Assembly (NCBI GenBank): GCA_001025035.1
Contig: LCZK01000008.1
Coordinates: 186,001 to 250,000, forward strand
From: Actinobacteria bacterium IMCC26207
GTDB taxonomy: Bacteria > Actinomycetota > Acidimicrobiia > Acidimicrobiales > Microtrichaceae
Reading direction: 5' to 3'
Length of the DNA stretch: 64,000 nucleotides
The notes beneath the pieces were generated by a model. It did not search any database, was not told where the DNA came from, and saw nothing but the letters and a program-made list of their open reading frames with translations. A program made the translations under genes and the position numbers. Positions 1 through 64,000 of the stretch are shown here, one piece after another (within the stretch, counting starts at the first letter, position 1; each line of letters begins with the position of its first letter).

Positions 1-2
1 CC

Positions 3-593
3 GGCGTGCGCCCCGGCAGGGTGGTTGTGCTCGGTGCGGGCAACGTGGGCTGGAACGCCGCGTGGATTGCTGCGGGTATGGAGGCCGAGGTGCTGTTGCT
101 CGACAAGAATCTGGATCGATTGCGATGGGTCGATCAGATTCACCGCGGACGCATCATGACCTTGGCATCGAATCGAGGTGCGGTTGAACGCGCAGTTGCC
201 GGAGCGGACTTGGTCATCGGAGCTGTTCTTGTTGCTGGGGGCCGGGCACCCACGGTGGTAACCGAGGACATGGTGATCGGCATGAAGGAACGGTCCGTCA
301 TTGTGGACGTTGCGATCGATCAAGGTGGTTGTGTAGAAACCATCCACGAAACAACTCACTCCGATCCCACCTATGTGGTGCACGAGGTTGTGCACTACGC
401 AGTTGGAAATATTCCCGGAGCCGTGCCGCACACTTCGACCTATGCCCTCACGAACGCAACGCTGCCGTACTTGTTGCAACTAGCGCTTGGGGGCGAACAA
501 GCAGAGCTGAGCGAGCCTGCTGTAGCAGGTGGACTCAACACCTTTGCCGGGCGTATCACCCACCAAGCCGTGGCCGAAGCTCTAGATCTCTAA
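3..593 (+). CDS. ald: Alanine dehydrogenase, C-terminal part (5' end outside window)
   Basis: C-terminal 195 or so residues of an NAD-dependent L-alanine dehydrogenase, which interconverts alanine with pyruvate and ammonia in the cytoplasm. The visible part opens with the Rossmann nucleotide-binding loop (VVVLGAGNVGWNAA), followed by an acidic residue at the end of the second strand (LLLDKN), which favours NAD. Further typical segments are ADLVIGAVLVAGGRAP, VDVAIDQGGCVET and the C-terminal GAVPHTSTYALTNATLPY. The family is usually about 370 residues, so roughly half is missing, cut by the window edge. The frame is open to the first base, so the GTG at position 6 is internal, not a start. The gene ends just before a strong hairpin. 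Identification is secure. Confidence 0.93.
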   Translation, partial: GVRPGRVVVLGAGNVGWNAAWIAAGMEAEVLLLDKNLDRLRWVDQIHRGRIMTLASNRGAVERAVAGADLVIGAVLVAGGRAPTVVTEDMVIGMKERSVIVDVAIDQGGCVETIHETTHSDPTYVVHEVVHYAVGNIPGAVPHTSTYALTNATLPYLLQLALGGEQAELSEPAVAGGLNTFAGRITHQAVAEALDL

Positions 594-596
594 CCT

Positions 597-638
597 CGTT
601 CTGTTATGCGCCTGACCCGCTATGGGGGGTCAGGCGCA
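597..638. repeat. Intergenic hairpin element, copy A (bidirectional terminator candidate)
   Basis: Between the convergent ald and P450 genes. Perfect 11-base arms GCGCCTGACCC (608-618) and GGGTCAGGCGC (627-637) enclose an 8-base loop. There is no long T run on either side. A related 42-base copy lies at 277 bases past 15 kb (15277-15318), about 34 of 42 bases identical by hand alignment. Both copies sit some 15-20 bases after the stop of a minus-strand gene, so a role in 3'-end formation is likely, but the shared flanks suggest a dispersed repeat. Confidence 0.7.
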
Positions 639-659
639 AGACAGAGCATGGCAATGGGA

Positions 660-1925
660 CTACTTGAGCTTGTAGCTGATCGGAAGATGCTTGACCCCGC
701 TCACGAAGTGGGTCGGGGTATAGACCGCTGGACCAGCGAGCTCGACCGAGGCAGTCCGGTCAAGGAACTTTCCGAGCAACGTGCGCACTTCGCGCCGGGC
801 TACCTGAGCGCCCAGGCAGAAGTGCATGCCCAATCCGAACGACAGCAACTTGTCACTATCAGGCCGGAAAATATCAAAGTTCATAGGGTCAATGAACACA
901 TCCTCATCTCGATTCGCAGAGGGATACGAAGTCAGCACGACATCACCCTTCGGGATCAGCACTCCCCCAAGCTCAACGTCCTCTTGTACCCAACGGAAGA
1001 AGCTTCGAACTGGACTCGTCCATCGAATGATCTCTTCGGTGGCCTGCCCCAGTAACGCTGGGTCCTTACGCAGTGCCTGTAGCTGATCGGGGTGAGCGAG
1101 CAACTGCTCTAGGCCTCCGCTCAACGAAAACGATGTGGTGTCATGGCCGGCAGTTGCGACGATGATGTAATACCAAAGCAACTCAGCCTCGCCAAGTGGT
1201 GCCCCGTCTACTTCTCCGTTGGCGAGCACCGTGGCTAGGTCATCAGTGGGGTGTGCTCGACGCTCTGCGGTCAGCGCCTCGAAGTAATCCTTGAACTTGG
1301 CAATTGTCGAACCAACAAGCTCAAGTGGATCAGTGAAGTCGCCCAAGTATTCCGGATCGGCAGAACCAAAAAGCCCTTGTGTGAGTTCCATCATGAAATG
1401 TTCGTCACTGCGCGGAACACCAAAGATCGTCATGATGACTCGGATCGTGAACGGGACGGCAAGGTCCTGAGCAAAATCGCACTCCCCGCCCATGTCAGCG
1501 AGCTTCTCGACATACTCATCGGCAATCTGTTCAATCGCCGCCTGCAAGTTTTTGACTGCAGCAGGCTTAAACCAATCGTTCGTGACCTTGCGATACTTGT
1601 CATGCTCGGACCCGTGCAGATGCACCAACGTCCGTGGCTGTTCCAGACCGAGCATGTCGAGCATCTCGTAGGTGATATTTGGGCTCGGTGCCGACTGCTC
1701 TGTGTTGAAAAACACGTCACTTCGCCGTGAGACCTCAAAGACATCCTCATGGCGAGTGACTGCCCAAAAGGGAGTCCATCCCTCGGCTTCGACTCTCAAG
1801 ATTGGCGCATCTCGGCGCAGTTCGCGAGCAATCTCATGCCAGTTTTCCATATCCCCAAATGACTCGGGGTGAATGAAGATCATCCCACGAGAATCGCTAC
1901 CGGGAGACAGAATCGGTTCAGGCAT
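660..1925 (-). CDS. Cytochrome P450
   Basis: Haem-thiolate monooxygenase of 421 residues, a normal length for a soluble bacterial P450. Visible motifs are the I-helix oxygen-binding segment AGHDTTS (near residue 262), the K-helix ExxR in EEIIRW (near 298), and the haem loop FGLGMHFCLGAQVARRE with the cysteine ligand near 368. The ATG start has a plausible Shine-Dalgarno sequence, AAAGGTG, a few bases upstream. No ferredoxin or reductase gene is adjacent, so electrons must come from partners encoded elsewhere. An MFS exporter lies upstream on the same strand 116 bases away. The substrate cannot be read from the sequence; actinobacterial P450s of this general type act on steroids, terpenes or fatty acids. 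Confidence 0.93.
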   Translation of the reverse strand: MPEPILSPGSDSRGMIFIHPESFGDMENWHEIARELRRDAPILRVEAEGWTPFWAVTRHEDVFEVSRRSDVFFNTEQSAPSPNITYEMLDMLGLEQPRTLVHLHGSEHDKYRKVTNDWFKPAAVKNLQAAIEQIADEYVEKLADMGGECDFAQDLAVPFTIRVIMTIFGVPRSDEHFMMELTQGLFGSADPEYLGDFTDPLELVGSTIAKFKDYFEALTAERRAHPTDDLATVLANGEVDGAPLGEAELLWYYIIVATAGHDTTSFSLSGGLEQLLAHPDQLQALRKDPALLGQATEEIIRWTSPVRSFFRWVQEDVELGGVLIPKGDVVLTSYPSANRDEDVFIDPMNFDIFRPDSDKLLSFGLGMHFCLGAQVARREVRTLLGKFLDRTASVELAGPAVYTPTHFVSGVKHLPISYKLK

Positions 1926-2041
1926 GGGACACCTTTAGGTCGGCTTCTAGGTGTGCTTCACCGCATGGCACAGCACTAACGAGTGGAAGAGTATCCCCCA
2001 CCGGACGCGCAGCACGCACCACGAGCATGGCTATGAGGGGC

Positions 2042-3352
2042 TCAAGCGGCTGCAGCATCGCGAGCAGCATCAGCGTCGGCCATGACGTGAAATCTGCCAG
2101 TCAGAATGAACAACACCGTGACCATCAACAGCAAAGTCCCCGCAGCAATAGTCACCGGCTGAATTCCATAGATGTCAGACAACTTTCCCCAGAGAAAGAT
2201 TCCAATCGGAAGAGCACCCGTCAGGCACATCAGGTAAATCGCAATGACCGTTCCGCGAAGGTCGTCGCGCACAACAAGTTGGATGCTGGTGTTGATCGTG
2301 GATGCAATGGCTAGGTACGCGCCGCCGAAGCACAACAATGCCAACACCACTGTGAGATACGTGGGCGCCAAGCCGGTTGCCACTACGGAGAGCCCGTACA
2401 GGACCATTGCTCCACTCAGCAGTCTGGACCGCGGAATCCGTGGCGCAATCGATAACAGTGCCGGCGTAAAGATCACCGACCCAATACCAGCGGCCCCAAA
2501 AAGAATCCCGAGACGTAGCCCCGACACCTGCAACACCTTCTCGCCGTAGACCACAAGGTAGCTAAAGAGTGGGCTACCGAGTCCGGCAACTGCAGCTATT
2601 GCCATACAGCAGGCACGAATCGGCGGAGAGGCCAGCACGTAGCGGCCGGCGGAGCGAATCCCGGCTACGGCTCCTCCAGAAACGTTTCGACGAACACCAT
2701 CGCTGCTGACCCGCAAGCCCAGCAGAACAACAATCACGATGGCGAAGGAAGCGGCGTTCAAGGCGAAGGCCCATGAGACTCCGATTCCCGACACGATGAT
2801 GCCTGTCAGGAGCGGCCCGAGTGCTCGAGCTGCATTGAACTGGGCACTGTTCAATGTGACTGCGTTGAGCAACAAATCCCGACTCACTAATTCGGCTACG
2901 AACGACTGCCAGACCGGCGTATTCAGCCCTGCTGCTAGGCCCGAAACGAATGCGAGTCCTGCTAGCCAGGCAGTGGTCACAACTCCCGTATACACCATCA
3001 CAAAAAGTGCGGTGGCGCAGGCAGCCTGCGCTGCTTGGGTACTGATTAACAGAGTCCTTCGAGGGAACCGGTCGGCCAGACTTCCACCGACTAAGCCCAT
3101 CACCATGAACGGCAAGTATTGAAAGAACCCGGTTACACCAATTGCTCCAGCCGATCCCGTCAGAGAAAAGGCCACAAAGGGGATTGCTGCTCCCTGCATC
3201 CAACTGCCCGTATTCGACACCAGCGCTGCAAGCCAAAACCTGCGAAAATCCCGCTGCCGGAGGGCATCAAGTGCCCGTGGTTTAGGGCGCTCAGTGCTCG
3301 GAGTCACTTCTGGCTGATTAGGCATCGGAGCAGTCATCGTGGTGGACGCCAC
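2042..3352 (-). CDS. MFS transporter, EntS/MFS_3-like exporter
   Basis: Integral membrane protein of 436 residues with about twelve hydrophobic segments, of the major facilitator superfamily. The start of the first helix (RRFWLAALVSNTGSWMQ) and the cytoplasmic loop GGSLADRFPRRTLL resemble the MFS_3 group that includes the enterobactin exporter EntS and macrolide exporters, so proton-driven export of a small molecule is the likely role. The N-terminal 30 residues are Pro/Thr-rich and probably cytoplasmic. The assigned start is GTG; ATG at 3337 is an alternative, with a TAGGAT hexamer at 3353-3358 that could serve as its -10 box. It is divergent from the acyltransferase gene. The substrate is unknown; the P450 downstream on the same strand may be functionally linked. 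Confidence 0.85.
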   Translation of the reverse strand: MASTTMTAPMPNQPEVTPSTERPKPRALDALRQRDFRRFWLAALVSNTGSWMQGAAIPFVAFSLTGSAGAIGVTGFFQYLPFMVMGLVGGSLADRFPRRTLLISTQAAQAACATALFVMVYTGVVTTAWLAGLAFVSGLAAGLNTPVWQSFVAELVSRDLLLNAVTLNSAQFNAARALGPLLTGIIVSGIGVSWAFALNAASFAIVIVVLLGLRVSSDGVRRNVSGGAVAGIRSAGRYVLASPPIRACCMAIAAVAGLGSPLFSYLVVYGEKVLQVSGLRLGILFGAAGIGSVIFTPALLSIAPRIPRSRLLSGAMVLYGLSVVATGLAPTYLTVVLALLCFGGAYLAIASTINTSIQLVVRDDLRGTVIAIYLMCLTGALPIGIFLWGKLSDIYGIQPVTIAAGTLLLMVTVLFILTGRFHVMADADAARDAAAA

Positions 3353-3426
3353 ATCCTAATGATGCGCTTCTCGGAGATGATCCACGCCCTTAGGATACTG
3401 GCCGGGACCTAGTTCCTCGTAGCGCC

Positions 3427-3432
3427 TATCAT
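3427..3432 (+). promoter_or_regulatory. -10 hexamer TATCAT, probable leaderless start
   Basis: TATCAT ends six bases before the ATG at 3439, so transcription would begin at or next to the start codon. No Shine-Dalgarno sequence is visible between. No convincing -35 box is seen. This is inference from position and consensus only. Confidence 0.45.
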
Positions 3433-3438
3433 GCACCC

Positions 3439-4446
3439 ATGGAACAGGACGACTCCGAATCGAAACAGTCGCCGAGTAACCAAACTCCCGCAACGCCCAG
3501 AACGCCGGCCCCAACTCCGGCCATCCGCCTGGACCCAGCCGAATTACTGAATCAAGAGATCACGCTCGAAGAGATGCTCAGTCAGGCCGGTTCCGGCGCA
3601 GGCCATGGAGAGCTTGTTCAACTACCCCAAGAAGAACCCCGCAACCCTGATGCGCTTGATGATCGCAGGCGTTCTGATGTCAATGAATGGGGCCGCTCGG
3701 AACATATGCGAGAGATCGCTCGGCGTGTCTATGACCCTATTTACAAGCACTGGTTCCGCGTTGAGTGGGAAGGCCTAGAAAAGATTCCAGAAGGTGGCGC
3801 CCTACTCGTAGCGAATCACGCTGCCGCTATTCCGTCTGATGCGCCCGTGATCATGCACGGAATCGAGACGGAACTGAATCGCCCGGTGTACGGATTGGCC
3901 GACAACTTCTTTCGAACAATCCCCGTGGTTGGAACCATCTGGAATCGCCTCGGCGGCCTGCCGGCACATCCAGACAACGCGTACCGACTCCTGCGAGAAC
4001 AAGACCAACTTGTGCTTGTGTTTCCTGAGGGAACAAAGGGCCCATCCAAGACCTACAGCGAACGCTACCAACTTCGCAGATTTGGTCGCGGAGGATTTGT
4101 CGAGATCGCCATGAGGGCAGGGGTGCCTGTAGTCCCGATTGCAGTAGTCGGGGCTGAGGAATCAATGCCTACCTTATTTAGAGTCCCCTCGATCGCTCGT
4201 GCTCTTGGAGTGCCCTACCTGCCTGTCACTGCAAACATGCTGGTGGCTGGTCCGCTTGGATTGGTTTCGTATTTTCCATCCAAGTTCAAACTCAAGGTGC
4301 TCGACCCTGTGCACTTTGATGTTCCTGCTGATCGAGACCGATACTCACGCTCTCGCGTCATGGACGAGTCAGAAGCGATTCGCGATCGAATCCAAGCAGC
4401 GCTGTACACCATGTTGCGCGAACGCAGAAGCGTGTGGTTCGGCTGA
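3439..4446 (+). CDS. Lysophospholipid acyltransferase family protein (PlsC-like, Rv0502 type)
   Basis: Acyltransferase of 335 residues, acting at the membrane face on a lysophospholipid or related acceptor. Block I is NHAAAIPSD, where the His and Asp are six residues apart rather than the usual four; mycobacterial Rv0502-type proteins share this spacing. Block III is VFPEGTKG, followed by a basic GRGGF segment, and block IV is PVVPIAVVGAEE. The first 90 residues are Pro/Thr-rich and charged, probably disordered. The stop TGA overlaps the ATG of the following epimerase gene, implying translational coupling. The same pairing of an epimerase (galE2) with an acyltransferase is known in mycobacteria. 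The exact acceptor is not determined. Confidence 0.85.
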   Translation: MEQDDSESKQSPSNQTPATPRTPAPTPAIRLDPAELLNQEITLEEMLSQAGSGAGHGELVQLPQEEPRNPDALDDRRRSDVNEWGRSEHMREIARRVYDPIYKHWFRVEWEGLEKIPEGGALLVANHAAAIPSDAPVIMHGIETELNRPVYGLADNFFRTIPVVGTIWNRLGGLPAHPDNAYRLLREQDQLVLVFPEGTKGPSKTYSERYQLRRFGRGGFVEIAMRAGVPVVPIAVVGAEESMPTLFRVPSIARALGVPYLPVTANMLVAGPLGLVSYFPSKFKLKVLDPVHFDVPADRDRYSRSRVMDESEAIRDRIQAALYTMLRERRSVWFG

Positions 4447-5570
4447 TGCCCGATCAGCCACCTTCCCCAACCCGGCTCACCCGCAGGGCGTCCGACGCGC
4501 TCGAGATAGACCCGGATGGCCCAAGGCGACGCGTTCTCGTGACTGGTCTGGGTACCTTCTGGGGAGGACGAGTAGCTCAGGCCCTAGAGGCAAACCCAGC
4601 TGTCGAGGTGATCGTCGGACTCGACACCACCGAGCCAACAGTTGAACTCGAACGAACTGAATACGTTCGCGTAGATGCCAACTACTCGATTCTCTCTCGA
4701 ATTGTGCGAGCAACACGGGTGGACACGATTATTCACACGTTCTTGGTGATGGACCCTACGCAGATGTCGCAGCGTGCCATGCACGAGATCAACGTAATCG
4801 GAACCATGAATCTTTTTGCCGCTGCATCCGCTGCATCCTCGACTGTTCGCAGCGTGATCGTAAAGTCCTCGACGGTGGTGTACGGATGTGCCCCCGAAGA
4901 CCCCGTCTGGTTCACAGAGTCCACCGCAAGATCCCGGCCTGCTCGCGAACCAATTGAGCGGAGTCTTGAAGCTGTCGAAGGCTACGTACGCGACTTCGCA
5001 GAAGACAACCCACATGTCAACGTGGCGTTACTTCGCTTCTCCAACGTCATTGGCGCAGAGCTCGAGACTCCGCTCACTCGACTCCTACAACTTCCTGTGG
5101 TCCCGTCAATATTCGGCTTTGACCCCAGGTTTCAATTTGTACACGAGGACGACGTCATCAAGTCACTACTGTTCGCGTTCAATAACGACCTGCCTGGAGT
5201 ATTCAACGTGGCTGGTGACGGGCTCCTGCCTTGGTCGGAGGTGGCAGCGCTCTGCGGTAAACGCACAGTCGCCCTTCCTCCTGTTGCTACTGGGTTTCTG
5301 ACCTCACCCCTGCGGCAACTTGGCGTTCTGGACCTTCCCGAGGAGTATGAAGGCCTTCTGAAATATGGCCGCGGAGTCGATAACCATCGGCTCAAAAATT
5401 TTGGCTTCCGCTATGAACACACATCAACTGAAGCTGTCGAGGCTTTCATTCGTGCAGTCCGGCTTCGCAAAGTAGTTGGTGAAAACGAACCCTCTTATCG
5501 CTACGAACGCGATGTTGAACAGTTCTTCCGCCACTCGCCTGCTGTGCGTAAGGATCGCCGTCAGGCTTGA
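4446..5570 (+). CDS. NAD-dependent epimerase/dehydratase (GalE2-like)
   Basis: Extended short-chain dehydrogenase of 374 residues. The N-terminal Rossmann loop is VLVTGLGTFWGGRVAQ, and STVVYG carries the catalytic-region serine and the tyrosine of the usual strand. After it the sequence lacks an obvious YxxxK (the region reads PAREPIERSLEAVEGYVRDF), so catalysis may be altered or the Lys/Tyr pair displaced. The first 30 residues form a basic Pro-rich tail. The start ATG overlaps the stop of the acyltransferase gene, and the two probably form an operon. In mycobacteria the homologous pair is galE2/Rv0502. The 3' end overlaps the convergent glycosyltransferase gene by ten bases. Sugar-nucleotide epimerase is the family name; the real substrate is open. 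Confidence 0.82.
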   Translation: MPDQPPSPTRLTRRASDALEIDPDGPRRRVLVTGLGTFWGGRVAQALEANPAVEVIVGLDTTEPTVELERTEYVRVDANYSILSRIVRATRVDTIIHTFLVMDPTQMSQRAMHEINVIGTMNLFAAASAASSTVRSVIVKSSTVVYGCAPEDPVWFTESTARSRPAREPIERSLEAVEGYVRDFAEDNPHVNVALLRFSNVIGAELETPLTRLLQLPVVPSIFGFDPRFQFVHEDDVIKSLLFAFNNDLPGVFNVAGDGLLPWSEVAALCGKRTVALPPVATGFLTSPLRQLGVLDLPEEYEGLLKYGRGVDNHRLKNFGFRYEHTSTEAVEAFIRAVRLRKVVGENEPSYRYERDVEQFFRHSPAVRKDRRQA

Positions 5571-6850
5571 GCCTGTTCAACCCAAGCAGTTACCTTCGAT
5601 GCCAACTCAGCTTCGATACGTGACCATTCGTACTGCCGCCTAAAAAGCTCTGCCCCTGCTTGGCTCAGGCGTTGACGCAAGTCGCCCTCGGACAGCAGTG
5701 AGATGCAGGCCGTAGCAAACTCAGCTGCGCTATCGGCAACAAGGGCATCGATGTTGTGTTGAACAGCAATCCCCTCGGACCCAATGCTGGTGGTGACGAG
5801 CGGAATGCAATGAGCTAGAGCCTCCAGTACCTTCAGACGGGTTCCAGCACCGACGCGAATGGGCACGATCGAGATATCTGCTGAGTCAAGTTCCGGTGCA
5901 AGGTCATCAACGAGCCCGAGCAGATCCACCCCGGGTTGAGAACCAACCCAAGAAACCCGCTCAGGGTTGCGACCAACAATTCTCAGGCGCGCAGCGGGCA
6001 CCTTCGCCAAAATCTGCGGCATGACTTCCCGAACAAACCACTCCACGGCATCACTGTTTGGCTCGTAGTCCAATGCTCCAACGAAGAGCATGGTTGGTGT
6101 GGCATTCTGCAACGCCATGCGATCAGTACGGATCTGTTCTGGCGCCTGAGCGCCGTTGCCCACCACGAAAGCATTCGGGCATCCAGACCGCTCAACATCC
6201 AACTCGCTGCACACCCCCACTGCCGCGACCTGCGCTGCACAGTTACGCTGCATCGCATCCCATCGGCGCTCATCAATAAGGTCAAACGCCCTTGATACAG
6301 CCCAGCGCGAGAGCGCTCTGACGCGATCAATCGGACCGCTACCCGGCGCAAACCTTGGCGGATTTCTGCGGCGTAACTTGAGCGAAAGATTCTCTAGGTC
6401 ATTGAAGTCGACTACCTCAACTGGCCCTGTGCGGCCATTCGAGCGAGTAGCTGTGCGGGAATTCTTCATGGCCTCATGAACTGGCCACCAGGTATCGAGG
6501 AGCGAGTAAAAGACAAGGTCGATATCGGGGCCGGACTCAAGGCGGCGGAGTACCGCTTCGGTAAGTTCGGAGGTATCCATAGCCATAAGTCTTCGTGGCG
6601 GGCCGCCCCTGACCCAAGGCCACAGCCAGTCACGCATCGGCGTTACGGGCCCAGGGGTAAGAGTAGAGACCTTCCCAAGCCCAGTCACTGCGGGGGGTTC
6701 AACTCGTTCAGACCCAATTGAATGGCGATCGACTGAGATCAACTCAACCTCACCAGCCTGGCCAAGAGCAGAAATCATGTGGCTCAATCGCTGCCTGTAC
6801 CCATCCACGGGCGGCCACGGGTACATTTGCGCAACCATCAAAATTCTCAC
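5561..6850 (-). CDS. Glycosyltransferase, GT1/GT4 family
   Basis: Predicted cytoplasmic GT-B glycosyltransferase of 429 residues. It begins VRILMVAQMYPWPPVDG, a typical first strand and glycine loop of GT4 enzymes. The C-terminal domain has RLRIVGRNP, then a stretch ending IRVGAGTRLKVLEALAHC with the Glu that contacts the nucleotide sugar, then PLVTTSIGSEGI. I chose GTG at 6850, with AAGGTG upstream, over an open-frame GTG at 6895 whose extra 15 residues do not look like protein sequence. The gene is close to, but separate from, the main polysaccharide cluster. It may add sugars to a surface glycan or lipid; donor and acceptor are unknown. Confidence 0.85.
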   Translation of the reverse strand: MRILMVAQMYPWPPVDGYRQRLSHMISALGQAGEVELISVDRHSIGSERVEPPAVTGLGKVSTLTPGPVTPMRDWLWPWVRGGPPRRLMAMDTSELTEAVLRRLESGPDIDLVFYSLLDTWWPVHEAMKNSRTATRSNGRTGPVEVVDFNDLENLSLKLRRRNPPRFAPGSGPIDRVRALSRWAVSRAFDLIDERRWDAMQRNCAAQVAAVGVCSELDVERSGCPNAFVVGNGAQAPEQIRTDRMALQNATPTMLFVGALDYEPNSDAVEWFVREVMPQILAKVPAARLRIVGRNPERVSWVGSQPGVDLLGLVDDLAPELDSADISIVPIRVGAGTRLKVLEALAHCIPLVTTSIGSEGIAVQHNIDALVADSAAEFATACISLLSEGDLRQRLSQAGAELFRRQYEWSRIEAELASKVTAWVEQAQA

Positions 6851-6912
6851 GGCGAGGCACCTTATCTGTTGAGGAGCCCTCGTACCGGGGACCACGTCAT
6901 CCGGAGAAGACC

Positions 6913-7677
6913 ATGCCCAGAATTACCGTCGAGAAAATTGGACGCGTTGCGGTCCTCACACTGAACGACCCTGAGCGGCGCAATGCCCTGAGCCTGGACC
7001 TAAACCAGGAACTCAACTCTGCTTTGGATACGCTCGAAGAGGATTCCGAGACGGGCGCAGTTGTGCTCACTGGTGCCGGCAAAGCCTTCTGCGCAGGGGC
7101 GGATCTGAGCCAACTTGGGGCCTCACGCCGAGAGGGACTTCTGAACATCTACGAAGGCTTTCTCAGGGTGGCTCGCTCCCCACTCCCCACAGTCGCCGCC
7201 GTAAACGGTGCAGCCGTCGGGGCTGGAATGAACCTAGCGCTGGCCTGTGACCTTCGAATCGCTGGTGCTTCCGCCCGTTTCGATACCCGCTTCTTAGACC
7301 TTGGTATTCACCCCGGGGGTGGTCACACCTGGATGTTTCGCTCTATCGCTGGCCAACAGGCGACTATGGCAGCGGTGCTCTTTTCGCAGGTGCTTGATGC
7401 GGCTGAAGCAGAGCGAGTTGGCTTGGTCTGGAAAGCGGTTGCGGATGATCTGTTACTCGACAGCGCAGTGGCTTGCGCAGCACGAGCGGCGGAAGCTCCG
7501 AGCGAATTGACCCGCAGAGTCAAGCGGACCATCCAAGACATGGGGTCGATTCACAGCCATGAAGAAGCTGTACAACGAGAGCTAGAGGATCAGGTCTGGT
7601 CAATGGATCAGCCCGCCTTTGCCGAGAGTCTGCTTGAGCTACAACAACGCATCAGCAGCAAGGGAACAGGCCAGTAG
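6913..7677 (+). CDS. Enoyl-CoA hydratase/isomerase family protein (crotonase fold)
   Basis: Crotonase-fold protein of 254 residues, the normal family length. The oxyanion-hole segments GKAFCAGADL and AVNGAAVGAGMNLALACDLR are intact, so acyl-CoA binding is expected. The two glutamates that catalyse hydration in classical enoyl-CoA hydratase are not present at the expected places: the first aligns with the Asn in GAGMNLALA, and the second falls in FDTRFLDLG where family members normally read PE. It may therefore be an isomerase, hydrolase or other crotonase rather than a hydratase. The ATG is preceded by GGAGAAGACC, a strong ribosome site, which excludes upstream in-frame starts. The neighbouring glycosyltransferase is divergent. 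Confidence 0.9.
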   Translation: MPRITVEKIGRVAVLTLNDPERRNALSLDLNQELNSALDTLEEDSETGAVVLTGAGKAFCAGADLSQLGASRREGLLNIYEGFLRVARSPLPTVAAVNGAAVGAGMNLALACDLRIAGASARFDTRFLDLGIHPGGGHTWMFRSIAGQQATMAAVLFSQVLDAAEAERVGLVWKAVADDLLLDSAVACAARAAEAPSELTRRVKRTIQDMGSIHSHEEAVQRELEDQVWSMDQPAFAESLLELQQRISSKGTGQ

Positions 7678-7726
7678 CGACTGCGCTCCTTGCGGCAGTC
7701 GGCAGTCGGCAGCAAAAGAGCTTTGC

Positions 7727-8326
7727 CTACCAGACCCACTCCGTGAGCAATTGATCGCGGCGGGCTTGCCATTCCTCGGAGGTGATCGCATAGCGAATGT
7801 GGTCCTCCCAAGTGCCGTTGATCTCTAAATAGCGCTCGGCCACCCCCTCGTCTCGAAGCGAAAGTTTGGTCACAACACTTCGACTCGCTGTGTTGCGAGG
7901 GATGATCGAGATCTGAACACGATGCAGCATGAGTTGCTCGAACGAGAACTGCAACAGTGCGACGAGCGCCTCGGGCATATAGCCGTTCCCAGCAATCTTC
8001 TCGTCAATCCAATATCCGATATAGCCACTTTGGTGCGCACCGCGCTGAATGGAATTGATGTTGATCTCACCGCCAAACTTGCCATCAACAAAAATCCCAA
8101 AACCAAAGCCAGTTCCCAACTGAATCTCACGCATTCGGACTGAGCAACGACCAGAAAAAGCCTGACGGTCCTCAACCGTGTCCGGCTGGCCCTGTAGTCG
8201 CTGAGGTTCCCACTTGGTGAGCCAATCCGTGCAACGCCTGCGCACCTCTCGCCAATCGTCGAAATCGTGCAAGTTGAGTGGACGCAGCAGTACTCGCCGA
8301 CCATGCACCATCATTGGTGTACTCAT
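7727..8326 (-). CDS. GNAT family N-acetyltransferase (RimJ/RimL-like)
   Basis: Acetyl-CoA-dependent acetyltransferase of 199 residues related to RimJ/RimL, enzymes that acetylate protein N-termini. Visible are the N-terminal strand RRVLLRPLNLHDFDDW, central strands GEININSIQRG and YIGYWIDEKIAGNGYMPEAL (the acetyl-CoA loop, QxxGxG-like), and the C-terminal RNTASRSVVTKLSLRDEGVAERYLEINGTW. I placed the start at the ATG at 8326, since an upstream in-frame start would add 17 residues unlike the family. No clear ribosome site is seen. It is convergent with the crotonase gene; the 49 bases between contain a weak 7-base inverted repeat CGACTGC/GCAGTCG. The target is probably a ribosomal protein or other N-terminus, by family analogy only. 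Confidence 0.87.
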   Translation of the reverse strand: MSTPMMVHGRRVLLRPLNLHDFDDWREVRRRCTDWLTKWEPQRLQGQPDTVEDRQAFSGRCSVRMREIQLGTGFGFGIFVDGKFGGEININSIQRGAHQSGYIGYWIDEKIAGNGYMPEALVALLQFSFEQLMLHRVQISIIPRNTASRSVVTKLSLRDEGVAERYLEINGTWEDHIRYAITSEEWQARRDQLLTEWVW

Positions 8327-8444
8327 CGATTCAGGGCTTTGCTTGCGGCGGAGCACATGGAGAATCCTAGCCAGCAAGACCCAATGCAGTATCTCACTTC
8401 ACTGCCCTGCTGTGCATTAGGTAGCCATTCGGCCTGCGACATAC

Positions 8445-9356
8445 TCATGCGATCTGAGACAGGATGAGGCCGTCGAGGATGTCTGCCTCAGAGACAATGC
8501 ATTCCTCAAAGCCAAAGTAACGAAAGATCTCGACAAGCACACAACAACCACCAACAATGACATCGGCGCGCTGAGCTTCTAGGCCGGGATTGTGCAGTCG
8601 ATCCGCCACTGCTTCGGTGGCAAGGGTCCGAAAAACATCCTCGGCGGCCTCTTTCGACAGAACAAACCCATGAATAGCTTCTGGGTTGTACTCCAACAGA
8701 CCTAGTTCAACAGCTGCCACATTCGTCACGGTGCCAGCTAAGCCAATGAATCTGGCCGCAGTAGCTGCCCCAGGCACTTCCCGAGACACGTCATCTAGGT
8801 GCTGCTCAATCACGCTGATGCAGTTGGAAAGCTCCTCGGCCAAGGGTGGATCATGAAGTAGGAACTTCTCAGTCATCCGCACGCAGCCAACATCGATAGA
8901 CACGGACTCCTCGACTTCGCTTCGTCCCAGCGCAAACTCTGTTGAGCCACCGCCGATGTCCACCACAAGAGTCAGAATCTCTTTGTCATCCAAGGCAGAT
9001 GTCGCACCCAAAAAGCTGAGCTGCGCCTCTTCTTGTCCCGTCAGGATCTCCGGTGCTTGGCCCAAGATCTGCTCGGCGGCAAGCAAGAAATCTTGGCTGT
9101 TCGCGGCATCTCGCGCAGCCGAAGTCGCTGCGATACGGAGGCCAACCACGCCGGCTGAATCCATAACCTGTCGGTACTCGCGCAGCACCTCGAGTGTTCG
9201 CTCAATCGCCGCAGGGTCAAGTCGACCCGTGCGGTCCACTCCTGCTCCTAGGCGCGTCACGCGCATCAATCGCTCTTCGACAATGTGGCCGTCCGAAATC
9301 AAGAGACGAGTGGAGTTCGTTCCACAATCAATGGCCGCGAACTTGGGTGTGCTCAC
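8445..9356 (-). CDS. ppx: Ppx/GppA phosphatase (exopolyphosphatase family)
   Basis: Sugar-kinase/actin-fold phosphatase of 303 residues, acting on polyphosphate ends or on pppGpp. The first phosphate loop is AAIDCGTNSTRLL at the N-terminus and the second is VVDIGGGSTEF near residue 140; GLAGTVTNVAAVEL and the C-terminal RADVIVGGCCVL complete the fold. It is short, matching actinobacterial Ppx1/Ppx2 proteins that consist of the two catalytic domains only. Its GTG start overlaps the stop of the DUF501 gene by four bases (GTGA), indicating coupling. The order FtsB-like, DUF501, Ppx downstream of eno is the same as in mycobacteria. Whether it acts on polyphosphate or pppGpp cannot be told. Confidence 0.9.
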   Translation of the reverse strand: MSTPKFAAIDCGTNSTRLLISDGHIVEERLMRVTRLGAGVDRTGRLDPAAIERTLEVLREYRQVMDSAGVVGLRIAATSAARDAANSQDFLLAAEQILGQAPEILTGQEEAQLSFLGATSALDDKEILTLVVDIGGGSTEFALGRSEVEESVSIDVGCVRMTEKFLLHDPPLAEELSNCISVIEQHLDDVSREVPGAATAARFIGLAGTVTNVAAVELGLLEYNPEAIHGFVLSKEAAEDVFRTLATEAVADRLHNPGLEAQRADVIVGGCCVLVEIFRYFGFEECIVSEADILDGLILSQIA

Positions 9357-9970
9357 TCGTTTTCTCCGTTTTCCTTCGGGCTGGGTTTTTTGGGGCTAGC
9401 TGTGCTCTGAACTGCGCCGACAACCTGCTGCGGCGTACGCGTCGAGTCCAACTCAAGTTGCTCAGCCACCCACGCACCAACCGGGTCCTCGCCACCGACA
9501 AGAAACCAGGCGTAATGCGTATGAAGGCACTTGACTCCCCTGCGGGTTCCTCCCACTCCACCAAATGGTCGAGGACCCATCCAAGACTCTGGAATCAGGG
9601 CATCTCGCTCTGCTGCGTACGTTGCATGCGCCGCTGCTAAGACACTGGCATCCACTGCCTCTTCGGCATGTCGGACCCCACCTGTTGCCTCAAGCTGACC
9701 GATGCGTCGATTGAGTTTCTTGTCGACAAGCCAGTAGCGAGTGGGCATCGGGGTGCCATCTTCGAGTAGCGGAAGGTTGCCGATCACCATGGGGGTGCCA
9801 TCTTCGGAGCGCAGCAGGACCTCGAAGCTTCCCTTTGGGGTTCTGCCAAGCAACTCAGTCACTGCCGCTATGTCGGTTGGGTCTTGAACTCCAAAACCTA
9901 AGGCTGAAAAATCCGGGGCTGCAAGACCGGAGTGACCACACGCCGCGTCCGCTGCTGTTGCATCAACCAT
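9353..9970 (-). CDS. DUF501 domain protein
   Basis: Conserved actinobacterial protein with a DUF501 domain over most of its length (205 residues from the ATG at 9970). Recognisable segments are PTRYWLVDKKLNRRIGQLEA, RPFGGVGGTRRGVKCLHTHY and the acidic C-terminal HYAWFLVGGEDPVGAWV. The His/Cys-containing GVKCLHTHYAW stretch is the most conserved part and could bind a metal, but the function is unknown. A TTG at 10036, immediately after the FtsB-like stop, is an alternative start giving 227 residues; neither start has a clear ribosome site. The gene overlaps ppx by four bases. Its fixed position between a divisome-type gene and ppx in actinobacteria suggests coupling but does not establish a role. 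Confidence 0.85.
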   Translation of the reverse strand: MVDATAADAACGHSGLAAPDFSALGFGVQDPTDIAAVTELLGRTPKGSFEVLLRSEDGTPMVIGNLPLLEDGTPMPTRYWLVDKKLNRRIGQLEATGGVRHAEEAVDASVLAAAHATYAAERDALIPESWMGPRPFGGVGGTRRGVKCLHTHYAWFLVGGEDPVGAWVAEQLELDSTRTPQQVVGAVQSTASPKKPSPKENGENE

Positions 9971-10036
9971 TGCGACACCGTAGCGGGGTGATCTGCCGGA
10001 ACCGAACTCAGGACCGAAACTGAACGAAGCGAACAA

Positions 10037-10534
10037 TCAAGGAGTGAGCGTTGCTTGTTCAAGAGGCTCCTGAACTAGCCCAAAGGGCCATGCCCGAGGG
10101 AGCACCAACCCGGCGCTAGCCGGGGGAAGAATCGAATAGGACTCCTCCCCTTCAAGCACCAGGCCATAGTCCCTTCTCGCGATCCGCTGAATCTCGGAAG
10201 GGTCATCAAGGCGGTCTCGGCGCAAGATGAGTTCCTGGTTCTGTTGCTCTAGGTCGGTCAGCTCCGCACGATGTGCAGAGATCTCATGTCGTTGCGCCAT
10301 ATACCCGCGAGCCGGAACCAACAAGAGTGCAACTGCCGCTGCGATCACAAAGGTAAGTATCCCGAGCCTCTGCAAGAGCACGGCGCGCGGTACAGCAGTC
10401 TTTGACTGCCTGCGCGAGCGCGAGCTTTTGGCTCCCGTCCTCTGGGATGCCGTTCTCTTGGCTCCCGTCCTCTGGGATGCTGCTCTTTTGGCTGCAGGGC
10501 GCTTGGCACCGGTTCGGGAAGATTCTGAGCTCAC
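10037..10534 (-). CDS. Septum formation initiator family protein (FtsB/DivIC-like)
   Basis: Single-pass membrane protein of 165 residues. A basic cytoplasmic N-terminus of about 50 residues carries imperfect repeats of QRTGAKR type, followed by one transmembrane helix (LGILTFVIAAAVALLLVPA), a short periplasmic coiled coil (HEISAHRAELTDLEQQNQEL) and the FtsB/DivIC tail DPSEIQRIARRDYGLVLEGE. FtsB-like proteins bridge FtsL and FtsQ in the divisome. I chose the GTG at 10534, one base past the enolase stop, because GGGGGAG lies at a good distance; an upstream in-frame start would sit inside eno. At DNA level the N-terminal repeats are a 30-base tandem duplication with 20 identical bases (10431-10450 and 10461-10480). 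The position after eno matches other actinobacteria. Confidence 0.87.
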   Translation of the reverse strand: MSSESSRTGAKRPAAKRAASQRTGAKRTASQRTGAKSSRSRRQSKTAVPRAVLLQRLGILTFVIAAAVALLLVPARGYMAQRHEISAHRAELTDLEQQNQELILRRDRLDDPSEIQRIARRDYGLVLEGEESYSILPPASAGLVLPRAWPFGLVQEPLEQATLTP

Positions 10535-10535
10535 C

Positions 10536-11924
<1,389 letters not shown>

Positions 11925-11953
11925 CTATCTTCCAAGCAGAACCCGCTCAGGGA

Positions 11954-13921
11954 TTACAGGTTGGAACGAATGAGTTCGGCGAATGCTGCGGCACCATCGG
12001 GCCGCAGATGGGTGCCATCGTTGGCAAACCACTCCGGGTGTTGGCTCGCTAGCCCAAACCAGTCGACTAACACAGCATTCGGGTGACGATCCGCTGCCGC
12101 AGCAAGGCGCTGATTAACCAGTTCCTGCCAAGGCCTACCTACCTTGGCATTGACCAGCACCACCTTGCGGTCCCCGGCAATCTTGAATAACTGATCCATA
12201 TCTTCATCGCTGAAGGTGCCGTTCGTGCCTGCGTGAACTACCAATGTGCTTGGGATGAGGCCTTCTCGTTCATACCATCCCACCACGCCAAGAACATCGT
12301 TGAACTGTCGGCCAACCTTGGCATCAATTCGTACTCCCGGAATTGCAGCACTGACTGCCGGGGATGCTCCAAGGAGGACCGAATCTCCCACGGCTACCAC
12401 GTTGGCAAATGCGGCTGGGTCCGCAGCAGGTTCAGTGGCTGGCGGTGGGGCGACTCCCGTTGGATTTAGGGGCAACGTCGTAGTTGTCGGAGCGCTTGCA
12501 CTTGCGGGTGCGCCCGGAATAGTCGAAGCAGTTGGGATCGTAGACGGACCTGCTGAGGCCGCTGCAGTTTCGCTCCCGCCTGTTTGACTGCTGGGCCGGG
12601 TGGCGTCCGCTACGGGTGAGCCAGGGTCATTCAGTGCTGGTGCAGCGAGCGCCGCAAGCTCAAGCTCATCACGCTGATTGCTCGAACTGGCTGCACGCAA
12701 ACCAACAGTGATCATCACTAACAACAACAAGAACGTGGTTCCAATAGTCATACCTCGACGCAGCAACCTTGTTCGCTGGGGACCTGAACTGCTCTTGAGG
12801 TCACGCCACCAGTGATTCAAAACACCGTTGCGAACTGGTACTTCTACGAATCGGTAAGAAAGCTCTGCAGCACCAAAGGTGAGCACCATCCGAAGCACAA
12901 ACACCCGAAAACCTGTAAATGGCAGATCTAGTTCTGGCCGGGTGACTACAAAGATCGGCCAATGCCACAGGTAGATGGCATACGAACGTAACCCAATCCA
13001 TACCAAGGGTGGCCAAGCCAAGAACTTCGAGAGTTTGGCTGCAGGATGCACGAGCACTGCAATGACCACAATGCACGCAATATCGAGCGCCAGAAACCCG
13101 CCGCGATAGATAAACGGATCGAACTCATTGACCCGAAGGAGGAACCAACCGATAACCACTAACCCGAGCACACCGGCAGTATCGAGCACGCGTGCAGCGC
13201 TGCGAGCAGCCGGAGTTCGCGAGCGCCACGGAGCCCAACTCAACGCGAGTACAGCGCCAACGAGTAGCCCTGCTATCCGGGTGTCTGTGCCGTAGTAGAC
13301 GCGAGACGGGTCGGTATAGGGCTCGAACAACAGCGCCATTTCAATCGTTGAGGCCAGGGCCAGGATGATGATTCCTAGGCGAGCTTTGCCCTTGCCAAAC
13401 TTGAGCAGAACTAGAGCAAAAATTGGAGGAAACAGCAGGTAGAACTGTTCCTCAACTGCAAGTGACCACAGGTGTCGCAGCATGGGTGGACGACCGGCTT
13501 GGGCAAAGTATGACTCGTTGAGGTAGATATCCCACCAGTTGCTCACATAGGCCAACGCAGCGAGTACGTCGCCACCCATCCGGCCTGCTGCATCGGTGTA
13601 CACCAGAATCGCAGCCGCCGAGACCACGGCTAACAGCAGGTACAGGGCAGGCAACAGGCGGCGCGCTCGGCGAATCCAGAACTGCTTCAGATCGATCTGG
13701 CCCTTGGTCATTCGCTCTTCTGTGAGCAACGTGGTGATCAAGAAGCCGCTGATCACAAAGAAGACCTCTACCCCCAAAAATCCTCCGGGGATCAGAACAA
13801 AGTCAGCATGATAAAAAACCACTGCTAGAACAGAAATTGCACGCAGACCATCAAGTGCCGGCTGATAGCCGAGCTTCTGAACTCCCTGAGTGGGCGCGGG
13901 TCTCTGAATAGTGGAAGTCAC
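11954..13921 (-). CDS. Membrane acyltransferase with C-terminal SGNH domain (OatA-like)
   Basis: Protein of 655 residues combining an integral-membrane acyltransferase-3 domain with an extracytoplasmic SGNH hydrolase-like domain, as in OatA and other enzymes that O-acetylate peptidoglycan or surface polysaccharide. N-terminal GLRAISVLAVVFYHADF holds the catalytic histidine, and RRARRLLPALYLLL the conserved arginines; about ten hydrophobic segments follow to residue 410. A Ser/Thr/Pro/Ala linker (about 430-510) leads to VAVGDSVLLGASP (Ser block) and NDGTHLRPDGA, which supplies the Asp/His pair. The start is GTG. It stands alone between eno and the second P450, not in the polysaccharide cluster, so it may modify that glycan or peptidoglycan; the substrate is not determined. 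Confidence 0.9.
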   Translation of the reverse strand: MTSTIQRPAPTQGVQKLGYQPALDGLRAISVLAVVFYHADFVLIPGGFLGVEVFFVISGFLITTLLTEERMTKGQIDLKQFWIRRARRLLPALYLLLAVVSAAAILVYTDAAGRMGGDVLAALAYVSNWWDIYLNESYFAQAGRPPMLRHLWSLAVEEQFYLLFPPIFALVLLKFGKGKARLGIIILALASTIEMALLFEPYTDPSRVYYGTDTRIAGLLVGAVLALSWAPWRSRTPAARSAARVLDTAGVLGLVVIGWFLLRVNEFDPFIYRGGFLALDIACIVVIAVLVHPAAKLSKFLAWPPLVWIGLRSYAIYLWHWPIFVVTRPELDLPFTGFRVFVLRMVLTFGAAELSYRFVEVPVRNGVLNHWWRDLKSSSGPQRTRLLRRGMTIGTTFLLLLVMITVGLRAASSSNQRDELELAALAAPALNDPGSPVADATRPSSQTGGSETAAASAGPSTIPTASTIPGAPASASAPTTTTLPLNPTGVAPPPATEPAADPAAFANVVAVGDSVLLGASPAVSAAIPGVRIDAKVGRQFNDVLGVVGWYEREGLIPSTLVVHAGTNGTFSDEDMDQLFKIAGDRKVVLVNAKVGRPWQELVNQRLAAAADRHPNAVLVDWFGLASQHPEWFANDGTHLRPDGAAAFAELIRSNL

Positions 13922-14001
13922 CGTCCGTTATTCTTGCGCATTGGCACTAGCTTCTCGTGCCATTGCGGGGAGTTCCGGTGAATCCCGTCAGCCAGGCAGG
14001 G

Positions 14002-15231
14002 TCAGGCCCGCTCACGCATGCGAACCTCAAATGAACTGACTGCTCGAGCAAAAATATTTGCCTCGATGACAGGTTCCGAGATTATTTCGGGAACTTCAAA
14101 CCGGCGGGTGAGTTCCCTGAAGAGAATCTGCAGTTCAAGGCGTGCAAGGTTGGCACCCAAACAGAAGTGCGTGCCGTGGCCAAAAGCCAAATGCGGATTC
14201 GTGGCTCTGCTGACATCAAAGCGGAACGGGTCTGCAAAAACGAGTTCGTCTCTGTTCGCTGAGGGGTAGAGCAGAATCAGCCGGTCGTCTTGAGCGACCG
14301 GATGGCCACCGACGGTTGTGTCTTCAACAGCAGTCCGAAAGAAATTGTTGAGTGGTGTCACCCAGCGGATGAGTTCTTCAACTGCCCCGGGGATGAGTTC
14401 CGGTGATTCAGCTAGAAGGTCCCACTGATCTGGATGATCAGAAAAAACCCGCAATCCATGTGCGATCACGGTGCGAGTTGTTTCGGCACCACCTGCAATA
14501 AACAGCCCGGTCTCGTGCAGCATTCGTTGGTCTGAGTATCCGGACTTTCCTGCAATATCTGCATTCGCCCAGACTGAGATCAGGTCATCAGCGGGGCACC
14601 CAATGCGCTGAGGAACGAGCTCCTCAAGCAGCTCCACAAATTCAGCTATCGCAGTTCCTAAGCCAATGAGGGCATCCATGTCATGCGAAGCCGCATCAAA
14701 GCGCATGATTGCCTCGGACCAGTTCTTTACATCTCGCCAGCGCTCCTCGGGAAAGCCCAACAGCATGGCAATCAGGCGACTCGGAAGAGGTGCCGCTAAG
14801 GCGTCGATGATTTCAACGTCACCTTCAGCAGCGACTGCGTCTAACAACTCGTCGATTCTTAACCGCAGCCAGGGCTCATGCTCGCGAGTCGCTCTTGGTG
14901 TGAATCGATTCGCAACTAGGCGCCGCTGTTGCTGATGGCCTGGGTCGTCCATCGAGATGATATTGATCTCCTCCGGGGCCCACCAGGAGCGGTAGCCACG
15001 TCCAGAGATAAACACAGCGCTGTTGCGCTCAACCTCGGCAAGATCTGCATGTCGGGTCACCGCCCAGAGCGAGTTCTTGTGGTCGCGATACAGGGGCTCG
15101 TTGGCACGCATCCAGCTGAAAGCCGGGTGCGGATCGGCTCGATAGAACTCCGCATCGAGCAAATCGATCTCTGGTCGGCTTTCCCCACCGGGCAGTGCTG
15201 TTGGATTCAGAGTCACAGCTGACAGTGTGAC
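14002..15231 (-). CDS. Cytochrome P450
   Basis: Second haem-thiolate monooxygenase, about 409 residues from the GTG at 15231; GTG at 15216 is equally possible and an open frame extends to 15303. I-helix GGAETTRTV carries the acid-alcohol-like pair as Glu-Thr-Thr; the K-helix ExxR is in [10 protein letters not shown]; the haem loop is [17 protein letters not shown] with the cysteine ligand near residue 354. It is clearly different from the P450 at the left end, sharing only family motifs. No redox partner is adjacent. The gene downstream in the transcription direction is the acyltransferase and the one upstream is inositol-phosphate synthase. Substrate unknown; steroid or fatty-acid oxidation is typical of the group in actinobacteria. 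Confidence 0.92.
15212..15231. promoter_or_regulatory. Inverted repeat at the P450 start, possible operator
   Basis: GTCACA and TGTGAC arms are separated by eight bases and span the two candidate GTG starts of the P450 gene. The spacing suits a dimeric regulator such as a CRP/FNR or TetR-type protein, but no regulator gene is nearby and the arms are short. Confidence 0.25.
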
Positions 15232-15276
15232 ACAGCCCACAGAATTCAAACCCCGTTTTGTCCCGCGCCTAACCTC

Positions 15277-15318
15277 CGCTCTGTAATGCGAGGGACCCTC
15301 CATAGGGGGTCAGGCGCA
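15277..15318. repeat. Intergenic hairpin element, copy B
   Basis: Related to the element at 597-638. The outer arms TGCG/CGCA and inner arms GACCC/GGGTC still pair, but the three bases between them no longer do, giving a symmetric internal loop. It lies 16 bases past the stop of inositol-phosphate synthase, so it probably acts as that gene's terminator. Confidence 0.6.
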
Positions 15319-15334
15319 TGACAAAGCGAGTTGG

Positions 15335-16639
15335 TTAGCCGGCTTCGGAGTGGGTGACTGCGGGCTCACCCATCCACTCACGCAGGGTGTTCTTCAGTTT
15401 GGTCTGCTGAATAAAAATATCGTGTTCGGGCTTTACCCCGCCCTTTGCCTGTGGGGCTTTCCAATAGAAGCTCAACCACTCCTGAACCCCAGATTGCCCA
15501 GCGCGATGGGCTAGGTCCAAAAAGAGTGCCAAGTCGAGCACCAAAGGGGCGGCCAAGATGGAATCACGGCACATGAAATCGACTTTGATCTGCATGGGGT
15601 ATCCCATCCATCCAAAGATGTCGATGGCATCCCAGCCCTCTTTGTTGTCTCCACGCGGCGGGTAGTAATTGATGCGCACCACGTGAGCGATGTCTCCGTA
15701 CAACTCTGGGTACACCTCGGGTTGAAGAATGGTGTCGAGCACGCCGAGTTTGGAGACTTCCTTGGTCTTGAAGTTCTCTGGGTCATCAAGAACCTCACCG
15801 TCGCGATTTCCCAGAATGTTGGTTGAGTACCATCCACGAAGCCCCAGCATGCGGGCCTTAAACCCAGGAGCCAGAATGGTCTTCATCAAGGTCTGCCCGG
15901 TTTTGAAGTCCTTGCCGGTGATGGGCACACCGCGGGTGGCTGCGAGTTGCTCCATACAGGGCAGATCGATACTCAGGTTCGGCGCCCCGTTTGCAAAAGG
16001 CACTCCACTCGAGAGTGCCGCATAGACATACATCTGGCTCGGAGAAATGTTCTCGTCGTCGGCACGCAGGCCCGCCTCGAAAGCTTCCACGCTCTGATGC
16101 GTAGCCGTTGGTTCCTGGTAGGCCTCGGTTGATCCGCACCAGACCATGACAAGTCGATCACAACCGTTTTCGATCCGGAAGTTCTCGATATCGGCGATGA
16201 GTTGCTGGGTGAGATCCCATTTGGAATCCCCCGTTTTGACTCGTTTCCCATCAAGGTTGCGCACCCACCGCTGATCAAACACCGCCGGCATCGCCACCAC
16301 TCCCTCGAGTTCTGCCGACAGAGGAGCTAGGTCCCGCTCATCGAGAACCCCACAGGTGCGAGCGGCTTCTAATGCGTTCGGTGAGATCGGATCCCACCCA
16401 CCAAAAACAATGTCATCGAGGCCCGCAAGCGGAACAAAGTCCTTCATCATGGGATTACGACCCTCTTCACGCTCGCCAAGGCGAATATGCGCCATCTGGG
16501 TAAGCGATCCAATTGGTTCGGCCAAGCCCTTACGAGTGGCAAGCACGCCGGCGTAGAGCGTTGTGGCCACGGCACCCATTCCGGGAGTCAGGATTCCGAG
16601 GCGGCCAGTGGCGGGGGCAATCTGTAGCGGTTCAGGCAT
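15335..16639 (-). CDS. ino1: myo-Inositol-1-phosphate synthase
   Basis: NAD-dependent isomerase making inositol 1-phosphate from glucose 6-phosphate, the entry to phosphatidylinositol, mycothiol and inositol lipids in actinobacteria. The nucleotide loop is GILTPGMGAVATTLYAGV at the N-terminus; FGGWDPISPNALEAA, WCGSTEA, and the active-site region ending KTGQTLMKTILAPGFKAR with its lysines are all present. At 434 residues it is longer than the roughly 370-residue mycobacterial enzyme and closer to the longer bacterial form. The start is ATG at 16639; a TACAGT hexamer (16648-16653) eight bases upstream suggests a near-leaderless message. No partner inositol phosphatase is adjacent. Confidence 0.94.
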   Translation of the reverse strand: MPEPLQIAPATGRLGILTPGMGAVATTLYAGVLATRKGLAEPIGSLTQMAHIRLGEREEGRNPMMKDFVPLAGLDDIVFGGWDPISPNALEAARTCGVLDERDLAPLSAELEGVVAMPAVFDQRWVRNLDGKRVKTGDSKWDLTQQLIADIENFRIENGCDRLVMVWCGSTEAYQEPTATHQSVEAFEAGLRADDENISPSQMYVYAALSSGVPFANGAPNLSIDLPCMEQLAATRGVPITGKDFKTGQTLMKTILAPGFKARMLGLRGWYSTNILGNRDGEVLDDPENFKTKEVSKLGVLDTILQPEVYPELYGDIAHVVRINYYPPRGDNKEGWDAIDIFGWMGYPMQIKVDFMCRDSILAAPLVLDLALFLDLAHRAGQSGVQEWLSFYWKAPQAKGGVKPEHDIFIQQTKLKNTLREWMGEPAVTHSEAG

Positions 16640-16713
16640 GACCGCACACTGTACGCGGCAAATCGACTCGACCCCATGTTGAGCTGCCGGCACGGCATGA
16701 CTACCTAAGCGAA

Positions 16714-18114
16714 TTAGGGATTCTCTGAACCTGCTCGCTCGACACTACGAAGCTGTTCGATGCGCTGATCAGTAGCCTGTCGAAGGGCTTCCTCGGGGTC
16801 AAGACCCCGCTCCTGCGCCCGGTCAACCAGCTCAAGTAAAGCGGCTCCCAGCTCAGAGAAATCCAGCTCAGCGAAATCCAGCTCTGAGAAATCAAGCTCA
16901 GCGAAATCCAGCTCAGCAGAGTCCCTCGGAGCGACATAGCCCTCAATGGCAGTTGCGCGTTTTGCAACCTTGAGCGCACGGGCAAGGGCCGGAAGCCCAA
17001 CGGGAATCTGATCAAGGGCAGAGTCTCGGCTCTGTTCTTGCACCTTGGTGGCTTCCCACAGCGCCACTACTTGCGCAACGTCGGCTGATCCAAGCTGGGC
17101 TCCGAGCGCCTGCTCAAGAGCTTGGTGGCGTGCCAACAGCTTGTCGTAAATAGCCCCAGCAACATCTGCCAGAGTGAACCAGCCTGCCTCGGAAGCAATC
17201 GCAGAATGAAACACCACCTGATACAACAAGTCGCCAAGTTCGGAGCAGAGTTCCGTAGCACCCGACCCAGACTCGGAATCGTAGGAGTCGATTGCCTCAA
17301 AAACCTCATAGGTCTCTTCTAAGAGATAACGCTTGAGCGAATCATGCGTCTGCTCGGCCTTCCACGGATCCTCTGAGCGCAACCGCCCCAGGAGTTCCTG
17401 CAATTTGACGAACTCGGCAGCAACCGGGGCAGCAAACTCGGGGATCCAGATTGAAGTCAGGTGATCTGGGATGACCTCGCGGTCGAGATCCGACCAATCA
17501 ACAGAAAAAATCTTCTCATCGGGCAGGCCAAGACGCTGCAAGACCACCACCGGGCTACTCGGCGGGTCATCAAGAGACAATTTGATGTCAGACAGCGTGA
17601 ACGAGTTATCGCATTGCCCAACGAGCAACGGGCCTCGCTGACCTGCTGCCTCAACTGCAAAGCGATGGCCATCAATGAGGCGCACTCCAAGCTCAACAGG
17701 GTCAACTCCGAGACGTGCCCACGTGAGGTCTAGAAAGGACAGCGCTGGGTGAATGACAACTTCAACTCTCGGGTCACTCAACAACAACTCCACGGTGTGC
17801 TCGGCAACCACGGGCGAGCCTGGCACTGCGTAGAGCACCTCTCCCACGGCACCGATCTGCACTGCAAGATCGTGTTCCTCGCATGCAGCGCTGACCAGAG
17901 CCTCGCAGATGGACTGATACACCTGCGGCATGGATGAAGCAGACTCGTACAGGCGGTCGAACCACTGAGCATGCGGCATAACCTGCGCCGCGGGGTGTCT
18001 CTCAGTGCGCAGAAACTGCCGAGGGATAGTTGCGATGAGCTGCATCGCTCCGGCCGTCACTAGGTCAGGCCCCGCAGGGCCAAGACCAATGACGTGGACT
18101 CGCGGCAAACTCAC
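16714..18114 (-). CDS. mazG: MazG nucleotide pyrophosphohydrolase with N-terminal tetrapyrrole-methylase-like domain
   Basis: Two-domain protein of 466 residues. The first 220 residues resemble the tetrapyrrole/corrin methylase fold (VHVIGLGPAGPDLVTAGA at the N-terminus) as in YabN-type fusions; the C-terminal part is an all-alpha MazG domain with PWKAEQTHDSLKRYLLEE, EETYEVFEAI and ELGDLLYQVVFH, the Glu/Asp ligands for magnesium. MazG hydrolyses aberrant or alarmone NTPs to NMP and PPi. Only one MazG domain is visible, whereas many bacteria have two. Near residues 400-423 the protein contains four copies of a five-residue AELDF/SELDF repeat encoded by a 15-base tandem repeat. The stop-side neighbour is ino1; the start overlaps the lipoprotein stop by four bases. 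The mfd-lipoprotein-mazG order is shared with mycobacteria. Confidence 0.92.
   Translation of the reverse strand: MSLPRVHVIGLGPAGPDLVTAGAMQLIATIPRQFLRTERHPAAQVMPHAQWFDRLYESASSMPQVYQSICEALVSAACEEHDLAVQIGAVGEVLYAVPGSPVVAEHTVELLLSDPRVEVVIHPALSFLDLTWARLGVDPVELGVRLIDGHRFAVEAAGQRGPLLVGQCDNSFTLSDIKLSLDDPPSSPVVVLQRLGLPDEKIFSVDWSDLDREVIPDHLTSIWIPEFAAPVAAEFVKLQELLGRLRSEDPWKAEQTHDSLKRYLLEETYEVFEAIDSYDSESGSGATELCSELGDLLYQVVFHSAIASEAGWFTLADVAGAIYDKLLARHQALEQALGAQLGSADVAQVVALWEATKVQEQSRDSALDQIPVGLPALARALKVAKRATAIEGYVAPRDSAELDFAELDFSELDFAELDFSELGAALLELVDRAQERGLDPEEALRQATDQRIEQLRSVERAGSENP
16851..16920. repeat. 15-base tandem repeat inside mazG
   Basis: Unit close to GCTCAGCGAAATCCA, four full copies and a partial fifth, with one to three differences between copies. 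It is in frame and adds five residues per copy (AELDF or SELDF), so copy-number changes would alter length without breaking the gene. Confidence 0.85.
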
Positions 18115-19109
18115 GGGGTATTCGTTGCCGAAATCACCCCTGGATCAAGGAGTCCACCCCCGGGGAGTTCCGGAGCGGGGGGCGGCAGAACTGCTGCCTG
18201 ACCGTTGGGCGCAGTGCCAACTTCGGAGCCGTAGCGAGGATTGATCTGAGCAGTCGCAACCACCAATTGCACCCACAGGTCCGGGCCCTGTGAGATGAGC
18301 TTCAACAGACCTGGCACTGCTTCTTCAAACGGTACGACTTTCCGCTCGTCTACGCGAATGAGATACGTAATCGGATTGCCTTGGCTGTCGGTCGCTGTAA
18401 GTGGAGCAGTAGTCACTCCTAATTCTGCGCCGAGAACGGCTTGTTGAATCAGACCTGAGAGCAACGCTGTTGGAATGCAGTCTCTTGAAGTTGCCACAAT
18501 ATTTGCTTCCGGAAATACTCCAGGAAGCTCTTCGAGTAGGGCACCAGACTCGAGTTGTTTGAGCACTGCAACCTGTACCGAGGGATCTACTGACGCTACA
18601 GTCATGCAAGTCAGTTCTCTGGCGATGGGTAGTCGGTCGTAGAGCAGACGAAGATCTTCGGTGCTTGATTCCTGGATGGACTGAAACCGCTCTCCAAGAA
18701 GTGTCTGTGCAGCAAGAAACTTGACGAGTACTGCTCGGGCCGTAGCCGAGATCTGAGTCGGCGCCCCTTGCTGGCCGAGTTGAGCATCGATCTGCTGATT
18801 TGCCTGATCCTCAGCCTGAGCCGAGAGCGGAATGCCAAACCGCTCCAACTCACTTGCCCATGCAGTTGCTTGCACGGCGAGGAGCAGCGCTGCTCGTGCC
18901 TGCTCCCCGGGAAGCACACTGTCGTTTGCAGCGGAGCCACCTGGTGCACCGAACACCTCGTCCCGAGCAAGAGCATTCACGGTTTCTATCGAGACCGTTT
19001 TGCCATCAACTTTCGCCGCTGTGGTGTCTGAAGTGACCCCACATGAAGCAATTACTGCCAAGATGGGCAGAGCAATAAGAGACAAGAATGGTGTACGGAC
19101 CCGAGACAT
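18111..19109 (-). CDS. Lipoprotein, SurA/PrsA-like N-terminal region
   Basis: Predicted lipoprotein of 332 residues. The ATG at 19109 opens a signal peptide (MSRVRTPFLSLIALPILAV) ending in a lipobox ASC, with the cysteine near residue 23. The mature N-terminus (AAKVDGKTVSIETVNALARDEVF) and the long helical middle part resemble SurA_N-type chaperone domains; a C-terminal peptidyl-prolyl isomerase domain is not obvious, so isomerase activity should not be assumed. The tail is Pro-rich (AVLPPPAPELPGGG). It lies between mfd and mazG and overlaps mazG by four bases; mycobacteria also have a lipoprotein gene near mazG and eno. It probably helps folding or maturation of exported proteins. Starts further upstream would place residues before the signal peptide. 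Confidence 0.75.
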   Translation of the reverse strand: MSRVRTPFLSLIALPILAVIASCGVTSDTTAAKVDGKTVSIETVNALARDEVFGAPGGSAANDSVLPGEQARAALLLAVQATAWASELERFGIPLSAQAEDQANQQIDAQLGQQGAPTQISATARAVLVKFLAAQTLLGERFQSIQESSTEDLRLLYDRLPIARELTCMTVASVDPSVQVAVLKQLESGALLEELPGVFPEANIVATSRDCIPTALLSGLIQQAVLGAELGVTTAPLTATDSQGNPITYLIRVDERKVVPFEEAVPGLLKLISQGPDLWVQLVVATAQINPRYGSEVGTAPNGQAAVLPPPAPELPGGGLLDPGVISATNTP

Positions 19110-19119
19110 AATCCGAATG

Positions 19120-22100
19120 CTATGCCGACTGACCGGGTGAGGCAGAACCAGAGCCCACAAGTCCCTCAGCAGAGGGTACGAGTTCGCCCAGAGCAGCTAT
19201 CAAATCCTCTGCAATCCCAGCGCCACCGCGGACCGGCAGTCGAAGCTCCTGCTCTTGGTCGCGATACACCGCACCTTTGTAGAGACGAGCCAATCGCATC
19301 TGTTTGGATTGGGGCAGGCGGATAGGAGATACGTGCGCAACCAGCCCCGGCCCGGCCATGGTTGAGTTCTTCAAGACGGTAACGCTGGTCACCCCTGTGC
19401 GCACACACTCTGCACGAACTCGCGCTACCTGAAGGAGCGCCGCCGCAGGCGGAGGAACTGGGCCAAAGCGATCCACCCACTCCAGGGCGATATCGTCCAC
19501 ATCGCCCGAGGTCTGCACTGCTGCTAGGCGGCGATAGGCATCTAGGCGCACGTCCTCCCGCTCGACATAATCCGGTGGCAGAAAGGCCGGAGCAGGCAAC
19601 TCCAACACAATCTCTTCTGGTACGACGGCGACCTCTCCGTTGAGTTCGGCAATAGCTTCATTCACCATCTGCACGTAGAGGTCGTACCCCACTGAAGCCA
19701 CATGACCAGACTGACCAGTACCTAACAGATTGCCGGCGCCGCGGATCTCTAGATCTCGCATGGCAATGCGAAAACCCGATCCCAACTCGGTGGCCTCTCC
19801 GATGGTCTTCAGTCGTTCATAGGCCTCTTCGGAGAGCTGCTTATCTGGAGGGAAAAACAAATAGGCATACGCCCGTTGACCTGCACGACCAACGCGCCCA
19901 CGCAGCTGATGCAACTGCCCAAGGCCCAGCAGATCGGCACGTTCCACAACTAGCGTGTTGACAGTCGGCATGTCGATGCCCGACTCGATAATGGTGGTGC
20001 AAACCAGCACGTCATACTCGCCCTGCCAGAAATCCACCACAACCTTCTCGAGGCTGCCCTCGTCCATCTGACCGTGCGCCACAGCAACACGAGCCTCGGG
20101 AACGAGTTCACGAATACGCGTGGCCTGCTGCTCGATATCTCTCACCCGGTTGTGTACGTAGAACACCTGGCCCTCGCGCAGCAGTTCTCTGCGTATCGAT
20201 TCGGTGACTGCGCGCTCATCGAACTCGCCCACGTAGGTCAGGATTGGCTGACGCGCCGCTGGGGGTGTGTTGAGCAGCGACAAGTCCCTGATTCCCGTCA
20301 GGCTCATCTCGAGCGTTCTTGGAATCGGTGTTGCAGTGAGCGTCAGCACATCGACTGCAGCCTTGAACTGTTTGATGGACTCTTTGTGCGAAACCCCGAA
20401 ACGTTGTTCCTCGTCTACGACAAGCAAACCGAGTTTCTTAAAGATGATGTCTCCAGAGAGCAGTCGGTGTGTTCCGATGACAATGTCAACCTCACCTGTG
20501 CCCAACCGCTTGACTACTGATCGGGTCTGGGCAGGAGTTAAGAAGCGTGAGAGCGACTCGACTTGGACAGGAAACCCGGCAAACCGGTCACTGAAGGTCT
20601 GATAATGCTGCTGAGCAAGCAGAGTGGTAGGTACCAGAATCGCTACCTGAAACCCGTCCTGTACTGCCTTGAAGGCCGCTCGCAGCGCAATCTCAGTCTT
20701 TCCAAACCCAACGTCCCCGCATACCAGGCGATCCATGGGAACCGTGGACTCCATGTCTTCTTTGACTGAAGCAATAGCTGTGATCTGGTCCGGTGTCTCT
20801 TGGAATGGGAAGGCAAGTTCCATCTCTTGTTGCCAAGGTGTATCAACTCCGAATGCGTGGCCAGCAGTGGATACGCGGGTTTGATACAGCACCACGAGTT
20901 CTTGCGCGATCTCTGCGACTGCGGAGCGAACTTTTGACTTGGAGCGAGAAAAATCAGACCCACCCATCTTGTTGAGCCGAGGGGTCTCGCCACCCGAGTA
21001 CAGCCGAATGGAATCAATCTGATCGGATGGAACGTAGAGCTTGTCGCCACCGCGATATTCCAACAGCAAGTAGTCGCGTTCCGCTCCGCCCATTGAACGA
21101 GTCACCATGCCATCAAAGCGGCCGACCCCGTGCACGTGGTGCACCACATGGTCGCCAACCTTGAGATCCTCAAAGAACCTCTGAGCCTCACGCCGGGGGG
21201 CTTTGGCAGCACGGTGGGTCCGACGACGACCTGTCAGGTCTGCCTCGGCGAGTAAGGCAAGTTTTACTGCTGGCAGAATGCAACCCCGCTCAAGGGGCGC
21301 GTGAACAATCGATCCGCCTGCAGACCGCAGATCAGCCGGGTTGGGCGCAGTTCCATCATCAGAAATGCGGATCGGGAATGACAACCCGTGCTGGCTCAGC
21401 AGTTTTTCGATCCTGCTTGCTGATCCCTCACCATCGGCACAAACAACCACCGCGTAGCCCTCGGCGATGAGTTGTCGCAACTGATGCAGGAGTGCATCGG
21501 CCTCGCCGACAGCAGGTGGCCAAGCAAGAGCCGTGACGGCCGGCGAGTCCGGAGAGTCCGGCACAGCAGCGATTGACCAAACGGGTGCTTTGGTGTGCTG
21601 CAGAAGTCGGTTGAACTCAACATGCATCTGAGGAAACGGATCGCTCCCCTGCCCATCCGCATCTAGCTTGAGTCCCCAGGTTCGAGATAGCGACTGCCCA
21701 AGGTCTCGTTCTTCGGCTGCAATATCGGCCGCACGGTCACGAAGTCGGCGGGGGTCAGCTAACAGGATTAGTCCGTCATCTGGCACGAGGTCGAACAAAA
21801 CATGTTCGCTGTCTGCGAGCCAGGCCATCCAAGCCTCCATCCCCTCGAAGACTTCTCCATCTGCTAACCGTTGCCACTGCTCACGACCCCAAGGTTGCGA
21901 GGCCAGCAATTGCTCGGCACGCTCGCAGACCTCTTCCGATGGCAGTAGCTCGCGCGCCGGAAACACCGATAATTCCTCAAGATCGATCGTGGAGCGCTGA
22001 TCAGCTACCGAAAATTCGGTCAGGCGCTCGACCTCATCTCCCCAAAGATCAATTCGAACGGGAACGTCAGCCGTAGCTGGAAACACATCGATGATGGATC

Positions 22101-22644
22101 CGCGAACTGCAATTTCACCGCGATGTTCCACTTGGTATTCCCGGCGATACCCACTCAGCACAAGCTGTTCAATCAACTGCAGAGAATCAACCTGGTCACG
22201 AAGGGCCACTCGTATGGGCTCGACATCTTCTACATGCGGGCCGAGTCGTTGCACTAGCGCTCGAGCGGGAGCCACAATCACCGAGAGGGAAGGGTCAGCT
22301 GTCCTCAATCGCCACATTGTTCGCAGTCGCAGCCCCATAGTCTCAATCGAGGGACTGACACGCTCGAAGGGCAACGTCTCCCATGCGGGAAAGAGTTCAA
22401 CTGCGTTCGCTGGAAGAAAATTTTGCAGGTCTGCCGATAGCCGCTCGGCATCGGCAGCAGTAGGAACGGCTACCACCATGGGGCTTCGACGAGAAGCCGC
22501 AAGCAGCCCTGCCAGGGTCACCGCCCGTGCCGGCTCGGGCACCACGAGAACTGTGGATGCTCGACCGAGAGCAGCGAGCACTCCGGGTTCCTCGCGCAGC
22601 ATCGCATTGAGTCCGGCCAGAACTGCGGTCGGTTGAGTCACCAT
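19120..22644 (-). CDS. mfd: Transcription-repair coupling factor
   Basis: Large DNA translocase of 1174 residues that removes RNA polymerase stalled at lesions and recruits UvrA. The N-terminal UvrB-homology region runs to about 350 (AELFPAWETLPFERVSPS-like block is near 75-100). The RNA polymerase interaction domain of CarD type starts near 495 (GDHVVHHVHGVGRFDG). The helicase part shows Walker A GDVGFGKTE near 645, the DEEQ box in VVDEEQRFGV near 745, and TATPIPRTLEMSL, GRVGRAGQRAYAYLF and the RRGAG-like relay. The C-terminal TRCF domain (FLPPDYVEREDVRLDAYRRL) is complete. Length and motif order are normal. It lies 15 bases past pth on the same strand. Confidence 0.97.
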   Translation of the reverse strand: MVTQPTAVLAGLNAMLREEPGVLAALGRASTVLVVPEPARAVTLAGLLAASRRSPMVVAVPTAADAERLSADLQNFLPANAVELFPAWETLPFERVSPSIETMGLRLRTMWRLRTADPSLSVIVAPARALVQRLGPHVEDVEPIRVALRDQVDSLQLIEQLVLSGYRREYQVEHRGEIAVRGSIIDVFPATADVPVRIDLWGDEVERLTEFSVADQRSTIDLEELSVFPARELLPSEEVCERAEQLLASQPWGREQWQRLADGEVFEGMEAWMAWLADSEHVLFDLVPDDGLILLADPRRLRDRAADIAAEERDLGQSLSRTWGLKLDADGQGSDPFPQMHVEFNRLLQHTKAPVWSIAAVPDSPDSPAVTALAWPPAVGEADALLHQLRQLIAEGYAVVVCADGEGSASRIEKLLSQHGLSFPIRISDDGTAPNPADLRSAGGSIVHAPLERGCILPAVKLALLAEADLTGRRRTHRAAKAPRREAQRFFEDLKVGDHVVHHVHGVGRFDGMVTRSMGGAERDYLLLEYRGGDKLYVPSDQIDSIRLYSGGETPRLNKMGGSDFSRSKSKVRSAVAEIAQELVVLYQTRVSTAGHAFGVDTPWQQEMELAFPFQETPDQITAIASVKEDMESTVPMDRLVCGDVGFGKTEIALRAAFKAVQDGFQVAILVPTTLLAQQHYQTFSDRFAGFPVQVESLSRFLTPAQTRSVVKRLGTGEVDIVIGTHRLLSGDIIFKKLGLLVVDEEQRFGVSHKESIKQFKAAVDVLTLTATPIPRTLEMSLTGIRDLSLLNTPPAARQPILTYVGEFDERAVTESIRRELLREGQVFYVHNRVRDIEQQATRIRELVPEARVAVAHGQMDEGSLEKVVVDFWQGEYDVLVCTTIIESGIDMPTVNTLVVERADLLGLGQLHQLRGRVGRAGQRAYAYLFFPPDKQLSEEAYERLKTIGEATELGSGFRIAMRDLEIRGAGNLLGTGQSGHVASVGYDLYVQMVNEAIAELNGEVAVVPEEIVLELPAPAFLPPDYVEREDVRLDAYRRLAAVQTSGDVDDIALEWVDRFGPVPPPAAALLQVARVRAECVRTGVTSVTVLKNSTMAGPGLVAHVSPIRLPQSKQMRLARLYKGAVYRDQEQELRLPVRGGAGIAEDLIAALGELVPSAEGLVGSGSASPGQSA

Positions 22645-22659
22645 CTGAAGCTACCTTGC

Positions 22660-23250
22660 TCAGCTACTGGCATTGAACTGTTGCATCGCTGCGTCCATAC
22701 CCTGATCCAAGATCATGACCACTGCATCCGCAGCCTGCTCACAGGCCAATCCGAGTTCTTCGCGCTGAGCCTTTGGAACCTTGGACAGCACCCAGTCAGC
22801 TCCCTGCTCGGCACCTCCCGGCGGCCGGCCTACACCAATGCGGATTCTTGCGTAGTCCTGGGTGTGCAGGTGAGCGGTGATTGACCTGAGCCCGTTGTGG
22901 CCTGCCAACCCTCCGCCCTGTTTGAGCTTCACCCGAGCGGCGGAAAGATCGAGTTCATCATGCAAGATGACCAGAGAGGACCAATCCTCAATTCCGTACC
23001 TTCGCACAAGTGCGGACACGCATTGACCGGATTCGTTCATCCACGTAGTCGGAACTGCAACCACCACTCGGTGGCCGCCAATGCGATACTCACCAACGTG
23101 GGCCTTGAGACGCTTCTCTAGGCGAAGCGGGTCCACCTGCCGTTCAGACAAAATCACAGCTGCGTCGGCACCCACATTGTGGCGGGTATGTTCATAACGG
23201 TCGCCTGGGTTACCTAAGCCAACCACGAGGAGATCACAGGGGGATCCCAT
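22660..23250 (-). CDS. pth: Peptidyl-tRNA hydrolase
   Basis: Recycles peptidyl-tRNA released prematurely from ribosomes. 196 residues, typical length. The signature GLGNPGDRYEHTRHNVG contains the catalytic histidine and conserved Asn, PTTWMNESGQ the second Asn, and ILHDELDLSAARVKLKQGGG the catalytic Asp; GHNGLRSI and RIRIGVGRPPGG follow. It lies 19 bases after rplY and 15 before mfd, the common actinobacterial order, and probably belongs to one transcript with them. Confidence 0.97.
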   Translation of the reverse strand: MGSPCDLLVVGLGNPGDRYEHTRHNVGADAAVILSERQVDPLRLEKRLKAHVGEYRIGGHRVVVAVPTTWMNESGQCVSALVRRYGIEDWSSLVILHDELDLSAARVKLKQGGGLAGHNGLRSITAHLHTQDYARIRIGVGRPPGGAEQGADWVLSKVPKAQREELGLACEQAADAVVMILDQGMDAAMQQFNASS

Positions 23251-23269
23251 GTGGACTGAGCGCTACAAC

Positions 23270-23899
23270 TCACTCAGTCGTAGCTGCGGCAGCATCTGCA
23301 TCAGCAGCGGCTTCATCCGCAGGCTTGGCCACTACTGCTGCACGAGTCAGCTCTGCGGTGACCACGGCCTGCTGTGGCTTTGACAAGCAGACGCTTCCCT
23401 CGGGAAGCACGAGGTCTTTCACGAGCAGTGAGCGGTCGAGCTGCATGAGGGAGATATCGACCTCGATTGAGTTCGGGATTGCGTCTGGTCTGACTCGCAC
23501 TTTGAGCTTGTTCAAGCGCTGCTCGGTCATGCCGCCGTTCACGGTGACCTGCTTCGCTTCGCCCACCAAGATAATCGGAACTTCGAGCTCCACTGGCTTC
23601 GTTGGATCGATGCGCATGAAGTCAATATGGGTGACATCACGACGAACTGGGTGACGCTGAATCTCTCGAACGAGCACCTGATCTGCGGCTTCGCCGTCTA
23701 CAGCAAGAAACACCAGAGCATTGCTGCCTGCATCCGTGGTCATGGCACGGCGAAGGTCACTTCGCAGAACGGAGATTGGTACGGAAGGCTTTCCGGCACC
23801 GTAAACGACTCCTGGGATGGAATTCTCTAGACGGGCGCGGCGTGAGGCGGGTGTGCCAGTTAGGCGGCCTGTTGCGGCGGTGAGGGTTACCTCGGACAT
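23270..23899 (-). CDS. rplY: Ribosomal protein bL25 (general stress protein Ctc type)
   Basis: 5S rRNA-binding ribosomal protein of 209 residues. The N-terminal L25 domain has RRARLENSIPGVVYGAGKP; the second beta domain of the long TL5/Ctc form contains EVPIILVGEAKQVTVNGGM and the ribosomal contact segment IPNSIEVDISLMQL. The last 25 residues are Ala/Asp/Glu-rich and likely disordered. The ATG at 23899 is chosen because AGGAGT lies six to seven bases upstream. The order prs, rplY, pth is the standard actinobacterial arrangement. A 6-base hairpin CGCACG/CGTGCG occurs in the 5' leader, of unknown effect. Confidence 0.95.
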   Translation of the reverse strand: MSEVTLTAATGRLTGTPASRRARLENSIPGVVYGAGKPSVPISVLRSDLRRAMTTDAGSNALVFLAVDGEAADQVLVREIQRHPVRRDVTHIDFMRIDPTKPVELEVPIILVGEAKQVTVNGGMTEQRLNKLKVRVRPDAIPNSIEVDISLMQLDRSLLVKDLVLPEGSVCLSKPQQAVVTAELTRAAVVAKPADEAAADADAAAATTE

Positions 23900-24000
23900 G
23901 GAATGACTCCTGAGACTGCTGATGCGGGGTGATCGCACGAAAACTTCCGTGCGGAACGGGGGAAAGTGTAGTTCTTGATGCCTAAGCATTGCCAGACAGC

Positions 24001-24047
24001 GGCCAGAAGCCTCCTGTGGCCCAACCGCTCAGAGCAGGGCTCTGGCC
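24001..24047 (-). terminator. Hairpins between prs and rplY
   Basis: Two overlapping stems are possible: CAGAGC/GCTCTG with a three-base loop (24030-24044) and GGCCAGA (24001-24007) with TCTGGCC (24041-24047). They are mutually exclusive and follow the prs stop directly. There is no T run, so termination or processing is only a possibility. The 151-base gap is the longest in this operon, and may hold a separate rplY promoter (TACACT on the minus strand about 75 bases before the start). Confidence 0.3.
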
Positions 24048-24050
24048 TAG

Positions 24051-25034
24051 TTAGCTCTGATTTTGGCCGTCGAAAATCTCTGACACAGAGGTGTCCTCAA
24101 AGACTGCGTCGATTGCGTCAGCGATAATCCCAGCTGCCGAAAGAACCTCAATCTTGTCGATGCACTTTTCTGGAGGCAAGGGAAGCGTGTTCGTAATGAC
24201 AACCTTCTCGATCACTGAGTTCTTCAGACGGTCGATCGCTGGACCCGAGAACACCCCGTGAGTTGCAGCGCAGTACACAGCCGTGGCACCTCGTTCAACG
24301 AGTTGCTCTGCAGCAGCGCAAATCGTGCCGGCCGTATCGATCATGTCGTCAATGAGAACACAGGTGCGCCCGGCAACCTCGCCGACAACCTCTTTGGCCT
24401 CGACGGTGTTCTTGGCGCCACGGACCCGACGCTTGTGCACAATGGCCAAATCGGCATGCAGTTGATTGGCGTAACGCTCTGCGACCTTGACTCGCCCGGC
24501 ATCGGGAGAAACCACGACAAGGTCCTCTGGAAGATTGTTGGCCATCCAGTCAACGAGCACGGGCATTGCTGTCAGGTGATCAACGGGGCCATCGAAAAAG
24601 CCTTGGATCTGCCCCGAGTGCAAGTCGACGCTGATGATGCGTTTGGCGCCGGCAACTTCGAACATGTTTGCGAGCAGCTTGGCTGTGATTGGCTCGCGTC
24701 CCTCGGCTTTTCGATCTTGGCGGCCGTACCCGTAAAAGGGCGCAACCACGGTGATGCGCTTAGCAGAAGCCCTCTTCGCTGCATCGACCATGATCAGATG
24801 CTCCATCAAAGCGTCGTTCACAGACATCTCGGATGTGGAGCAGTGGCTCTGAAAGATGAACAAGTCCGCACCGCGGATTGACTCACCGTACTTGCAGTGA
24901 ATTTCGCCATTGGCGAACTCTGCAATCGGCAACGGTGCCAGGCCCAAGCTCAGTCGCTCTGCAACCTCTTGAGCCAACTCCTGATTCACCCGACCCGCAA
25001 CGATCGTCAACCGCTTTTTTGTTACTAGTTCCAT
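24051..25034 (-). CDS. prs: Ribose-phosphate pyrophosphokinase (PRPP synthetase)
   Basis: Makes phosphoribosyl pyrophosphate from ribose 5-phosphate and ATP for nucleotide, His, Trp and NAD synthesis. 327 residues, normal for the class I enzyme. Visible are the flexible loop region YGYGRQDRKAEGREPITAKL, the divalent-metal segment SVDLHSGQIQGFFDGPVDHL, SPDAGRVKVAERYANQL, and the PRPP loop VCVLIDDMIDTAGT (as VLIDDMIDTAGTI). It sits 64 bases after the shortened glmU and before rplY, as in mycobacteria, and is probably part of the same operon. Confidence 0.97.
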   Translation of the reverse strand: MELVTKKRLTIVAGRVNQELAQEVAERLSLGLAPLPIAEFANGEIHCKYGESIRGADLFIFQSHCSTSEMSVNDALMEHLIMVDAAKRASAKRITVVAPFYGYGRQDRKAEGREPITAKLLANMFEVAGAKRIISVDLHSGQIQGFFDGPVDHLTAMPVLVDWMANNLPEDLVVVSPDAGRVKVAERYANQLHADLAIVHKRRVRGAKNTVEAKEVVGEVAGRTCVLIDDMIDTAGTICAAAEQLVERGATAVYCAATHGVFSGPAIDRLKNSVIEKVVITNTLPLPPEKCIDKIEVLSAAGIIADAIDAVFEDTSVSEIFDGQNQS

Positions 25035-25098
25035 GGTGAGCCTCCCCGTGCCATGGAGCGCCAGAAGTAGCCAACATACGCCGGCCCGAAAGGCACTC

Positions 25099-26211
25099 TC
25101 AGAGTTCTAATCCTGCAGTGTAGAACGGTCCAGTCACCGTGTCTGACGCAACAACATCTGCTGGGCCAAGTGAGGCATACGGACCGACCACACATCGATC
25201 TCCAATGCGCGCACTGACAGCCGTCGAAGCCTGCACCACGCAACCATCCCCAACCACGGTGTCCACTAAGCGGGAATTCGGGCCAATCTCGCTACCGCTA
25301 CCAATGACCGTGCTGCCTTGCAAAATCACACCCGGAAACAAGGTGACGTCGGTCCCGACCTGCACGGTGGTGTCTACATAGACCGCAGTCGGGTCGACCA
25401 TTGTGACCCCCGAGCGCAGCAATCCTTCGTTGGTACGTCTCCTGAGTTCGGCCTCGGCTGCAGCAAGTTGAACTCTGTCATTAATTCCCTGCACCTCGGC
25501 AGCATCGTCAACCAGAACAGCTTCAACACGGTGGCCGGCAGAATTCAGAACATCTACAACATCGGTCAGGTAGTACTCGCCTTGGCTGTTGTCTGGCTCA
25601 ATGCGCCGCAGCGCCGGTGCTAGCAGGCTTCGCCGAAACACATAGATCGAGGTATTGACCTCTCGAACCAGAAGTTCCTGTTCAGTCGCATCTCGTTGTT
25701 CAACAATGCGTTCGACTCGATCATCCTTGCCGCGCAGAACACGTCCGTATCCGGTCGGGTCCTCAAGCACCGCCGAGAGCATGGTCGCAGCAGCGCCTGT
25801 GCTGCGATGCTGTTCAACAAGGTGTGCAATGGTGCCGGGCCGCAACAAGGGTGCATCACCGGGGAGCACCAAAACGTCTTCTTCCTCTGAGTCGTCCTCG
25901 AGTCCCACGAGGCCCACCTGAGTGGCGTCTCCGGTGCCTCGTTGAACCTGTTGCTCAACAAACTCCACGGCAAAGTCTTGTGCATGTTCCTGCACCTTCT
26001 TGGTGACCCAGTCGCCCTTGTGTCCCACCACGATGACTGCGACTTTGGGTTTGGCTTCTACGAGTGAGTCCAACACGTACATCAGCATGGGGCGACCACA
26101 GAGCCGGTGAAGCGGCTTGGGCCGCTCGGAGCGCATGCGACTGCCCTCACCAGCGGCAAGAAGGATCGCCGAGAGTGGCGGGATCTGGGGTGAGGAACTC
26201 ATGACTGCCAA
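25099..26211 (-). CDS. glmU: GlmU-like UDP-GlcNAc pyrophosphorylase lacking the acetyltransferase active site
   Basis: The N-terminal uridyltransferase domain of GlmU is complete: AILLAAGEGSRMRSERPKPL (start near residue 16), QRGTGDATQVGL, VLPGDAPLLRP with the metal Asp, GYGRVLR, EVNTSIYVF and NSQGEYYLTDVV. The left-handed beta-helix begins near 265 but stops at residue 370 after IGDRCVVGPYASLGP. Full GlmU is about 450-490 residues; the part holding the acetyltransferase His, Lys, Tyr and Asn and the conserved YDG(A/V)NK segment is absent. Only 64 bases separate the stop from prs, so this is not a frameshift with a remnant. It should still make UDP-GlcNAc from GlcNAc-1-P. tRNA-Gln lies directly upstream. 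GlcN-1-P acetylation would have to come from elsewhere. Confidence 0.88.
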   Translation of the reverse strand: MAVMSSSPQIPPLSAILLAAGEGSRMRSERPKPLHRLCGRPMLMYVLDSLVEAKPKVAVIVVGHKGDWVTKKVQEHAQDFAVEFVEQQVQRGTGDATQVGLVGLEDDSEEEDVLVLPGDAPLLRPGTIAHLVEQHRSTGAAATMLSAVLEDPTGYGRVLRGKDDRVERIVEQRDATEQELLVREVNTSIYVFRRSLLAPALRRIEPDNSQGEYYLTDVVDVLNSAGHRVEAVLVDDAAEVQGINDRVQLAAAEAELRRRTNEGLLRSGVTMVDPTAVYVDTTVQVGTDVTLFPGVILQGSTVIGSGSEIGPNSRLVDTVVGDGCVVQASTAVSARIGDRCVVGPYASLGPADVVASDTVTGPFYTAGLEL

Positions 26212-26218
26212 CTCATTG

Positions 26219-26291
26219 CTCGCGGGGCAGGACTCGAACCTGCACTCTCCTGATCCAAAGTCAGGCGTTCTGCCAATTGAACTACCCGCGA
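26219..26291 (-). tRNA. tRNA-Gln (anticodon UUG)
   Basis: 73-base cloverleaf on the minus strand. The acceptor TCGCGGG pairs with CCCGCGA over seven bases; the anticodon stem CCTGA/TCAGG holds loop CTTTGGA with anticodon TTG; the T arm is GCAGG-TTCGAGT-CCTGC. The discriminator is G and the terminal CCA is not encoded. It lies between glmU and the FkbM methyltransferase gene, eight bases upstream of the glmU start. Confidence 0.95.
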
Positions 26292-26329
26292 CTGCTTGTC
26301 GATACGGTACCGCGTCAAGGGCGGAACCG

Positions 26330-27061
26330 TCAGGTTGGCGGAGGAATCATAAACAAATTGTGTGAACGGTGCCTGCTTGGATCGAGCGGAACAATCTGAT
26401 CTTGTTGCGCCACGCTGACGGTGTAGCCCAATGATTCAAACAATTCACAGGAGAACCTTCGATTCTCTGGCTCAACGAGTTCGGCATAGACCAGGGGTTG
26501 ACAACTCCGCAGAAGCCCTAAGCCTCCGGCAAAGACGAACTGCTCAAATCCCTCAACATCAATCTTGATTCCGTCAACCTGAACGCCCTGGAGTTCTACA
26601 AGATCATCGAGACGTTCTTGGGGAACCGTATAACGGTGCCCTACGACCTCTTGGCCGGGTTGGACGACATGGCTCAGGCCCTGCATGCGAACGTGCTGCT
26701 GTTCTGGCATCACCATCTCAAGCTGTCCAGAGCTTTCGCCCAGTGCCATATGGTGCAAGGTCACGTTTTCTAGTTTGAAGTGCGCCACGAGTCGCGTGAG
26801 CGCCCGAAAATTCTCGGGGATTGGCTCAAACGCATGAACATGCCCAGACCGAACGCGTTTCGCAATCAGCACCGTCATGATTCCAATATTTGCCCCAATA
26901 TCTAACACGGTCGACTGCTCGCTCATACGGCTGATGAGTTGCAGAACATCGCGTTCGTTGGGATCCCATCGCAGTGTCTTTGTCTTGAACCACGCGAACA
27001 AGAACAGGTAGCGCTCAAAGCCAAAGATTCGCTGCAGCAGACTCTGAACTAGGCGTTTCAT
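26330..27061 (-). CDS. FkbM family SAM-dependent methyltransferase
   Basis: Methyltransferase of 243 residues. Motif I is VLDIGANIGIMTVLIAKRV, followed by HAFEPIPENFRALTRL (acid at the end of strand 2 and the Asn-rich FkbM block), VTLHHMALGESSGQLEMV, DGIKIDVEGFEQFVFAGG (the FkbM IDVEGxE signature) and VYAELVEPENRRFS. FkbM proteins O-methylate sugars or polyketides; here, next to glycosyltransferases, methylation of a polysaccharide sugar is the sensible guess. I chose the ATG at 27061, with AAAGGATC upstream, over the ATG at 27163, which would add a Ser-rich stretch overlapping the preceding glycosyltransferase gene. Confidence 0.88.
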   Translation of the reverse strand: MKRLVQSLLQRIFGFERYLFLFAWFKTKTLRWDPNERDVLQLISRMSEQSTVLDIGANIGIMTVLIAKRVRSGHVHAFEPIPENFRALTRLVAHFKLENVTLHHMALGESSGQLEMVMPEQQHVRMQGLSHVVQPGQEVVGHRYTVPQERLDDLVELQGVQVDGIKIDVEGFEQFVFAGGLGLLRSCQPLVYAELVEPENRRFSCELFESLGYTVSVAQQDQIVPLDPSRHRSHNLFMIPPPT

Positions 27062-27149
27062 GACAGGATCCTTTTCGAATTTGCTGCTTGCGGTGCTACC
27101 GGTGGAGCGAGAAGGAGAGGCAGAGGCGGAGCGAGAGCCTGAGGATAAT

Positions 27150-28328
27150 TCATTCGGGAACATTGCGAGCGAAAGCCGAAATCAGGCTGTCCCCGACTGC
27201 TTGCCAGCTATAACGGCTCTGCACCAACTGCCTGCCAGCTGTAGAGATGCGGTCATACAGTTCTGGCGATGTCAGGAGCTGCATTGTCTGATCGGCGAAC
27301 TCCTGAGCAGTAGACGCAATCAAGATTTCTTCGCCGGGGATTGCTCCAATTGCAGAATTCACGAGTTCAGTGGTCACGCAGGGAACCCCCATAGACATGG
27401 CTTCCAAAATCTTGTTTTGTAGTCCCGCACCAATCACGAGCGGCACCACCATGATTCTTCCCCGCTCGTAAGCGGACCGGATGTCATCTAGCCATCCGCT
27501 CACCTCAATGCCTATGCCTTGAAGTTGTTGCACTGACTTGGTAGGACGCGCGCCCGCAATCAGTAGATCTGTCTGCGGCCGTGCACGCCGAACCAGTGGG
27601 AGGATCTCAGAAACCAGAGTGGTCACCGCATTCACATTTGGCGGGTAGCCCATGTTTCCGACAAAGAGAAGGTCTCGCTGATCTGTAGGCATGTTCCGAG
27701 AAGAAAAGAATTCGGTATCTACCCCATTGCGCACAATCTGGACCTGTTCCGAGCCTGGGAAGCCCAGCAAATCACGATCCTGCTCCGAGATAATCACCTG
27801 GGAATCAAACCAGCCAAATGCTTGCTCCTCATAGCGAGCAATCCTTCGCGCTTCAAAGGCAAAAACCCACCGAAGCCACGGTGGGGATTGGTCTGCCCGG
27901 CGCTGCATAGAGGCACTGAACGCGTCCTGGTAGTCAAGAGTTCTAGGAACCTGGCTTCCGCGGCCGAATGTGGCAGTGCGGATCAACTGGCAAAAGATGT
28001 GATCAGGCTTCTCCTCTGCGATGATCCGGTCGATTTTTCTTGCTGCTGTGGCAGAGGAGAAATACCCCACCTGCAGCGGCCGACCCCGCAGGACTGCTAG
28101 CAGGGTGGACCAGACTGTGGTCAGGCGAGACCTAGAAATCACGTGGATATTGCTACAACAATCAGTAGCGACTTTCTGCAGGGCATCCGGGTCGACTGCA
28201 CCCTCAGACAGGGCCACAAGGGTCACCTCATGCTGCAGGGAGAGTTGCCGAATCTGGTGATACGCGCGCAGCTTGTCGCCGCGTTCAAGCGGATAGGGAA
28301 AGCGCGAGGTAATGACGAGCAGCTTCAA
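27150..28328 (-). CDS. Glycosyltransferase, GT4 family
   Basis: GT-B glycosyltransferase of 392 residues. It starts MKLLVITSRFPYPLERGDKLR, the donor-independent first loop seen in exopolysaccharide glycosyltransferases, and contains VTLVALSEG, the linker EQVQIVRNGVDTEFFS, the strand DLLFVGNMGYPPNVNAV, and C-terminal VPLVIGAGLQNKILEAMSMG with the nucleotide-sugar Glu, then PCVTTELVNSAIG. It likely adds a sugar to the lipid-linked repeat unit assembled by the sugar transferase upstream. The next gene in the transcription direction is the FkbM methyltransferase. Start at ATG 28328; the 80 bases to the sugar transferase contain no recognisable gene. Confidence 0.9.
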   Translation of the reverse strand: MKLLVITSRFPYPLERGDKLRAYHQIRQLSLQHEVTLVALSEGAVDPDALQKVATDCCSNIHVISRSRLTTVWSTLLAVLRGRPLQVGYFSSATAARKIDRIIAEEKPDHIFCQLIRTATFGRGSQVPRTLDYQDAFSASMQRRADQSPPWLRWVFAFEARRIARYEEQAFGWFDSQVIISEQDRDLLGFPGSEQVQIVRNGVDTEFFSSRNMPTDQRDLLFVGNMGYPPNVNAVTTLVSEILPLVRRARPQTDLLIAGARPTKSVQQLQGIGIEVSGWLDDIRSAYERGRIMVVPLVIGAGLQNKILEAMSMGVPCVTTELVNSAIGAIPGEEILIASTAQEFADQTMQLLTSPELYDRISTAGRQLVQSRYSWQAVGDSLISAFARNVPE

Positions 28329-28408
28329 ACAGCGAGAACTCTAGCCATGAGTCGGGTTGAAAGCAGTTGACCCCCCGAATCGGGTGGCTCAAACCGGATC
28401 TGGGCTTG

Positions 28409-36715: not shown

Positions 36716-37494
36716 GGTGCATCAAGGCCATAGAACTGCAGAGCGGTCGCTGTGGTCTCGTTGGCAACTATCGAGAGTCCAACCTCGTGCAGACGAGCAA
36801 TCTCTGCGCCAATCAGACCAACCATGGCAGGGGTATTCGGCTTACCGCGATGCGGCACGGGTGTGAGGAACGGCGAATCGGTCTCTACCATGAGTGCACT
36901 CAAGGGAGTGCTGCTCACTGCAGAACGAACGTCATCGGCACTGGGAAAGGTCACGATCCCGCTGATGGAGAGCAGCGCTCCACGCTCAATACAGCCAGCA
37001 GCCTCATCTACTCCACCTGTAAAGCAATGAAACACCGTGCGAGTTGGAATCGACTCGGCATCAAGGATCTCAAAGGTCTCTTCCCATGCATTGCGCGTAT
37101 GAATCACCAGCGGCAGGTCATACTCATGCGCCAAGGCGATCTGCTGAGCGAATACCTTGCGCTGAATCTGTCGCGGCGCATGGTCGTAGTGATAATCCAG
37201 ACCACATTCACCAATGGCGACCATCTTGGGATTCCCTGCGTTGGCCTTGACGACCTCAAGCACTGCGTCGAGACCTTCAGCAGCATCGTGTGGATGGAGA
37301 CCAACTGTGGCCCAAACCTGCTCGTACTGTGCTGCAAGTGCCACACAGGAAGCCGAACTCACGGCATCGGTCCCGACGGTAATCATCTGAGTGACCCCAG
37401 CCTCGGAAGAGGCTTCAAGAACTGAACCTAGGCTCGAGTCATCTTCAAGGTGGCAGTGGTTATCAATCCACTGCAAGCTCGGCGTTAGAGACAT
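36712..37494 (-). CDS. tatD: TatD family metal-dependent hydrolase
   Basis: Metal-dependent TIM-barrel hydrolase of 260 residues, active on DNA 3' ends or, in some members, on D-aminoacyl-tRNA. All ligands are visible: DNHCHLED (first HxH), TVGLHPHDAAE, IGECGLDYHYD (Glu), PLVIHTRNAWEE (His), TVFHCFTGG (His) and METDSPFLTPVPHRG (Asp). The ATG at 37494 is used; an upstream frame to 37626 runs over the preceding gene's end and lacks family similarity. The stop overlaps the small membrane protein start. The 3' end of the 999-residue fusion gene lies 13 bases upstream. Confidence 0.94.
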   Translation of the reverse strand: MSLTPSLQWIDNHCHLEDDSSLGSVLEASSEAGVTQMITVGTDAVSSASCVALAAQYEQVWATVGLHPHDAAEGLDAVLEVVKANAGNPKMVAIGECGLDYHYDHAPRQIQRKVFAQQIALAHEYDLPLVIHTRNAWEETFEILDAESIPTRTVFHCFTGGVDEAAGCIERGALLSISGIVTFPSADDVRSAVSSTPLSALMVETDSPFLTPVPHRGKPNTPAMVGLIGAEIARLHEVGLSIVANETTATALQFYGLDAP

Positions 37495-37507
37495 GATTGG
37501 AACTGCC

Positions 37508-40507
37508 CTAGTTGTTGATACACACGATTCCCTCAGCTCCAGCAGAAAACAGCTGCACTGTACCCGCTGCATCCTCGGCATCTTGAGTTCGGGTGATTCC
37601 CTCGGTGACTGCCAAGACCGAGGCATCGCTCCATTCCATGAGAGCGCTCACTGCGGTGTCACCAAGGGTTGGCGGCGCGAGCACCACAACAACTACCTCG
37701 GGGCTGATCTGATCTAGCCACGCCCCATCGATGACCTTCTGCTTGCGAGCCGAACGCGACCCGGCTGGGATAAAGCGCAACTGATCTACATCTGCTCCAA
37801 GGAGTTGGCGAGCTTCTCTCGGGAGGCGACGAGCCGAGACGGGGCGCATGACTCCTTGCACTGTCAGATTGCCTTCGTTTCCGCTCAGCAATTCGGCTTC
37901 TAGGTCAGCCACACCTTTGGATCCGCGCCGCGCCAATCTTGCACTGAGCGCCGGATCAGCGAGCTGCGCATCTACTAGGACCACTCTGCGCCCATCAGCG
38001 ACACAGGCTGCGGCTAGACCAGTCGCCAATCTGCGTACCTCAACCCCATCTCTTGGAGCAGCGACCACAATCCGACTCGGGAACTCTCCAGATGTGCCGG
38101 CGTCTACCGCCGAGGTAATGATCTGTTCGAGTTGTTTCGGGGTGGACCTTGTCTTCTTGCGGGTTCCACCGCTGACGTGGGTCCATTTGCGCAGACCCGT
38201 GAACTCATAGACGTCATCTCGAGGGTCGACCCTTGGGAACCGACTCCCAGCCATAACCAACCCCGTTGCGAGCAGCCCTGCAGATGCGATCGAGACCAGC
38301 ACAATCCAAAATACAGAAGACTGCTCTTGGCCTAGGACTGCATCCTGATAGGCGCGAATGTAGAACGCACCCGAGTAGTACCGAGCCTCACCCGGGATCG
38401 TTGGGCGCAACTCGTCTGCAACCTGCGCCTCTGCGGCAGTGCGACTGTTTTCGAAAATATTGTCCATTGCTGCAACCAGATACGGCTGCACGGCCAGCAC
38501 ATTGGCTTGGCTGGTATCGCTGTATTGCAACTGGACTAACAAGCCCAACTTGGGGCGGGTGGCTGACATCCGATCGCTGATTTCCCGAACAGATAGGTCA
38601 ACCCCGGACAGAGTTTTGAGTTCCTGGGCGTACGCAAGAGAAACCACCGTGGTCAACACGCCCTGCAGTCGCTCACGGTCAATCAAGACATACTCACTCG
38701 GCACGGAGCGGTCGAGGCGTGGCGGGATCACTGCAGCAGTTACGGTGTAGTGAACGGGAAGCATGCTCGCAACCACCCCGCCAAAAATGCCGCCAATCAG
38801 AGCCGCAGCAACAATCTGCCGGCGTGCCCGTGTAGAAAACCGCAAGTCCCACCTTGCGAGCGGAACCTCGTCCTCATCAAGCGGCGAGGACTGTTGGAAT
38901 GAGCCTTGACCAACGTACGGGTCGAGTTCACTTCCGGGCACGAGCCGCTCAGTCTGCCAGCGGTCAACCTCTCCAGACAGGGTTTGCTCATCAGCTGCAG
39001 AGTCAACCCATGTGTCAGTCCACGTACCAGGCCGCGACGCAGGCGAACTCTTCGAGTAAGCCTCGGGCGAGATTCTCTCAAGTTCGTGACCAACCTGGGG
39101 TTCCTCTGCTTGCCCAACTCCAGACATGCCTTTCCATCGAGACCTCCAAGAAGGAACCTGCAAACCAGCAGCGAGCCCAATGACTGCCCAAGCCAACTTG
39201 TTATTCAGGAGCGGCAAGAACATGGAACTTGAAAGCACCGGCAGCAGCATCACAAACAACGTGATGGAAATCTCCTTCATCTGTAACCACCGCGGCCGTA
39301 ACAGATTCAGCATCGTCATCAAGAAGATTGAGACAAACATCAAGAGCCCAATGAAACCGAGGTCTCCCGTGACGTCCATCCACGTGTTATGAGAAGACAC
39401 GTCGTCTCGGTCCTCATTGAGTTGCTGGCTACCTGGGGTCACAAGCAAGTTCGGCGAGATCAGAAGCCGCAGTTGACCAAACCCGTAGCCAGTCACCGGC
39501 TGCTCCTGAATCAACGCGCTTGTCACCGTCCAAAAGTCCAAGCGTCCGGCACCGCGATCAGAGAATCCGCGCTCCAAATTATTTGGATTGGCAATGAACC
39601 CAACCCCAAAGGCCATGACTGCAAGCAATAAAGCGCCGATAGCCACCCGGGACCGACGACCAGCGCTCAGTCCGGGCCGAGTCACCATGGTTCCAAACAG
39701 GGCAATCGCTGCACCGATTAGCCCCGAACGGCTGCCCGCCCCGGCTGCACCAGCCAATACTGCAAACAGCGTAAAGGTGTACCACCACTTGATCTTCACG
39801 GTGGCGGCGTGTCTGCGGTAATAGACCGTGAGCGGGATCATTGAGGCCATCAACAATCCAAAGAAGTTGGGATCCTTTCCGAATCCAACAGAGCGCGTTC
39901 CCAAAAACAAGGCCAGGATTCCTAGCGAGGCGCCAAATAGTCCGCCGATCCAGTAGGCCCGAAGAAATTTGTGCAGCGCTCGGTGACTGTCCACCATGAG
40001 CGCAGTAATGCAAAAAAACACCACGCCGAGCATGAACTGCCCCATGGTGTTCAGAAACGAAAGTGCCTCAGCAGACCAAAGCCCACTAGCAGCAGCCCAG
40101 GTCAGCAACACGAACACCGGCGCCCAGGTCCGCAAGGGAAGTGCGGGCGGACGCCAACGTTGAACTACCAGTTTGTAAATCATGAGCAGGCCGGCCACGA
40201 GGGCAACAGCACGCCCCATTCGAATCGGTCCTGCTCCAAGGCCATCAAAGTGGATCAGGAAAGCAACTGCTTCATAAAAGAACAGTCCTCGTTGCCAGAC
40301 CCAGATGGACAGGCCGACTGTAAGTGCGATCACCACCAGAACCAGCACACCCCACTTATTGAAGATCGCAAAGATCAGTAGCGGGATTGCGGCGATCGCA
40401 AGGCCAATGGCCGCAGCGGTGCTCCAAGGTGGTCGCTGCCGCGGCGCTTGGGTCGTGGTCGGCTGATCGATGGTTTGCAACCGGTTCCCCCAAGTTCGGG
40501 CCGCCAC
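37508..40507 (-). CDS. O-antigen polymerase/ligase-like protein fused to Wzz and tyrosine-kinase-like domains
   Basis: 999-residue fusion. Residues 1-465 form about twelve membrane helices of the O-antigen ligase/Wzy_C type with AGAGSRSGLIGA (near 264) and the extracytoplasmic SSHNTWMDVTGDLG motif (near 374). A charged linker to 565 follows. Residues 570-760 are a Wzz-like co-polymerase unit: helix AALIGGIFGGVVASMLPV, an extracytoplasmic region, and helix FWIVLVSIASAGLLATGL near 739. Residues 800-999 have the BY-kinase fold, with VVAAPRDGVEVRRLATGL in place of Walker A (no GK[ST]) but VVLVDAQLADPALSARL retained. The end TEGITRTQDAEDAAGTVQLF resembles that of the Wzz protein at 33 kb. It would join polymerisation and length control in one chain. 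Start GTG; no clear ribosome site. Confidence 0.88.
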   Translation of the reverse strand: MAARTWGNRLQTIDQPTTTQAPRQRPPWSTAAAIGLAIAAIPLLIFAIFNKWGVLVLVVIALTVGLSIWVWQRGLFFYEAVAFLIHFDGLGAGPIRMGRAVALVAGLLMIYKLVVQRWRPPALPLRTWAPVFVLLTWAAASGLWSAEALSFLNTMGQFMLGVVFFCITALMVDSHRALHKFLRAYWIGGLFGASLGILALFLGTRSVGFGKDPNFFGLLMASMIPLTVYYRRHAATVKIKWWYTFTLFAVLAGAAGAGSRSGLIGAAIALFGTMVTRPGLSAGRRSRVAIGALLLAVMAFGVGFIANPNNLERGFSDRGAGRLDFWTVTSALIQEQPVTGYGFGQLRLLISPNLLVTPGSQQLNEDRDDVSSHNTWMDVTGDLGFIGLLMFVSIFLMTMLNLLRPRWLQMKEISITLFVMLLPVLSSSMFLPLLNNKLAWAVIGLAAGLQVPSWRSRWKGMSGVGQAEEPQVGHELERISPEAYSKSSPASRPGTWTDTWVDSAADEQTLSGEVDRWQTERLVPGSELDPYVGQGSFQQSSPLDEDEVPLARWDLRFSTRARRQIVAAALIGGIFGGVVASMLPVHYTVTAAVIPPRLDRSVPSEYVLIDRERLQGVLTTVVSLAYAQELKTLSGVDLSVREISDRMSATRPKLGLLVQLQYSDTSQANVLAVQPYLVAAMDNIFENSRTAAEAQVADELRPTIPGEARYYSGAFYIRAYQDAVLGQEQSSVFWIVLVSIASAGLLATGLVMAGSRFPRVDPRDDVYEFTGLRKWTHVSGGTRKKTRSTPKQLEQIITSAVDAGTSGEFPSRIVVAAPRDGVEVRRLATGLAAACVADGRRVVLVDAQLADPALSARLARRGSKGVADLEAELLSGNEGNLTVQGVMRPVSARRLPREARQLLGADVDQLRFIPAGSRSARKQKVIDGAWLDQISPEVVVVVLAPPTLGDTAVSALMEWSDASVLAVTEGITRTQDAEDAAGTVQLFSAGAEGIVCINN

Positions 40508-40619
40508 GCGTTGCGGCCGAGTGCCTCTAGCGTATCGGCAGTCACTGCGGACCCGACATCAGTGATCGCTAAGGACTGACACACACCTGCGGTGCAGTGC
40601 AGTGAAGTGCGGAGCAGTC

Positions 40620-41549
40620 TTACTCGGGAAGCTGTCCCACCATGATCAGCTTGTTGGTCATGCCGATTGCTCGCATCGCTAGGTCAACTGGCTTATACAA
40701 CGCTGGTCCGAGCTTGCCGGCACCCGTGCCAGTAGCGGCCCAGTGCTCCATGACGTTGGCCATCTTGGCAGTCGGTGAGCGCATGCCTTGCTGATCAACC
40801 ACATTCAGCCCGCAGCGCGCCATGAGGGTGCTCAGGCCACGGCCCGAGAAATACACCTGATGGTCCGCGTAGTACAACATGTCGCTCCAACGGATCGGCT
40901 CGGCGATCTTGCGCACTGCAATCACAAACGGTCGAGCCGGGAACTGAACGTCGGGGGTCTCCATAACCACCAGACCACCAGGGCGAAGGTAACGCACGGA
41001 GCGCTGCAACAGACCACGGGGGTCATGGACATGCTCAATCACGTCCCACAGAGTGAGCAGGTCAACTGAGCCATCTGGAATCTCAGCGGGCAGATCATCA
41101 ACGTGATAAGCCGTCAGGCCCCGCCCTTGCGCAGTTTCAACTGCGCCCGCATCGACATCGGCACCGACTGCTCGCATGCCGCGACGAGATGCCCAGTCGA
41201 TAAAGTTCCCAATGCCACATCCAATGTCGAGCACTGACTCAAGTCGGCCATGTTCAGTCTCGACTCCGCTCAAAATCTGCTCATAGCGGTCCTCGTAATT
41301 TGCCTGCACGAGGTCAGTTGCGTAGAGCTCAAACTTGTAGCCATCCCAATAGGTGCTCGCCACAGGGTCACGATCGGGGCTCTGCACAAGGTATTCCGTT
41401 GCGCAGAGTCTGCAGCGGAACAGATCAAAACTCTCGATTCGGTAGCTGCGATCGCGGCCAGGTCCGCCACATGCCGGACATTGCTCTTGTTCAGTTGACC
41501 GATGCCCCACCGAGTCCTCCTTGAACTGACTGAAGGCGTCAGCATACAT
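40620..41549 (-). CDS. Class I SAM methyltransferase with N-terminal zinc-ribbon-like segment
   Basis: Protein of 309 residues. The N-terminus contains two CxxC pairs (EQCPACGGP and FRCRLCATEY), as in methyltransferases acting on sugars or lipid head groups. Motif I is SVLDIGCGIGNFIDWA, with VGADVDAGAVETAQ next, and VDLLTLWDVIEHVHDPRGLL typical of Methyltransf_23. The C-terminal region (YYADHQVYFSGRGLSTLMAR) and the tail with MRAIGMTNKL fit the same family. It lies upstream of the polymerase fusion, same strand, with 112 bases between, and probably modifies the polysaccharide. A metal-binding role of the cysteines is inferred from their spacing. Confidence 0.87.
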   Translation of the reverse strand: MYADAFSQFKEDSVGHRSTEQEQCPACGGPGRDRSYRIESFDLFRCRLCATEYLVQSPDRDPVASTYWDGYKFELYATDLVQANYEDRYEQILSGVETEHGRLESVLDIGCGIGNFIDWASRRGMRAVGADVDAGAVETAQGRGLTAYHVDDLPAEIPDGSVDLLTLWDVIEHVHDPRGLLQRSVRYLRPGGLVVMETPDVQFPARPFVIAVRKIAEPIRWSDMLYYADHQVYFSGRGLSTLMARCGLNVVDQQGMRSPTAKMANVMEHWAATGTGAGKLGPALYKPVDLAMRAIGMTNKLIMVGQLPE

Positions 41550-41657
41550 CTCTTAGTCCAATACCCCCTTGCGGCCGACTTGCCCTGCTGTTGTGCTCCG
41601 CGCCAACTGCCGCTGTCAGCCTCTGACATGATTTGGCAACACTTCTGGAGATGACCT

Positions 41658-42398
41658 GTGGCGCTAACAACAATTGGATTCGATGCTGATGACACGCTCT
41701 GGCATAGCGAGAGCCATTTTTTGCTCACAACGGAACGCTTCTGTGAACTCCTGGCTCCTTGGACCCAGTCCTCTCGCCTGCAGAATCCAAGCAGTGCTAA
41801 ATCCTCGCAGCGGGATCTCATTGAGACGCAACTGATCAACATTGAACGGCGCAATCTGCGACTGCTTGGCTACGGAGCAAAAGCGTTCACCTTGTCCATG
41901 ATCGAAACAGCAATCGAGGTATCAGCGGGTGAGATCCCGGCCTCGGCCATAGCGGAGATTCTTGAGTGGGGCCACGAACTACTCAATCACCCGGTGGAAC
42001 TACTCGACGGGGTAACTGACACCCTTGATGCGCTTGCTGGGTCCTATGAACTCCTCCTCATCACCAAGGGTGACCTGCTTCATCAGGAGTCCAAGATTGC
42101 GAAATCAGGAATCGCCCCGGTCTTTTCCGGTATCGAAATTCTGAGCAACAAGACTGCTGCCTCCTACGAGCGAGTTTTGCAGCAGCGCTCGGTGCCTGCC
42201 AAGGAGTTCCTCATGGTTGGCAACTCAGTTCGTTCCGATGTGCTGCCGGTGCTCGAGCTCGGAGCACAAGCCGTGCATGTTCCCTATCACGTCACTTGGG
42301 CGCTCGAGGAGCACGACTCAACCGATCTGCATGCCGAGCAATTCCACAGCTGTCGCCACATCAGCGAACTGCCTGAACTACTGAGCCGCCTTAACTGA
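41658..42398 (+). CDS. HAD-like hydrolase
   Basis: Haloacid-dehalogenase superfamily phosphatase of 246 residues. Motif I is GFDADDTLWH with the nucleophile Asp9 and acid Asp11, motif II ELLLITKGD, and motif III/IV in SNKTAASYERV and EFLMVGNSVRSDVLPVLELG. The long helical cap after motif I suggests the C1 type (YjjG/phosphoglycolate-like). GTG start with GGAG eight bases upstream. Substrate unknown. It is convergent with the adenosine kinase gene, across a short tandem-repeat region. Confidence 0.87.
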   Translation: MALTTIGFDADDTLWHSESHFLLTTERFCELLAPWTQSSRLQNPSSAKSSQRDLIETQLINIERRNLRLLGYGAKAFTLSMIETAIEVSAGEIPASAIAEILEWGHELLNHPVELLDGVTDTLDALAGSYELLLITKGDLLHQESKIAKSGIAPVFSGIEILSNKTAASYERVLQQRSVPAKEFLMVGNSVRSDVLPVLELGAQAVHVPYHVTWALEEHDSTDLHAEQFHSCRHISELPELLSRLN

Positions 42399-42444
42399 GC
42401 AGCAGCCTGAACTGAGCCGCAGCCTGAGCTGAGCCGCCTGAACT
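42383..42444. repeat. Short degenerate tandem repeat between convergent genes
   Basis: Four adjacent units beginning GAGCCGC or GAGCAGC and ending in CTGAACT, CTTAACT or CTGAGCT, of 14, 17, 17 and 14 bases. They cover the last codons of the HAD gene, the 44-base gap and the last base pair or two of the adenosine kinase gene. Confidence 0.75.
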
Positions 42445-43492
42445 ACGGGGCAAGAACCGTTTTGGCTAACTCGCTCAGGTTGGCTACTGGCCGAGCACCA
42501 AGGTGCGAGATCACCTCTGCGGCCGCCACCGATCCCAAGGCACCGCAAGTAGCTAGATCAAGGCCCTGGCTCACGCCGTACAAAAAGCCAGCTGCATACA
42601 AGTCCCCCGCACCAGTGGTGTCTACAAGGTCATCAACTGGTGCTGCAGCTACTTCGAGAACATGATCTTGATGAACCACAACTGAGCCCTTTTCCGAGCG
42701 AGTCACTGCGGCAGTCACGTTCAGTTGTTTAACTTGCGCTATTGCTTCATCAAATGAATCTGTCTGGAACAACGAGCAGATCTCTGCCTCGTTGGCAAAC
42801 ACTAAGTCAGAGTGATTCTGCAGCAGGTCGACGAAGGCCTCCCGGTGACGCTCCACGCAAAAACTGTCTGACAGCGTCACAGCCACCAGGCGTCCGGCGT
42901 CATGTGCACAGGCCGCTGCGGCACGAAAGGCCTCCTGCGCTTCTGGCGGGTCAAACAGATAGCCCTCAAGGTACAAAATCTTCGAGGCTGCAATCGCCAC
43001 AAGGTCGATGTCCTCTGGGGAGAGATACACCGATGCGCCAAGGAAGGTGTTCATCGTTCGCTGTGCATCAGGCGTAATCAGAATCAAACAGCATCCCGTT
43101 GATGGACCCGTAGCTGCTGAGTCGATCTGATAGGTCACTCCGGTTGCGCGAATGTCATGAGCGAATACTGCGCCAAGTTGGTCATCGCGCACCTTGCCGA
43201 TGTACTGCGCAGTTGCACCTAGGGCGGCTACCCCGACGATTGTGTTTGCTGCGGAGCCTCCCGAGATCTCGATGCCGGCACCCATTTGCGCATAGAGCGC
43301 TGTTGCGCGTTCCTCGTCAATCAGGGTCATGGAGCCCTTCGGCACACCCGCCGCCTGAACGAACTCGTCGGACTCTTGGCTGAGAACGTCTACGAGTGCG
43401 TTGCCAATGCCACACACGTCATTGACAAAGTCGGAGGAGCCGTTGAGCTGTAGGTACAAAGCCGGTTGGTCAGAAGTCACTGGTTCAATCAC
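42443..43492 (-). CDS. PfkB family carbohydrate kinase, adenosine kinase-like
   Basis: Ribokinase-fold kinase of 349 residues. GIGNALVDVLSQESDEF and KGSMTLIDEERA resemble bacterial adenosine kinases; GGSAANTIVGVAALGA is the first PfkB motif and VDTTGAGDLYAAGFLYG the second, with catalytic Asp. The first 25 residues are poorly conserved and the true start may be an internal codon. It probably phosphorylates adenosine or a related nucleoside or sugar. It is 46 bases from rsmI on the same strand. Confidence 0.9.
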   Translation of the reverse strand: MIEPVTSDQPALYLQLNGSSDFVNDVCGIGNALVDVLSQESDEFVQAAGVPKGSMTLIDEERATALYAQMGAGIEISGGSAANTIVGVAALGATAQYIGKVRDDQLGAVFAHDIRATGVTYQIDSAATGPSTGCCLILITPDAQRTMNTFLGASVYLSPEDIDLVAIAASKILYLEGYLFDPPEAQEAFRAAAACAHDAGRLVAVTLSDSFCVERHREAFVDLLQNHSDLVFANEAEICSLFQTDSFDEAIAQVKQLNVTAAVTRSEKGSVVVHQDHVLEVAAAPVDDLVDTTGAGDLYAAGFLYGVSQGLDLATCGALGSVAAAEVISHLGARPVANLSELAKTVLAP

Positions 43493-43538
43493 GGCAGCAA
43501 CTTACCCAGTTTGCAGACCTCGGGCCATTGGGCTCTCG

Positions 43539-44390
43539 CTAGGGGGATTCCGACAGTGTGAGCAGCCGCTTGACGCGGTTCGGGGCAACGCCACATTTCT
43601 GAGCGACCGAAAGAGCAGCATCCCTGCGAGTTACACCTGTCGCAAGAACCGATCGCAGCTCAGCCAGGATGATCTCGTCGGTAGCCTCGGGTAGCGGCGC
43701 CGAGCCGTCAACCACCAAGACATATTCGCCTCGCGGCGCAACCTCTTGGCAACGCTCAATGGCCTGCCCCAAAGTTGCGCGCCAAGTCTCTTCGTGCAGC
43801 TTGGTGAGTTCTCGACACAGTGCCACCTGACGATCTTCGCCGAGCACCTGCGATAGGTCCGTCAAGGTGCGCTCAAGTCGATGTGGCGCTTCGTACAACA
43901 CGATGGTGCGTGACTCCCCTTGCAGTTCCGCCAGCCGAGAGACTCGATCGGGCCCCTTTCGGGGCAAGAAGCCCTCAAATACGAATCTGCCAGAGTGGGT
44001 TAATAGCCCACTGCCCACCAATGCAACGGCTGCTGCAAACGGGCCAGGAATCACCTCGATTTGCAACCCTGCCTCGGCCACGAGTGCTGCAACTCTTGCG
44101 CCGGGGTCGCTCAGACCGGGCATGCCGGCGTCGCTTGCAACGGCTACAACTTCTCCGCTCGAAATCCGGGCGAGTATTTCGGGGCCAAGCTCGAACTCGG
44201 TGTGCTCATCAAGTCGCAACAGGCGCGGGGCTCGTACCCCAAGGTGGGCGAGCAGCTTGCCGGTTCGGCGCGTGTCCTCACACGCCACGACATCGGCGGC
44301 AGCAAAAGCCTGCGCTACCCGCTCCGAAAGATCACCGAGATTGCCAATTGGTGTCCCGACGAGTACCAAACGCGGGCTTCCAGTTCCCAT
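43539..44390 (-). CDS. rsmI: 16S rRNA (cytidine-1402-2'-O)-methyltransferase
   Basis: Tetrapyrrole-methylase-fold RNA methyltransferase of 283 residues. LVGTPIGNLGDLSERV, ACEDTRRTGKLLAHLG, VAVASDAGMPGLSDPGAR, VIPGPFAAAVALVGSGLL, FEGFLPRKG and YEAPHRLERTL are the family blocks in order. Its ATG overlaps the DUF192 stop (TAATG), so the two are translationally linked. In actinobacteria rsmI is commonly near tatD and rsmA; here they are separated by the polysaccharide genes. Confidence 0.95.
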   Translation of the reverse strand: MGTGSPRLVLVGTPIGNLGDLSERVAQAFAAADVVACEDTRRTGKLLAHLGVRAPRLLRLDEHTEFELGPEILARISSGEVVAVASDAGMPGLSDPGARVAALVAEAGLQIEVIPGPFAAAVALVGSGLLTHSGRFVFEGFLPRKGPDRVSRLAELQGESRTIVLYEAPHRLERTLTDLSQVLGEDRQVALCRELTKLHEETWRATLGQAIERCQEVAPRGEYVLVVDGSAPLPEATDEIILAELRSVLATGVTRRDAALSVAQKCGVAPNRVKRLLTLSESP

Positions 44391-44713
44391 TACCTGACTT
44401 CCAATCGGTCGCCAGGCACAACCCCCCAGAGACGAAATGCTCCAGCAGGCGCCTCAATAGCTGATTTTGCAGCAAGCACCGGCAGCGTGACCCGGTTGGG
44501 TGCGACAGTAAGCACGCGCAATACGGTTCCTTCGGCATTACAAAAAGCAACATCAATTGCAAACTTCATGCCCACCGTATGAAGCGACTTTGCTTTCAAT
44601 ACGAACACACCTTCAAGATCACTTCTGCCCAAAAGCCCGCGCCGACGCTCGGCCCGAGTCTGTGCAACCTCGGCACTAGCTAGCACCTGCCCCTCTCGGG
44701 TTAGCCAGGCCAT
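44390..44713 (-). CDS. DUF192 domain protein
   Basis: Small protein of 107 residues with a DUF192 domain: RRRGLLGRSDLEGVFVLK, HTVGMKFAIDVAFCNAEG and VLAAKSAIEAPAGAF are the conserved pieces. Members are usually extracytoplasmic or cytoplasmic small beta-proteins of unknown activity; no signal peptide is seen here. It overlaps rsmI by one base and follows ychF at a distance of 39 bases, all on the minus strand. Confidence 0.85.
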   Translation of the reverse strand: MAWLTREGQVLASAEVAQTRAERRRGLLGRSDLEGVFVLKAKSLHTVGMKFAIDVAFCNAEGTVLRVLTVAPNRVTLPVLAAKSAIEAPAGAFRLWGVVPGDRLEVR

Positions 44714-44752
44714 GGCCCCGAGTTGCGCAGACTGCGCAAAAATGTTGGCCTG

Positions 44753-45835
44753 CTACACATTGAATCGAAAATCCATCACGTCGCCATCGGCCACGACATA
44801 TTCCTTGCCCTCGATGCGGGCTTTACCAACCTCACGCGCCTTTGCCCAAGAACCCAACTCCAGCAGTTCATCCCAGTGGATGGTTTCTGCACGAATAAAC
44901 CCACGCTCAAAGTCGGTGTGGATGACGCCAGCGCATTGCGGTGCTTTGGATCCGGTTCGGAACGTCCAAGCTCGAGTCTCTTTCTCGCCGGTGGTAAAAA
45001 AGGTTCTCAGGCCAAGCATCTGATACGCGGCGTGTAAGAACGCGGGCAGTGCGCCTTCGCCCAAGCCAAGAGCCTCGAGCATCTCGGCGCGTGACTCTTC
45101 ATCGAGCATGGCCGCCTCGGCCTCGAGTTGGATACACAGGCCAATGACTTGGTCGCCTGCGCCAAGGCCAAACGCTTCACGTACTGGAGCTAACAGCGGC
45201 TCCGGGTCAGCGAGTTGTTCCTCATCAAGATTGACTAGGGCCATTGCCGGCTTGGCCGTGAGCAAGAAGAACGGTTTCAGTAAATGCCGTTGCGCCTCAT
45301 CAAGCTGAGAGCGATAGATGGGGGTTCCTGCTTGGAGCAATTCAAGGGCTGCTTCCATTGCAGCCACCTCATCGGCGAGCGTTTTGTCTGCCCGAGCTGC
45401 CTTGCGCCTTTTGTCCGCCTGCTTCTCAAGGGTCTCAAAATCGGAGTACACCAACTCGACCTCGAGGGTATTGAGTTGGTCGACTGGATCCGAGGATCCG
45501 TCTACGTCAGTGTCGATGAAGGCGCGCAGAATAAAGACAATCGCGTCAACTTCTCGGATGTGAGCCAAGAAGCGATTGCCAAGGCCCTCGCCCTGAGCGG
45601 CACCCTCAACAAGTCCCGCAATATCCACAAACTGCACGCTGGCGGGAACAATGGATTTGGTCTGACTCATGATTGCCAAACGTTGCAACCGATCATCGGG
45701 AACCTTCGCTACGCCAACGTTTGGGTCAACCGTGGCAAAGGCATACGGGGCGGCTAGAGCACCCCCACCGGCAAGCGCGTTATATAGCGATGACTTCCCT
45801 GCATTGGGTAAGCCGACAAATCCAAATCGTTCCAC
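44753..45835 (-). CDS. ychF: Obg-like ATPase YchF
   Basis: Universally conserved P-loop ATPase of 360 residues that associates with ribosomes. G1 is GFVGLPNAGKSSL, G3 FVDIAGLVEGA, and the nucleotide-specificity segment LVNLDEEQL (N-x-D/E instead of NKxD, consistent with ATP preference). The coiled-coil insertion lies near 130-200 and the C-terminal TGS domain includes TFFTTGEKETRAWTFRTGSK. The GTG at 45835 is used, with CAGGAA upstream; the open frame to 45874 adds residues not found in the family. Confidence 0.95.
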   Translation of the reverse strand: MERFGFVGLPNAGKSSLYNALAGGGALAAPYAFATVDPNVGVAKVPDDRLQRLAIMSQTKSIVPASVQFVDIAGLVEGAAQGEGLGNRFLAHIREVDAIVFILRAFIDTDVDGSSDPVDQLNTLEVELVYSDFETLEKQADKRRKAARADKTLADEVAAMEAALELLQAGTPIYRSQLDEAQRHLLKPFFLLTAKPAMALVNLDEEQLADPEPLLAPVREAFGLGAGDQVIGLCIQLEAEAAMLDEESRAEMLEALGLGEGALPAFLHAAYQMLGLRTFFTTGEKETRAWTFRTGSKAPQCAGVIHTDFERGFIRAETIHWDELLELGSWAKAREVGKARIEGKEYVVADGDVMDFRFNV

Positions 45836-45951
45836 GTGAAGTTCCTGAAAGTGAGGTGCTGAACAGGTTCGCACAGCATGGTCACACGGTACTTGGTTCA
45901 GCGCTCCTGCCCCATCTGAGCCTGTTAAGCGCTAGGTCGCTGTGCCTCGTC

Positions 45952-45981
45952 TGGAGTCCGAGGGGTGACCTCCACTAACAT
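45952..45981 (+). promoter_or_regulatory. bL37 promoter
   Basis: TGGAGT (45952-45957) and TAACAT (45976-45981), 18-base spacer, seven bases before the ATG at 45989. The hexamer overlaps an in-frame ATG at 45980, which makes 45989 the better start. The core GAGTCCGAGGG-N-TGAC is identical to the bS22 promoter apart from the N. Confidence 0.65.
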
Positions 45982-45988
45982 GGTGAGC

Positions 45989-46078
45989 ATGTCACAACGC
46001 ACGCAGAAGAAAAAAGCAAACGTGCGGCGTAAGAAGGCCAATCATGGCCGTAAGCCAAACGCCGGTCGCAACTCCTAA
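45989..46078 (+). CDS. Ribosomal protein bL37
   Basis: 29-residue basic protein, MSQRTQKKKANVRRKKANHG continuing RKPNAGRNS. The segment KANHGRKPNA matches the conserved end of the 24-residue mycobacterial large-subunit protein bL37 (KANHGKRPN-type). Too short for standard gene finding. Translation from 45980 would add three residues, but the promoter -10 covers that codon, so leaderless initiation at 45989 is preferred. The gene is convergent with the transporter region and divergent from ychF (144-base gap). Confidence 0.88.
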   Translation: MSQRTQKKKANVRRKKANHGRKPNAGRNS

Positions 46079-46079
46079 T

Positions 46080-46205
46080 TCACTTTCCGATTCTGGTCTG
46101 CGCTTCTCTTGGCACCTGCCGACGGGAGCGCAGTTCAAGTTGTAGGCGAAGTTCCCCGTCTTCATCCCCGGGCCAACCGCTGCGCTCGTTCAATCGCGCC
46201 GTCAA
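46080..46205 (-). CDS. Possible 41-residue protein coupled to the transporter gene
   Basis: A TTG overlaps the transporter stop (TTGA) and opens a 41-codon frame rich in Arg, Glu and Leu, with the sequence GWPGDEDGELRLQLELRSRR in the middle. It ends one base from the bL37 stop. The overlap with the upstream stop and the amphipathic composition are suggestive, but there is no known family and the start codon is weak. It may be chance. Confidence 0.25.
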   Translation of the reverse strand: MTARLNERSGWPGDEDGELRLQLELRSRRQVPREAQTRIGK

Positions 46206-46894
46206 TCAAGCGGAGGTCGCGATAGATCCTCTGGGACTGCATAGATCAGCGGGATGCTCACAATCGTGGCCAAGCCTTTCACCACGATGTTCGCCCAGAT
46301 GATCGACACTGCTACTGACCAGGGAAGCGTGCCACCAAAGGCGATGAGCACAAACACGATTGAGTCAATCGGGATTGCGATCGCGTTCGAGGTCAGCACT
46401 CTGCCCCACTGCACCCGATGGCCGAATCGCATGACGAAGCGGTGGTACACCTCGGTGTCCGCGAACTCTGCGATCACTTGTGCCACTACTGAGGCGAGCA
46501 CGATTCTGGTCACGGGATTGAGTACTGGACCAAACCACTCTTGTGCCGGCCCTGTCACCTCGGAGTCAGCCGGCAAGATTGCTGCAAGGTACAACCCCAG
46601 CGCTAACACAATGTTGAAAGCAGCGGCACTCAAAATGATGACCCGAGCAGCCCATCGTCCACCGACCTTGTGGACAAGGTCTCGAAGCGTGAACGTGAGC
46701 GGGTAGGTCAGGGTTCCGGCGTCAATCGAGAAGCTTGCCCAGTCCGGACCTATTCGAAGAATCCTGACGGACATGACGTTCGCCATCAGTGAACAGGCCA
46801 CGTAACCGGCGGCTGCTATCAGCAGCCAAGTGAGTGCACGACGATTGAGATCTACCTCATTTGTCGCCGTGTCGGTCAGGGTCACGGTGGCCAC
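46202..46894 (-). CDS. Queuosine precursor transporter (VUT/YhhQ family)
   Basis: Membrane protein of 230 residues with about six helices, family of YhhQ, which imports preQ0/preQ1. Recognised segments are YVACSLMANVMSVRIL, TYPLTFTLRDLVHKVGG, VASVVAQVIAEFADTEVYHR and SNAIAIPIDSIVFVLIAFGG, the AxxAxFxDTxVY and SNxxxxPxDS motifs being typical. No queuosine synthesis gene is in the window, in line with salvage. GTG at 46894 or GTG at 46885 may be the start; the second lies seven bases from a -10 hexamer on the minus strand. There are only 14 bases to the divergent VOC gene, too few for a preQ1 riboswitch. Confidence 0.9.
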   Translation of the reverse strand: MATVTLTDTATNEVDLNRRALTWLLIAAAGYVACSLMANVMSVRILRIGPDWASFSIDAGTLTYPLTFTLRDLVHKVGGRWAARVIILSAAAFNIVLALGLYLAAILPADSEVTGPAQEWFGPVLNPVTRIVLASVVAQVIAEFADTEVYHRFVMRFGHRVQWGRVLTSNAIAIPIDSIVFVLIAFGGTLPWSVAVSIIWANIVVKGLATIVSIPLIYAVPEDLSRPPLD

Positions 46895-46902
46895 GGTACC
46901 GT
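46893..46902. promoter_or_regulatory. Symmetric -10 element serving two divergent genes
   Basis: ACGGTACCGT is a perfect ten-base palindrome containing TACCGT on both strands. On the plus strand it ends six bases before the VOC ATG (46909); on the minus strand it ends seven bases before a GTG (46885) in frame with the transporter. Neither start has a ribosome site. A shared -10 for two leaderless transcripts explains the arrangement. Confidence 0.5.
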
Positions 46903-46908
46903 TCCGCC

Positions 46909-47631
46909 ATGCCAGCCGACACTTTTGATCCCCTAGAGAAGCCCGCTGTTGCCCGACCCCTTCAGCTTGAACTGCTCAGGCTCGGAGATAGTGCTGCCGC
47001 TTGGAGCGCTGCGGGCTTCTTCGTCTCGGCAGAGGCCACTGTCACACTTGGCCAGACAATCATTCAGTGCACTGGCCAAGGCGAACCCTTTCAGGGCTGG
47101 CGGATTCGGGGCAGGCAGCTTCAGGGGCTCGGTAGCGGCAGGTCGATTCCAGAGCACCCTTCTATCGATGGCCTAAGACTGCTGCCTGCTAGCGACCAAG
47201 GTCATTCGCTCAACTCGGTTGCATCGCAGCCTCACCCCAACGGCATCACATCTATTGACCACATCGTGGTCAGTACGGGTGACTCCGAGCGCAGTATCGC
47301 CGCCTTTGAGTCGGCAGGGTTTGAGGTTCGCGGTAGTCGAAGCACTTCGAGTTATGGGTCGCCGATGCGCCAAACATTCTTTTGGGCAGGCGATGTAATT
47401 GTCGAACTCATGGGTCCCGATCTTGGCGAGGCCACCAGCGAATCCCCTGCGCAGATCTTTGGCTTGGCGCTCGTCGCTGCCGATCTTGATAGCACCGCAG
47501 CGGCACTTGGTGAACTACTCGGTACACCCAAAGCTGCAGTGCAGACCGGACGCCAGATTGCCAGATTGCGGACGAACTCGGTTGGGATCGGGTTGCCCAT
47601 TGCAGTGATGAGCCCGCATCTGTCGAGTTAA
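46909..47631 (+). CDS. VOC superfamily (glyoxalase-like) protein
   Basis: Protein of 240 residues with a C-terminal glyoxalase/VOC domain: TSIDHIVVSTGDSERSIAAF (first metal His), FFWAGDVIVELMGP (Glu ligand) and the second beta-alpha-beta unit from IFGLALVAADLDSTAAAL to VGIGLPIAVMSPH. The first 110 residues form another, weaker copy of the fold (LELLRLGDSAAAWSAAGFFV), with LGQTIIQC in the middle, probably non-metal-binding. It may be a dioxygenase, lyase or resistance protein; nothing further can be said. The ATG at 46909 is favoured by the palindromic -10 just upstream. Confidence 0.82.
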   Translation: MPADTFDPLEKPAVARPLQLELLRLGDSAAAWSAAGFFVSAEATVTLGQTIIQCTGQGEPFQGWRIRGRQLQGLGSGRSIPEHPSIDGLRLLPASDQGHSLNSVASQPHPNGITSIDHIVVSTGDSERSIAAFESAGFEVRGSRSTSSYGSPMRQTFFWAGDVIVELMGPDLGEATSESPAQIFGLALVAADLDSTAAALGELLGTPKAAVQTGRQIARLRTNSVGIGLPIAVMSPHLSS

Positions 47632-47702
47632 GCCACAGGTCCGGTCTTCATTATTTTTGCCCGAGTTCAGTTCGCCGAGGTGTTGATCAACTTACCCACC
47701 GG

Positions 47703-47708
47703 TAACAT
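47703..47708 (+). promoter_or_regulatory. -10 hexamer TAACAT before the acyl-CoA dehydrogenase gene
   Basis: TAACAT, then six bases, then the ATG at 47715: the same leaderless layout as in other plus-strand genes here. A 10-base palindrome GTTGATCAAC (47682-47691) lies just upstream and could be an operator. Confidence 0.45.
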
Positions 47709-47714
47709 GGCGGG

Positions 47715-49514
47715 ATGTACGACTACCGCGCCCCAATTAAGGATGCCCTCTTCGCTCTGCGCCACATCGGCCAGATTGAACAGCTCTCGAAAAGCACGCT
47801 CTACGCTCAGGCCGACCTCGACACCGTTGCCTCGGTACTCGAGGAACAAGGCCGATTTATGCAAGAGGTTTTTGGCCCGCTGAATGCCTCGGGCGATCGT
47901 GAGGGTTTGGTCTGGTCACCCGAGGGTGTGCAAACCCCAACCGGATTCAAAGAGGCGTATGCAAAATTTGTCGAAGCCGGGTGGCAAGGCCTGAACGCCG
48001 AGGTTGACTTTGGTGGGGCTGGATTCCCAGAAGCTGTTCAAGCCTGTGCGCTTGAGTTCGAGACTGCATCCAACGGTGCGCTCACCATGTGTCCGGGGCT
48101 CACCACCGGAGCAATCGAGTGCCTGCAGGAATGGGGCACCGAGGAGCAAAAAGAGCTCTACCTGCGCAAACTGGTGACCGGTCAATGGACTGGAACCATG
48201 AACTTGACGGAGCCACAGGCTGGGTCCGACGTTGGACTCTGCACCACGAAAGCACTGCCTCAAGAAGACGGCACCTACAAAATCTCGGGTATCAAGATCT
48301 ACATCTCGTTCGGCGAGCACGACATGTCCGAAAACATCATCCACTTGGTTCTGGCCCGGCTACCCGATGCGCCCGCTGGAACCCGCGGTATCTCGCTGTT
48401 TATTGTGCCTAAATTCTTGCTCACCCCCGAGGGTGAACCCGGTGAGCGCAATGATCTTCGCTGCGTGTCGATTGAACACAAGATGGGCATCCACGCCTCG
48501 CCCACCTGCGTCATGAGTTTTGGTGATGAAGGTGGCGCCACTGGCTACTTGGTTGGAGAAGAGAACCAGGGCTTGCGCGCAATGTTCACCATGATGAACT
48601 CCGCCCGCATAGCCGTTGGAATTCAGGGCGTGGCACTCGGAGATGCTGCGTTCCAAAAGGCCCTTGCCTACTCTCAAGAGCGCAAGCAAGGTCGTAAAAT
48701 CGGTGGCGAGTCCAAAGAGGCAGCCACGATCATCGAGCACCCTGATGTGCGTCGAATGCTGCTCTTCATGAAGAGCCATATTGAGGCCATGCGTGCCCTC
48801 ATTGTCTACAACGCTGCTGCGATTGACTTCTCACGGGCACTCGAGGGCGAAGAGGCCGAACTCCAAGATGACCTCGCAGAGTTGCTCACACCTGTAACCA
48901 AGGCTTGGTGTACCGATATAGGCATGGAGGTCACCTCTACTGCGATTCAGGTATTTGGAGGCATGGGATATATCGAGGAGTCTGGCGTTGCTCAGCACTA
49001 TCGCGATATGCGGATCGCACCAATCTACGAAGGCACCAATGGGATCCAAGCAATGGACCTTGTTGGACGCAAACTCGGCCTAAGAATGGGCGCAGTCGTC
49101 AACGGCCATCTTCAGAACATGCGCGATACGGATGTGCAGCTAGAGGCCGCTGGTAAAGAGTTCGAATCCATGCGCACCGCTCTGGCTGAGTCAGTAGAGG
49201 CCTTGACGGGCGTCACCGACTGGATCATGACGAATGGTCTAGCGGATCCTGTTCAGGCACTCGCCGGAGCTACACCGTATTTGCGGATCTTTGGAACCGT
49301 GACAGGGGGCTGGTTACTGACCAAGCAAGCACTTGCTGCACAAGCCGAACTTGATGCCGGCTCTGCAGATACCGAATACCTTGCTGCAAAGATCACCACG
49401 GCAAGATTCTTTGCCGAGCAGATCCTGCCGCAGGCTGGCGGTCTTGTGCCTGCTGTGCAAGCAGGATCCTCGGCCCTCTATGAGGTAGACGGCTCATCTT
49501 TGGCCTCAATCTAG
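47715..49514 (+). CDS. Acyl-CoA dehydrogenase, long FadE5/DmdC type
   Basis: FAD-dependent acyl-CoA dehydrogenase of 599 residues. The length, N-terminal YDYRAPIKDALFALRHI, and C-terminal extension are those of the group including 3-methylmercaptopropionyl-CoA dehydrogenase (DmdC) and mycobacterial FadE5. FAD/acyl-CoA motifs: MNLTEPQAGSDVGLCTTKAL, KMGIHASPTCVMSFGD, and IQVFGGMGYIEESGVAQHYR; the catalytic base is in RIAPIYEGTNGIQAMDLVGR. It oxidises fatty acyl-CoA or a sulfur-containing analogue; DMSP use is possible but other dmd genes are absent, so I do not call it dmdC. No other beta-oxidation gene is adjacent. Confidence 0.9.
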   Translation: MYDYRAPIKDALFALRHIGQIEQLSKSTLYAQADLDTVASVLEEQGRFMQEVFGPLNASGDREGLVWSPEGVQTPTGFKEAYAKFVEAGWQGLNAEVDFGGAGFPEAVQACALEFETASNGALTMCPGLTTGAIECLQEWGTEEQKELYLRKLVTGQWTGTMNLTEPQAGSDVGLCTTKALPQEDGTYKISGIKIYISFGEHDMSENIIHLVLARLPDAPAGTRGISLFIVPKFLLTPEGEPGERNDLRCVSIEHKMGIHASPTCVMSFGDEGGATGYLVGEENQGLRAMFTMMNSARIAVGIQGVALGDAAFQKALAYSQERKQGRKIGGESKEAATIIEHPDVRRMLLFMKSHIEAMRALIVYNAAAIDFSRALEGEEAELQDDLAELLTPVTKAWCTDIGMEVTSTAIQVFGGMGYIEESGVAQHYRDMRIAPIYEGTNGIQAMDLVGRKLGLRMGAVVNGHLQNMRDTDVQLEAAGKEFESMRTALAESVEALTGVTDWIMTNGLADPVQALAGATPYLRIFGTVTGGWLLTKQALAAQAELDAGSADTEYLAAKITTARFFAEQILPQAGGLVPAVQAGSSALYEVDGSSLASI

Positions 49515-49541
49515 GCTCGCGAAGCCAGTACCCTCTCAGCA

Positions 49542-51215
49542 GTGAGGGAAAGCGAGTCCACAAAACCGCGATCAATTTCGCAGGTGACAAGTGATCTCGA
49601 GATCAGTAGGCCCGAACTAGCAGCGCTACTCGGCGTGATCCTGAGCTTCTCAGTGGCGGTGATACACGCGCTTACTCAGCGGTGGTTCCCCGCCTCTGAC
49701 GAGGCACTGATGGAACTTCTCGTCCGAGGAATGCCTTCGGATGTGCCGCTTGTTGGGGTGTACTCCCGAATGGGATGGCATCACGCCGGCCCCGCTCAAC
49801 TGATGCTTCTAGCACTGCCCTATCGCCTCTTGGGTTCATTTTCTTCGGTGCTCTCGGCCGTTATGCTGCTCGTACACCTTGGAGCGATCACCCTGGTGTG
49901 GCTAGCAGTCCGACGAATAGACCGACTCACGGCGCTGATGCTCGTGGTAGGAATGCAGCTTGCGGCCTTGTCGGTAGCCGCAACAGATCTGCGCATGATC
50001 TGGAATCCCTATGTTGCGATTCTGGGTCTCGGCGCACTAGTCGTGGTTGCCTGGAGCGCAGCCGAACGTCAGCCAATCGGGGCGGTGGCGCTGCTCCCAC
50101 TTGGATCCCTCTTGGTGCAGAGCCATCTTGCGGCCGCACCAGTTGCCGCTGCGGTAACGATTGCGGCAGGTGCCACCCTGTTCCTCCGCTTTCGGCCCAG
50201 CCCCGAAGAAGCAGATTCTCCTACCCCTCACATCCCACTGAAGGCCTGGGGTGTGGGGATAGGTGTGACTGTTGCGCTCTGGATACCACCGCTGGTCGAC
50301 CAAGTCAGTGGCTCGGGAAACCTCGGCAAAATCTTCGCAAACCAGGGCAACCAAGGCCCCAAAGTTGGCACCATCGGATCTGCCCAAGCACTCTTCGATA
50401 GCTTCAGCCTCCCGGCACCCTGGATGCATCCGCTTCTCGGAGTGCAGGGCTTGGCTGCTCAACACCTTCGGATTCCATTCCTGCTTCTACTCCCAATCGC
50501 AGGACTCCTCGTAGCAATGAGGAGGCGCGATGCGCCGATGTTGCGCGGAATAGGCATCTCGCTTGCTGCGATTCTGGGCGCGGGCCTGGCCTCGGCGATC
50601 ATGCAGTGGCCGCTGTATGAGTATCTCATAATCGGCCAGCGGGGCCTCGCTGCGGTGACGGTTGCGTTAGCACTCGGGACGATTTTTCGGGGACTCCCCG
50701 CCGGAGCAAATCGCTCAGTGATTCTTGGTGTCACCGCTGCTGTATCACTCTGCCTCAGCAGCATCTTGGTGGTCAGTCAACTCAATTCTTCGGTTCCAAC
50801 GCCTGCCTACCAATCCTCACTGCATGACTTCAGCAATGCGGTGATCACCGACTTGGCAGCAGATTCAGCCTCTCTCGGTCGGCCTACCCAAGTCGAGGTC
50901 AGCTCGCAGGTTGGGATTGAGACGATGGCAGCGTACCCAGGCCTGCTGCTGCAACTAGACCGAGCAGGGATGACCACCGTGGACGGTGGCTCGTGGATGA
51001 TGCCGGAGGGACCCCGGGCGAACCCGAAGGTTGACGTGCAGTATGCCGTTGTAACCCCTGAAGTAGCTCAGGCTCTGAACGTTTTGGGATGGCGAACAAT
51101 TGCAACGCATCGTCTCACGATGCCGAGCCAACGGGGCAACGGCGATCAAAGCCAAGCCGAGGGAACGGCCTTGGCGGTCATTGCTCATACTCCAGAACAG
51201 TCGCAAGGGAACTAG
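49542..51215 (+). CDS. Polytopic membrane protein, GT-C glycosyltransferase-like
   Basis: Protein of 557 residues with about eleven hydrophobic helices from residue 27 to 420, then a soluble extracytoplasmic part to the end. DEALMELLVRGMPSD between the first two helices carries an acidic pair in the place of the catalytic Asp of GT-C enzymes, and the GWHHAGPAQLMLLALPYRLL loop is characteristic of such membrane proteins, but I cannot tie it to a named family. It may transfer a sugar from a lipid carrier to an envelope acceptor. GTG start, 27 bases after the acyl-CoA dehydrogenase stop; a promoter was not identified. Confidence 0.62.
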   Translation: MRESESTKPRSISQVTSDLEISRPELAALLGVILSFSVAVIHALTQRWFPASDEALMELLVRGMPSDVPLVGVYSRMGWHHAGPAQLMLLALPYRLLGSFSSVLSAVMLLVHLGAITLVWLAVRRIDRLTALMLVVGMQLAALSVAATDLRMIWNPYVAILGLGALVVVAWSAAERQPIGAVALLPLGSLLVQSHLAAAPVAAAVTIAAGATLFLRFRPSPEEADSPTPHIPLKAWGVGIGVTVALWIPPLVDQVSGSGNLGKIFANQGNQGPKVGTIGSAQALFDSFSLPAPWMHPLLGVQGLAAQHLRIPFLLLLPIAGLLVAMRRRDAPMLRGIGISLAAILGAGLASAIMQWPLYEYLIIGQRGLAAVTVALALGTIFRGLPAGANRSVILGVTAAVSLCLSSILVVSQLNSSVPTPAYQSSLHDFSNAVITDLAADSASLGRPTQVEVSSQVGIETMAAYPGLLLQLDRAGMTTVDGGSWMMPEGPRANPKVDVQYAVVTPEVAQALNVLGWRTIATHRLTMPSQRGNGDQSQAEGTALAVIAHTPEQSQGN

Positions 51216-51276
51216 TGAGTGTTCAACAGTCTCGACTGTCAGCAGGCCCGGCTGCTCGCGGTAGCCTGAACAACAC

Positions 51277-51882
51277 ATGTTGGACCACGTATTTACTGAT
51301 GCGATTGGCGCTCTACGCGATGCCATGGAGAACGCACTTCTCGAGCGGCAGGCCTTTGAGGAACGATTTCACACTGACGTGCTCCTTGGTGATCTGACTT
51401 GGGAGACGAGCTATGGAGTACCCGGTGAAGGCCTACCGCCGCGGGTTCGCGCTGACCTCACCTTGGAGTGGCCAACCTGGTCTCAAACCGCCTACCGCTC
51501 TTGGTACATAGAGGAAGAACTTCCCGAGGCACCCACCATTGACATCGAGGTTGTGCTGCGTATTCAGCGGCTCACCGATGCACCAGACCCACGCCGGGTG
51601 CTTGATGTCCTGCCTACTGAAAGCCCGATGATTGGCTCTGAGCGGCTCACACGATCAGGCCCAACTGTTGAGGCCGTCTCGAACGAAGACCTAACCGAAA
51701 CTGAACACGCAATCGAGGTGAGCTACGAAGGTAGCTACGAACTCGACGAAGCCACGCTGGCCGATGGCTCGATCCTTGATGACCACTTCAGCGCTATGGG
51801 CGGCTGGATTGCTTCGACATTGGTGCGCCTTGGCGACCTGAACTTTGAGTTCCTGCCCCCGCTCGAGAAGGACGAAGCCTGA
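51277..51882 (+). CDS. Hypothetical protein
   Basis: Acidic soluble protein of 201 residues, not assigned to a family. It has an N-terminal amphipathic helix (FTDAIGALRDAMENALLERQ), a Trp-rich middle (LEWPTWSQTAYRSWYIEEEL) and alternating beta-type sequences such as TIDIEVVLRIQRL and HAIEVSYEGSYELDEA, ending in LEKDEA. There is no signal peptide or membrane helix. TAGCCT ends nine bases before the ATG. Its codon use is like that of its neighbours. The surrounding genes do not suggest a role. Confidence 0.72.
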   Translation: MLDHVFTDAIGALRDAMENALLERQAFEERFHTDVLLGDLTWETSYGVPGEGLPPRVRADLTLEWPTWSQTAYRSWYIEEELPEAPTIDIEVVLRIQRLTDAPDPRRVLDVLPTESPMIGSERLTRSGPTVEAVSNEDLTETEHAIEVSYEGSYELDEATLADGSILDDHFSAMGGWIASTLVRLGDLNFEFLPPLEKDEA

Positions 51883-51897
51883 GCAGTAGGGCAGCGA

Positions 51898-52953
51898 TCA
51901 GAGCGTGACTGCAGCCGCTAAGTCACCTTTGAAACTCGACTGATCGAATCTCGACCAAGCTGCAGAGCAGCTCTGTAAATCTTTGAGGGCTTCAAGGCGG
52001 AGTTGTTCTGAGATTGCCCCTGCTAGCAGCGCTGTGCGGCCACCCGCCTGAACTCCCGCCAACTCAATTAACTGGATCTGCACTGCGTGGTCTTGTTGCC
52101 GGCCAAGAACATTCTGAAGTTTCCGCAGACGAGAAATCAGGTCGGACACGGCGGGTTCGTTCAGCAGCGGCGCGTAGGCAACGAGCCCATACCGCAAGGC
52201 TTTGGCGCGCTTGCGAAGCCGGTGCCAATCGCTGACCTCGTTTGATTTCTTCGCACCGCGGCCAGCTGATCGAACCTTTCCGAACTGCATCAGGATGGTT
52301 GCCTTGGCAACCACCACGGACGGTCGAAGGGCATCCTTGCCGGGGTCATCCCCACCGAGGCGGTGCACCGATCCCAGCACGTACCACAAGCGCAGCATCG
52401 CCTGATACTTGGCAGCTTCTCCCCCCTCGGGGTCGATGCGAGCAGCCAAATCTGCAAACGCACCGGACCGGTTGCGTAGCAGAGCAGCTCGCAGTTCCTG
52501 CGACTCAGAGGATTGCTTCCCATCTTCAACCCCACCGCCAACGACAACGCCAAGTCCAACCGCCCGATAGAGCTTGGGCAAGTCCTCGAGCAGAACGTCA
52601 AGATCTCGTACCCGAGAGGTCAGTCTTCCGAACTCTGCGAGTTGCGAGAGTAATTCCTTGCGTTGCGCACTCGGAAACACAGATCTGCCCGAACTCAGCA
52701 GCGATCGGGCCCGTCGTAGAGACACTCGGTAGTCATGTAGTTGCTCAGGGTCAAGGTCGTTCAGCACACTGAATTCAAAGCTGCGGAACTGCTGCAGATT
52801 GCCTGCTAGCAAGAGAGCCAGAACCCTGGCAGCAGGCTGCTGACGATCCTCGACTCCCAACGACCAACGGACACCTTGTCCCAACAACGCTTCCGCTGCC
52901 GGACCGAGGCCAAAAACTGGATCGCTCAACTCAGGTTCTAGCGGAACGTCCAT
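51898..52953 (-). CDS. CHAD domain protein
   Basis: Helical CHAD-domain protein of 351 residues, a family that binds polyphosphate. Two helical half-domains carry the conserved basic motifs: EQLHDYRVSLRRARSLL in the first and WHRLRKRAKALRYGLVAY in the second, with RKLQNVLGRQQDHAV between. Many basic residues line the groove. An N-terminal CYTH partner is absent. The gene has its ATG at 52953. Together with ppx in the same window it suggests polyphosphate metabolism, although the two are far apart. Confidence 0.9.
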   Translation of the reverse strand: MDVPLEPELSDPVFGLGPAAEALLGQGVRWSLGVEDRQQPAARVLALLLAGNLQQFRSFEFSVLNDLDPEQLHDYRVSLRRARSLLSSGRSVFPSAQRKELLSQLAEFGRLTSRVRDLDVLLEDLPKLYRAVGLGVVVGGGVEDGKQSSESQELRAALLRNRSGAFADLAARIDPEGGEAAKYQAMLRLWYVLGSVHRLGGDDPGKDALRPSVVVAKATILMQFGKVRSAGRGAKKSNEVSDWHRLRKRAKALRYGLVAYAPLLNEPAVSDLISRLRKLQNVLGRQQDHAVQIQLIELAGVQAGGRTALLAGAISEQLRLEALKDLQSCSAAWSRFDQSSFKGDLAAAVTL

Positions 52954-52971
52954 CTAGAGAGTCTCGCAGTT

Positions 52972-53019
52972 AGCGGCAAGGGCTGCTAGCAAATCAGCGA
53001 CAAGCGCTGCTAGCAAATC
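52972..53019. repeat. 24-base tandem duplication at the hppA 3' end
   Basis: Two adjacent copies of AGCGRCAAGSGCTGCTAGCA followed by AATC, 22 of 24 bases identical, covering the hppA stop codon side and most of the gap to the CHAD gene. Confidence 0.8.
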
Positions 53020-55402
53020 AGGTGAGAGTGGCCGCTGGCACCGCATCAGCCTCATCATCACCGAATGAAGTTGCTTGCTTCTTGGAGTAGATGATGCTGG
53101 CAACCACGATGACCACAGCAACTGCAGCAATCAAGAAGCGAGCGTTGTTATTCTCCATGGCAATAATCGCCGGGAGGATGAGCAGTGCGACCAGGTTCAT
53201 CACCTTGATGAGCGGGTTGATAGCCGGGCCGGCGGTGTCTTTGAACGGATCACCAACCGTGTCGCCAATGACTACTGCAGTGTGGACATCTGAACCCTTG
53301 CCACCAAGGTTGCCCTCTTCGATGTACTTCTTGCCGTTATCCCAGGCACCACCAGCGTTGGACAAGAAGTTCGCCATGAGTGCACCAACAACGATGGTTG
53401 CAGCTAGGTAACCACCAAGCGCAAAGGCACCAAGCCCGAAGCCGATTGCCACGGGCATCAGCACCGCAAGCAACGCCGGGGTCGTGAGTTCACGAAGCGC
53501 AGCACTGGTGCAGATGTCAATCACAGGGCCGTAATCAGGCTTTTCGGTGTAGTCCATAATTCCGGGCTTCTCACGGAACTGCCTGCGCACTTCCTGCACC
53601 ACGGTTCCAGCCGTGCGGCTCACTGCCAAGATGGCCAGCGAGGAGAACATGAATACAACGGTTCCGCCCACAAGAGCGCCAGCAAAGACCTTGGGGTCTG
53701 CAATGTTAATTGCCACTGCATTGAAAGCGGCTTCAACGTTTTCGGCTCGCAGAACTGCACCAATCTTGGTATCGGCCGAAGCCGCGATGGTCTCACGGAA
53801 TGAGGCAAAGAGTGCCACAGCCGCAATCACTGCGGACCCGATGGCGAAGCCCTTCGTGACAGCCTTTGTGGTGTTACCCACGGTGTCGAGGCCATCAAGG
53901 ATGGTCTCGGTCTCGCCGTGGAACTCGCCTGCCATCTCTGCGATGCCCTGAGCGTTATCAGCAATGGGGCCGAAGGTGTCTTCTGCCACCACGATTGCCG
54001 TTGTGGCCAACATGCCAATGCCAGTGAGTGCAACGAGGTAGAAGGCAAACAGTGTGCTTCCTCCACCAAGTCCAAGTGCAACCAGAATCGCTGCGGCAAT
54101 TGCCACTACTGCCCACACTGCAGATTCCATACCACTCGAGATACCAGACAGCACCACCGTTGCTGGTCCCGTGCGGCCAGATTCGGCGATGTCACGAACA
54201 GGCTTGAACTGACTCGAGGTGTAGTACTGCGTAATGCGACTCGCAACCTGACCGAGCACCACACCACCGAGGATTGCGAGGAACATCCGAAGCCCAACAT
54301 TGTCTACCGAGGAACCTCGTGGGTCACCCACATAGAGGAATGCCAGAGCGGCCGCACCAACGAGCGATAGCACCGAGGCCACATTCAGGCCGCGGTTGAT
54401 TGGCTTGAGGGCATCTGTCTCGCCCTCGCGTGCCTTGACCATGAAGATCGAGATGAGAGAAGCCAAGAGTCCAACTGCCATCATGGCCAGGGGAAAGATC
54501 AGCCCCTTTGCAGCGTTGTTACCGTTGATGCCAATGGCCCTGAATGCCGTGACACCCAGAATGATGTTTGCAACGAGTACTACGCCGAAGGACTCAAAGA
54601 GGTCCGAAGCCATGCCGGCGCAGTCGCCCACGTTGTCGCCCACGTTGTCAGCAATAGTTGCTGGGTTACGAGGGTCATCCTCGGGGATTCCAGCTTCGAT
54701 CTTTCCAACCAAGTCAGCACCCACATCGGCAGCCTTCGTAAAGATGCCGCCTCCGACACGAAGGAACAGCGCCAGAAGCGAACCGCCGAATCCAAAGCCA
54801 ATCAAGATTGACGAAGCCGTGTTCTGAAAGATCATGACGATCAGCGTTGCGCCTAGCAGGCCAAGTCCAGCAGTAAACAGCCCGACTGTTCCACCGGCAC
54901 GGAAGGCCACCTGCAGGGCGTCATCCATGCGACCCGTCTTTGCAGCTGCTGCCGTACGCACATTGGCGCGGGTGGCCAGCCACATCCCCAAGAAGCCAAT
55001 AAACCCGGATGCCAGCGCACCGGTAAGGAATGCCAGCGTGCGGAACAGTCCGGCGTTGATTCGATCAAGGCCCTCATCGGTTGATTCATTGATGATCTCG
55101 GTAGAGGTCACAAAGATCACCACGGCCAGCGGCACCACCATCAACAGAATCGTTTTGAACTGCCGCTTGATGTAGGCCATCGCGCCCTCTTGGATGGCCT
55201 CGCCGATCTCGCCCATCTTCTCGGTGCCAGGGTCCTTGGCCAGCACGCTACGCATCATGAACCAGCCTGCGATGAGGGCGATGAATGATACGACCACGCA
55301 GAAAATCAGCAAGTACCACTCTTGGTTGCCGAGTGTGAACACCTGAAAGGTGCCTTCTGTCCTCATGGCGAGAACTTGCGGAAGTGTCGATTGAAGCGGC
55401 AT
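53018..55402 (-). CDS. hppA: Membrane-bound proton-translocating pyrophosphatase (K+-independent type)
   Basis: Integral membrane H+-PPase of 794 residues with about sixteen helices; couples PPi hydrolysis to proton export. The catalytic loop reads FTKAADVGADLVGKIEAGIP followed by EDDPRNPATIADNVGDNVGD, with Asp-rich PPi and Mg sites; DTVGNTTKAVTKGFAIGSA and the second cluster GDTVGDPFKDTAGPAINPL are also standard. Lys and Thr in GNTTKAVTKG are the residues found in K+-independent enzymes, where K+-dependent forms have Ala, so this pump is predicted not to need K+. Start ATG 55402; a TTG at 55417 is in frame. Confidence 0.95.
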   Translation of the reverse strand: MPLQSTLPQVLAMRTEGTFQVFTLGNQEWYLLIFCVVVSFIALIAGWFMMRSVLAKDPGTEKMGEIGEAIQEGAMAYIKRQFKTILLMVVPLAVVIFVTSTEIINESTDEGLDRINAGLFRTLAFLTGALASGFIGFLGMWLATRANVRTAAAAKTGRMDDALQVAFRAGGTVGLFTAGLGLLGATLIVMIFQNTASSILIGFGFGGSLLALFLRVGGGIFTKAADVGADLVGKIEAGIPEDDPRNPATIADNVGDNVGDCAGMASDLFESFGVVLVANIILGVTAFRAIGINGNNAAKGLIFPLAMMAVGLLASLISIFMVKAREGETDALKPINRGLNVASVLSLVGAAALAFLYVGDPRGSSVDNVGLRMFLAILGGVVLGQVASRITQYYTSSQFKPVRDIAESGRTGPATVVLSGISSGMESAVWAVVAIAAAILVALGLGGGSTLFAFYLVALTGIGMLATTAIVVAEDTFGPIADNAQGIAEMAGEFHGETETILDGLDTVGNTTKAVTKGFAIGSAVIAAVALFASFRETIAASADTKIGAVLRAENVEAAFNAVAINIADPKVFAGALVGGTVVFMFSSLAILAVSRTAGTVVQEVRRQFREKPGIMDYTEKPDYGPVIDICTSAALRELTTPALLAVLMPVAIGFGLGAFALGGYLAATIVVGALMANFLSNAGGAWDNGKKYIEEGNLGGKGSDVHTAVVIGDTVGDPFKDTAGPAINPLIKVMNLVALLILPAIIAMENNNARFLIAAVAVVIVVASIIYSKKQATSFGDDEADAVPAATLT

Positions 55403-55555
55403 GAAAAGAACCCCCAAGGGTCAAAGAACGGATGATCACAGCTGAGCAGAAAGAGGTTTCTACTCAGAAACTCGTAGAAGTCCACCGGAGAATGAACTCC
55501 GCGTCAAAACAAGGACTTGGAGATACTAGAAGCAGTTGCGGCGTGGAGCGACTTC

Positions 55556-56227
55556 TTAGACCTCAACAGAGGATTTGCTCTTGCGCTTTGATCGAACGAC
55601 CTCGATCAGAATTGGCAGAATCGAGACGCCAACAACCATCAACAACGCTATTTCTATGTTATTGGCGACAAGTGGAATGTTGCCTAAGAAGAACCCAAGC
55701 AAGGTCACTCCGACACCCCACAACAGACCGCCAATCAGGTTGTACCGAAGAAACACCCGGTACTCCATCTTGCCGGCACCAGCGACGATCGGACAGAAGG
55801 TGCGGATCACCGGCACGAAGCGTGCCAGCACAATCGCTCTGGGTCCGTGAGCATCGAAGAAGTTCTGAGCTTTCTCAAGATGCTCATGCTTAAAGAATCG
55901 TGAGTCGGGCCGCTTAAAGAGAGCAGGCCCTGTCCTGTTGCCGAAGGCGTACCCAACCTGGTCTCCTGCAACAGCGGCTATGAACACACCAATCAGGACC
56001 ACCCAGATATTGAGGTGAATCGCATCCGCCCCCGCCTGCTGTACCAGCGTGCCAGCAGAAGCCATGCCCGCAATAAACAACAGGGAATCTCCGGGTAAGA
56101 AGAAGCCGATCAACAGCCCTGATTCGGCAAAGATGATCCCAAACAGCAGAATGTACCCGCCACTTCGAAGGAGCTTTTCTGGGTCGAGCGCTTCAAGGAG
56201 CGCAGTCACAACGGCCAAGGTGTTCAC
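55556..56227 (-). CDS. DedA family membrane protein
   Basis: DedA/VTT-domain protein of 223 residues. It has the re-entrant motifs LLIGFFLPGDSLLFIAGMAS near residue 35, then VLARFVPVIRTFCPIVAGAG and IGGLLWGVGVTLLGFFLG, with the conserved Glu/Asp and Arg residues. Some DedA proteins flip undecaprenyl phosphate or phosphatidylethanolamine, so it may recycle the lipid carrier used by the polysaccharide pathway; that link is only inference. The 153 bases between it and hppA contain no gene that I recognise and no convincing promoter. Confidence 0.9.
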   Translation of the reverse strand: MNTLAVVTALLEALDPEKLLRSGGYILLFGIIFAESGLLIGFFLPGDSLLFIAGMASAGTLVQQAGADAIHLNIWVVLIGVFIAAVAGDQVGYAFGNRTGPALFKRPDSRFFKHEHLEKAQNFFDAHGPRAIVLARFVPVIRTFCPIVAGAGKMEYRVFLRYNLIGGLLWGVGVTLLGFFLGNIPLVANNIEIALLMVVGVSILPILIEVVRSKRKSKSSVEV

Positions 56228-56250
56228 GACTTGTGAGGATACAACCTTGC

Positions 56251-59181
56251 CTAGGGCTTGGCTGTAGCCCCCTCGGCAACAAGTTTGGCCGAGGCCTGCG
56301 AAATAAGCACTCGCGCCTCTGCAACTAGGGCTGCATAGCCAGCTAGGTCCGAAGCCTTGAGTCGCTCGTCTGCTTCAGTGAACTTCTGATCAGCCTGCGC
56401 AATCAGTTCGGTCGCAGTGCGTTCCTCGCCGGAAGGAACCGTGGTGCTACTACTTCCAGGATCGGAGTTCGTCGATGGAACCGTTACCGATGGAATAACA
56501 GCAGCCCCGTCAGGCTTCGAATCCACAAGATCCGCTAGCGCCTGCTCAACGCTGTCTCCAAAGCCCACCGCATCACCAGAGACCATCACGACCTTCTTGA
56601 CGGTGAACCTGGTGCTGTCTTCTTGTGCCACGTAAATCGGTCTCATATAGACCAGCGAGTCACCCTGCGGCAGGATCAAAATGTTGCCGTAACGCATGGT
56701 TGAACCAATCTGACCAGTCAGGGTTTGGTACTCAGTCACGGGTCCGTACGTCACCATCTTGCGATTTGCCTGAACTGGCCCATCAACGCTGTTGTTGCGC
56801 TCGGTCTTGCCATCAGCAGAGGCAACCATCACGATTTCTTCAAGCTTGCCGTAGTTATCAGGATCATTTCGAGCGATCATCACCGAGGTGAGGTTTCGGC
56901 CCGTTCCGTCTCCCGAAGAGAGCACAAACGGGCGGGTCAGCACGAACTGAGCAGTCTCAGCTGAGCCGATTTTGAGCTCCTGGTAATAGGGATCAATCGC
57001 TGTTTGAGCCTCGGCAGAGGCACCCGAACTGGTATCTGCCTGCACTGCTCCAGCACCGCGATCAGAGGGCTGCTGTGCCACCACCCATCGGTCACTGTTG
57101 TTAAAGAACGTCGACGGGTCCGTCTGGTGATAGCGACCCCAAGCAACCGTCTGAGTCTTAAACATGAACTCCGGATAGCGGAAGTGCTGCTTGACTGAGT
57201 CGGGAATTTTCGAGGTAAACAGGCCTGGGAAGGCCTTCGCATAGGCCTGAATAATGGGATCCGTCTGGCCTCCGTACAACTCATCAGTCAGGTAGAGCGT
57301 TACGGAACCGTCGTAGGAATCAACAAGTGCCTTGGCCGAATTGCGGATGTAGTTGAACGTGCCAGAGGTGCCTGCTGAAACCTCGGCGGCATTGACACTT
57401 TGAGCGTAGGGATAATGGCTCGTCGTCGTGTAGGCATCGACGATGTACTGCACACGTCCATCTCGCAGAATCGGATACGGGTCTTGGTCGAGCTCCAAGA
57501 ACGGCGCAATCTCTCGCACCCGGTCTACGACGTCGCGGTTGTACACAATCTTTGAAGAGTCCGTCACACTGTCAGAAATCAGCGGTTCGATCTCTCCAAA
57601 ACGAAGGGCAAAAGCGGCTTTACGAATGGTGGAATCAACTGGCACGCCATCTTTTCCGCTGTACTCCGTAGTGACGTTGTCCGAACTCAGCTCGGTCTGC
57701 TTGGTACCGGTGATGGCATAGCCAGACATCCCCTCACCCACATAGATTTCTGGTTGATCCAACTCTGGAGCATCGGTTGACTCGGGCGGAATTCCCTGGA
57801 CTAAGAACACGGGCTCGCCGCGATCGTTGGCCTCGTTCGCTGGTGCAAGGGCAGCGGCATAGCCGTGCGTAAACACCAGATGCAGCTTCTCCCAAGTCGG
57901 GTTCGTTACGCCGTCTAGGTTCAACTCTCTCGACGTGATGACCACCGGAGTGCGCTTGCCAGCTATGTCATAGCGATCAACGTCAACATCTAAGAAGCGG
58001 TAGTACTCGCGCTCCACCTGCAAGTCTTGAATCGTGGGGAGAACAATCGTCGGATCCAAGAGGCGAGCATTCGCCATGTTGGTCTGCTCGGATTTTGCAG
58101 CCTCTGCAGTCAACTTCGGCTCGTAGTTGAAATCCACCTTGCCGACAGTGCCCAAGTCGAGCGCTGTTCGTGTTGCGCTGATATTGCGCTCGATATAGGG
58201 CTTCTCTTTTGCAAGTTCTGCAGGTTCCACCTGAAAACGCTGGACAAATGCGGGATAGACACCACCGGCAATAATTGCAATCAATGCCCAGAGACCCAAA
58301 ATGATTGCGGGTAGGGCCCACCCCTTCCGCCTGATGTTGACCAGCAACATCAATCCAGCAAAAATCGAGATCAGAATCATCAATTGGATGGCGGGAAGAC
58401 CGGCTGAAATATCGGAGTAGCCGGCACCATCGAAGGATGACCCAGATGAAGTCAGTAGTTCAAAGCGTTGCAACCAATAATCCAGCGCCTTCGTGAACGC
58501 AGCAAGGGCGAGCAGCACAGAGAGCTGAGCCTTGGCCGGCTGCGTCACTCGTTCGCCCATGGGGTGAACTCGAATGGCCCCGTTTAGGTAGTGGACAACT
58601 GCAACCACCACTGCAGTGACAATGAGGAACCCAAACATCCAGTCCACGACCGATGACAGAAACGGCAGCTTGAACACGTAGAAACCAATATCGACACCAA
58701 ATTCTGGGTCGTTCTGCGGGAATGATCCGCCAAACCTGAACAGCAGCCACTCCTGCCATTGCGCAGAGGCTCCGAATCCCGGAATCACGGCAATAAAGAA
58801 TGCCACCACCAGCCACAACACGCGTTGGCGTCCAGCCACAAGCTCGCGATACCGAACGAGTAACTCGTCCTCGGGGCCAGGGATTGCCTGATACTTCGGA
58901 GCCAACCGATCCGCAAGCATCAAGTTGCCCCAGAGCAACACAAAAAAGACCAAGGTGGTGGCCGCACCTAAGGTGACTTTGGCTGAGAGCAGTCGCCTCC
59001 AGACACTGGACAAGTCAAGTTGATCAAACCACAGGAAGTCAGTCCAAAAAGTTGCGATAGCGCGCATGGACAGCGCCAAAATAACAACAAGGACAAGCGA
59101 GACTGCCAGCAGGGTCCGTCCTCGATTAGATCTTCCCCGTTGTTTGGTTTGTCCTAGATCGCCGCTCGGCTGATCAGGCAT
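56251..59181 (-). CDS. UPF0182 family membrane protein
   Basis: Conserved, mainly actinobacterial membrane protein of 976 residues. A short basic cytoplasmic tail is followed by seven helices in the first 320 residues (for example SLVLVVILALSMRAIATFWT and AIILGLWALIAIIAGGVYPA), a very large extracytoplasmic domain (with ELNLDGVTNPTWEKLHLVFTH and SVTLYLTDELYGGQTDPIIQ, both well conserved in the family), and a Ser/Thr-Pro stretch ending with a helical coil from 905. Function is unknown. The ATG at 59181 was chosen over a GTG at 59199. The next gene upstream, 27 bases away, is the coiled-coil MuF-like protein on the same strand. Confidence 0.9.
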   Translation of the reverse strand: MPDQPSGDLGQTKQRGRSNRGRTLLAVSLVLVVILALSMRAIATFWTDFLWFDQLDLSSVWRRLLSAKVTLGAATTLVFFVLLWGNLMLADRLAPKYQAIPGPEDELLVRYRELVAGRQRVLWLVVAFFIAVIPGFGASAQWQEWLLFRFGGSFPQNDPEFGVDIGFYVFKLPFLSSVVDWMFGFLIVTAVVVAVVHYLNGAIRVHPMGERVTQPAKAQLSVLLALAAFTKALDYWLQRFELLTSSGSSFDGAGYSDISAGLPAIQLMILISIFAGLMLLVNIRRKGWALPAIILGLWALIAIIAGGVYPAFVQRFQVEPAELAKEKPYIERNISATRTALDLGTVGKVDFNYEPKLTAEAAKSEQTNMANARLLDPTIVLPTIQDLQVEREYYRFLDVDVDRYDIAGKRTPVVITSRELNLDGVTNPTWEKLHLVFTHGYAAALAPANEANDRGEPVFLVQGIPPESTDAPELDQPEIYVGEGMSGYAITGTKQTELSSDNVTTEYSGKDGVPVDSTIRKAAFALRFGEIEPLISDSVTDSSKIVYNRDVVDRVREIAPFLELDQDPYPILRDGRVQYIVDAYTTTSHYPYAQSVNAAEVSAGTSGTFNYIRNSAKALVDSYDGSVTLYLTDELYGGQTDPIIQAYAKAFPGLFTSKIPDSVKQHFRYPEFMFKTQTVAWGRYHQTDPSTFFNNSDRWVVAQQPSDRGAGAVQADTSSGASAEAQTAIDPYYQELKIGSAETAQFVLTRPFVLSSGDGTGRNLTSVMIARNDPDNYGKLEEIVMVASADGKTERNNSVDGPVQANRKMVTYGPVTEYQTLTGQIGSTMRYGNILILPQGDSLVYMRPIYVAQEDSTRFTVKKVVMVSGDAVGFGDSVEQALADLVDSKPDGAAVIPSVTVPSTNSDPGSSSTTVPSGEERTATELIAQADQKFTEADERLKASDLAGYAALVAEARVLISQASAKLVAEGATAKP

Positions 59182-59208
59182 GTCACTCGGAATGCGCACC
59201 GTTACAAT

Positions 59209-61293
59209 CTACAGATGCGCCGGCAGAAGGATGCATCGGCAGCCGGGGTGTGCAGGCGGGGTGATATCGCCAGTCGGGAACGGGTCTCCACATGCAATCG
59301 CCCCCTCAAGTGCGTTGTCCTCTCCGTCAGCACAAGGCAATCCCCCGTGGTCCACTGCCCAACACCACTGAGTTCCTGGCCCCGCAGCCAATCGCTCGCC
59401 CTGGGCAAAACCAGCAGTTGCAAGATCTCCAGCAAGCTCATTGAGCGAGCCTGACCGCCAATCTCGATAGGTGGCTCGAATGCGCTCAGCTCGCTCACTG
59501 TTCTCAAGGCCCTGCTCGTCACCGTCTCTAAAGTTGCGCTCCAGATGAGCCCGATGAGTCTCTAAGAACTGCTCCAGGTTTGATCGAAGGCACTCCTCAA
59601 TTTGATCATCCTCGCTAAAGAGGGAATCAGCAGAGACACCCGAAACTGTCGCCCAGAATTCTGATCCAGCTGCAACAGCTTGAGTGAAGTCGTCAATCAG
59701 AGAATCAGCGAACTTGGTGAGCACACGTTCTGGAGTATCCAGCACCTTCGCAAAATCTGGGCGCGAGGTCTTGATCCGCCGCAGGTAATCCAGAGCATCA
59801 TTTTGTTCATCAGAGGCAAGGCGGCGAAGGGCCTTTGAGAGCTGCTTCTCGACGGGCGAGAGCAACCTGTCTCGCTCGTCCATAGACGCATCACGCTGAA
59901 CCTCTGGCTGATCCTCAATCAGGCCCTGCGAGCGAATTCGTGCGAACAGGTCATGCACGGTAGCTCCGCTGTCGGCAGCTTCATCTGCGAGGGGCGCTTC
60001 TTCCGCGACAGGTGCGTCCTCGCTCGAAGGATCCTCTACGAGCTCAAGTGTTTCGACAACCTCAAGCGTCTCTACTGTCTCCACAACCTCAAGCGTCTCA
60101 ATTGTTTCAACTGTCTCCACAACCTCAAGCGTCTCAATTGTTTCAAGCGTCTCCACAACCTCAAGCGTCTCCACAACCTGGAGTGTTTCAACCGTCTCGA
60201 CCACTACGAGCGTGTCAATTGTCTCGACCGTCTCGACCGTCTCGACCGTCTCAACCGTCTCAACCGTCTCCACAACCTGAAGAGACTCAACCAGGCTCAG
60301 AGACGGCTCCGGGTTGAACTCTGGCTGTTCTACCGGGCTCGGCTGCAACTCTGCGAGGACATCCTCTATATCGTCCTCAACCTGATTTGCTGCATCGAGT
60401 CCGGCTGCTTGCACCTCAGCCTCGGAGTCTTCGAGGCCTTCGATCGTGCTTGCGACGTCTGTGACTGCGGCACGGAGTAACTCCACAATCCGATCACGAC
60501 CACCTCGAGAGGCCTCAATCTGACGTCGAGCAGTGGTGCGCCGGGCAGCAAGGTCTTCAAACATGCGCTCCTTGATTGCCTTGGCTTCGGCAACCATGGC
60601 ACGACCCTCCTCGCGAGCCTGCTCCTTACTCGCAGCAGCAGCCTCTTCTGCAGCTGCGCGAATATCACTCGCCTCAGAATTCGCTGCAGCAACCTCCGCA
60701 AGAGACGCGACCCGAACGGCATCGGCGGCTAACTCCGCCTCGTTGGTCCTCAGCTCAAGGATCGACTCAGCCTGTTCAATCAATTCGTCATGTCGTTGCA
60801 ACGCAGCAGCACTCAAGGCGTCTGCAGCCGCTGTTGACTCGGCGCTCATGCGTTCAGCTTCAGTTGCTGCTTCCAACCGAAGGCGGTTTGCTTCATTACG
60901 TTGTTCCGTTGACTCGCTGATCAGTAGCTCGGCTGCTGCCGTGGAAGAGGCTTCGGTCTCTCGTAGCAGTCGTTCAGCTTGTTCTTCTGCCTTGGTTCGA
61001 ATTGCCGTCGCGGCCTCTTTTGCAGCGGTAACGATCTTGGCAGTCTCCTCACCGAGCACCGAAACCATTCGCGCCTCGTCAAGGTTCTGGGACTCAACGA
61101 CTTGCTCTTCTAGCGCTGTCACCTTCTGACGAAGCTGACGGTCTCGTAGTTCCCAAATTCGCAGCGCATCGGCTGCCCTTCCGAGGGTTGCTTGCACCGA
61201 AACGGGGTCGAGACCTTTTCGAACTTTCTCGAAGTGAGTGCCTGCCAAAACCGCTGGATCAATCTCGGGCGGGTCGGGCAACGTGTCAGTCAT
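59209..61293 (-). CDS. Long coiled-coil protein with VET repeats and a phage MuF-like C-terminal motif
   Basis: 694 residues in four parts. Residues 15-60 (FEKVRKGLDPVSVQATLGRA) resemble a DivIVA/Wag31 N-terminal domain. Residues 60-330 are an Ala/Glu/Arg coiled coil. Residues 332-418 consist of near-perfect VET/LEV repeats. Residues 450-640 are helical. The last 52 residues contain WCWAVDHGGLPC and PPAHPGCRCILLP, with cysteines at 644, 654, 668, 685, 687 and histidines at 649 and 682; PPxHPxCRC is the hallmark of the Mu gpF/SPP1 gp7 head-morphogenesis C-terminus. No other phage gene is nearby. The start is ATG 61293 with TAGCAT seven bases upstream. Function unknown; a polar or cell-wall scaffold is one possibility. 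Confidence 0.75.
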   Translation of the reverse strand: MTDTLPDPPEIDPAVLAGTHFEKVRKGLDPVSVQATLGRAADALRIWELRDRQLRQKVTALEEQVVESQNLDEARMVSVLGEETAKIVTAAKEAATAIRTKAEEQAERLLRETEASSTAAAELLISESTEQRNEANRLRLEAATEAERMSAESTAAADALSAAALQRHDELIEQAESILELRTNEAELAADAVRVASLAEVAAANSEASDIRAAAEEAAAASKEQAREEGRAMVAEAKAIKERMFEDLAARRTTARRQIEASRGGRDRIVELLRAAVTDVASTIEGLEDSEAEVQAAGLDAANQVEDDIEDVLAELQPSPVEQPEFNPEPSLSLVESLQVVETVETVETVETVETVETIDTLVVVETVETLQVVETLEVVETLETIETLEVVETVETIETLEVVETVETLEVVETLELVEDPSSEDAPVAEEAPLADEAADSGATVHDLFARIRSQGLIEDQPEVQRDASMDERDRLLSPVEKQLSKALRRLASDEQNDALDYLRRIKTSRPDFAKVLDTPERVLTKFADSLIDDFTQAVAAGSEFWATVSGVSADSLFSEDDQIEECLRSNLEQFLETHRAHLERNFRDGDEQGLENSERAERIRATYRDWRSGSLNELAGDLATAGFAQGERLAAGPGTQWCWAVDHGGLPCADGEDNALEGAIACGDPFPTGDITPPAHPGCRCILLPAHL
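60039..60297. repeat. Nine-base-period low-complexity repeat in the coiled-coil gene
   Basis: Plus-strand units such as GTCTCGACC, GTCTCAACC and CTCAAGCGT alternate for about 260 bases. On the minus strand they read VET, VETV and LEVV. The clean three-codon period keeps the frame, so copy-number variation would change only the linker length. Confidence 0.88.
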
Positions 61294-61300
61294 GGGTGCA

Positions 61301-61306
61301 ATGCTA
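61301..61306 (-). promoter_or_regulatory. -10 hexamer TAGCAT before the coiled-coil gene
   Basis: Minus-strand TAGCAT seven bases before the ATG at 61293, inside the intergenic stretch and just beyond the stop of the Lon-like gene. Supports an own, leaderless promoter for the coiled-coil gene; no clear -35. Confidence 0.4.
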
Positions 61307-61344
61307 GAAGTCAGAGGGCCGCGTGTGGCGGAACCTAACAAAGC

Positions 61345-62538
61345 TCACCCCGGCAACTGAATCCCCTTGGGTGAAAGAGCCTGAACTGCCTGATCCAGAT
61401 TCTCTACAGGGCGGAGTTCAACTTGCTTTCCAGCCAAGGCTCGCATTTCCTTTTGCTCCTCTGCCGGGGTCGCTGCAGGATAGATAAACATCTTCACGCC
61501 GGCCCGTTTCACCGCAGAGACCTTCTGAAGAATTCCCCCAATCGGCCCGACAGTTCCATCATCGAGAATCTCTCCAGTCACAGCGACGGTTCGACCCCTA
61601 GTCAGGGATCCAGGCGTCAGGCGATCCAAAATCGCCAAGGTCCAAGCGAGTCCCGCCGAGGGTCCAGACACCGTGCCAGAGTCAACGGTGACGTTCACAT
61701 CCGAGTCAATCGAAGGTGCATCCGGTTCCGCCTCGATACCCAAGATCGGGCGCCCAGCCTCATCGCCTGCAGCGCCCAAGGTGACGTCGAGTTCCTGACG
61801 AACTTGCTGGCCATCTGGCGACGGCCTGCGGACGACCACCTGAACTTGGTCTCCGGGAGCACGATCGGCAAGTTCCGGAGCGATATCGGAGGGCAGTGCA
61901 ATTTCTGCGCCATCTACTGCAACGATGACATCTCCTGGCAACAACACACCCGCTGATGGCGCATCTGCCTGAACTGCAAGCACTCGGGTGCCATCCGCGT
62001 CGTAGCTTGCCTCGATACCGAGGTACTCCAAGGCCACGCGGGTCGCAGTGAGCTTCGACAGGTCCATCCGCACTTGATTCTGTTCCTGACTGGCCTTGCG
62101 ATCACCGTCCGGGTACATCTCGTCACGAGTTCGGATCTCGACTGCGTCATCAAGCCAGCCCCGCAGCATCAGCGCAGGCGTTGCCTGATCGACAAAGACT
62201 GTGGTGAACAAAATGTCACCCTTATTCTCAAAGCTCTTGGCGCCCGAGATATCAATACGTTGCTCTGCGGGTCGAACTGACCCTGGTTGCACCAGATAGA
62301 ACGGAAGACGAATCAAGAACATCGCAGCAACGAGTGCTGCACCGAAAGCTCCAAACAGGCCAAGCGCCACCCAGCGCGTTCTAGGTTGAGTGCCTTTTTG
62401 AAGTTCCGTGGTGGACTCATTCTCGAGATCTGCGTCCAGAGTTGACTGAGTAGACGCACTGCCAAGGTCAGTTGCGCAATCCACGCTCGAACTAAGTGTC
62501 GAGGAACCTTGCTCGGTTGGTAGTGTCTCGTCTGTCAT
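61345..62538 (-). CDS. PDZ-domain Lon-like serine protease (YlbL type)
   Basis: Membrane-anchored protease of 397 residues. After a Ser/Thr/Glu-rich cytoplasmic tail of about 55 residues there is one transmembrane helix (LFGAFGAALVAAMFLIRLPF), an external segment, a PDZ-like domain near residue 190-215 (PSAGVLLPGDVIVAVDGAEI) and an S16 Lon-protease domain. The catalytic Ser is in SGPSAGLAW near 294 and the Lys in ILQKVSAVKRAG near 339. YlbL-type proteins degrade membrane-associated or secreted substrates. The coiled-coil/MuF-like gene is the next gene downstream, 51 bases on. The ATG at 62538 overlaps the start of the divergent gene. Confidence 0.92.
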   Translation of the reverse strand: MTDETLPTEQGSSTLSSSVDCATDLGSASTQSTLDADLENESTTELQKGTQPRTRWVALGLFGAFGAALVAAMFLIRLPFYLVQPGSVRPAEQRIDISGAKSFENKGDILFTTVFVDQATPALMLRGWLDDAVEIRTRDEMYPDGDRKASQEQNQVRMDLSKLTATRVALEYLGIEASYDADGTRVLAVQADAPSAGVLLPGDVIVAVDGAEIALPSDIAPELADRAPGDQVQVVVRRPSPDGQQVRQELDVTLGAAGDEAGRPILGIEAEPDAPSIDSDVNVTVDSGTVSGPSAGLAWTLAILDRLTPGSLTRGRTVAVTGEILDDGTVGPIGGILQKVSAVKRAGVKMFIYPAATPAEEQKEMRALAGKQVELRPVENLDQAVQALSPKGIQLPG

Positions 62539-62896
62539 GTTCACGCTGTTCGTTGGAATCCTGATAGTGGTGCTGAGCGCTCTTGGCTTTGGATATGCCC
62601 TATTTGGACGTCGTCCGGTCCCTCAGCCTGCCACGGGATTGGCCCTCGGAGTTGCGTCAGATGAGTTTACTGAGGCAATCCCCAGCAGGTTCGGTTCGTC
62701 CTTACAAGATGACAGTGACGCATTTGATTCCGAAGAGTTACCTTTCCGTGGGCGCAGGGCAAAAGATGTCACCATCACCCCGGCCGTTCGCGCAAGATCA
62801 ACCTTGCTCCTGGCGCTGACCGTGGTTGGTATCGCCGCAATCATTGGCGTCGTGCTGAGCGTGGTGCTCGTTGGCGTTGTCTTCCTCGTCACCTAG
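62537..62896 (+). CDS. Small two-helix membrane protein
   Basis: Unrecognised 119-residue protein. Hydrophobic N-terminus MFTLFVGILIVVLSALGFGY, a middle acidic and polar segment (DDSDAFDSEELPF), a basic turn, and a second C-terminal helix (LLLALTVVGIAAIIGVVLSV). Its ATG shares two bases with the start of the Lon-like protease gene. TAGTGT at 62521-62526 ends ten bases before the ATG, a likely -10. The function is unknown; its place suggests a link to the protease. Confidence 0.72.
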   Translation: MFTLFVGILIVVLSALGFGYALFGRRPVPQPATGLALGVASDEFTEAIPSRFGSSLQDDSDAFDSEELPFRGRRAKDVTITPAVRARSTLLLALTVVGIAAIIGVVLSVVLVGVVFLVT

Positions 62897-62921
62897 TCAC
62901 CCAGTCGTCCCAGACGCGCAA

Positions 62922-62944
62922 GTGCCCGGGAAAATCCCGGGCAC
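62922..62944. terminator. Bidirectional terminator hairpin
   Basis: GTGCCCGGG (62922-62930) pairs perfectly with CCCGGGCAC (62936-62944); the loop is AAAAT or, with one further A-T pair, three As. It separates convergent genes ending at 62896 and 63003. A T run is missing. Confidence 0.7.
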
Positions 62945-63002
62945 AGCGAACATAAGACTTGAGATCGTCACGAGTAGCTAGGCCACTCGGCTTCTCCGCT
63001 AT

Positions 63003-63524
63003 TTACCGACCAAACAATCCACGGCGGGTGGGCTGGCTCTCTTCAGCCGGCTGATCCGCTGGCGGAACTGGTGCGGGAGCCGGTGCAGCCGCTGGGGCAG
63101 GGGCAGGAGCTGGTGCAGGCGCAGGTGCTGGTGCTGGTGCTGGCGCAGAGGGTGAAGCAAACGGACTAAACGCCGGGTCTGGAGTTGGCGCAGGGGCCGG
63201 AGCAGGTGCGGGTGCGGGCGCTGGAGCAGCGACTGGAGCAGGTGCCGGAGCGGGTGCTGGCGCTGGTGCTGGTGCCGGAGCAGGTGCAGCCGCCGGTGCC
63301 GGTGCCGGTGCTGGGGCAGAACCAGTGGTCAAAGCCTGCAGCTTGACCTTGTAGTACGGCTTGAGTTCAAACTTGACCTCGTTCAGTTCAAAGATGCGGA
63401 CACTGTCCACCCCTTGATCATTTCGGATCTTTTCAACGAAGCTCACGGCCTCGTCGATTGACTCGAACTGGTTGTAGCCAGGATCGCCGTCTGGATTTTG
63501 AAAGATAACCATATGCTGCGACAC
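63003..63524 (-). CDS. Small protein with long Ala-Pro tail
   Basis: 173-residue protein. The first 65 residues form a compact domain (FQNPDGDPGYNQFESIDEAV, KIRNDQGVDSVRIFELNEVK, LKPYYKVKLQAL), followed by an Ala-Pro repeat of about 95 residues and a basic end (QPTRRGLFGR). GTG at 63524 is chosen because AGGAG lies six bases upstream. The AP tail resembles rigid linkers of secreted or surface proteins, though no signal peptide is seen. The N-terminal domain looks like a sequence-related conserved actinobacterial domain, but I cannot name it. Confidence 0.75.
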   Translation of the reverse strand: MSQHMVIFQNPDGDPGYNQFESIDEAVSFVEKIRNDQGVDSVRIFELNEVKFELKPYYKVKLQALTTGSAPAPAPAPAAAPAPAPAPAPAPAPAPAPVAAPAPAPAPAPAPAPTPDPAFSPFASPSAPAPAPAPAPAPAPAPAPAAAPAPAPVPPADQPAEESQPTRRGLFGR

Positions 63525-63656
63525 GAACCGCTCCTCTTGATAGGTATGCGACTTACAGTGTAGGGGTCTCGGAGGTTGTTTGGGGCGCCTAAACACCAAA
63601 ATTCCGAGGCCAGTTCAGTTTTAGTCACCCATCGAAACCAAAGGGATCGCAACCAC

Positions 63657-64000
63657 ATGGCACCGAACCCCGACCCGGCATCTCGCCGCCGCAATGTCGT
63701 AAGCGCAGGCCACCTCGGCCAACTCTCGGTGGCCCAAGCAGGATTAACAGACACCGATGCAGAGGTTCGCGCTTCCGCTCTCGCTGCGAAGCAGCGGATG
63801 GGCATGCTCAGCCATGAAGAACTCATTGCTGGCCTAACCGATCCAGCAGCACTAACTCGTAGGCGGGCCGCACTGATTGCTGCTGAATCTGACTCGGCCC
63901 AAAGCGAACTTCGACAGCTCCTCAGTGATTCAGATGATTCGGTTGTAGAGGTCGCCGCCTTTGCCTGCGGTGAACGAACCGACGCAGACCTTGAGACTGT
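63657..64000 (+). CDS. HEAT-repeat protein, N-terminal part (runs past window)
   Basis: Open reading frame from ATG 63657 (AAAGGGATC upstream) through the window edge, 114 codons. The product has helix pairs such as LTDTDAEVRASALAAKQRMG, LTDPAALTRRRAALIAAE and LSDSDDSVVEVAAFACGERT, each with the D..VR..A pattern of PBS-lyase/HEAT repeats. It probably is a protein-interaction scaffold. It is divergent from the Ala-Pro-rich gene across 132 bases. Confidence 0.8.
   Translation, partial: MAPNPDPASRRRNVVSAGHLGQLSVAQAGLTDTDAEVRASALAAKQRMGMLSHEELIAGLTDPAALTRRRAALIAAESDSAQSELRQLLSDSDDSVVEVAAFACGERTDADLET

Follow-up and report, generated by a model that had tools for sequence, protein, structure and literature searches.

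Can a polymerase of the Wzy/WaaL type, its co-polymerase and a kinase-like domain be carried by a single polypeptide chain, and how would such a chain work? The question is raised by an uninterrupted reading frame on the minus strand of the 64,000-nucleotide window (the whole stretch of DNA that was analyzed). The frame spans positions 37508-40507 and comprises 999 codons plus stop when counted from GTG, while stops occur throughout the opposite (+) strand of the same interval. The true start is probably the TTG at 40480-40478 (residue 10), giving a product of ~990 amino acids, because conservation begins at residue 10 (LQTIDQP/VQTIERP), which is also the first residue of several orthologous frames. 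The parts of the frame are as follows.

37508-40507, minus strand: the whole fused gene
39164-40429, minus strand: Wzy/WaaL-type polymerase membrane domain, residues 27-448 (AlphaFold helices 27-448; Foldseek match to WaaL)
39332-39772, minus strand: Pfam Wzy_C (PF04932), residues 246-392 (E 3e-14, 53.5 bits, cut-off 31.7)
38885-39121, minus strand: disordered linker, residues 463-541 (pLDDT <50)
38198-38866, minus strand: PCP (Wzz/Wzc-like) domain, residues 548-770 (AlphaFold model; Foldseek match to Wzc; profile match to Wzc 422-600)
37511-38140, minus strand: BY-kinase-like P-loop domain, predicted pseudokinase, residues 790-999 (structure match, profile, motif check)

Domains of the fused protein

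Pfam called Wzy_C alone in the fused protein. The PCP and kinase parts stayed below cut-off, with Wzz at E 0.096 over residues 560-600, and the tyrosine-kinase profile TIGR03018 matched weakly (E 5e-6); of the profile matches expected in the first-pass annotation, only that to Wzy_C was thus obtained over its threshold. Using the fused protein as a single query, a PDB sequence search returned no match. Since Pfam alone is blind to the PCP and kinase parts, a family profile and a structural model were needed. When compared with solved structures, the profile of 18 fused relatives (alignment A1) matched BceF with an E-value of 1.6e-13 and Wzc with 9e-10, the Wzc match starting at the second PCP membrane helix and extending into the kinase domain. 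The AlphaFold model of the fused protein had a mean pLDDT of 75.1 and a pTM of 0.73, and its Foldseek comparison with the PDB gave Wzc with an E-value of 5e-10 over 574 columns covering both C-terminal domains, WaaL (7tpg) at the N-terminus with 1.8e-6, and the CapAB/Wzc kinase domains with TM-scores by target of 0.65-0.74. Based on the family profile, the model and the Foldseek matches, the three domains are real, and it is near certain that one chain unites a WaaL/Wzy-type membrane polymerase, a two-helix PCP and a BY-kinase-like P-loop fold. The three-domain reading of the 999-residue protein was thereby borne out, including the PCP and P-loop folds expected from a structure prediction on the whole protein. 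The topology also appears coherent: the polymerase part would end on the cytoplasmic side and lead through the disordered linker to the two PCP membrane helices and the cytoplasmic P-loop domain.

The Wzy_C region holds the motifs GSRSGLIG, DRGAGRLDFW and SSHNTW, and the first and last of these, from which an O-antigen ligase/polymerase had originally been read, lie inside the Pfam match. Residues R260, R322 and H373 are invariant in the alignment of the 18 fused members, all of which (18/18) match Wzy_C, and the fold is WaaL-like. As the Wzy_C family also includes ligases, the choice between polymerase and ligase rests on context, and the flippase and initiating transferase of the locus make polymerase the likely function of the N-terminal domain.

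In the PCP part, membrane helices at residues 559-581 and 732-754 flank an extracytoplasmic domain of ~150 residues, and a cytoplasmic BY-kinase fold follows in the same chain, which is the layout of a PCP-2a (Wzc-like) protein. The linker in front of it measures 32-103 amino acids in relatives and has conserved ends (SxxxRWxGY ... LARWDL). A conserved internal start, from which the fused gene could also yield PCP as a separate product, was looked for in the linker and not found.

The Walker A lysine (GK[ST]) and the Walker B aspartate are absent from 18/18 fused members, as is the C-terminal tyrosine cluster, with 0-1 Tyr within the last 30 residues of every member. The EX2RX2R ring/oligomerization motif is missing from every fused member and from the separate protein PCP2 described below. 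On the other hand, the Walker A' aspartate D846 is kept and invariant. As all catalytic signatures have been lost in all members, there is a strong sequence-based case that the domain is a non-catalytic pseudokinase. The "BY-kinase-like" label of the first-pass annotation holds for the fold (Foldseek, profile), but an active kinase was dropped from consideration. The domain agrees with BY-pseudokinases of the EcpK/HfsB type in that the fold is kept, the catalytic motifs and Tyr tail are lost and the partner PCP is present, here within the chain. Two canonical BY-kinase co-polymerases of the same genome, L140 (G000:C7:254206) and L141 (G000:C4:55530), served as an internal control: both exceed the TIGR01007 cut-off and keep their motifs intact, including EX2RX2R.

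The locus and the stoichiometry of the polymerase

The cluster around the fused gene contains the following further genes.

36712-37494, minus strand: TatD-type DNase gene, likely ATG at 37494, 13 bases after the fused gene stop; order conserved
32939-34282, minus strand: PCP2, a separate PCP plus predicted pseudokinase, 447 aa (~25% identical to the fused PCP part; Foldseek match to Wzc, E 1.9e-16)
31324-32916, minus strand: Wzx-type flippase (Polysacc_synt_3, E 1.2e-48)
28409-29956, minus strand: initiating sugar-phosphate transferase (Bac_transf, E 8.1e-67)
27150-28328, minus strand: GT4-type glycosyltransferase of the same cluster (E 6.4e-25)
26330-27163, minus strand: FkbM-type methyltransferase of the same cluster (E 2.8e-16)

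PCP2 lies ~3 kb from the fused gene, is syntenic in nearly all relatives, co-occurs with the fusion in nearly all genomes that carry it and shares the fold of the fused PCP part, as judged from the Foldseek match. Its kinase motifs have degenerated as well, and only G013, G022 and G032, which branch early, retain a Walker B-like aspartate; a GKT near the C-terminus of PCP2 in G012 is a chance occurrence that does not stand at the Walker A position. The recurring order in the family is RsmI-PfkB-(methyltransferase)-[Wzy-PCP]-TatD-KsgA-IspE-PCP2-Wzx-GNAT-initiating transferase, so the housekeeping genes TatD, KsgA and IspE separate the two PCP genes. Between TatD and KsgA, positions 36356-36715 (minus strand) encode a protein of 119 residues that is rich in Ser/Thr and has a hydrophobic segment at its N-terminus; a short stretch of this protein is conserved at the same position in several relatives. 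The KsgA-type methyltransferase (35402-36349, minus strand) has an internal low-complexity run, DTGDTGDTGDTGDSGDTE.

The first-pass annotation had supposed that the fusion fixes polymerase and co-polymerase at a 1:1 ratio. This is doubtful, given a separate PCP2 so close by in nearly all relatives and a measured Wzy-Wzz ratio far from unity: in the enterobacterial common antigen system WzyE and WzzE occur at ~1:8, with WzyE in the ring lumen (PMC10030265). Since Wzy occupies the lumen of that complex, a ring of fused chains only is hard to build; with eight of them, the lumen would have to take up eight polymerases instead of one. Judging from its co-occurrence with the fusion and from the enterobacterial stoichiometry, PCP2 would be the natural candidate for the remaining ring seats.

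Taken together, the best explanation, to which we assign a probability of roughly 0.6, is that the gene encodes a naturally fused polymerase/co-polymerase of the Wzx/Wzy surface-polysaccharide pathway that anchors a ring completed by PCP2 and acts independently of phosphorylation. More tentatively, one Wzy-PCP chain might seed each mixed ring and PCP2 fill it, both pseudokinase types setting chain length without a phosphorylation cycle. The Wzy part would then join lipid-linked repeat units on the outer side of the membrane once they have been flipped, and the covalently attached PCP part would recruit PCP2 copies into one ring. With one fused chain per PCP2-completed ring, each ring would hold exactly one polymerase, at its center. 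Instead of tyrosine phosphorylation, the assembly of the ring or a ligand bound at the pseudokinase would determine chain length and release. As EX2RX2R is absent from both the fused protein and PCP2, ring formation would rest on other parts.

The fused chain could instead work alone at 1:1, every polymerase carrying its own regulator, and PCP2 serve another polymerase or an export step. The covalent link itself favors such an arrangement, as does the divergence of PCP2, which at only ~25% identity to the fused PCP part forms a clade of its own, and the genome encodes two further Wzy_C proteins. However, these Wzy genes are found on other contigs, with the canonical BY-kinases L140 and L141 15 and 41 kb away, whereas in almost every relative PCP2 neighbors both the flippase and the fused gene. 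Moreover, a single Wzy sits in the lumen of known PCP rings (PMC10030265). We therefore consider the 1:1 chain unlikely.

Slightly less likely again is that the fused protein is a ligase that moves glycans, whether complete or still partial, onto an acceptor (wall, lipid or protein) and uses its PCP part as a scaffold. The solved structure closest to the N-terminal domain is indeed the WaaL ligase, and the NCBIfam match of this part is a putative O-glycosylation ligase, although below its cut-off. On the other hand, the examined part of the cluster yielded no other Wzy-type polymerase, a fused co-polymerase is most readily understood if the enzyme is a polymerase, and two relatives weakly match the O-ag_pol_Wzy profile (best E 0.004).

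Distribution and history of the fusion

The family scan gave a match to the query in 30 out of 33 genomes. Within this family of freshwater-type actinobacteria, 18 genomes carry a full-length fused frame, with identities from 87 down to 25% and in most cases a shared syntenic location. The domain order recurs among relatives, an outcome that the first-pass annotation had named as support; further fused frames, in G003, G017, G025 and G031, are cut by contig ends and were kept outside the 18. Between G000 and G008, the dN/dS values of the Wzy, PCP, kinase-like and linker parts were 0.014, 0.06, 0.13 and 0.17, respectively, and are approximate because synonymous sites approach saturation; at the level of sequence, all parts of the protein are under purifying selection.

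That the fusion is an artifact in which faulty assembly or sequencing merged two genes, a possibility suggested by the separate, overlapping wzy and pcp frames of G013 and the frame broken inside the Wzy part in G021, and already held improbable at first, can be set aside because of the 18 full-length frames and the low dN/dS, to which the conserved linker ends and the single-contig 4.66 Mb genome of G005 can be added. In G021 (L075, G021:C10; completeness 55%) both the Wzy part (two frames) and PCP2 are interrupted, and sequencing errors in that assembly are the probable cause.

In G013 the two frames, which overlap by 11 bases, occupy this locus as well, flanked by PfkB and TatD, and the split may be a single-base error. 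Adjacent wzy and pcp frames with a one-base overlap were also seen in G001 and, outside the family, in G311. In a tree of the PCP parts, all fused members, the separate PCP of G013 and the divergent fused G022 form one clade (support 0.92), PCP2 forms its own (0.998), and the canonical kinases stand apart. The sequences would fit either two fusions or one fusion with a later split.

Protein and profile searches of samples of the order (298 genomes), class (295) and phylum (297), in which the best two candidates per genome were scored, showed the fusion only in this family. No match to the fused protein was obtained among plasmid records. Two public contigs titled "Bifidobacterium breve" (L035, L036) encode the fused protein at 97% identity; the titles seem mislabeled, since the isolate names look like those of environmental MAGs.

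Several long frames elsewhere were rejected as Wzy-PCP fusions. Two long Wzy_C frames in the phylum proved to be Wzx-Wzy single chains of ~1000 residues from another actinobacterial family, namely L130:1871-4873 (minus strand, G595; Polysacc_synt E 1.5e-27, Wzy_C E 6.4e-24) and L131:2536-5490 (minus strand, G752; 1.7e-25 and 2.1e-22, respectively). The long Wzy_C frame of G742 overlaps a separate Wzz/kinase frame, that of G700 is probably over-extended, and the long kinase-like frames of G105, G041, G447, G071, G125 and G331 have no Wzy in the same frame.

Relation to known systems

The best structural match of the C-terminal half is the PCP-2a protein Wzc of E. coli (PDB 7nhr), with which it shares the order of helix, extracytoplasmic part, helix and cytoplasmic BY-kinase fold. 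Unlike Wzc, the fused protein carries a polymerase in front, has an extracytoplasmic part of a shorter type and lacks the kinase motifs, tyrosine tail and EX2RX2R. With WaaL and the Wzy_C family it has in common the fold, the Pfam domain and the Arg and His motifs, whereas WaaL bears no C-terminal PCP and pseudokinase. EcpK/EpsV of Myxococcus and HfsB/HfsA of Caulobacter likewise combine a PCP with a BY-pseudokinase that has lost the Walker motifs and Tyr tail (PMC12004946), but there pseudokinase and Wzy are separate proteins, while the fusion unites the three in a single polypeptide. A pseudokinase as such is no novelty, as EcpK has been demonstrated to be a BY-pseudokinase that is required for making the polymer and works together with its PCP independently of phosphorylation, a phosphorylation-independent control has been proposed for EcpK-type systems, and single-chain PCP-pseudokinases, such as SMc01795 of Sinorhizobium, have been cited (PMC12004946). 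In the WzyE-WzzE system polymerase and co-polymerase must also act together, although they are encoded by two genes, with no covalent link and no kinase fold (PMC10030265).

In the open literature searched we found no description of a Wzy-Wzz or Wzy-Wzc fusion; the Wzy-PCP-pseudokinase fusion is real, conserved and apparently undescribed so far. It is unusual because the one measured system has about eight regulator copies per enzyme. According to a 2025 review, the stoichiometric interplay of Wzy and its co-polymerase is yet to be described, and Wzy is hard to isolate (PMC12004945). A natural single chain kept across a family implies permanent contact between the working polymerase and co-polymerase, and it offers both a handle on Wzy for structural work and a way to test whether a ring accommodates a single polymerase or more. 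It is also further evidence that co-polymerases can make use of the BY-kinase fold in a non-kinase role. The mixed ring, if true, would be a new architecture for Wzx/Wzy polymerization.

Follow-up and report, generated by a model that had tools for sequence, protein, structure and literature searches.

Two genes of Actinobacteria bacterium IMCC26207 diverge from start codons that lie so close together that the question arises of how both can be transcribed, and whether one short element could serve as the promoter of each. The genes, which encode a VOC-like protein and a queuosine-precursor transporter, lie in a 64,000-nucleotide stretch of contig LCZK01000008.1 (positions 186,001 to 250,000), hereafter the window, whose numbering is used for the following features.

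46909..47631, plus strand: VOC-like gene (Glyoxalase_4 below the cut-off, 20.2 vs 27 bits), presumed leaderless, with a predicted transcription start at 46909
46202..46885, minus strand: gene of a queuosine-precursor transporter of the VUT family (Vut_1, 5.2e-32; TIGR00697, 86.1 bits vs a cut-off of 50.95 bits), presumed leaderless, with a predicted transcription start at 46885
46893..46902, either strand: shared core ACGGTACCGT, of pattern ANNNTANNNT, read directly from the sequence; two TACCGT −10 boxes overlap by the central TA (46897-46898)
46897..46902, plus strand: −10 box TACCGT of the VOC-like gene, followed by 6 nt (46903-46908) and ATG 46909-46911
46893..46898, minus strand: −10 box TACCGT of the transporter gene, followed by 7 nt (46892-46886) and GTG 46885-46883

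The start codons and their shared core

The original prediction placed a TACCGT hexamer on each strand, six to seven bases from ATG 46909 and from GTG 46885, and direct reading of the sequence confirmed both, with gaps of 6 nt to the ATG and 7 nt to the GTG. The two starts are 24 bp apart, with 23 bases in between, and the −10 hexamers of the opposite strands overlap at the core (46893-46902), which is the arrangement that characterizes a bidirectional promoter. Each gene also has a TANNNT about 12 bp before its start codon (gaps of 6 and 7 nt), as do leaderless actinobacterial genes. The listed open reading frame of the transporter begins at an in-frame GTG further upstream (46894), which overlaps the box. 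This start was rejected and 46885 retained as the better one because, at the corresponding place, one relative (G024) has no in-frame start and two others (G015 and G016) have TTG.

In published leaderless genes of Actinobacteria, the promoter signal is described as having the same form, a TANNNT about 12 bp before the start codon with a weak or absent −35 element, and as being frequent (PMC3160421, PMC3898074); in M. tuberculosis, the common promoter is reported to be a TANNNT without a conserved −35 (PMC3898074). In the genome of the window (G000, 3.3 Mb in 10 contigs), a home-made hexamer gene caller applied to 1.24 Mb returned 1070 genes. The gap between the end of a TANNNT and the called start was exactly 6 nt in 94 of them, 7 nt in 31 and 8 nt in 25, against a mean background of 5.6 genes at gaps 13-44. 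Leaderless-type genes are, to judge from this peak at gap 6, favoured in the genome. In the 94 gap-6 genes, none of the forty positions upstream of the hexamer exceeded 0.1 bit, except the two bases that adjoin it, and these genes thus have no clear −35. Only one of the 94 starts with TTG, compared with 165 of the 1070 overall, and the 31 gap-7 genes are too few to judge. Peaks at gaps 6, 7 and 8 were also found in relatives (12, 9 and 8 of 191 genes in G023; 5, 4 and 2 of 139 in G005; 15, 4 and 4 of 216 in G028).

We consider it quite likely that the 23 bases between the start codons make up a complete bidirectional promoter from which both messages would be leaderless. The housekeeping sigma factor would read TACCGT on either strand, through hexamers that overlap by their shared TA, and both directions would be used. 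At any one time, a single RNA polymerase would occupy the region, facing either gene, and would presumably exclude a second one. Transcription would start 7 bases past the box on the plus strand and 8 bases past it on the minus strand, at the first base of ATG 46909 and of GTG 46885, and both transcripts would be translated without a leader. For bidirectional promoters of E. coli, polymerases in opposite orientations are reported to be mutually exclusive, and the basal transcription of all five promoters tested there was too low for competition (PMC12825309).

The pattern itself was not enriched in the genome. CAY-N7-ANNNTANNNT-N6-RTG occurred at 2 places in the 3.3 Mb, vs 3 for a backwards control, and long open reading frames on both sides were found only at the VOC/transporter place (240 and 227 aa; the other has 431 and 9 aa). 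With the four gap combinations of CAY-N6/7-ANNNTANNNT-N6/7-RTG, there were 6 places vs 9 for the control. Two of the 6 have clear genes on both sides, the VOC/transporter locus and C10:548500; L208, L210 and L231 were set aside for having a long open reading frame on one side only, and L232 for its two doubtful short ones (96 and 117 aa). The single locus is weak evidence because the hexamers share the central TA and, given the plus box and the minus start, the minus box needs just one more A. What speaks against chance in the sequence is the TANNNT peak at gap 6 across the genome, together with conservation of the element over three genera.

Unbiased samples of divergent pairs gave few such cases. 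In the G000 sample, 29 divergent pairs have leaderless-type starts on both sides; in 2 of them these starts are 24-25 bp apart, and one of the two is doubtful (C8:97458/97483, gaps 8/6, with the plus start 54 nt from the called start). No shared pair was seen among 50 divergent pairs of G028, where three leaderless-type pairs lie at 60-86 bp, or among 26 of G023 and 32 of G005, in which none lies at 6-39 bp. Over 1.91 Mb, the 18-bp register had 3 places, none with two-sided open reading frames, and the 23-bp register had 2, one of them two-sided (VOC/transporter), which are too few to compare. As a separate observation, palindromes with a GGTACC core may be under-represented in G000.

Conservation among relatives and competing readings

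Relatives of the VOC gene were found in 25 of 33 family genomes and of the transporter in 16; the two genes are adjacent and divergent in 11 of the 33, the window genome included. G003, where they diverge about 1.6 kb apart, was left out of the 11, and named copies of the same loci were counted once. ANNNTANNNT is retained, with starts 24-25 bp apart, in 9 of the 11 pairs, which belong to three genera. The six genomes of genus g1 carry ACGGTACCGT and G024 (g13) carries AACGGTACCGTT; G015 and G016 (g8) read AAGGTAGCTT and AAGGTAGCGT on the VOC strand, in which both −10 boxes are present and the palindrome is lost. The gaps are 7/6 at the shared loci, those of g8 included, and 7/7 in G024. By eye, the five distinct spacers have the four key −10 positions invariant, plus 5 of the other 19 aligned positions. 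In the remaining two genomes, the adjacent genes do not share a box: in G032, each gene has a leaderless-type start of its own, 108 bp from the other, and G022 has a leaderless-type start on the transporter side only.

The expectation that the element would be kept between both genes in relatives was borne out in 8 of the 10 relatives that have the pair adjacent and divergent. As a refinement, the trait conserved across the aligned sequences is the geometry of ANNNTANNNT, with start codons 24-25 bp apart, and not the perfect palindrome, which is absent in g8. The predicted bidirectional promoter with two leaderless messages is supported by the code of the genome (TANNNT-N6-RTG) and by the conservation of the element.

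The loss of symmetry also bears on a different reading, in which a dimeric regulator would bind ACGGTACCGT as its operator and the promoters would lie elsewhere. A perfect 10-bp palindrome, extended to 12 bp in G024, is what such a site could look like, but it occurs once in the genome vs 13 times for its backwards control, its symmetry is gone in G015 and G016, which nevertheless keep both −10 boxes, and the neighbouring genes examined, over a few kb, include no gene for a regulator. We rejected this reading, which we regard as very unlikely, on the single genome copy and the symmetry loss; neither a conserved dyad nor further sites were found. A single-site operator may be present in genus g1. 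Since the palindrome is lost in g8 and both boxes are retained, a shared −10 region fits better than an operator.

It is also conceivable, though improbable, that the core works as a promoter in a single direction, probably towards the VOC gene with its gap of 6, and that the transporter is transcribed with a leader from inside the VOC gene, its TACCGT being a by-product of the shared TA. The minus box indeed costs one base once the plus box exists, and gap 7 is rarer than gap 6 (31 vs 94 genes). However, all nine shared loci, from three genera, retain the minus-specific A and a transporter start at a distance of 7 nt, even though the letters around them vary. Furthermore, no AGGAG-like sequence was seen by eye on the transporter side of the compared spacers, and a TANNNT at gap 6 or 7 likewise precedes the transporter start in G022 and G032, whose boxes are not shared.

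That the core is a chance match of TANNNT on both strands, devoid of function, is the least likely of these readings. The near equality of the bare pattern and its control in G000 and the single base that a second box costs would agree with it, but conservation of the element over three genera amid changed letters speaks against it, as does the recurrence of such a box at the def locus in ten families (best-scoring matches included), described below.

Two minor observations were made on the relatives. The VOC gene of G009 contains a 15-bp tandem repeat of 8.3 copies (L006, 2006-2129), in line with the two overlapping query matches there. The metagenome-assembled sequences CAMDLX010000009.1 (L127) and CAMDAT010000041.1 (L129) are titled Bifidobacterium breve and encode transporters 98-99% identical to that of the window; these titles look like mislabels.

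The peptide deformylase/methyltransferase pair

At C10:548500-548529 of G000 (L233, 1501-1530), two genes diverge from AGACTACCGT with gaps of 7/7, one for a peptide deformylase (Pep_deformylase, 9.8e-48) and the other for a methyltransferase (MTS, 2e-26). A DNA search with this stretch found it in 22 of the 33 family genomes. In the order, 143 of 148 genomes matched. Of the best-scoring 30 matches, 26 loci were used, after exclusion of the window genome itself and of three that the family set already contained; the order part of the resulting 48 def loci is thus a biased sample.

The methyltransferase gene is adjacent and divergent in 36 of the 48, and no such neighbour was found in the other 12. 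The box is shared in 29 of the 36, which represent ten families of the order (22 family and 26 best-scoring loci); the script scored the G030 locus as not shared while its box is visible by eye, so that the count is 29 by script and 30 by eye. Shared loci amount to 18 of 23 in the window's own family (f1) and, among the best-scoring matches, to 11 of 13 in f3, f19, f24, f27, f35, f44, f52, f54 and f57. In 24 of the 29, each side has a gap of 6-7, while in the rest the gaps reach 8 or 9; the starts lie 23-27 bp from each other, and the ten-mer comes in seven variants. As these loci were picked out by their shared box, that the four key letters never vary among them is no evidence, and it is the fraction shared that counts as such.

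Leaving G030 aside, the six non-shared loci have genes about 42-98 bp apart, with a TANNNT of its own on each side in five. In G023, AGGCTACCGC stands where the box would be, and the gene of the methyltransferase has TACACT 6 nt before a GTG.

Wider occurrence and relation to known promoters

Over the 33 family genomes, the pattern totalled 179 places vs 142 for the control. The excess is uneven, being concentrated in genus g15 (54 vs 8), G002 (8 vs 2), G005 (6 vs 0) and G012 (8 vs 2), with none in the six g1 genomes together (33 vs 45) or in G023 (2 vs 12). Open reading frames of at least 100 aa on each side, a count that may include the long chance frames of GC-rich genomes, were found at 23 of 28 places in three of the six g15 genomes (G028 9/12, G029 8/9, G031 6/7), and also in G002 (7/8, the def place being taken from the def survey), G005 (4/6) and G000 (2/6). 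By length alone, they were found in G001 (2/4), G003 (1/1), G004 (0/1), G006 (2/3) and G012 (5 of 7 checked out of 8). L339 in G005 reached the length with one frame devoid of a coding signature and was left uncounted. Five pairs of G028 could be named by Pfam: short-chain dehydrogenase/glyoxalase, IspD/Crp-like regulator, histidine phosphatase/uracil-DNA glycosylase, amidohydrolase/class V aminotransferase, and DUF5317/enoyl-CoA hydratase.

In the studies considered here, bidirectional promoters are described from mapped start sites in E. coli and Salmonella (PMC12825309, PMC10268837). They are defined by divergent starts 7-25 bp apart (PMC10268837), and those based on −10 symmetry have preferred spacings of 18, 10 and 23 bp, 18 bp being the commonest, with small deviations allowed (PMC12825309). 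The core studied here resembles them in that one −10 region would be read on both strands. By simple arithmetic, sharing of T-12 and A-11 gives a spacing of 23 bp for gaps 6/6 and of 24 bp at the VOC/transporter locus. As this register is that of the published 23-bp class, the kind of promoter is known, and the leaderless, conserved form would be a variant of it. It differs in that the start codons would themselves be the start sites, in a register of 23-27 bp kept over genera and, at def, over families; 5 of the 29 shared def loci would have starts 26-27 bp apart, vs the 7-25 bp of the definition (PMC10268837).

The leaderless TANNNT promoters of Actinobacteria are presented as one-way in the published descriptions (PMC3160421, PMC3898074), whereas one core would serve two genes here. 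The prpD and Rv1129c genes of M. tuberculosis are likewise divergent neighbours with two leaderless messages; the comparison is with their description, which does not say that one −10 box serves both (PMC3898074). Among the titles and abstract openings listed for an open-access collection, we found no description of leaderless pairs on one shared −10. What is new is the recurrence of the shared box at other gene pairs, namely def/methyltransferase over the order and further pairs in g15, a sister genus.

The def/methyltransferase pair across the order, the VOC/transporter pair and several g15 pairs lead us to lean slightly towards an old, inherited class of minimal divergons in Acidimicrobiales-like actinobacteria. 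In such divergons, the ten-base ANNNTANNNT core and start codons 23-27 bp apart would form the whole control region, devoid of a −35, a leader and a ribosome-binding site, and the orientation in which the polymerase lands would decide which gene is expressed. If start codons mark start sites, sequence would suffice to recognize shared promoters in uncultured genomes, and comparison would show how old they are. To judge from the def pair, a single shared promoter can survive across many families of an order. Loci with genes further apart (G023, G006, G022, G017 and G173) hint at how a shared promoter may turn into two separate ones and back.

Finally, at one of the G028 pairs (G028:C130:54508-54537, L331), ispD and the gene of the Crp-like regulator diverge from ACTGTACCGT, and the same ten-mer, with gaps of 7/7, is present in G029 and G031.
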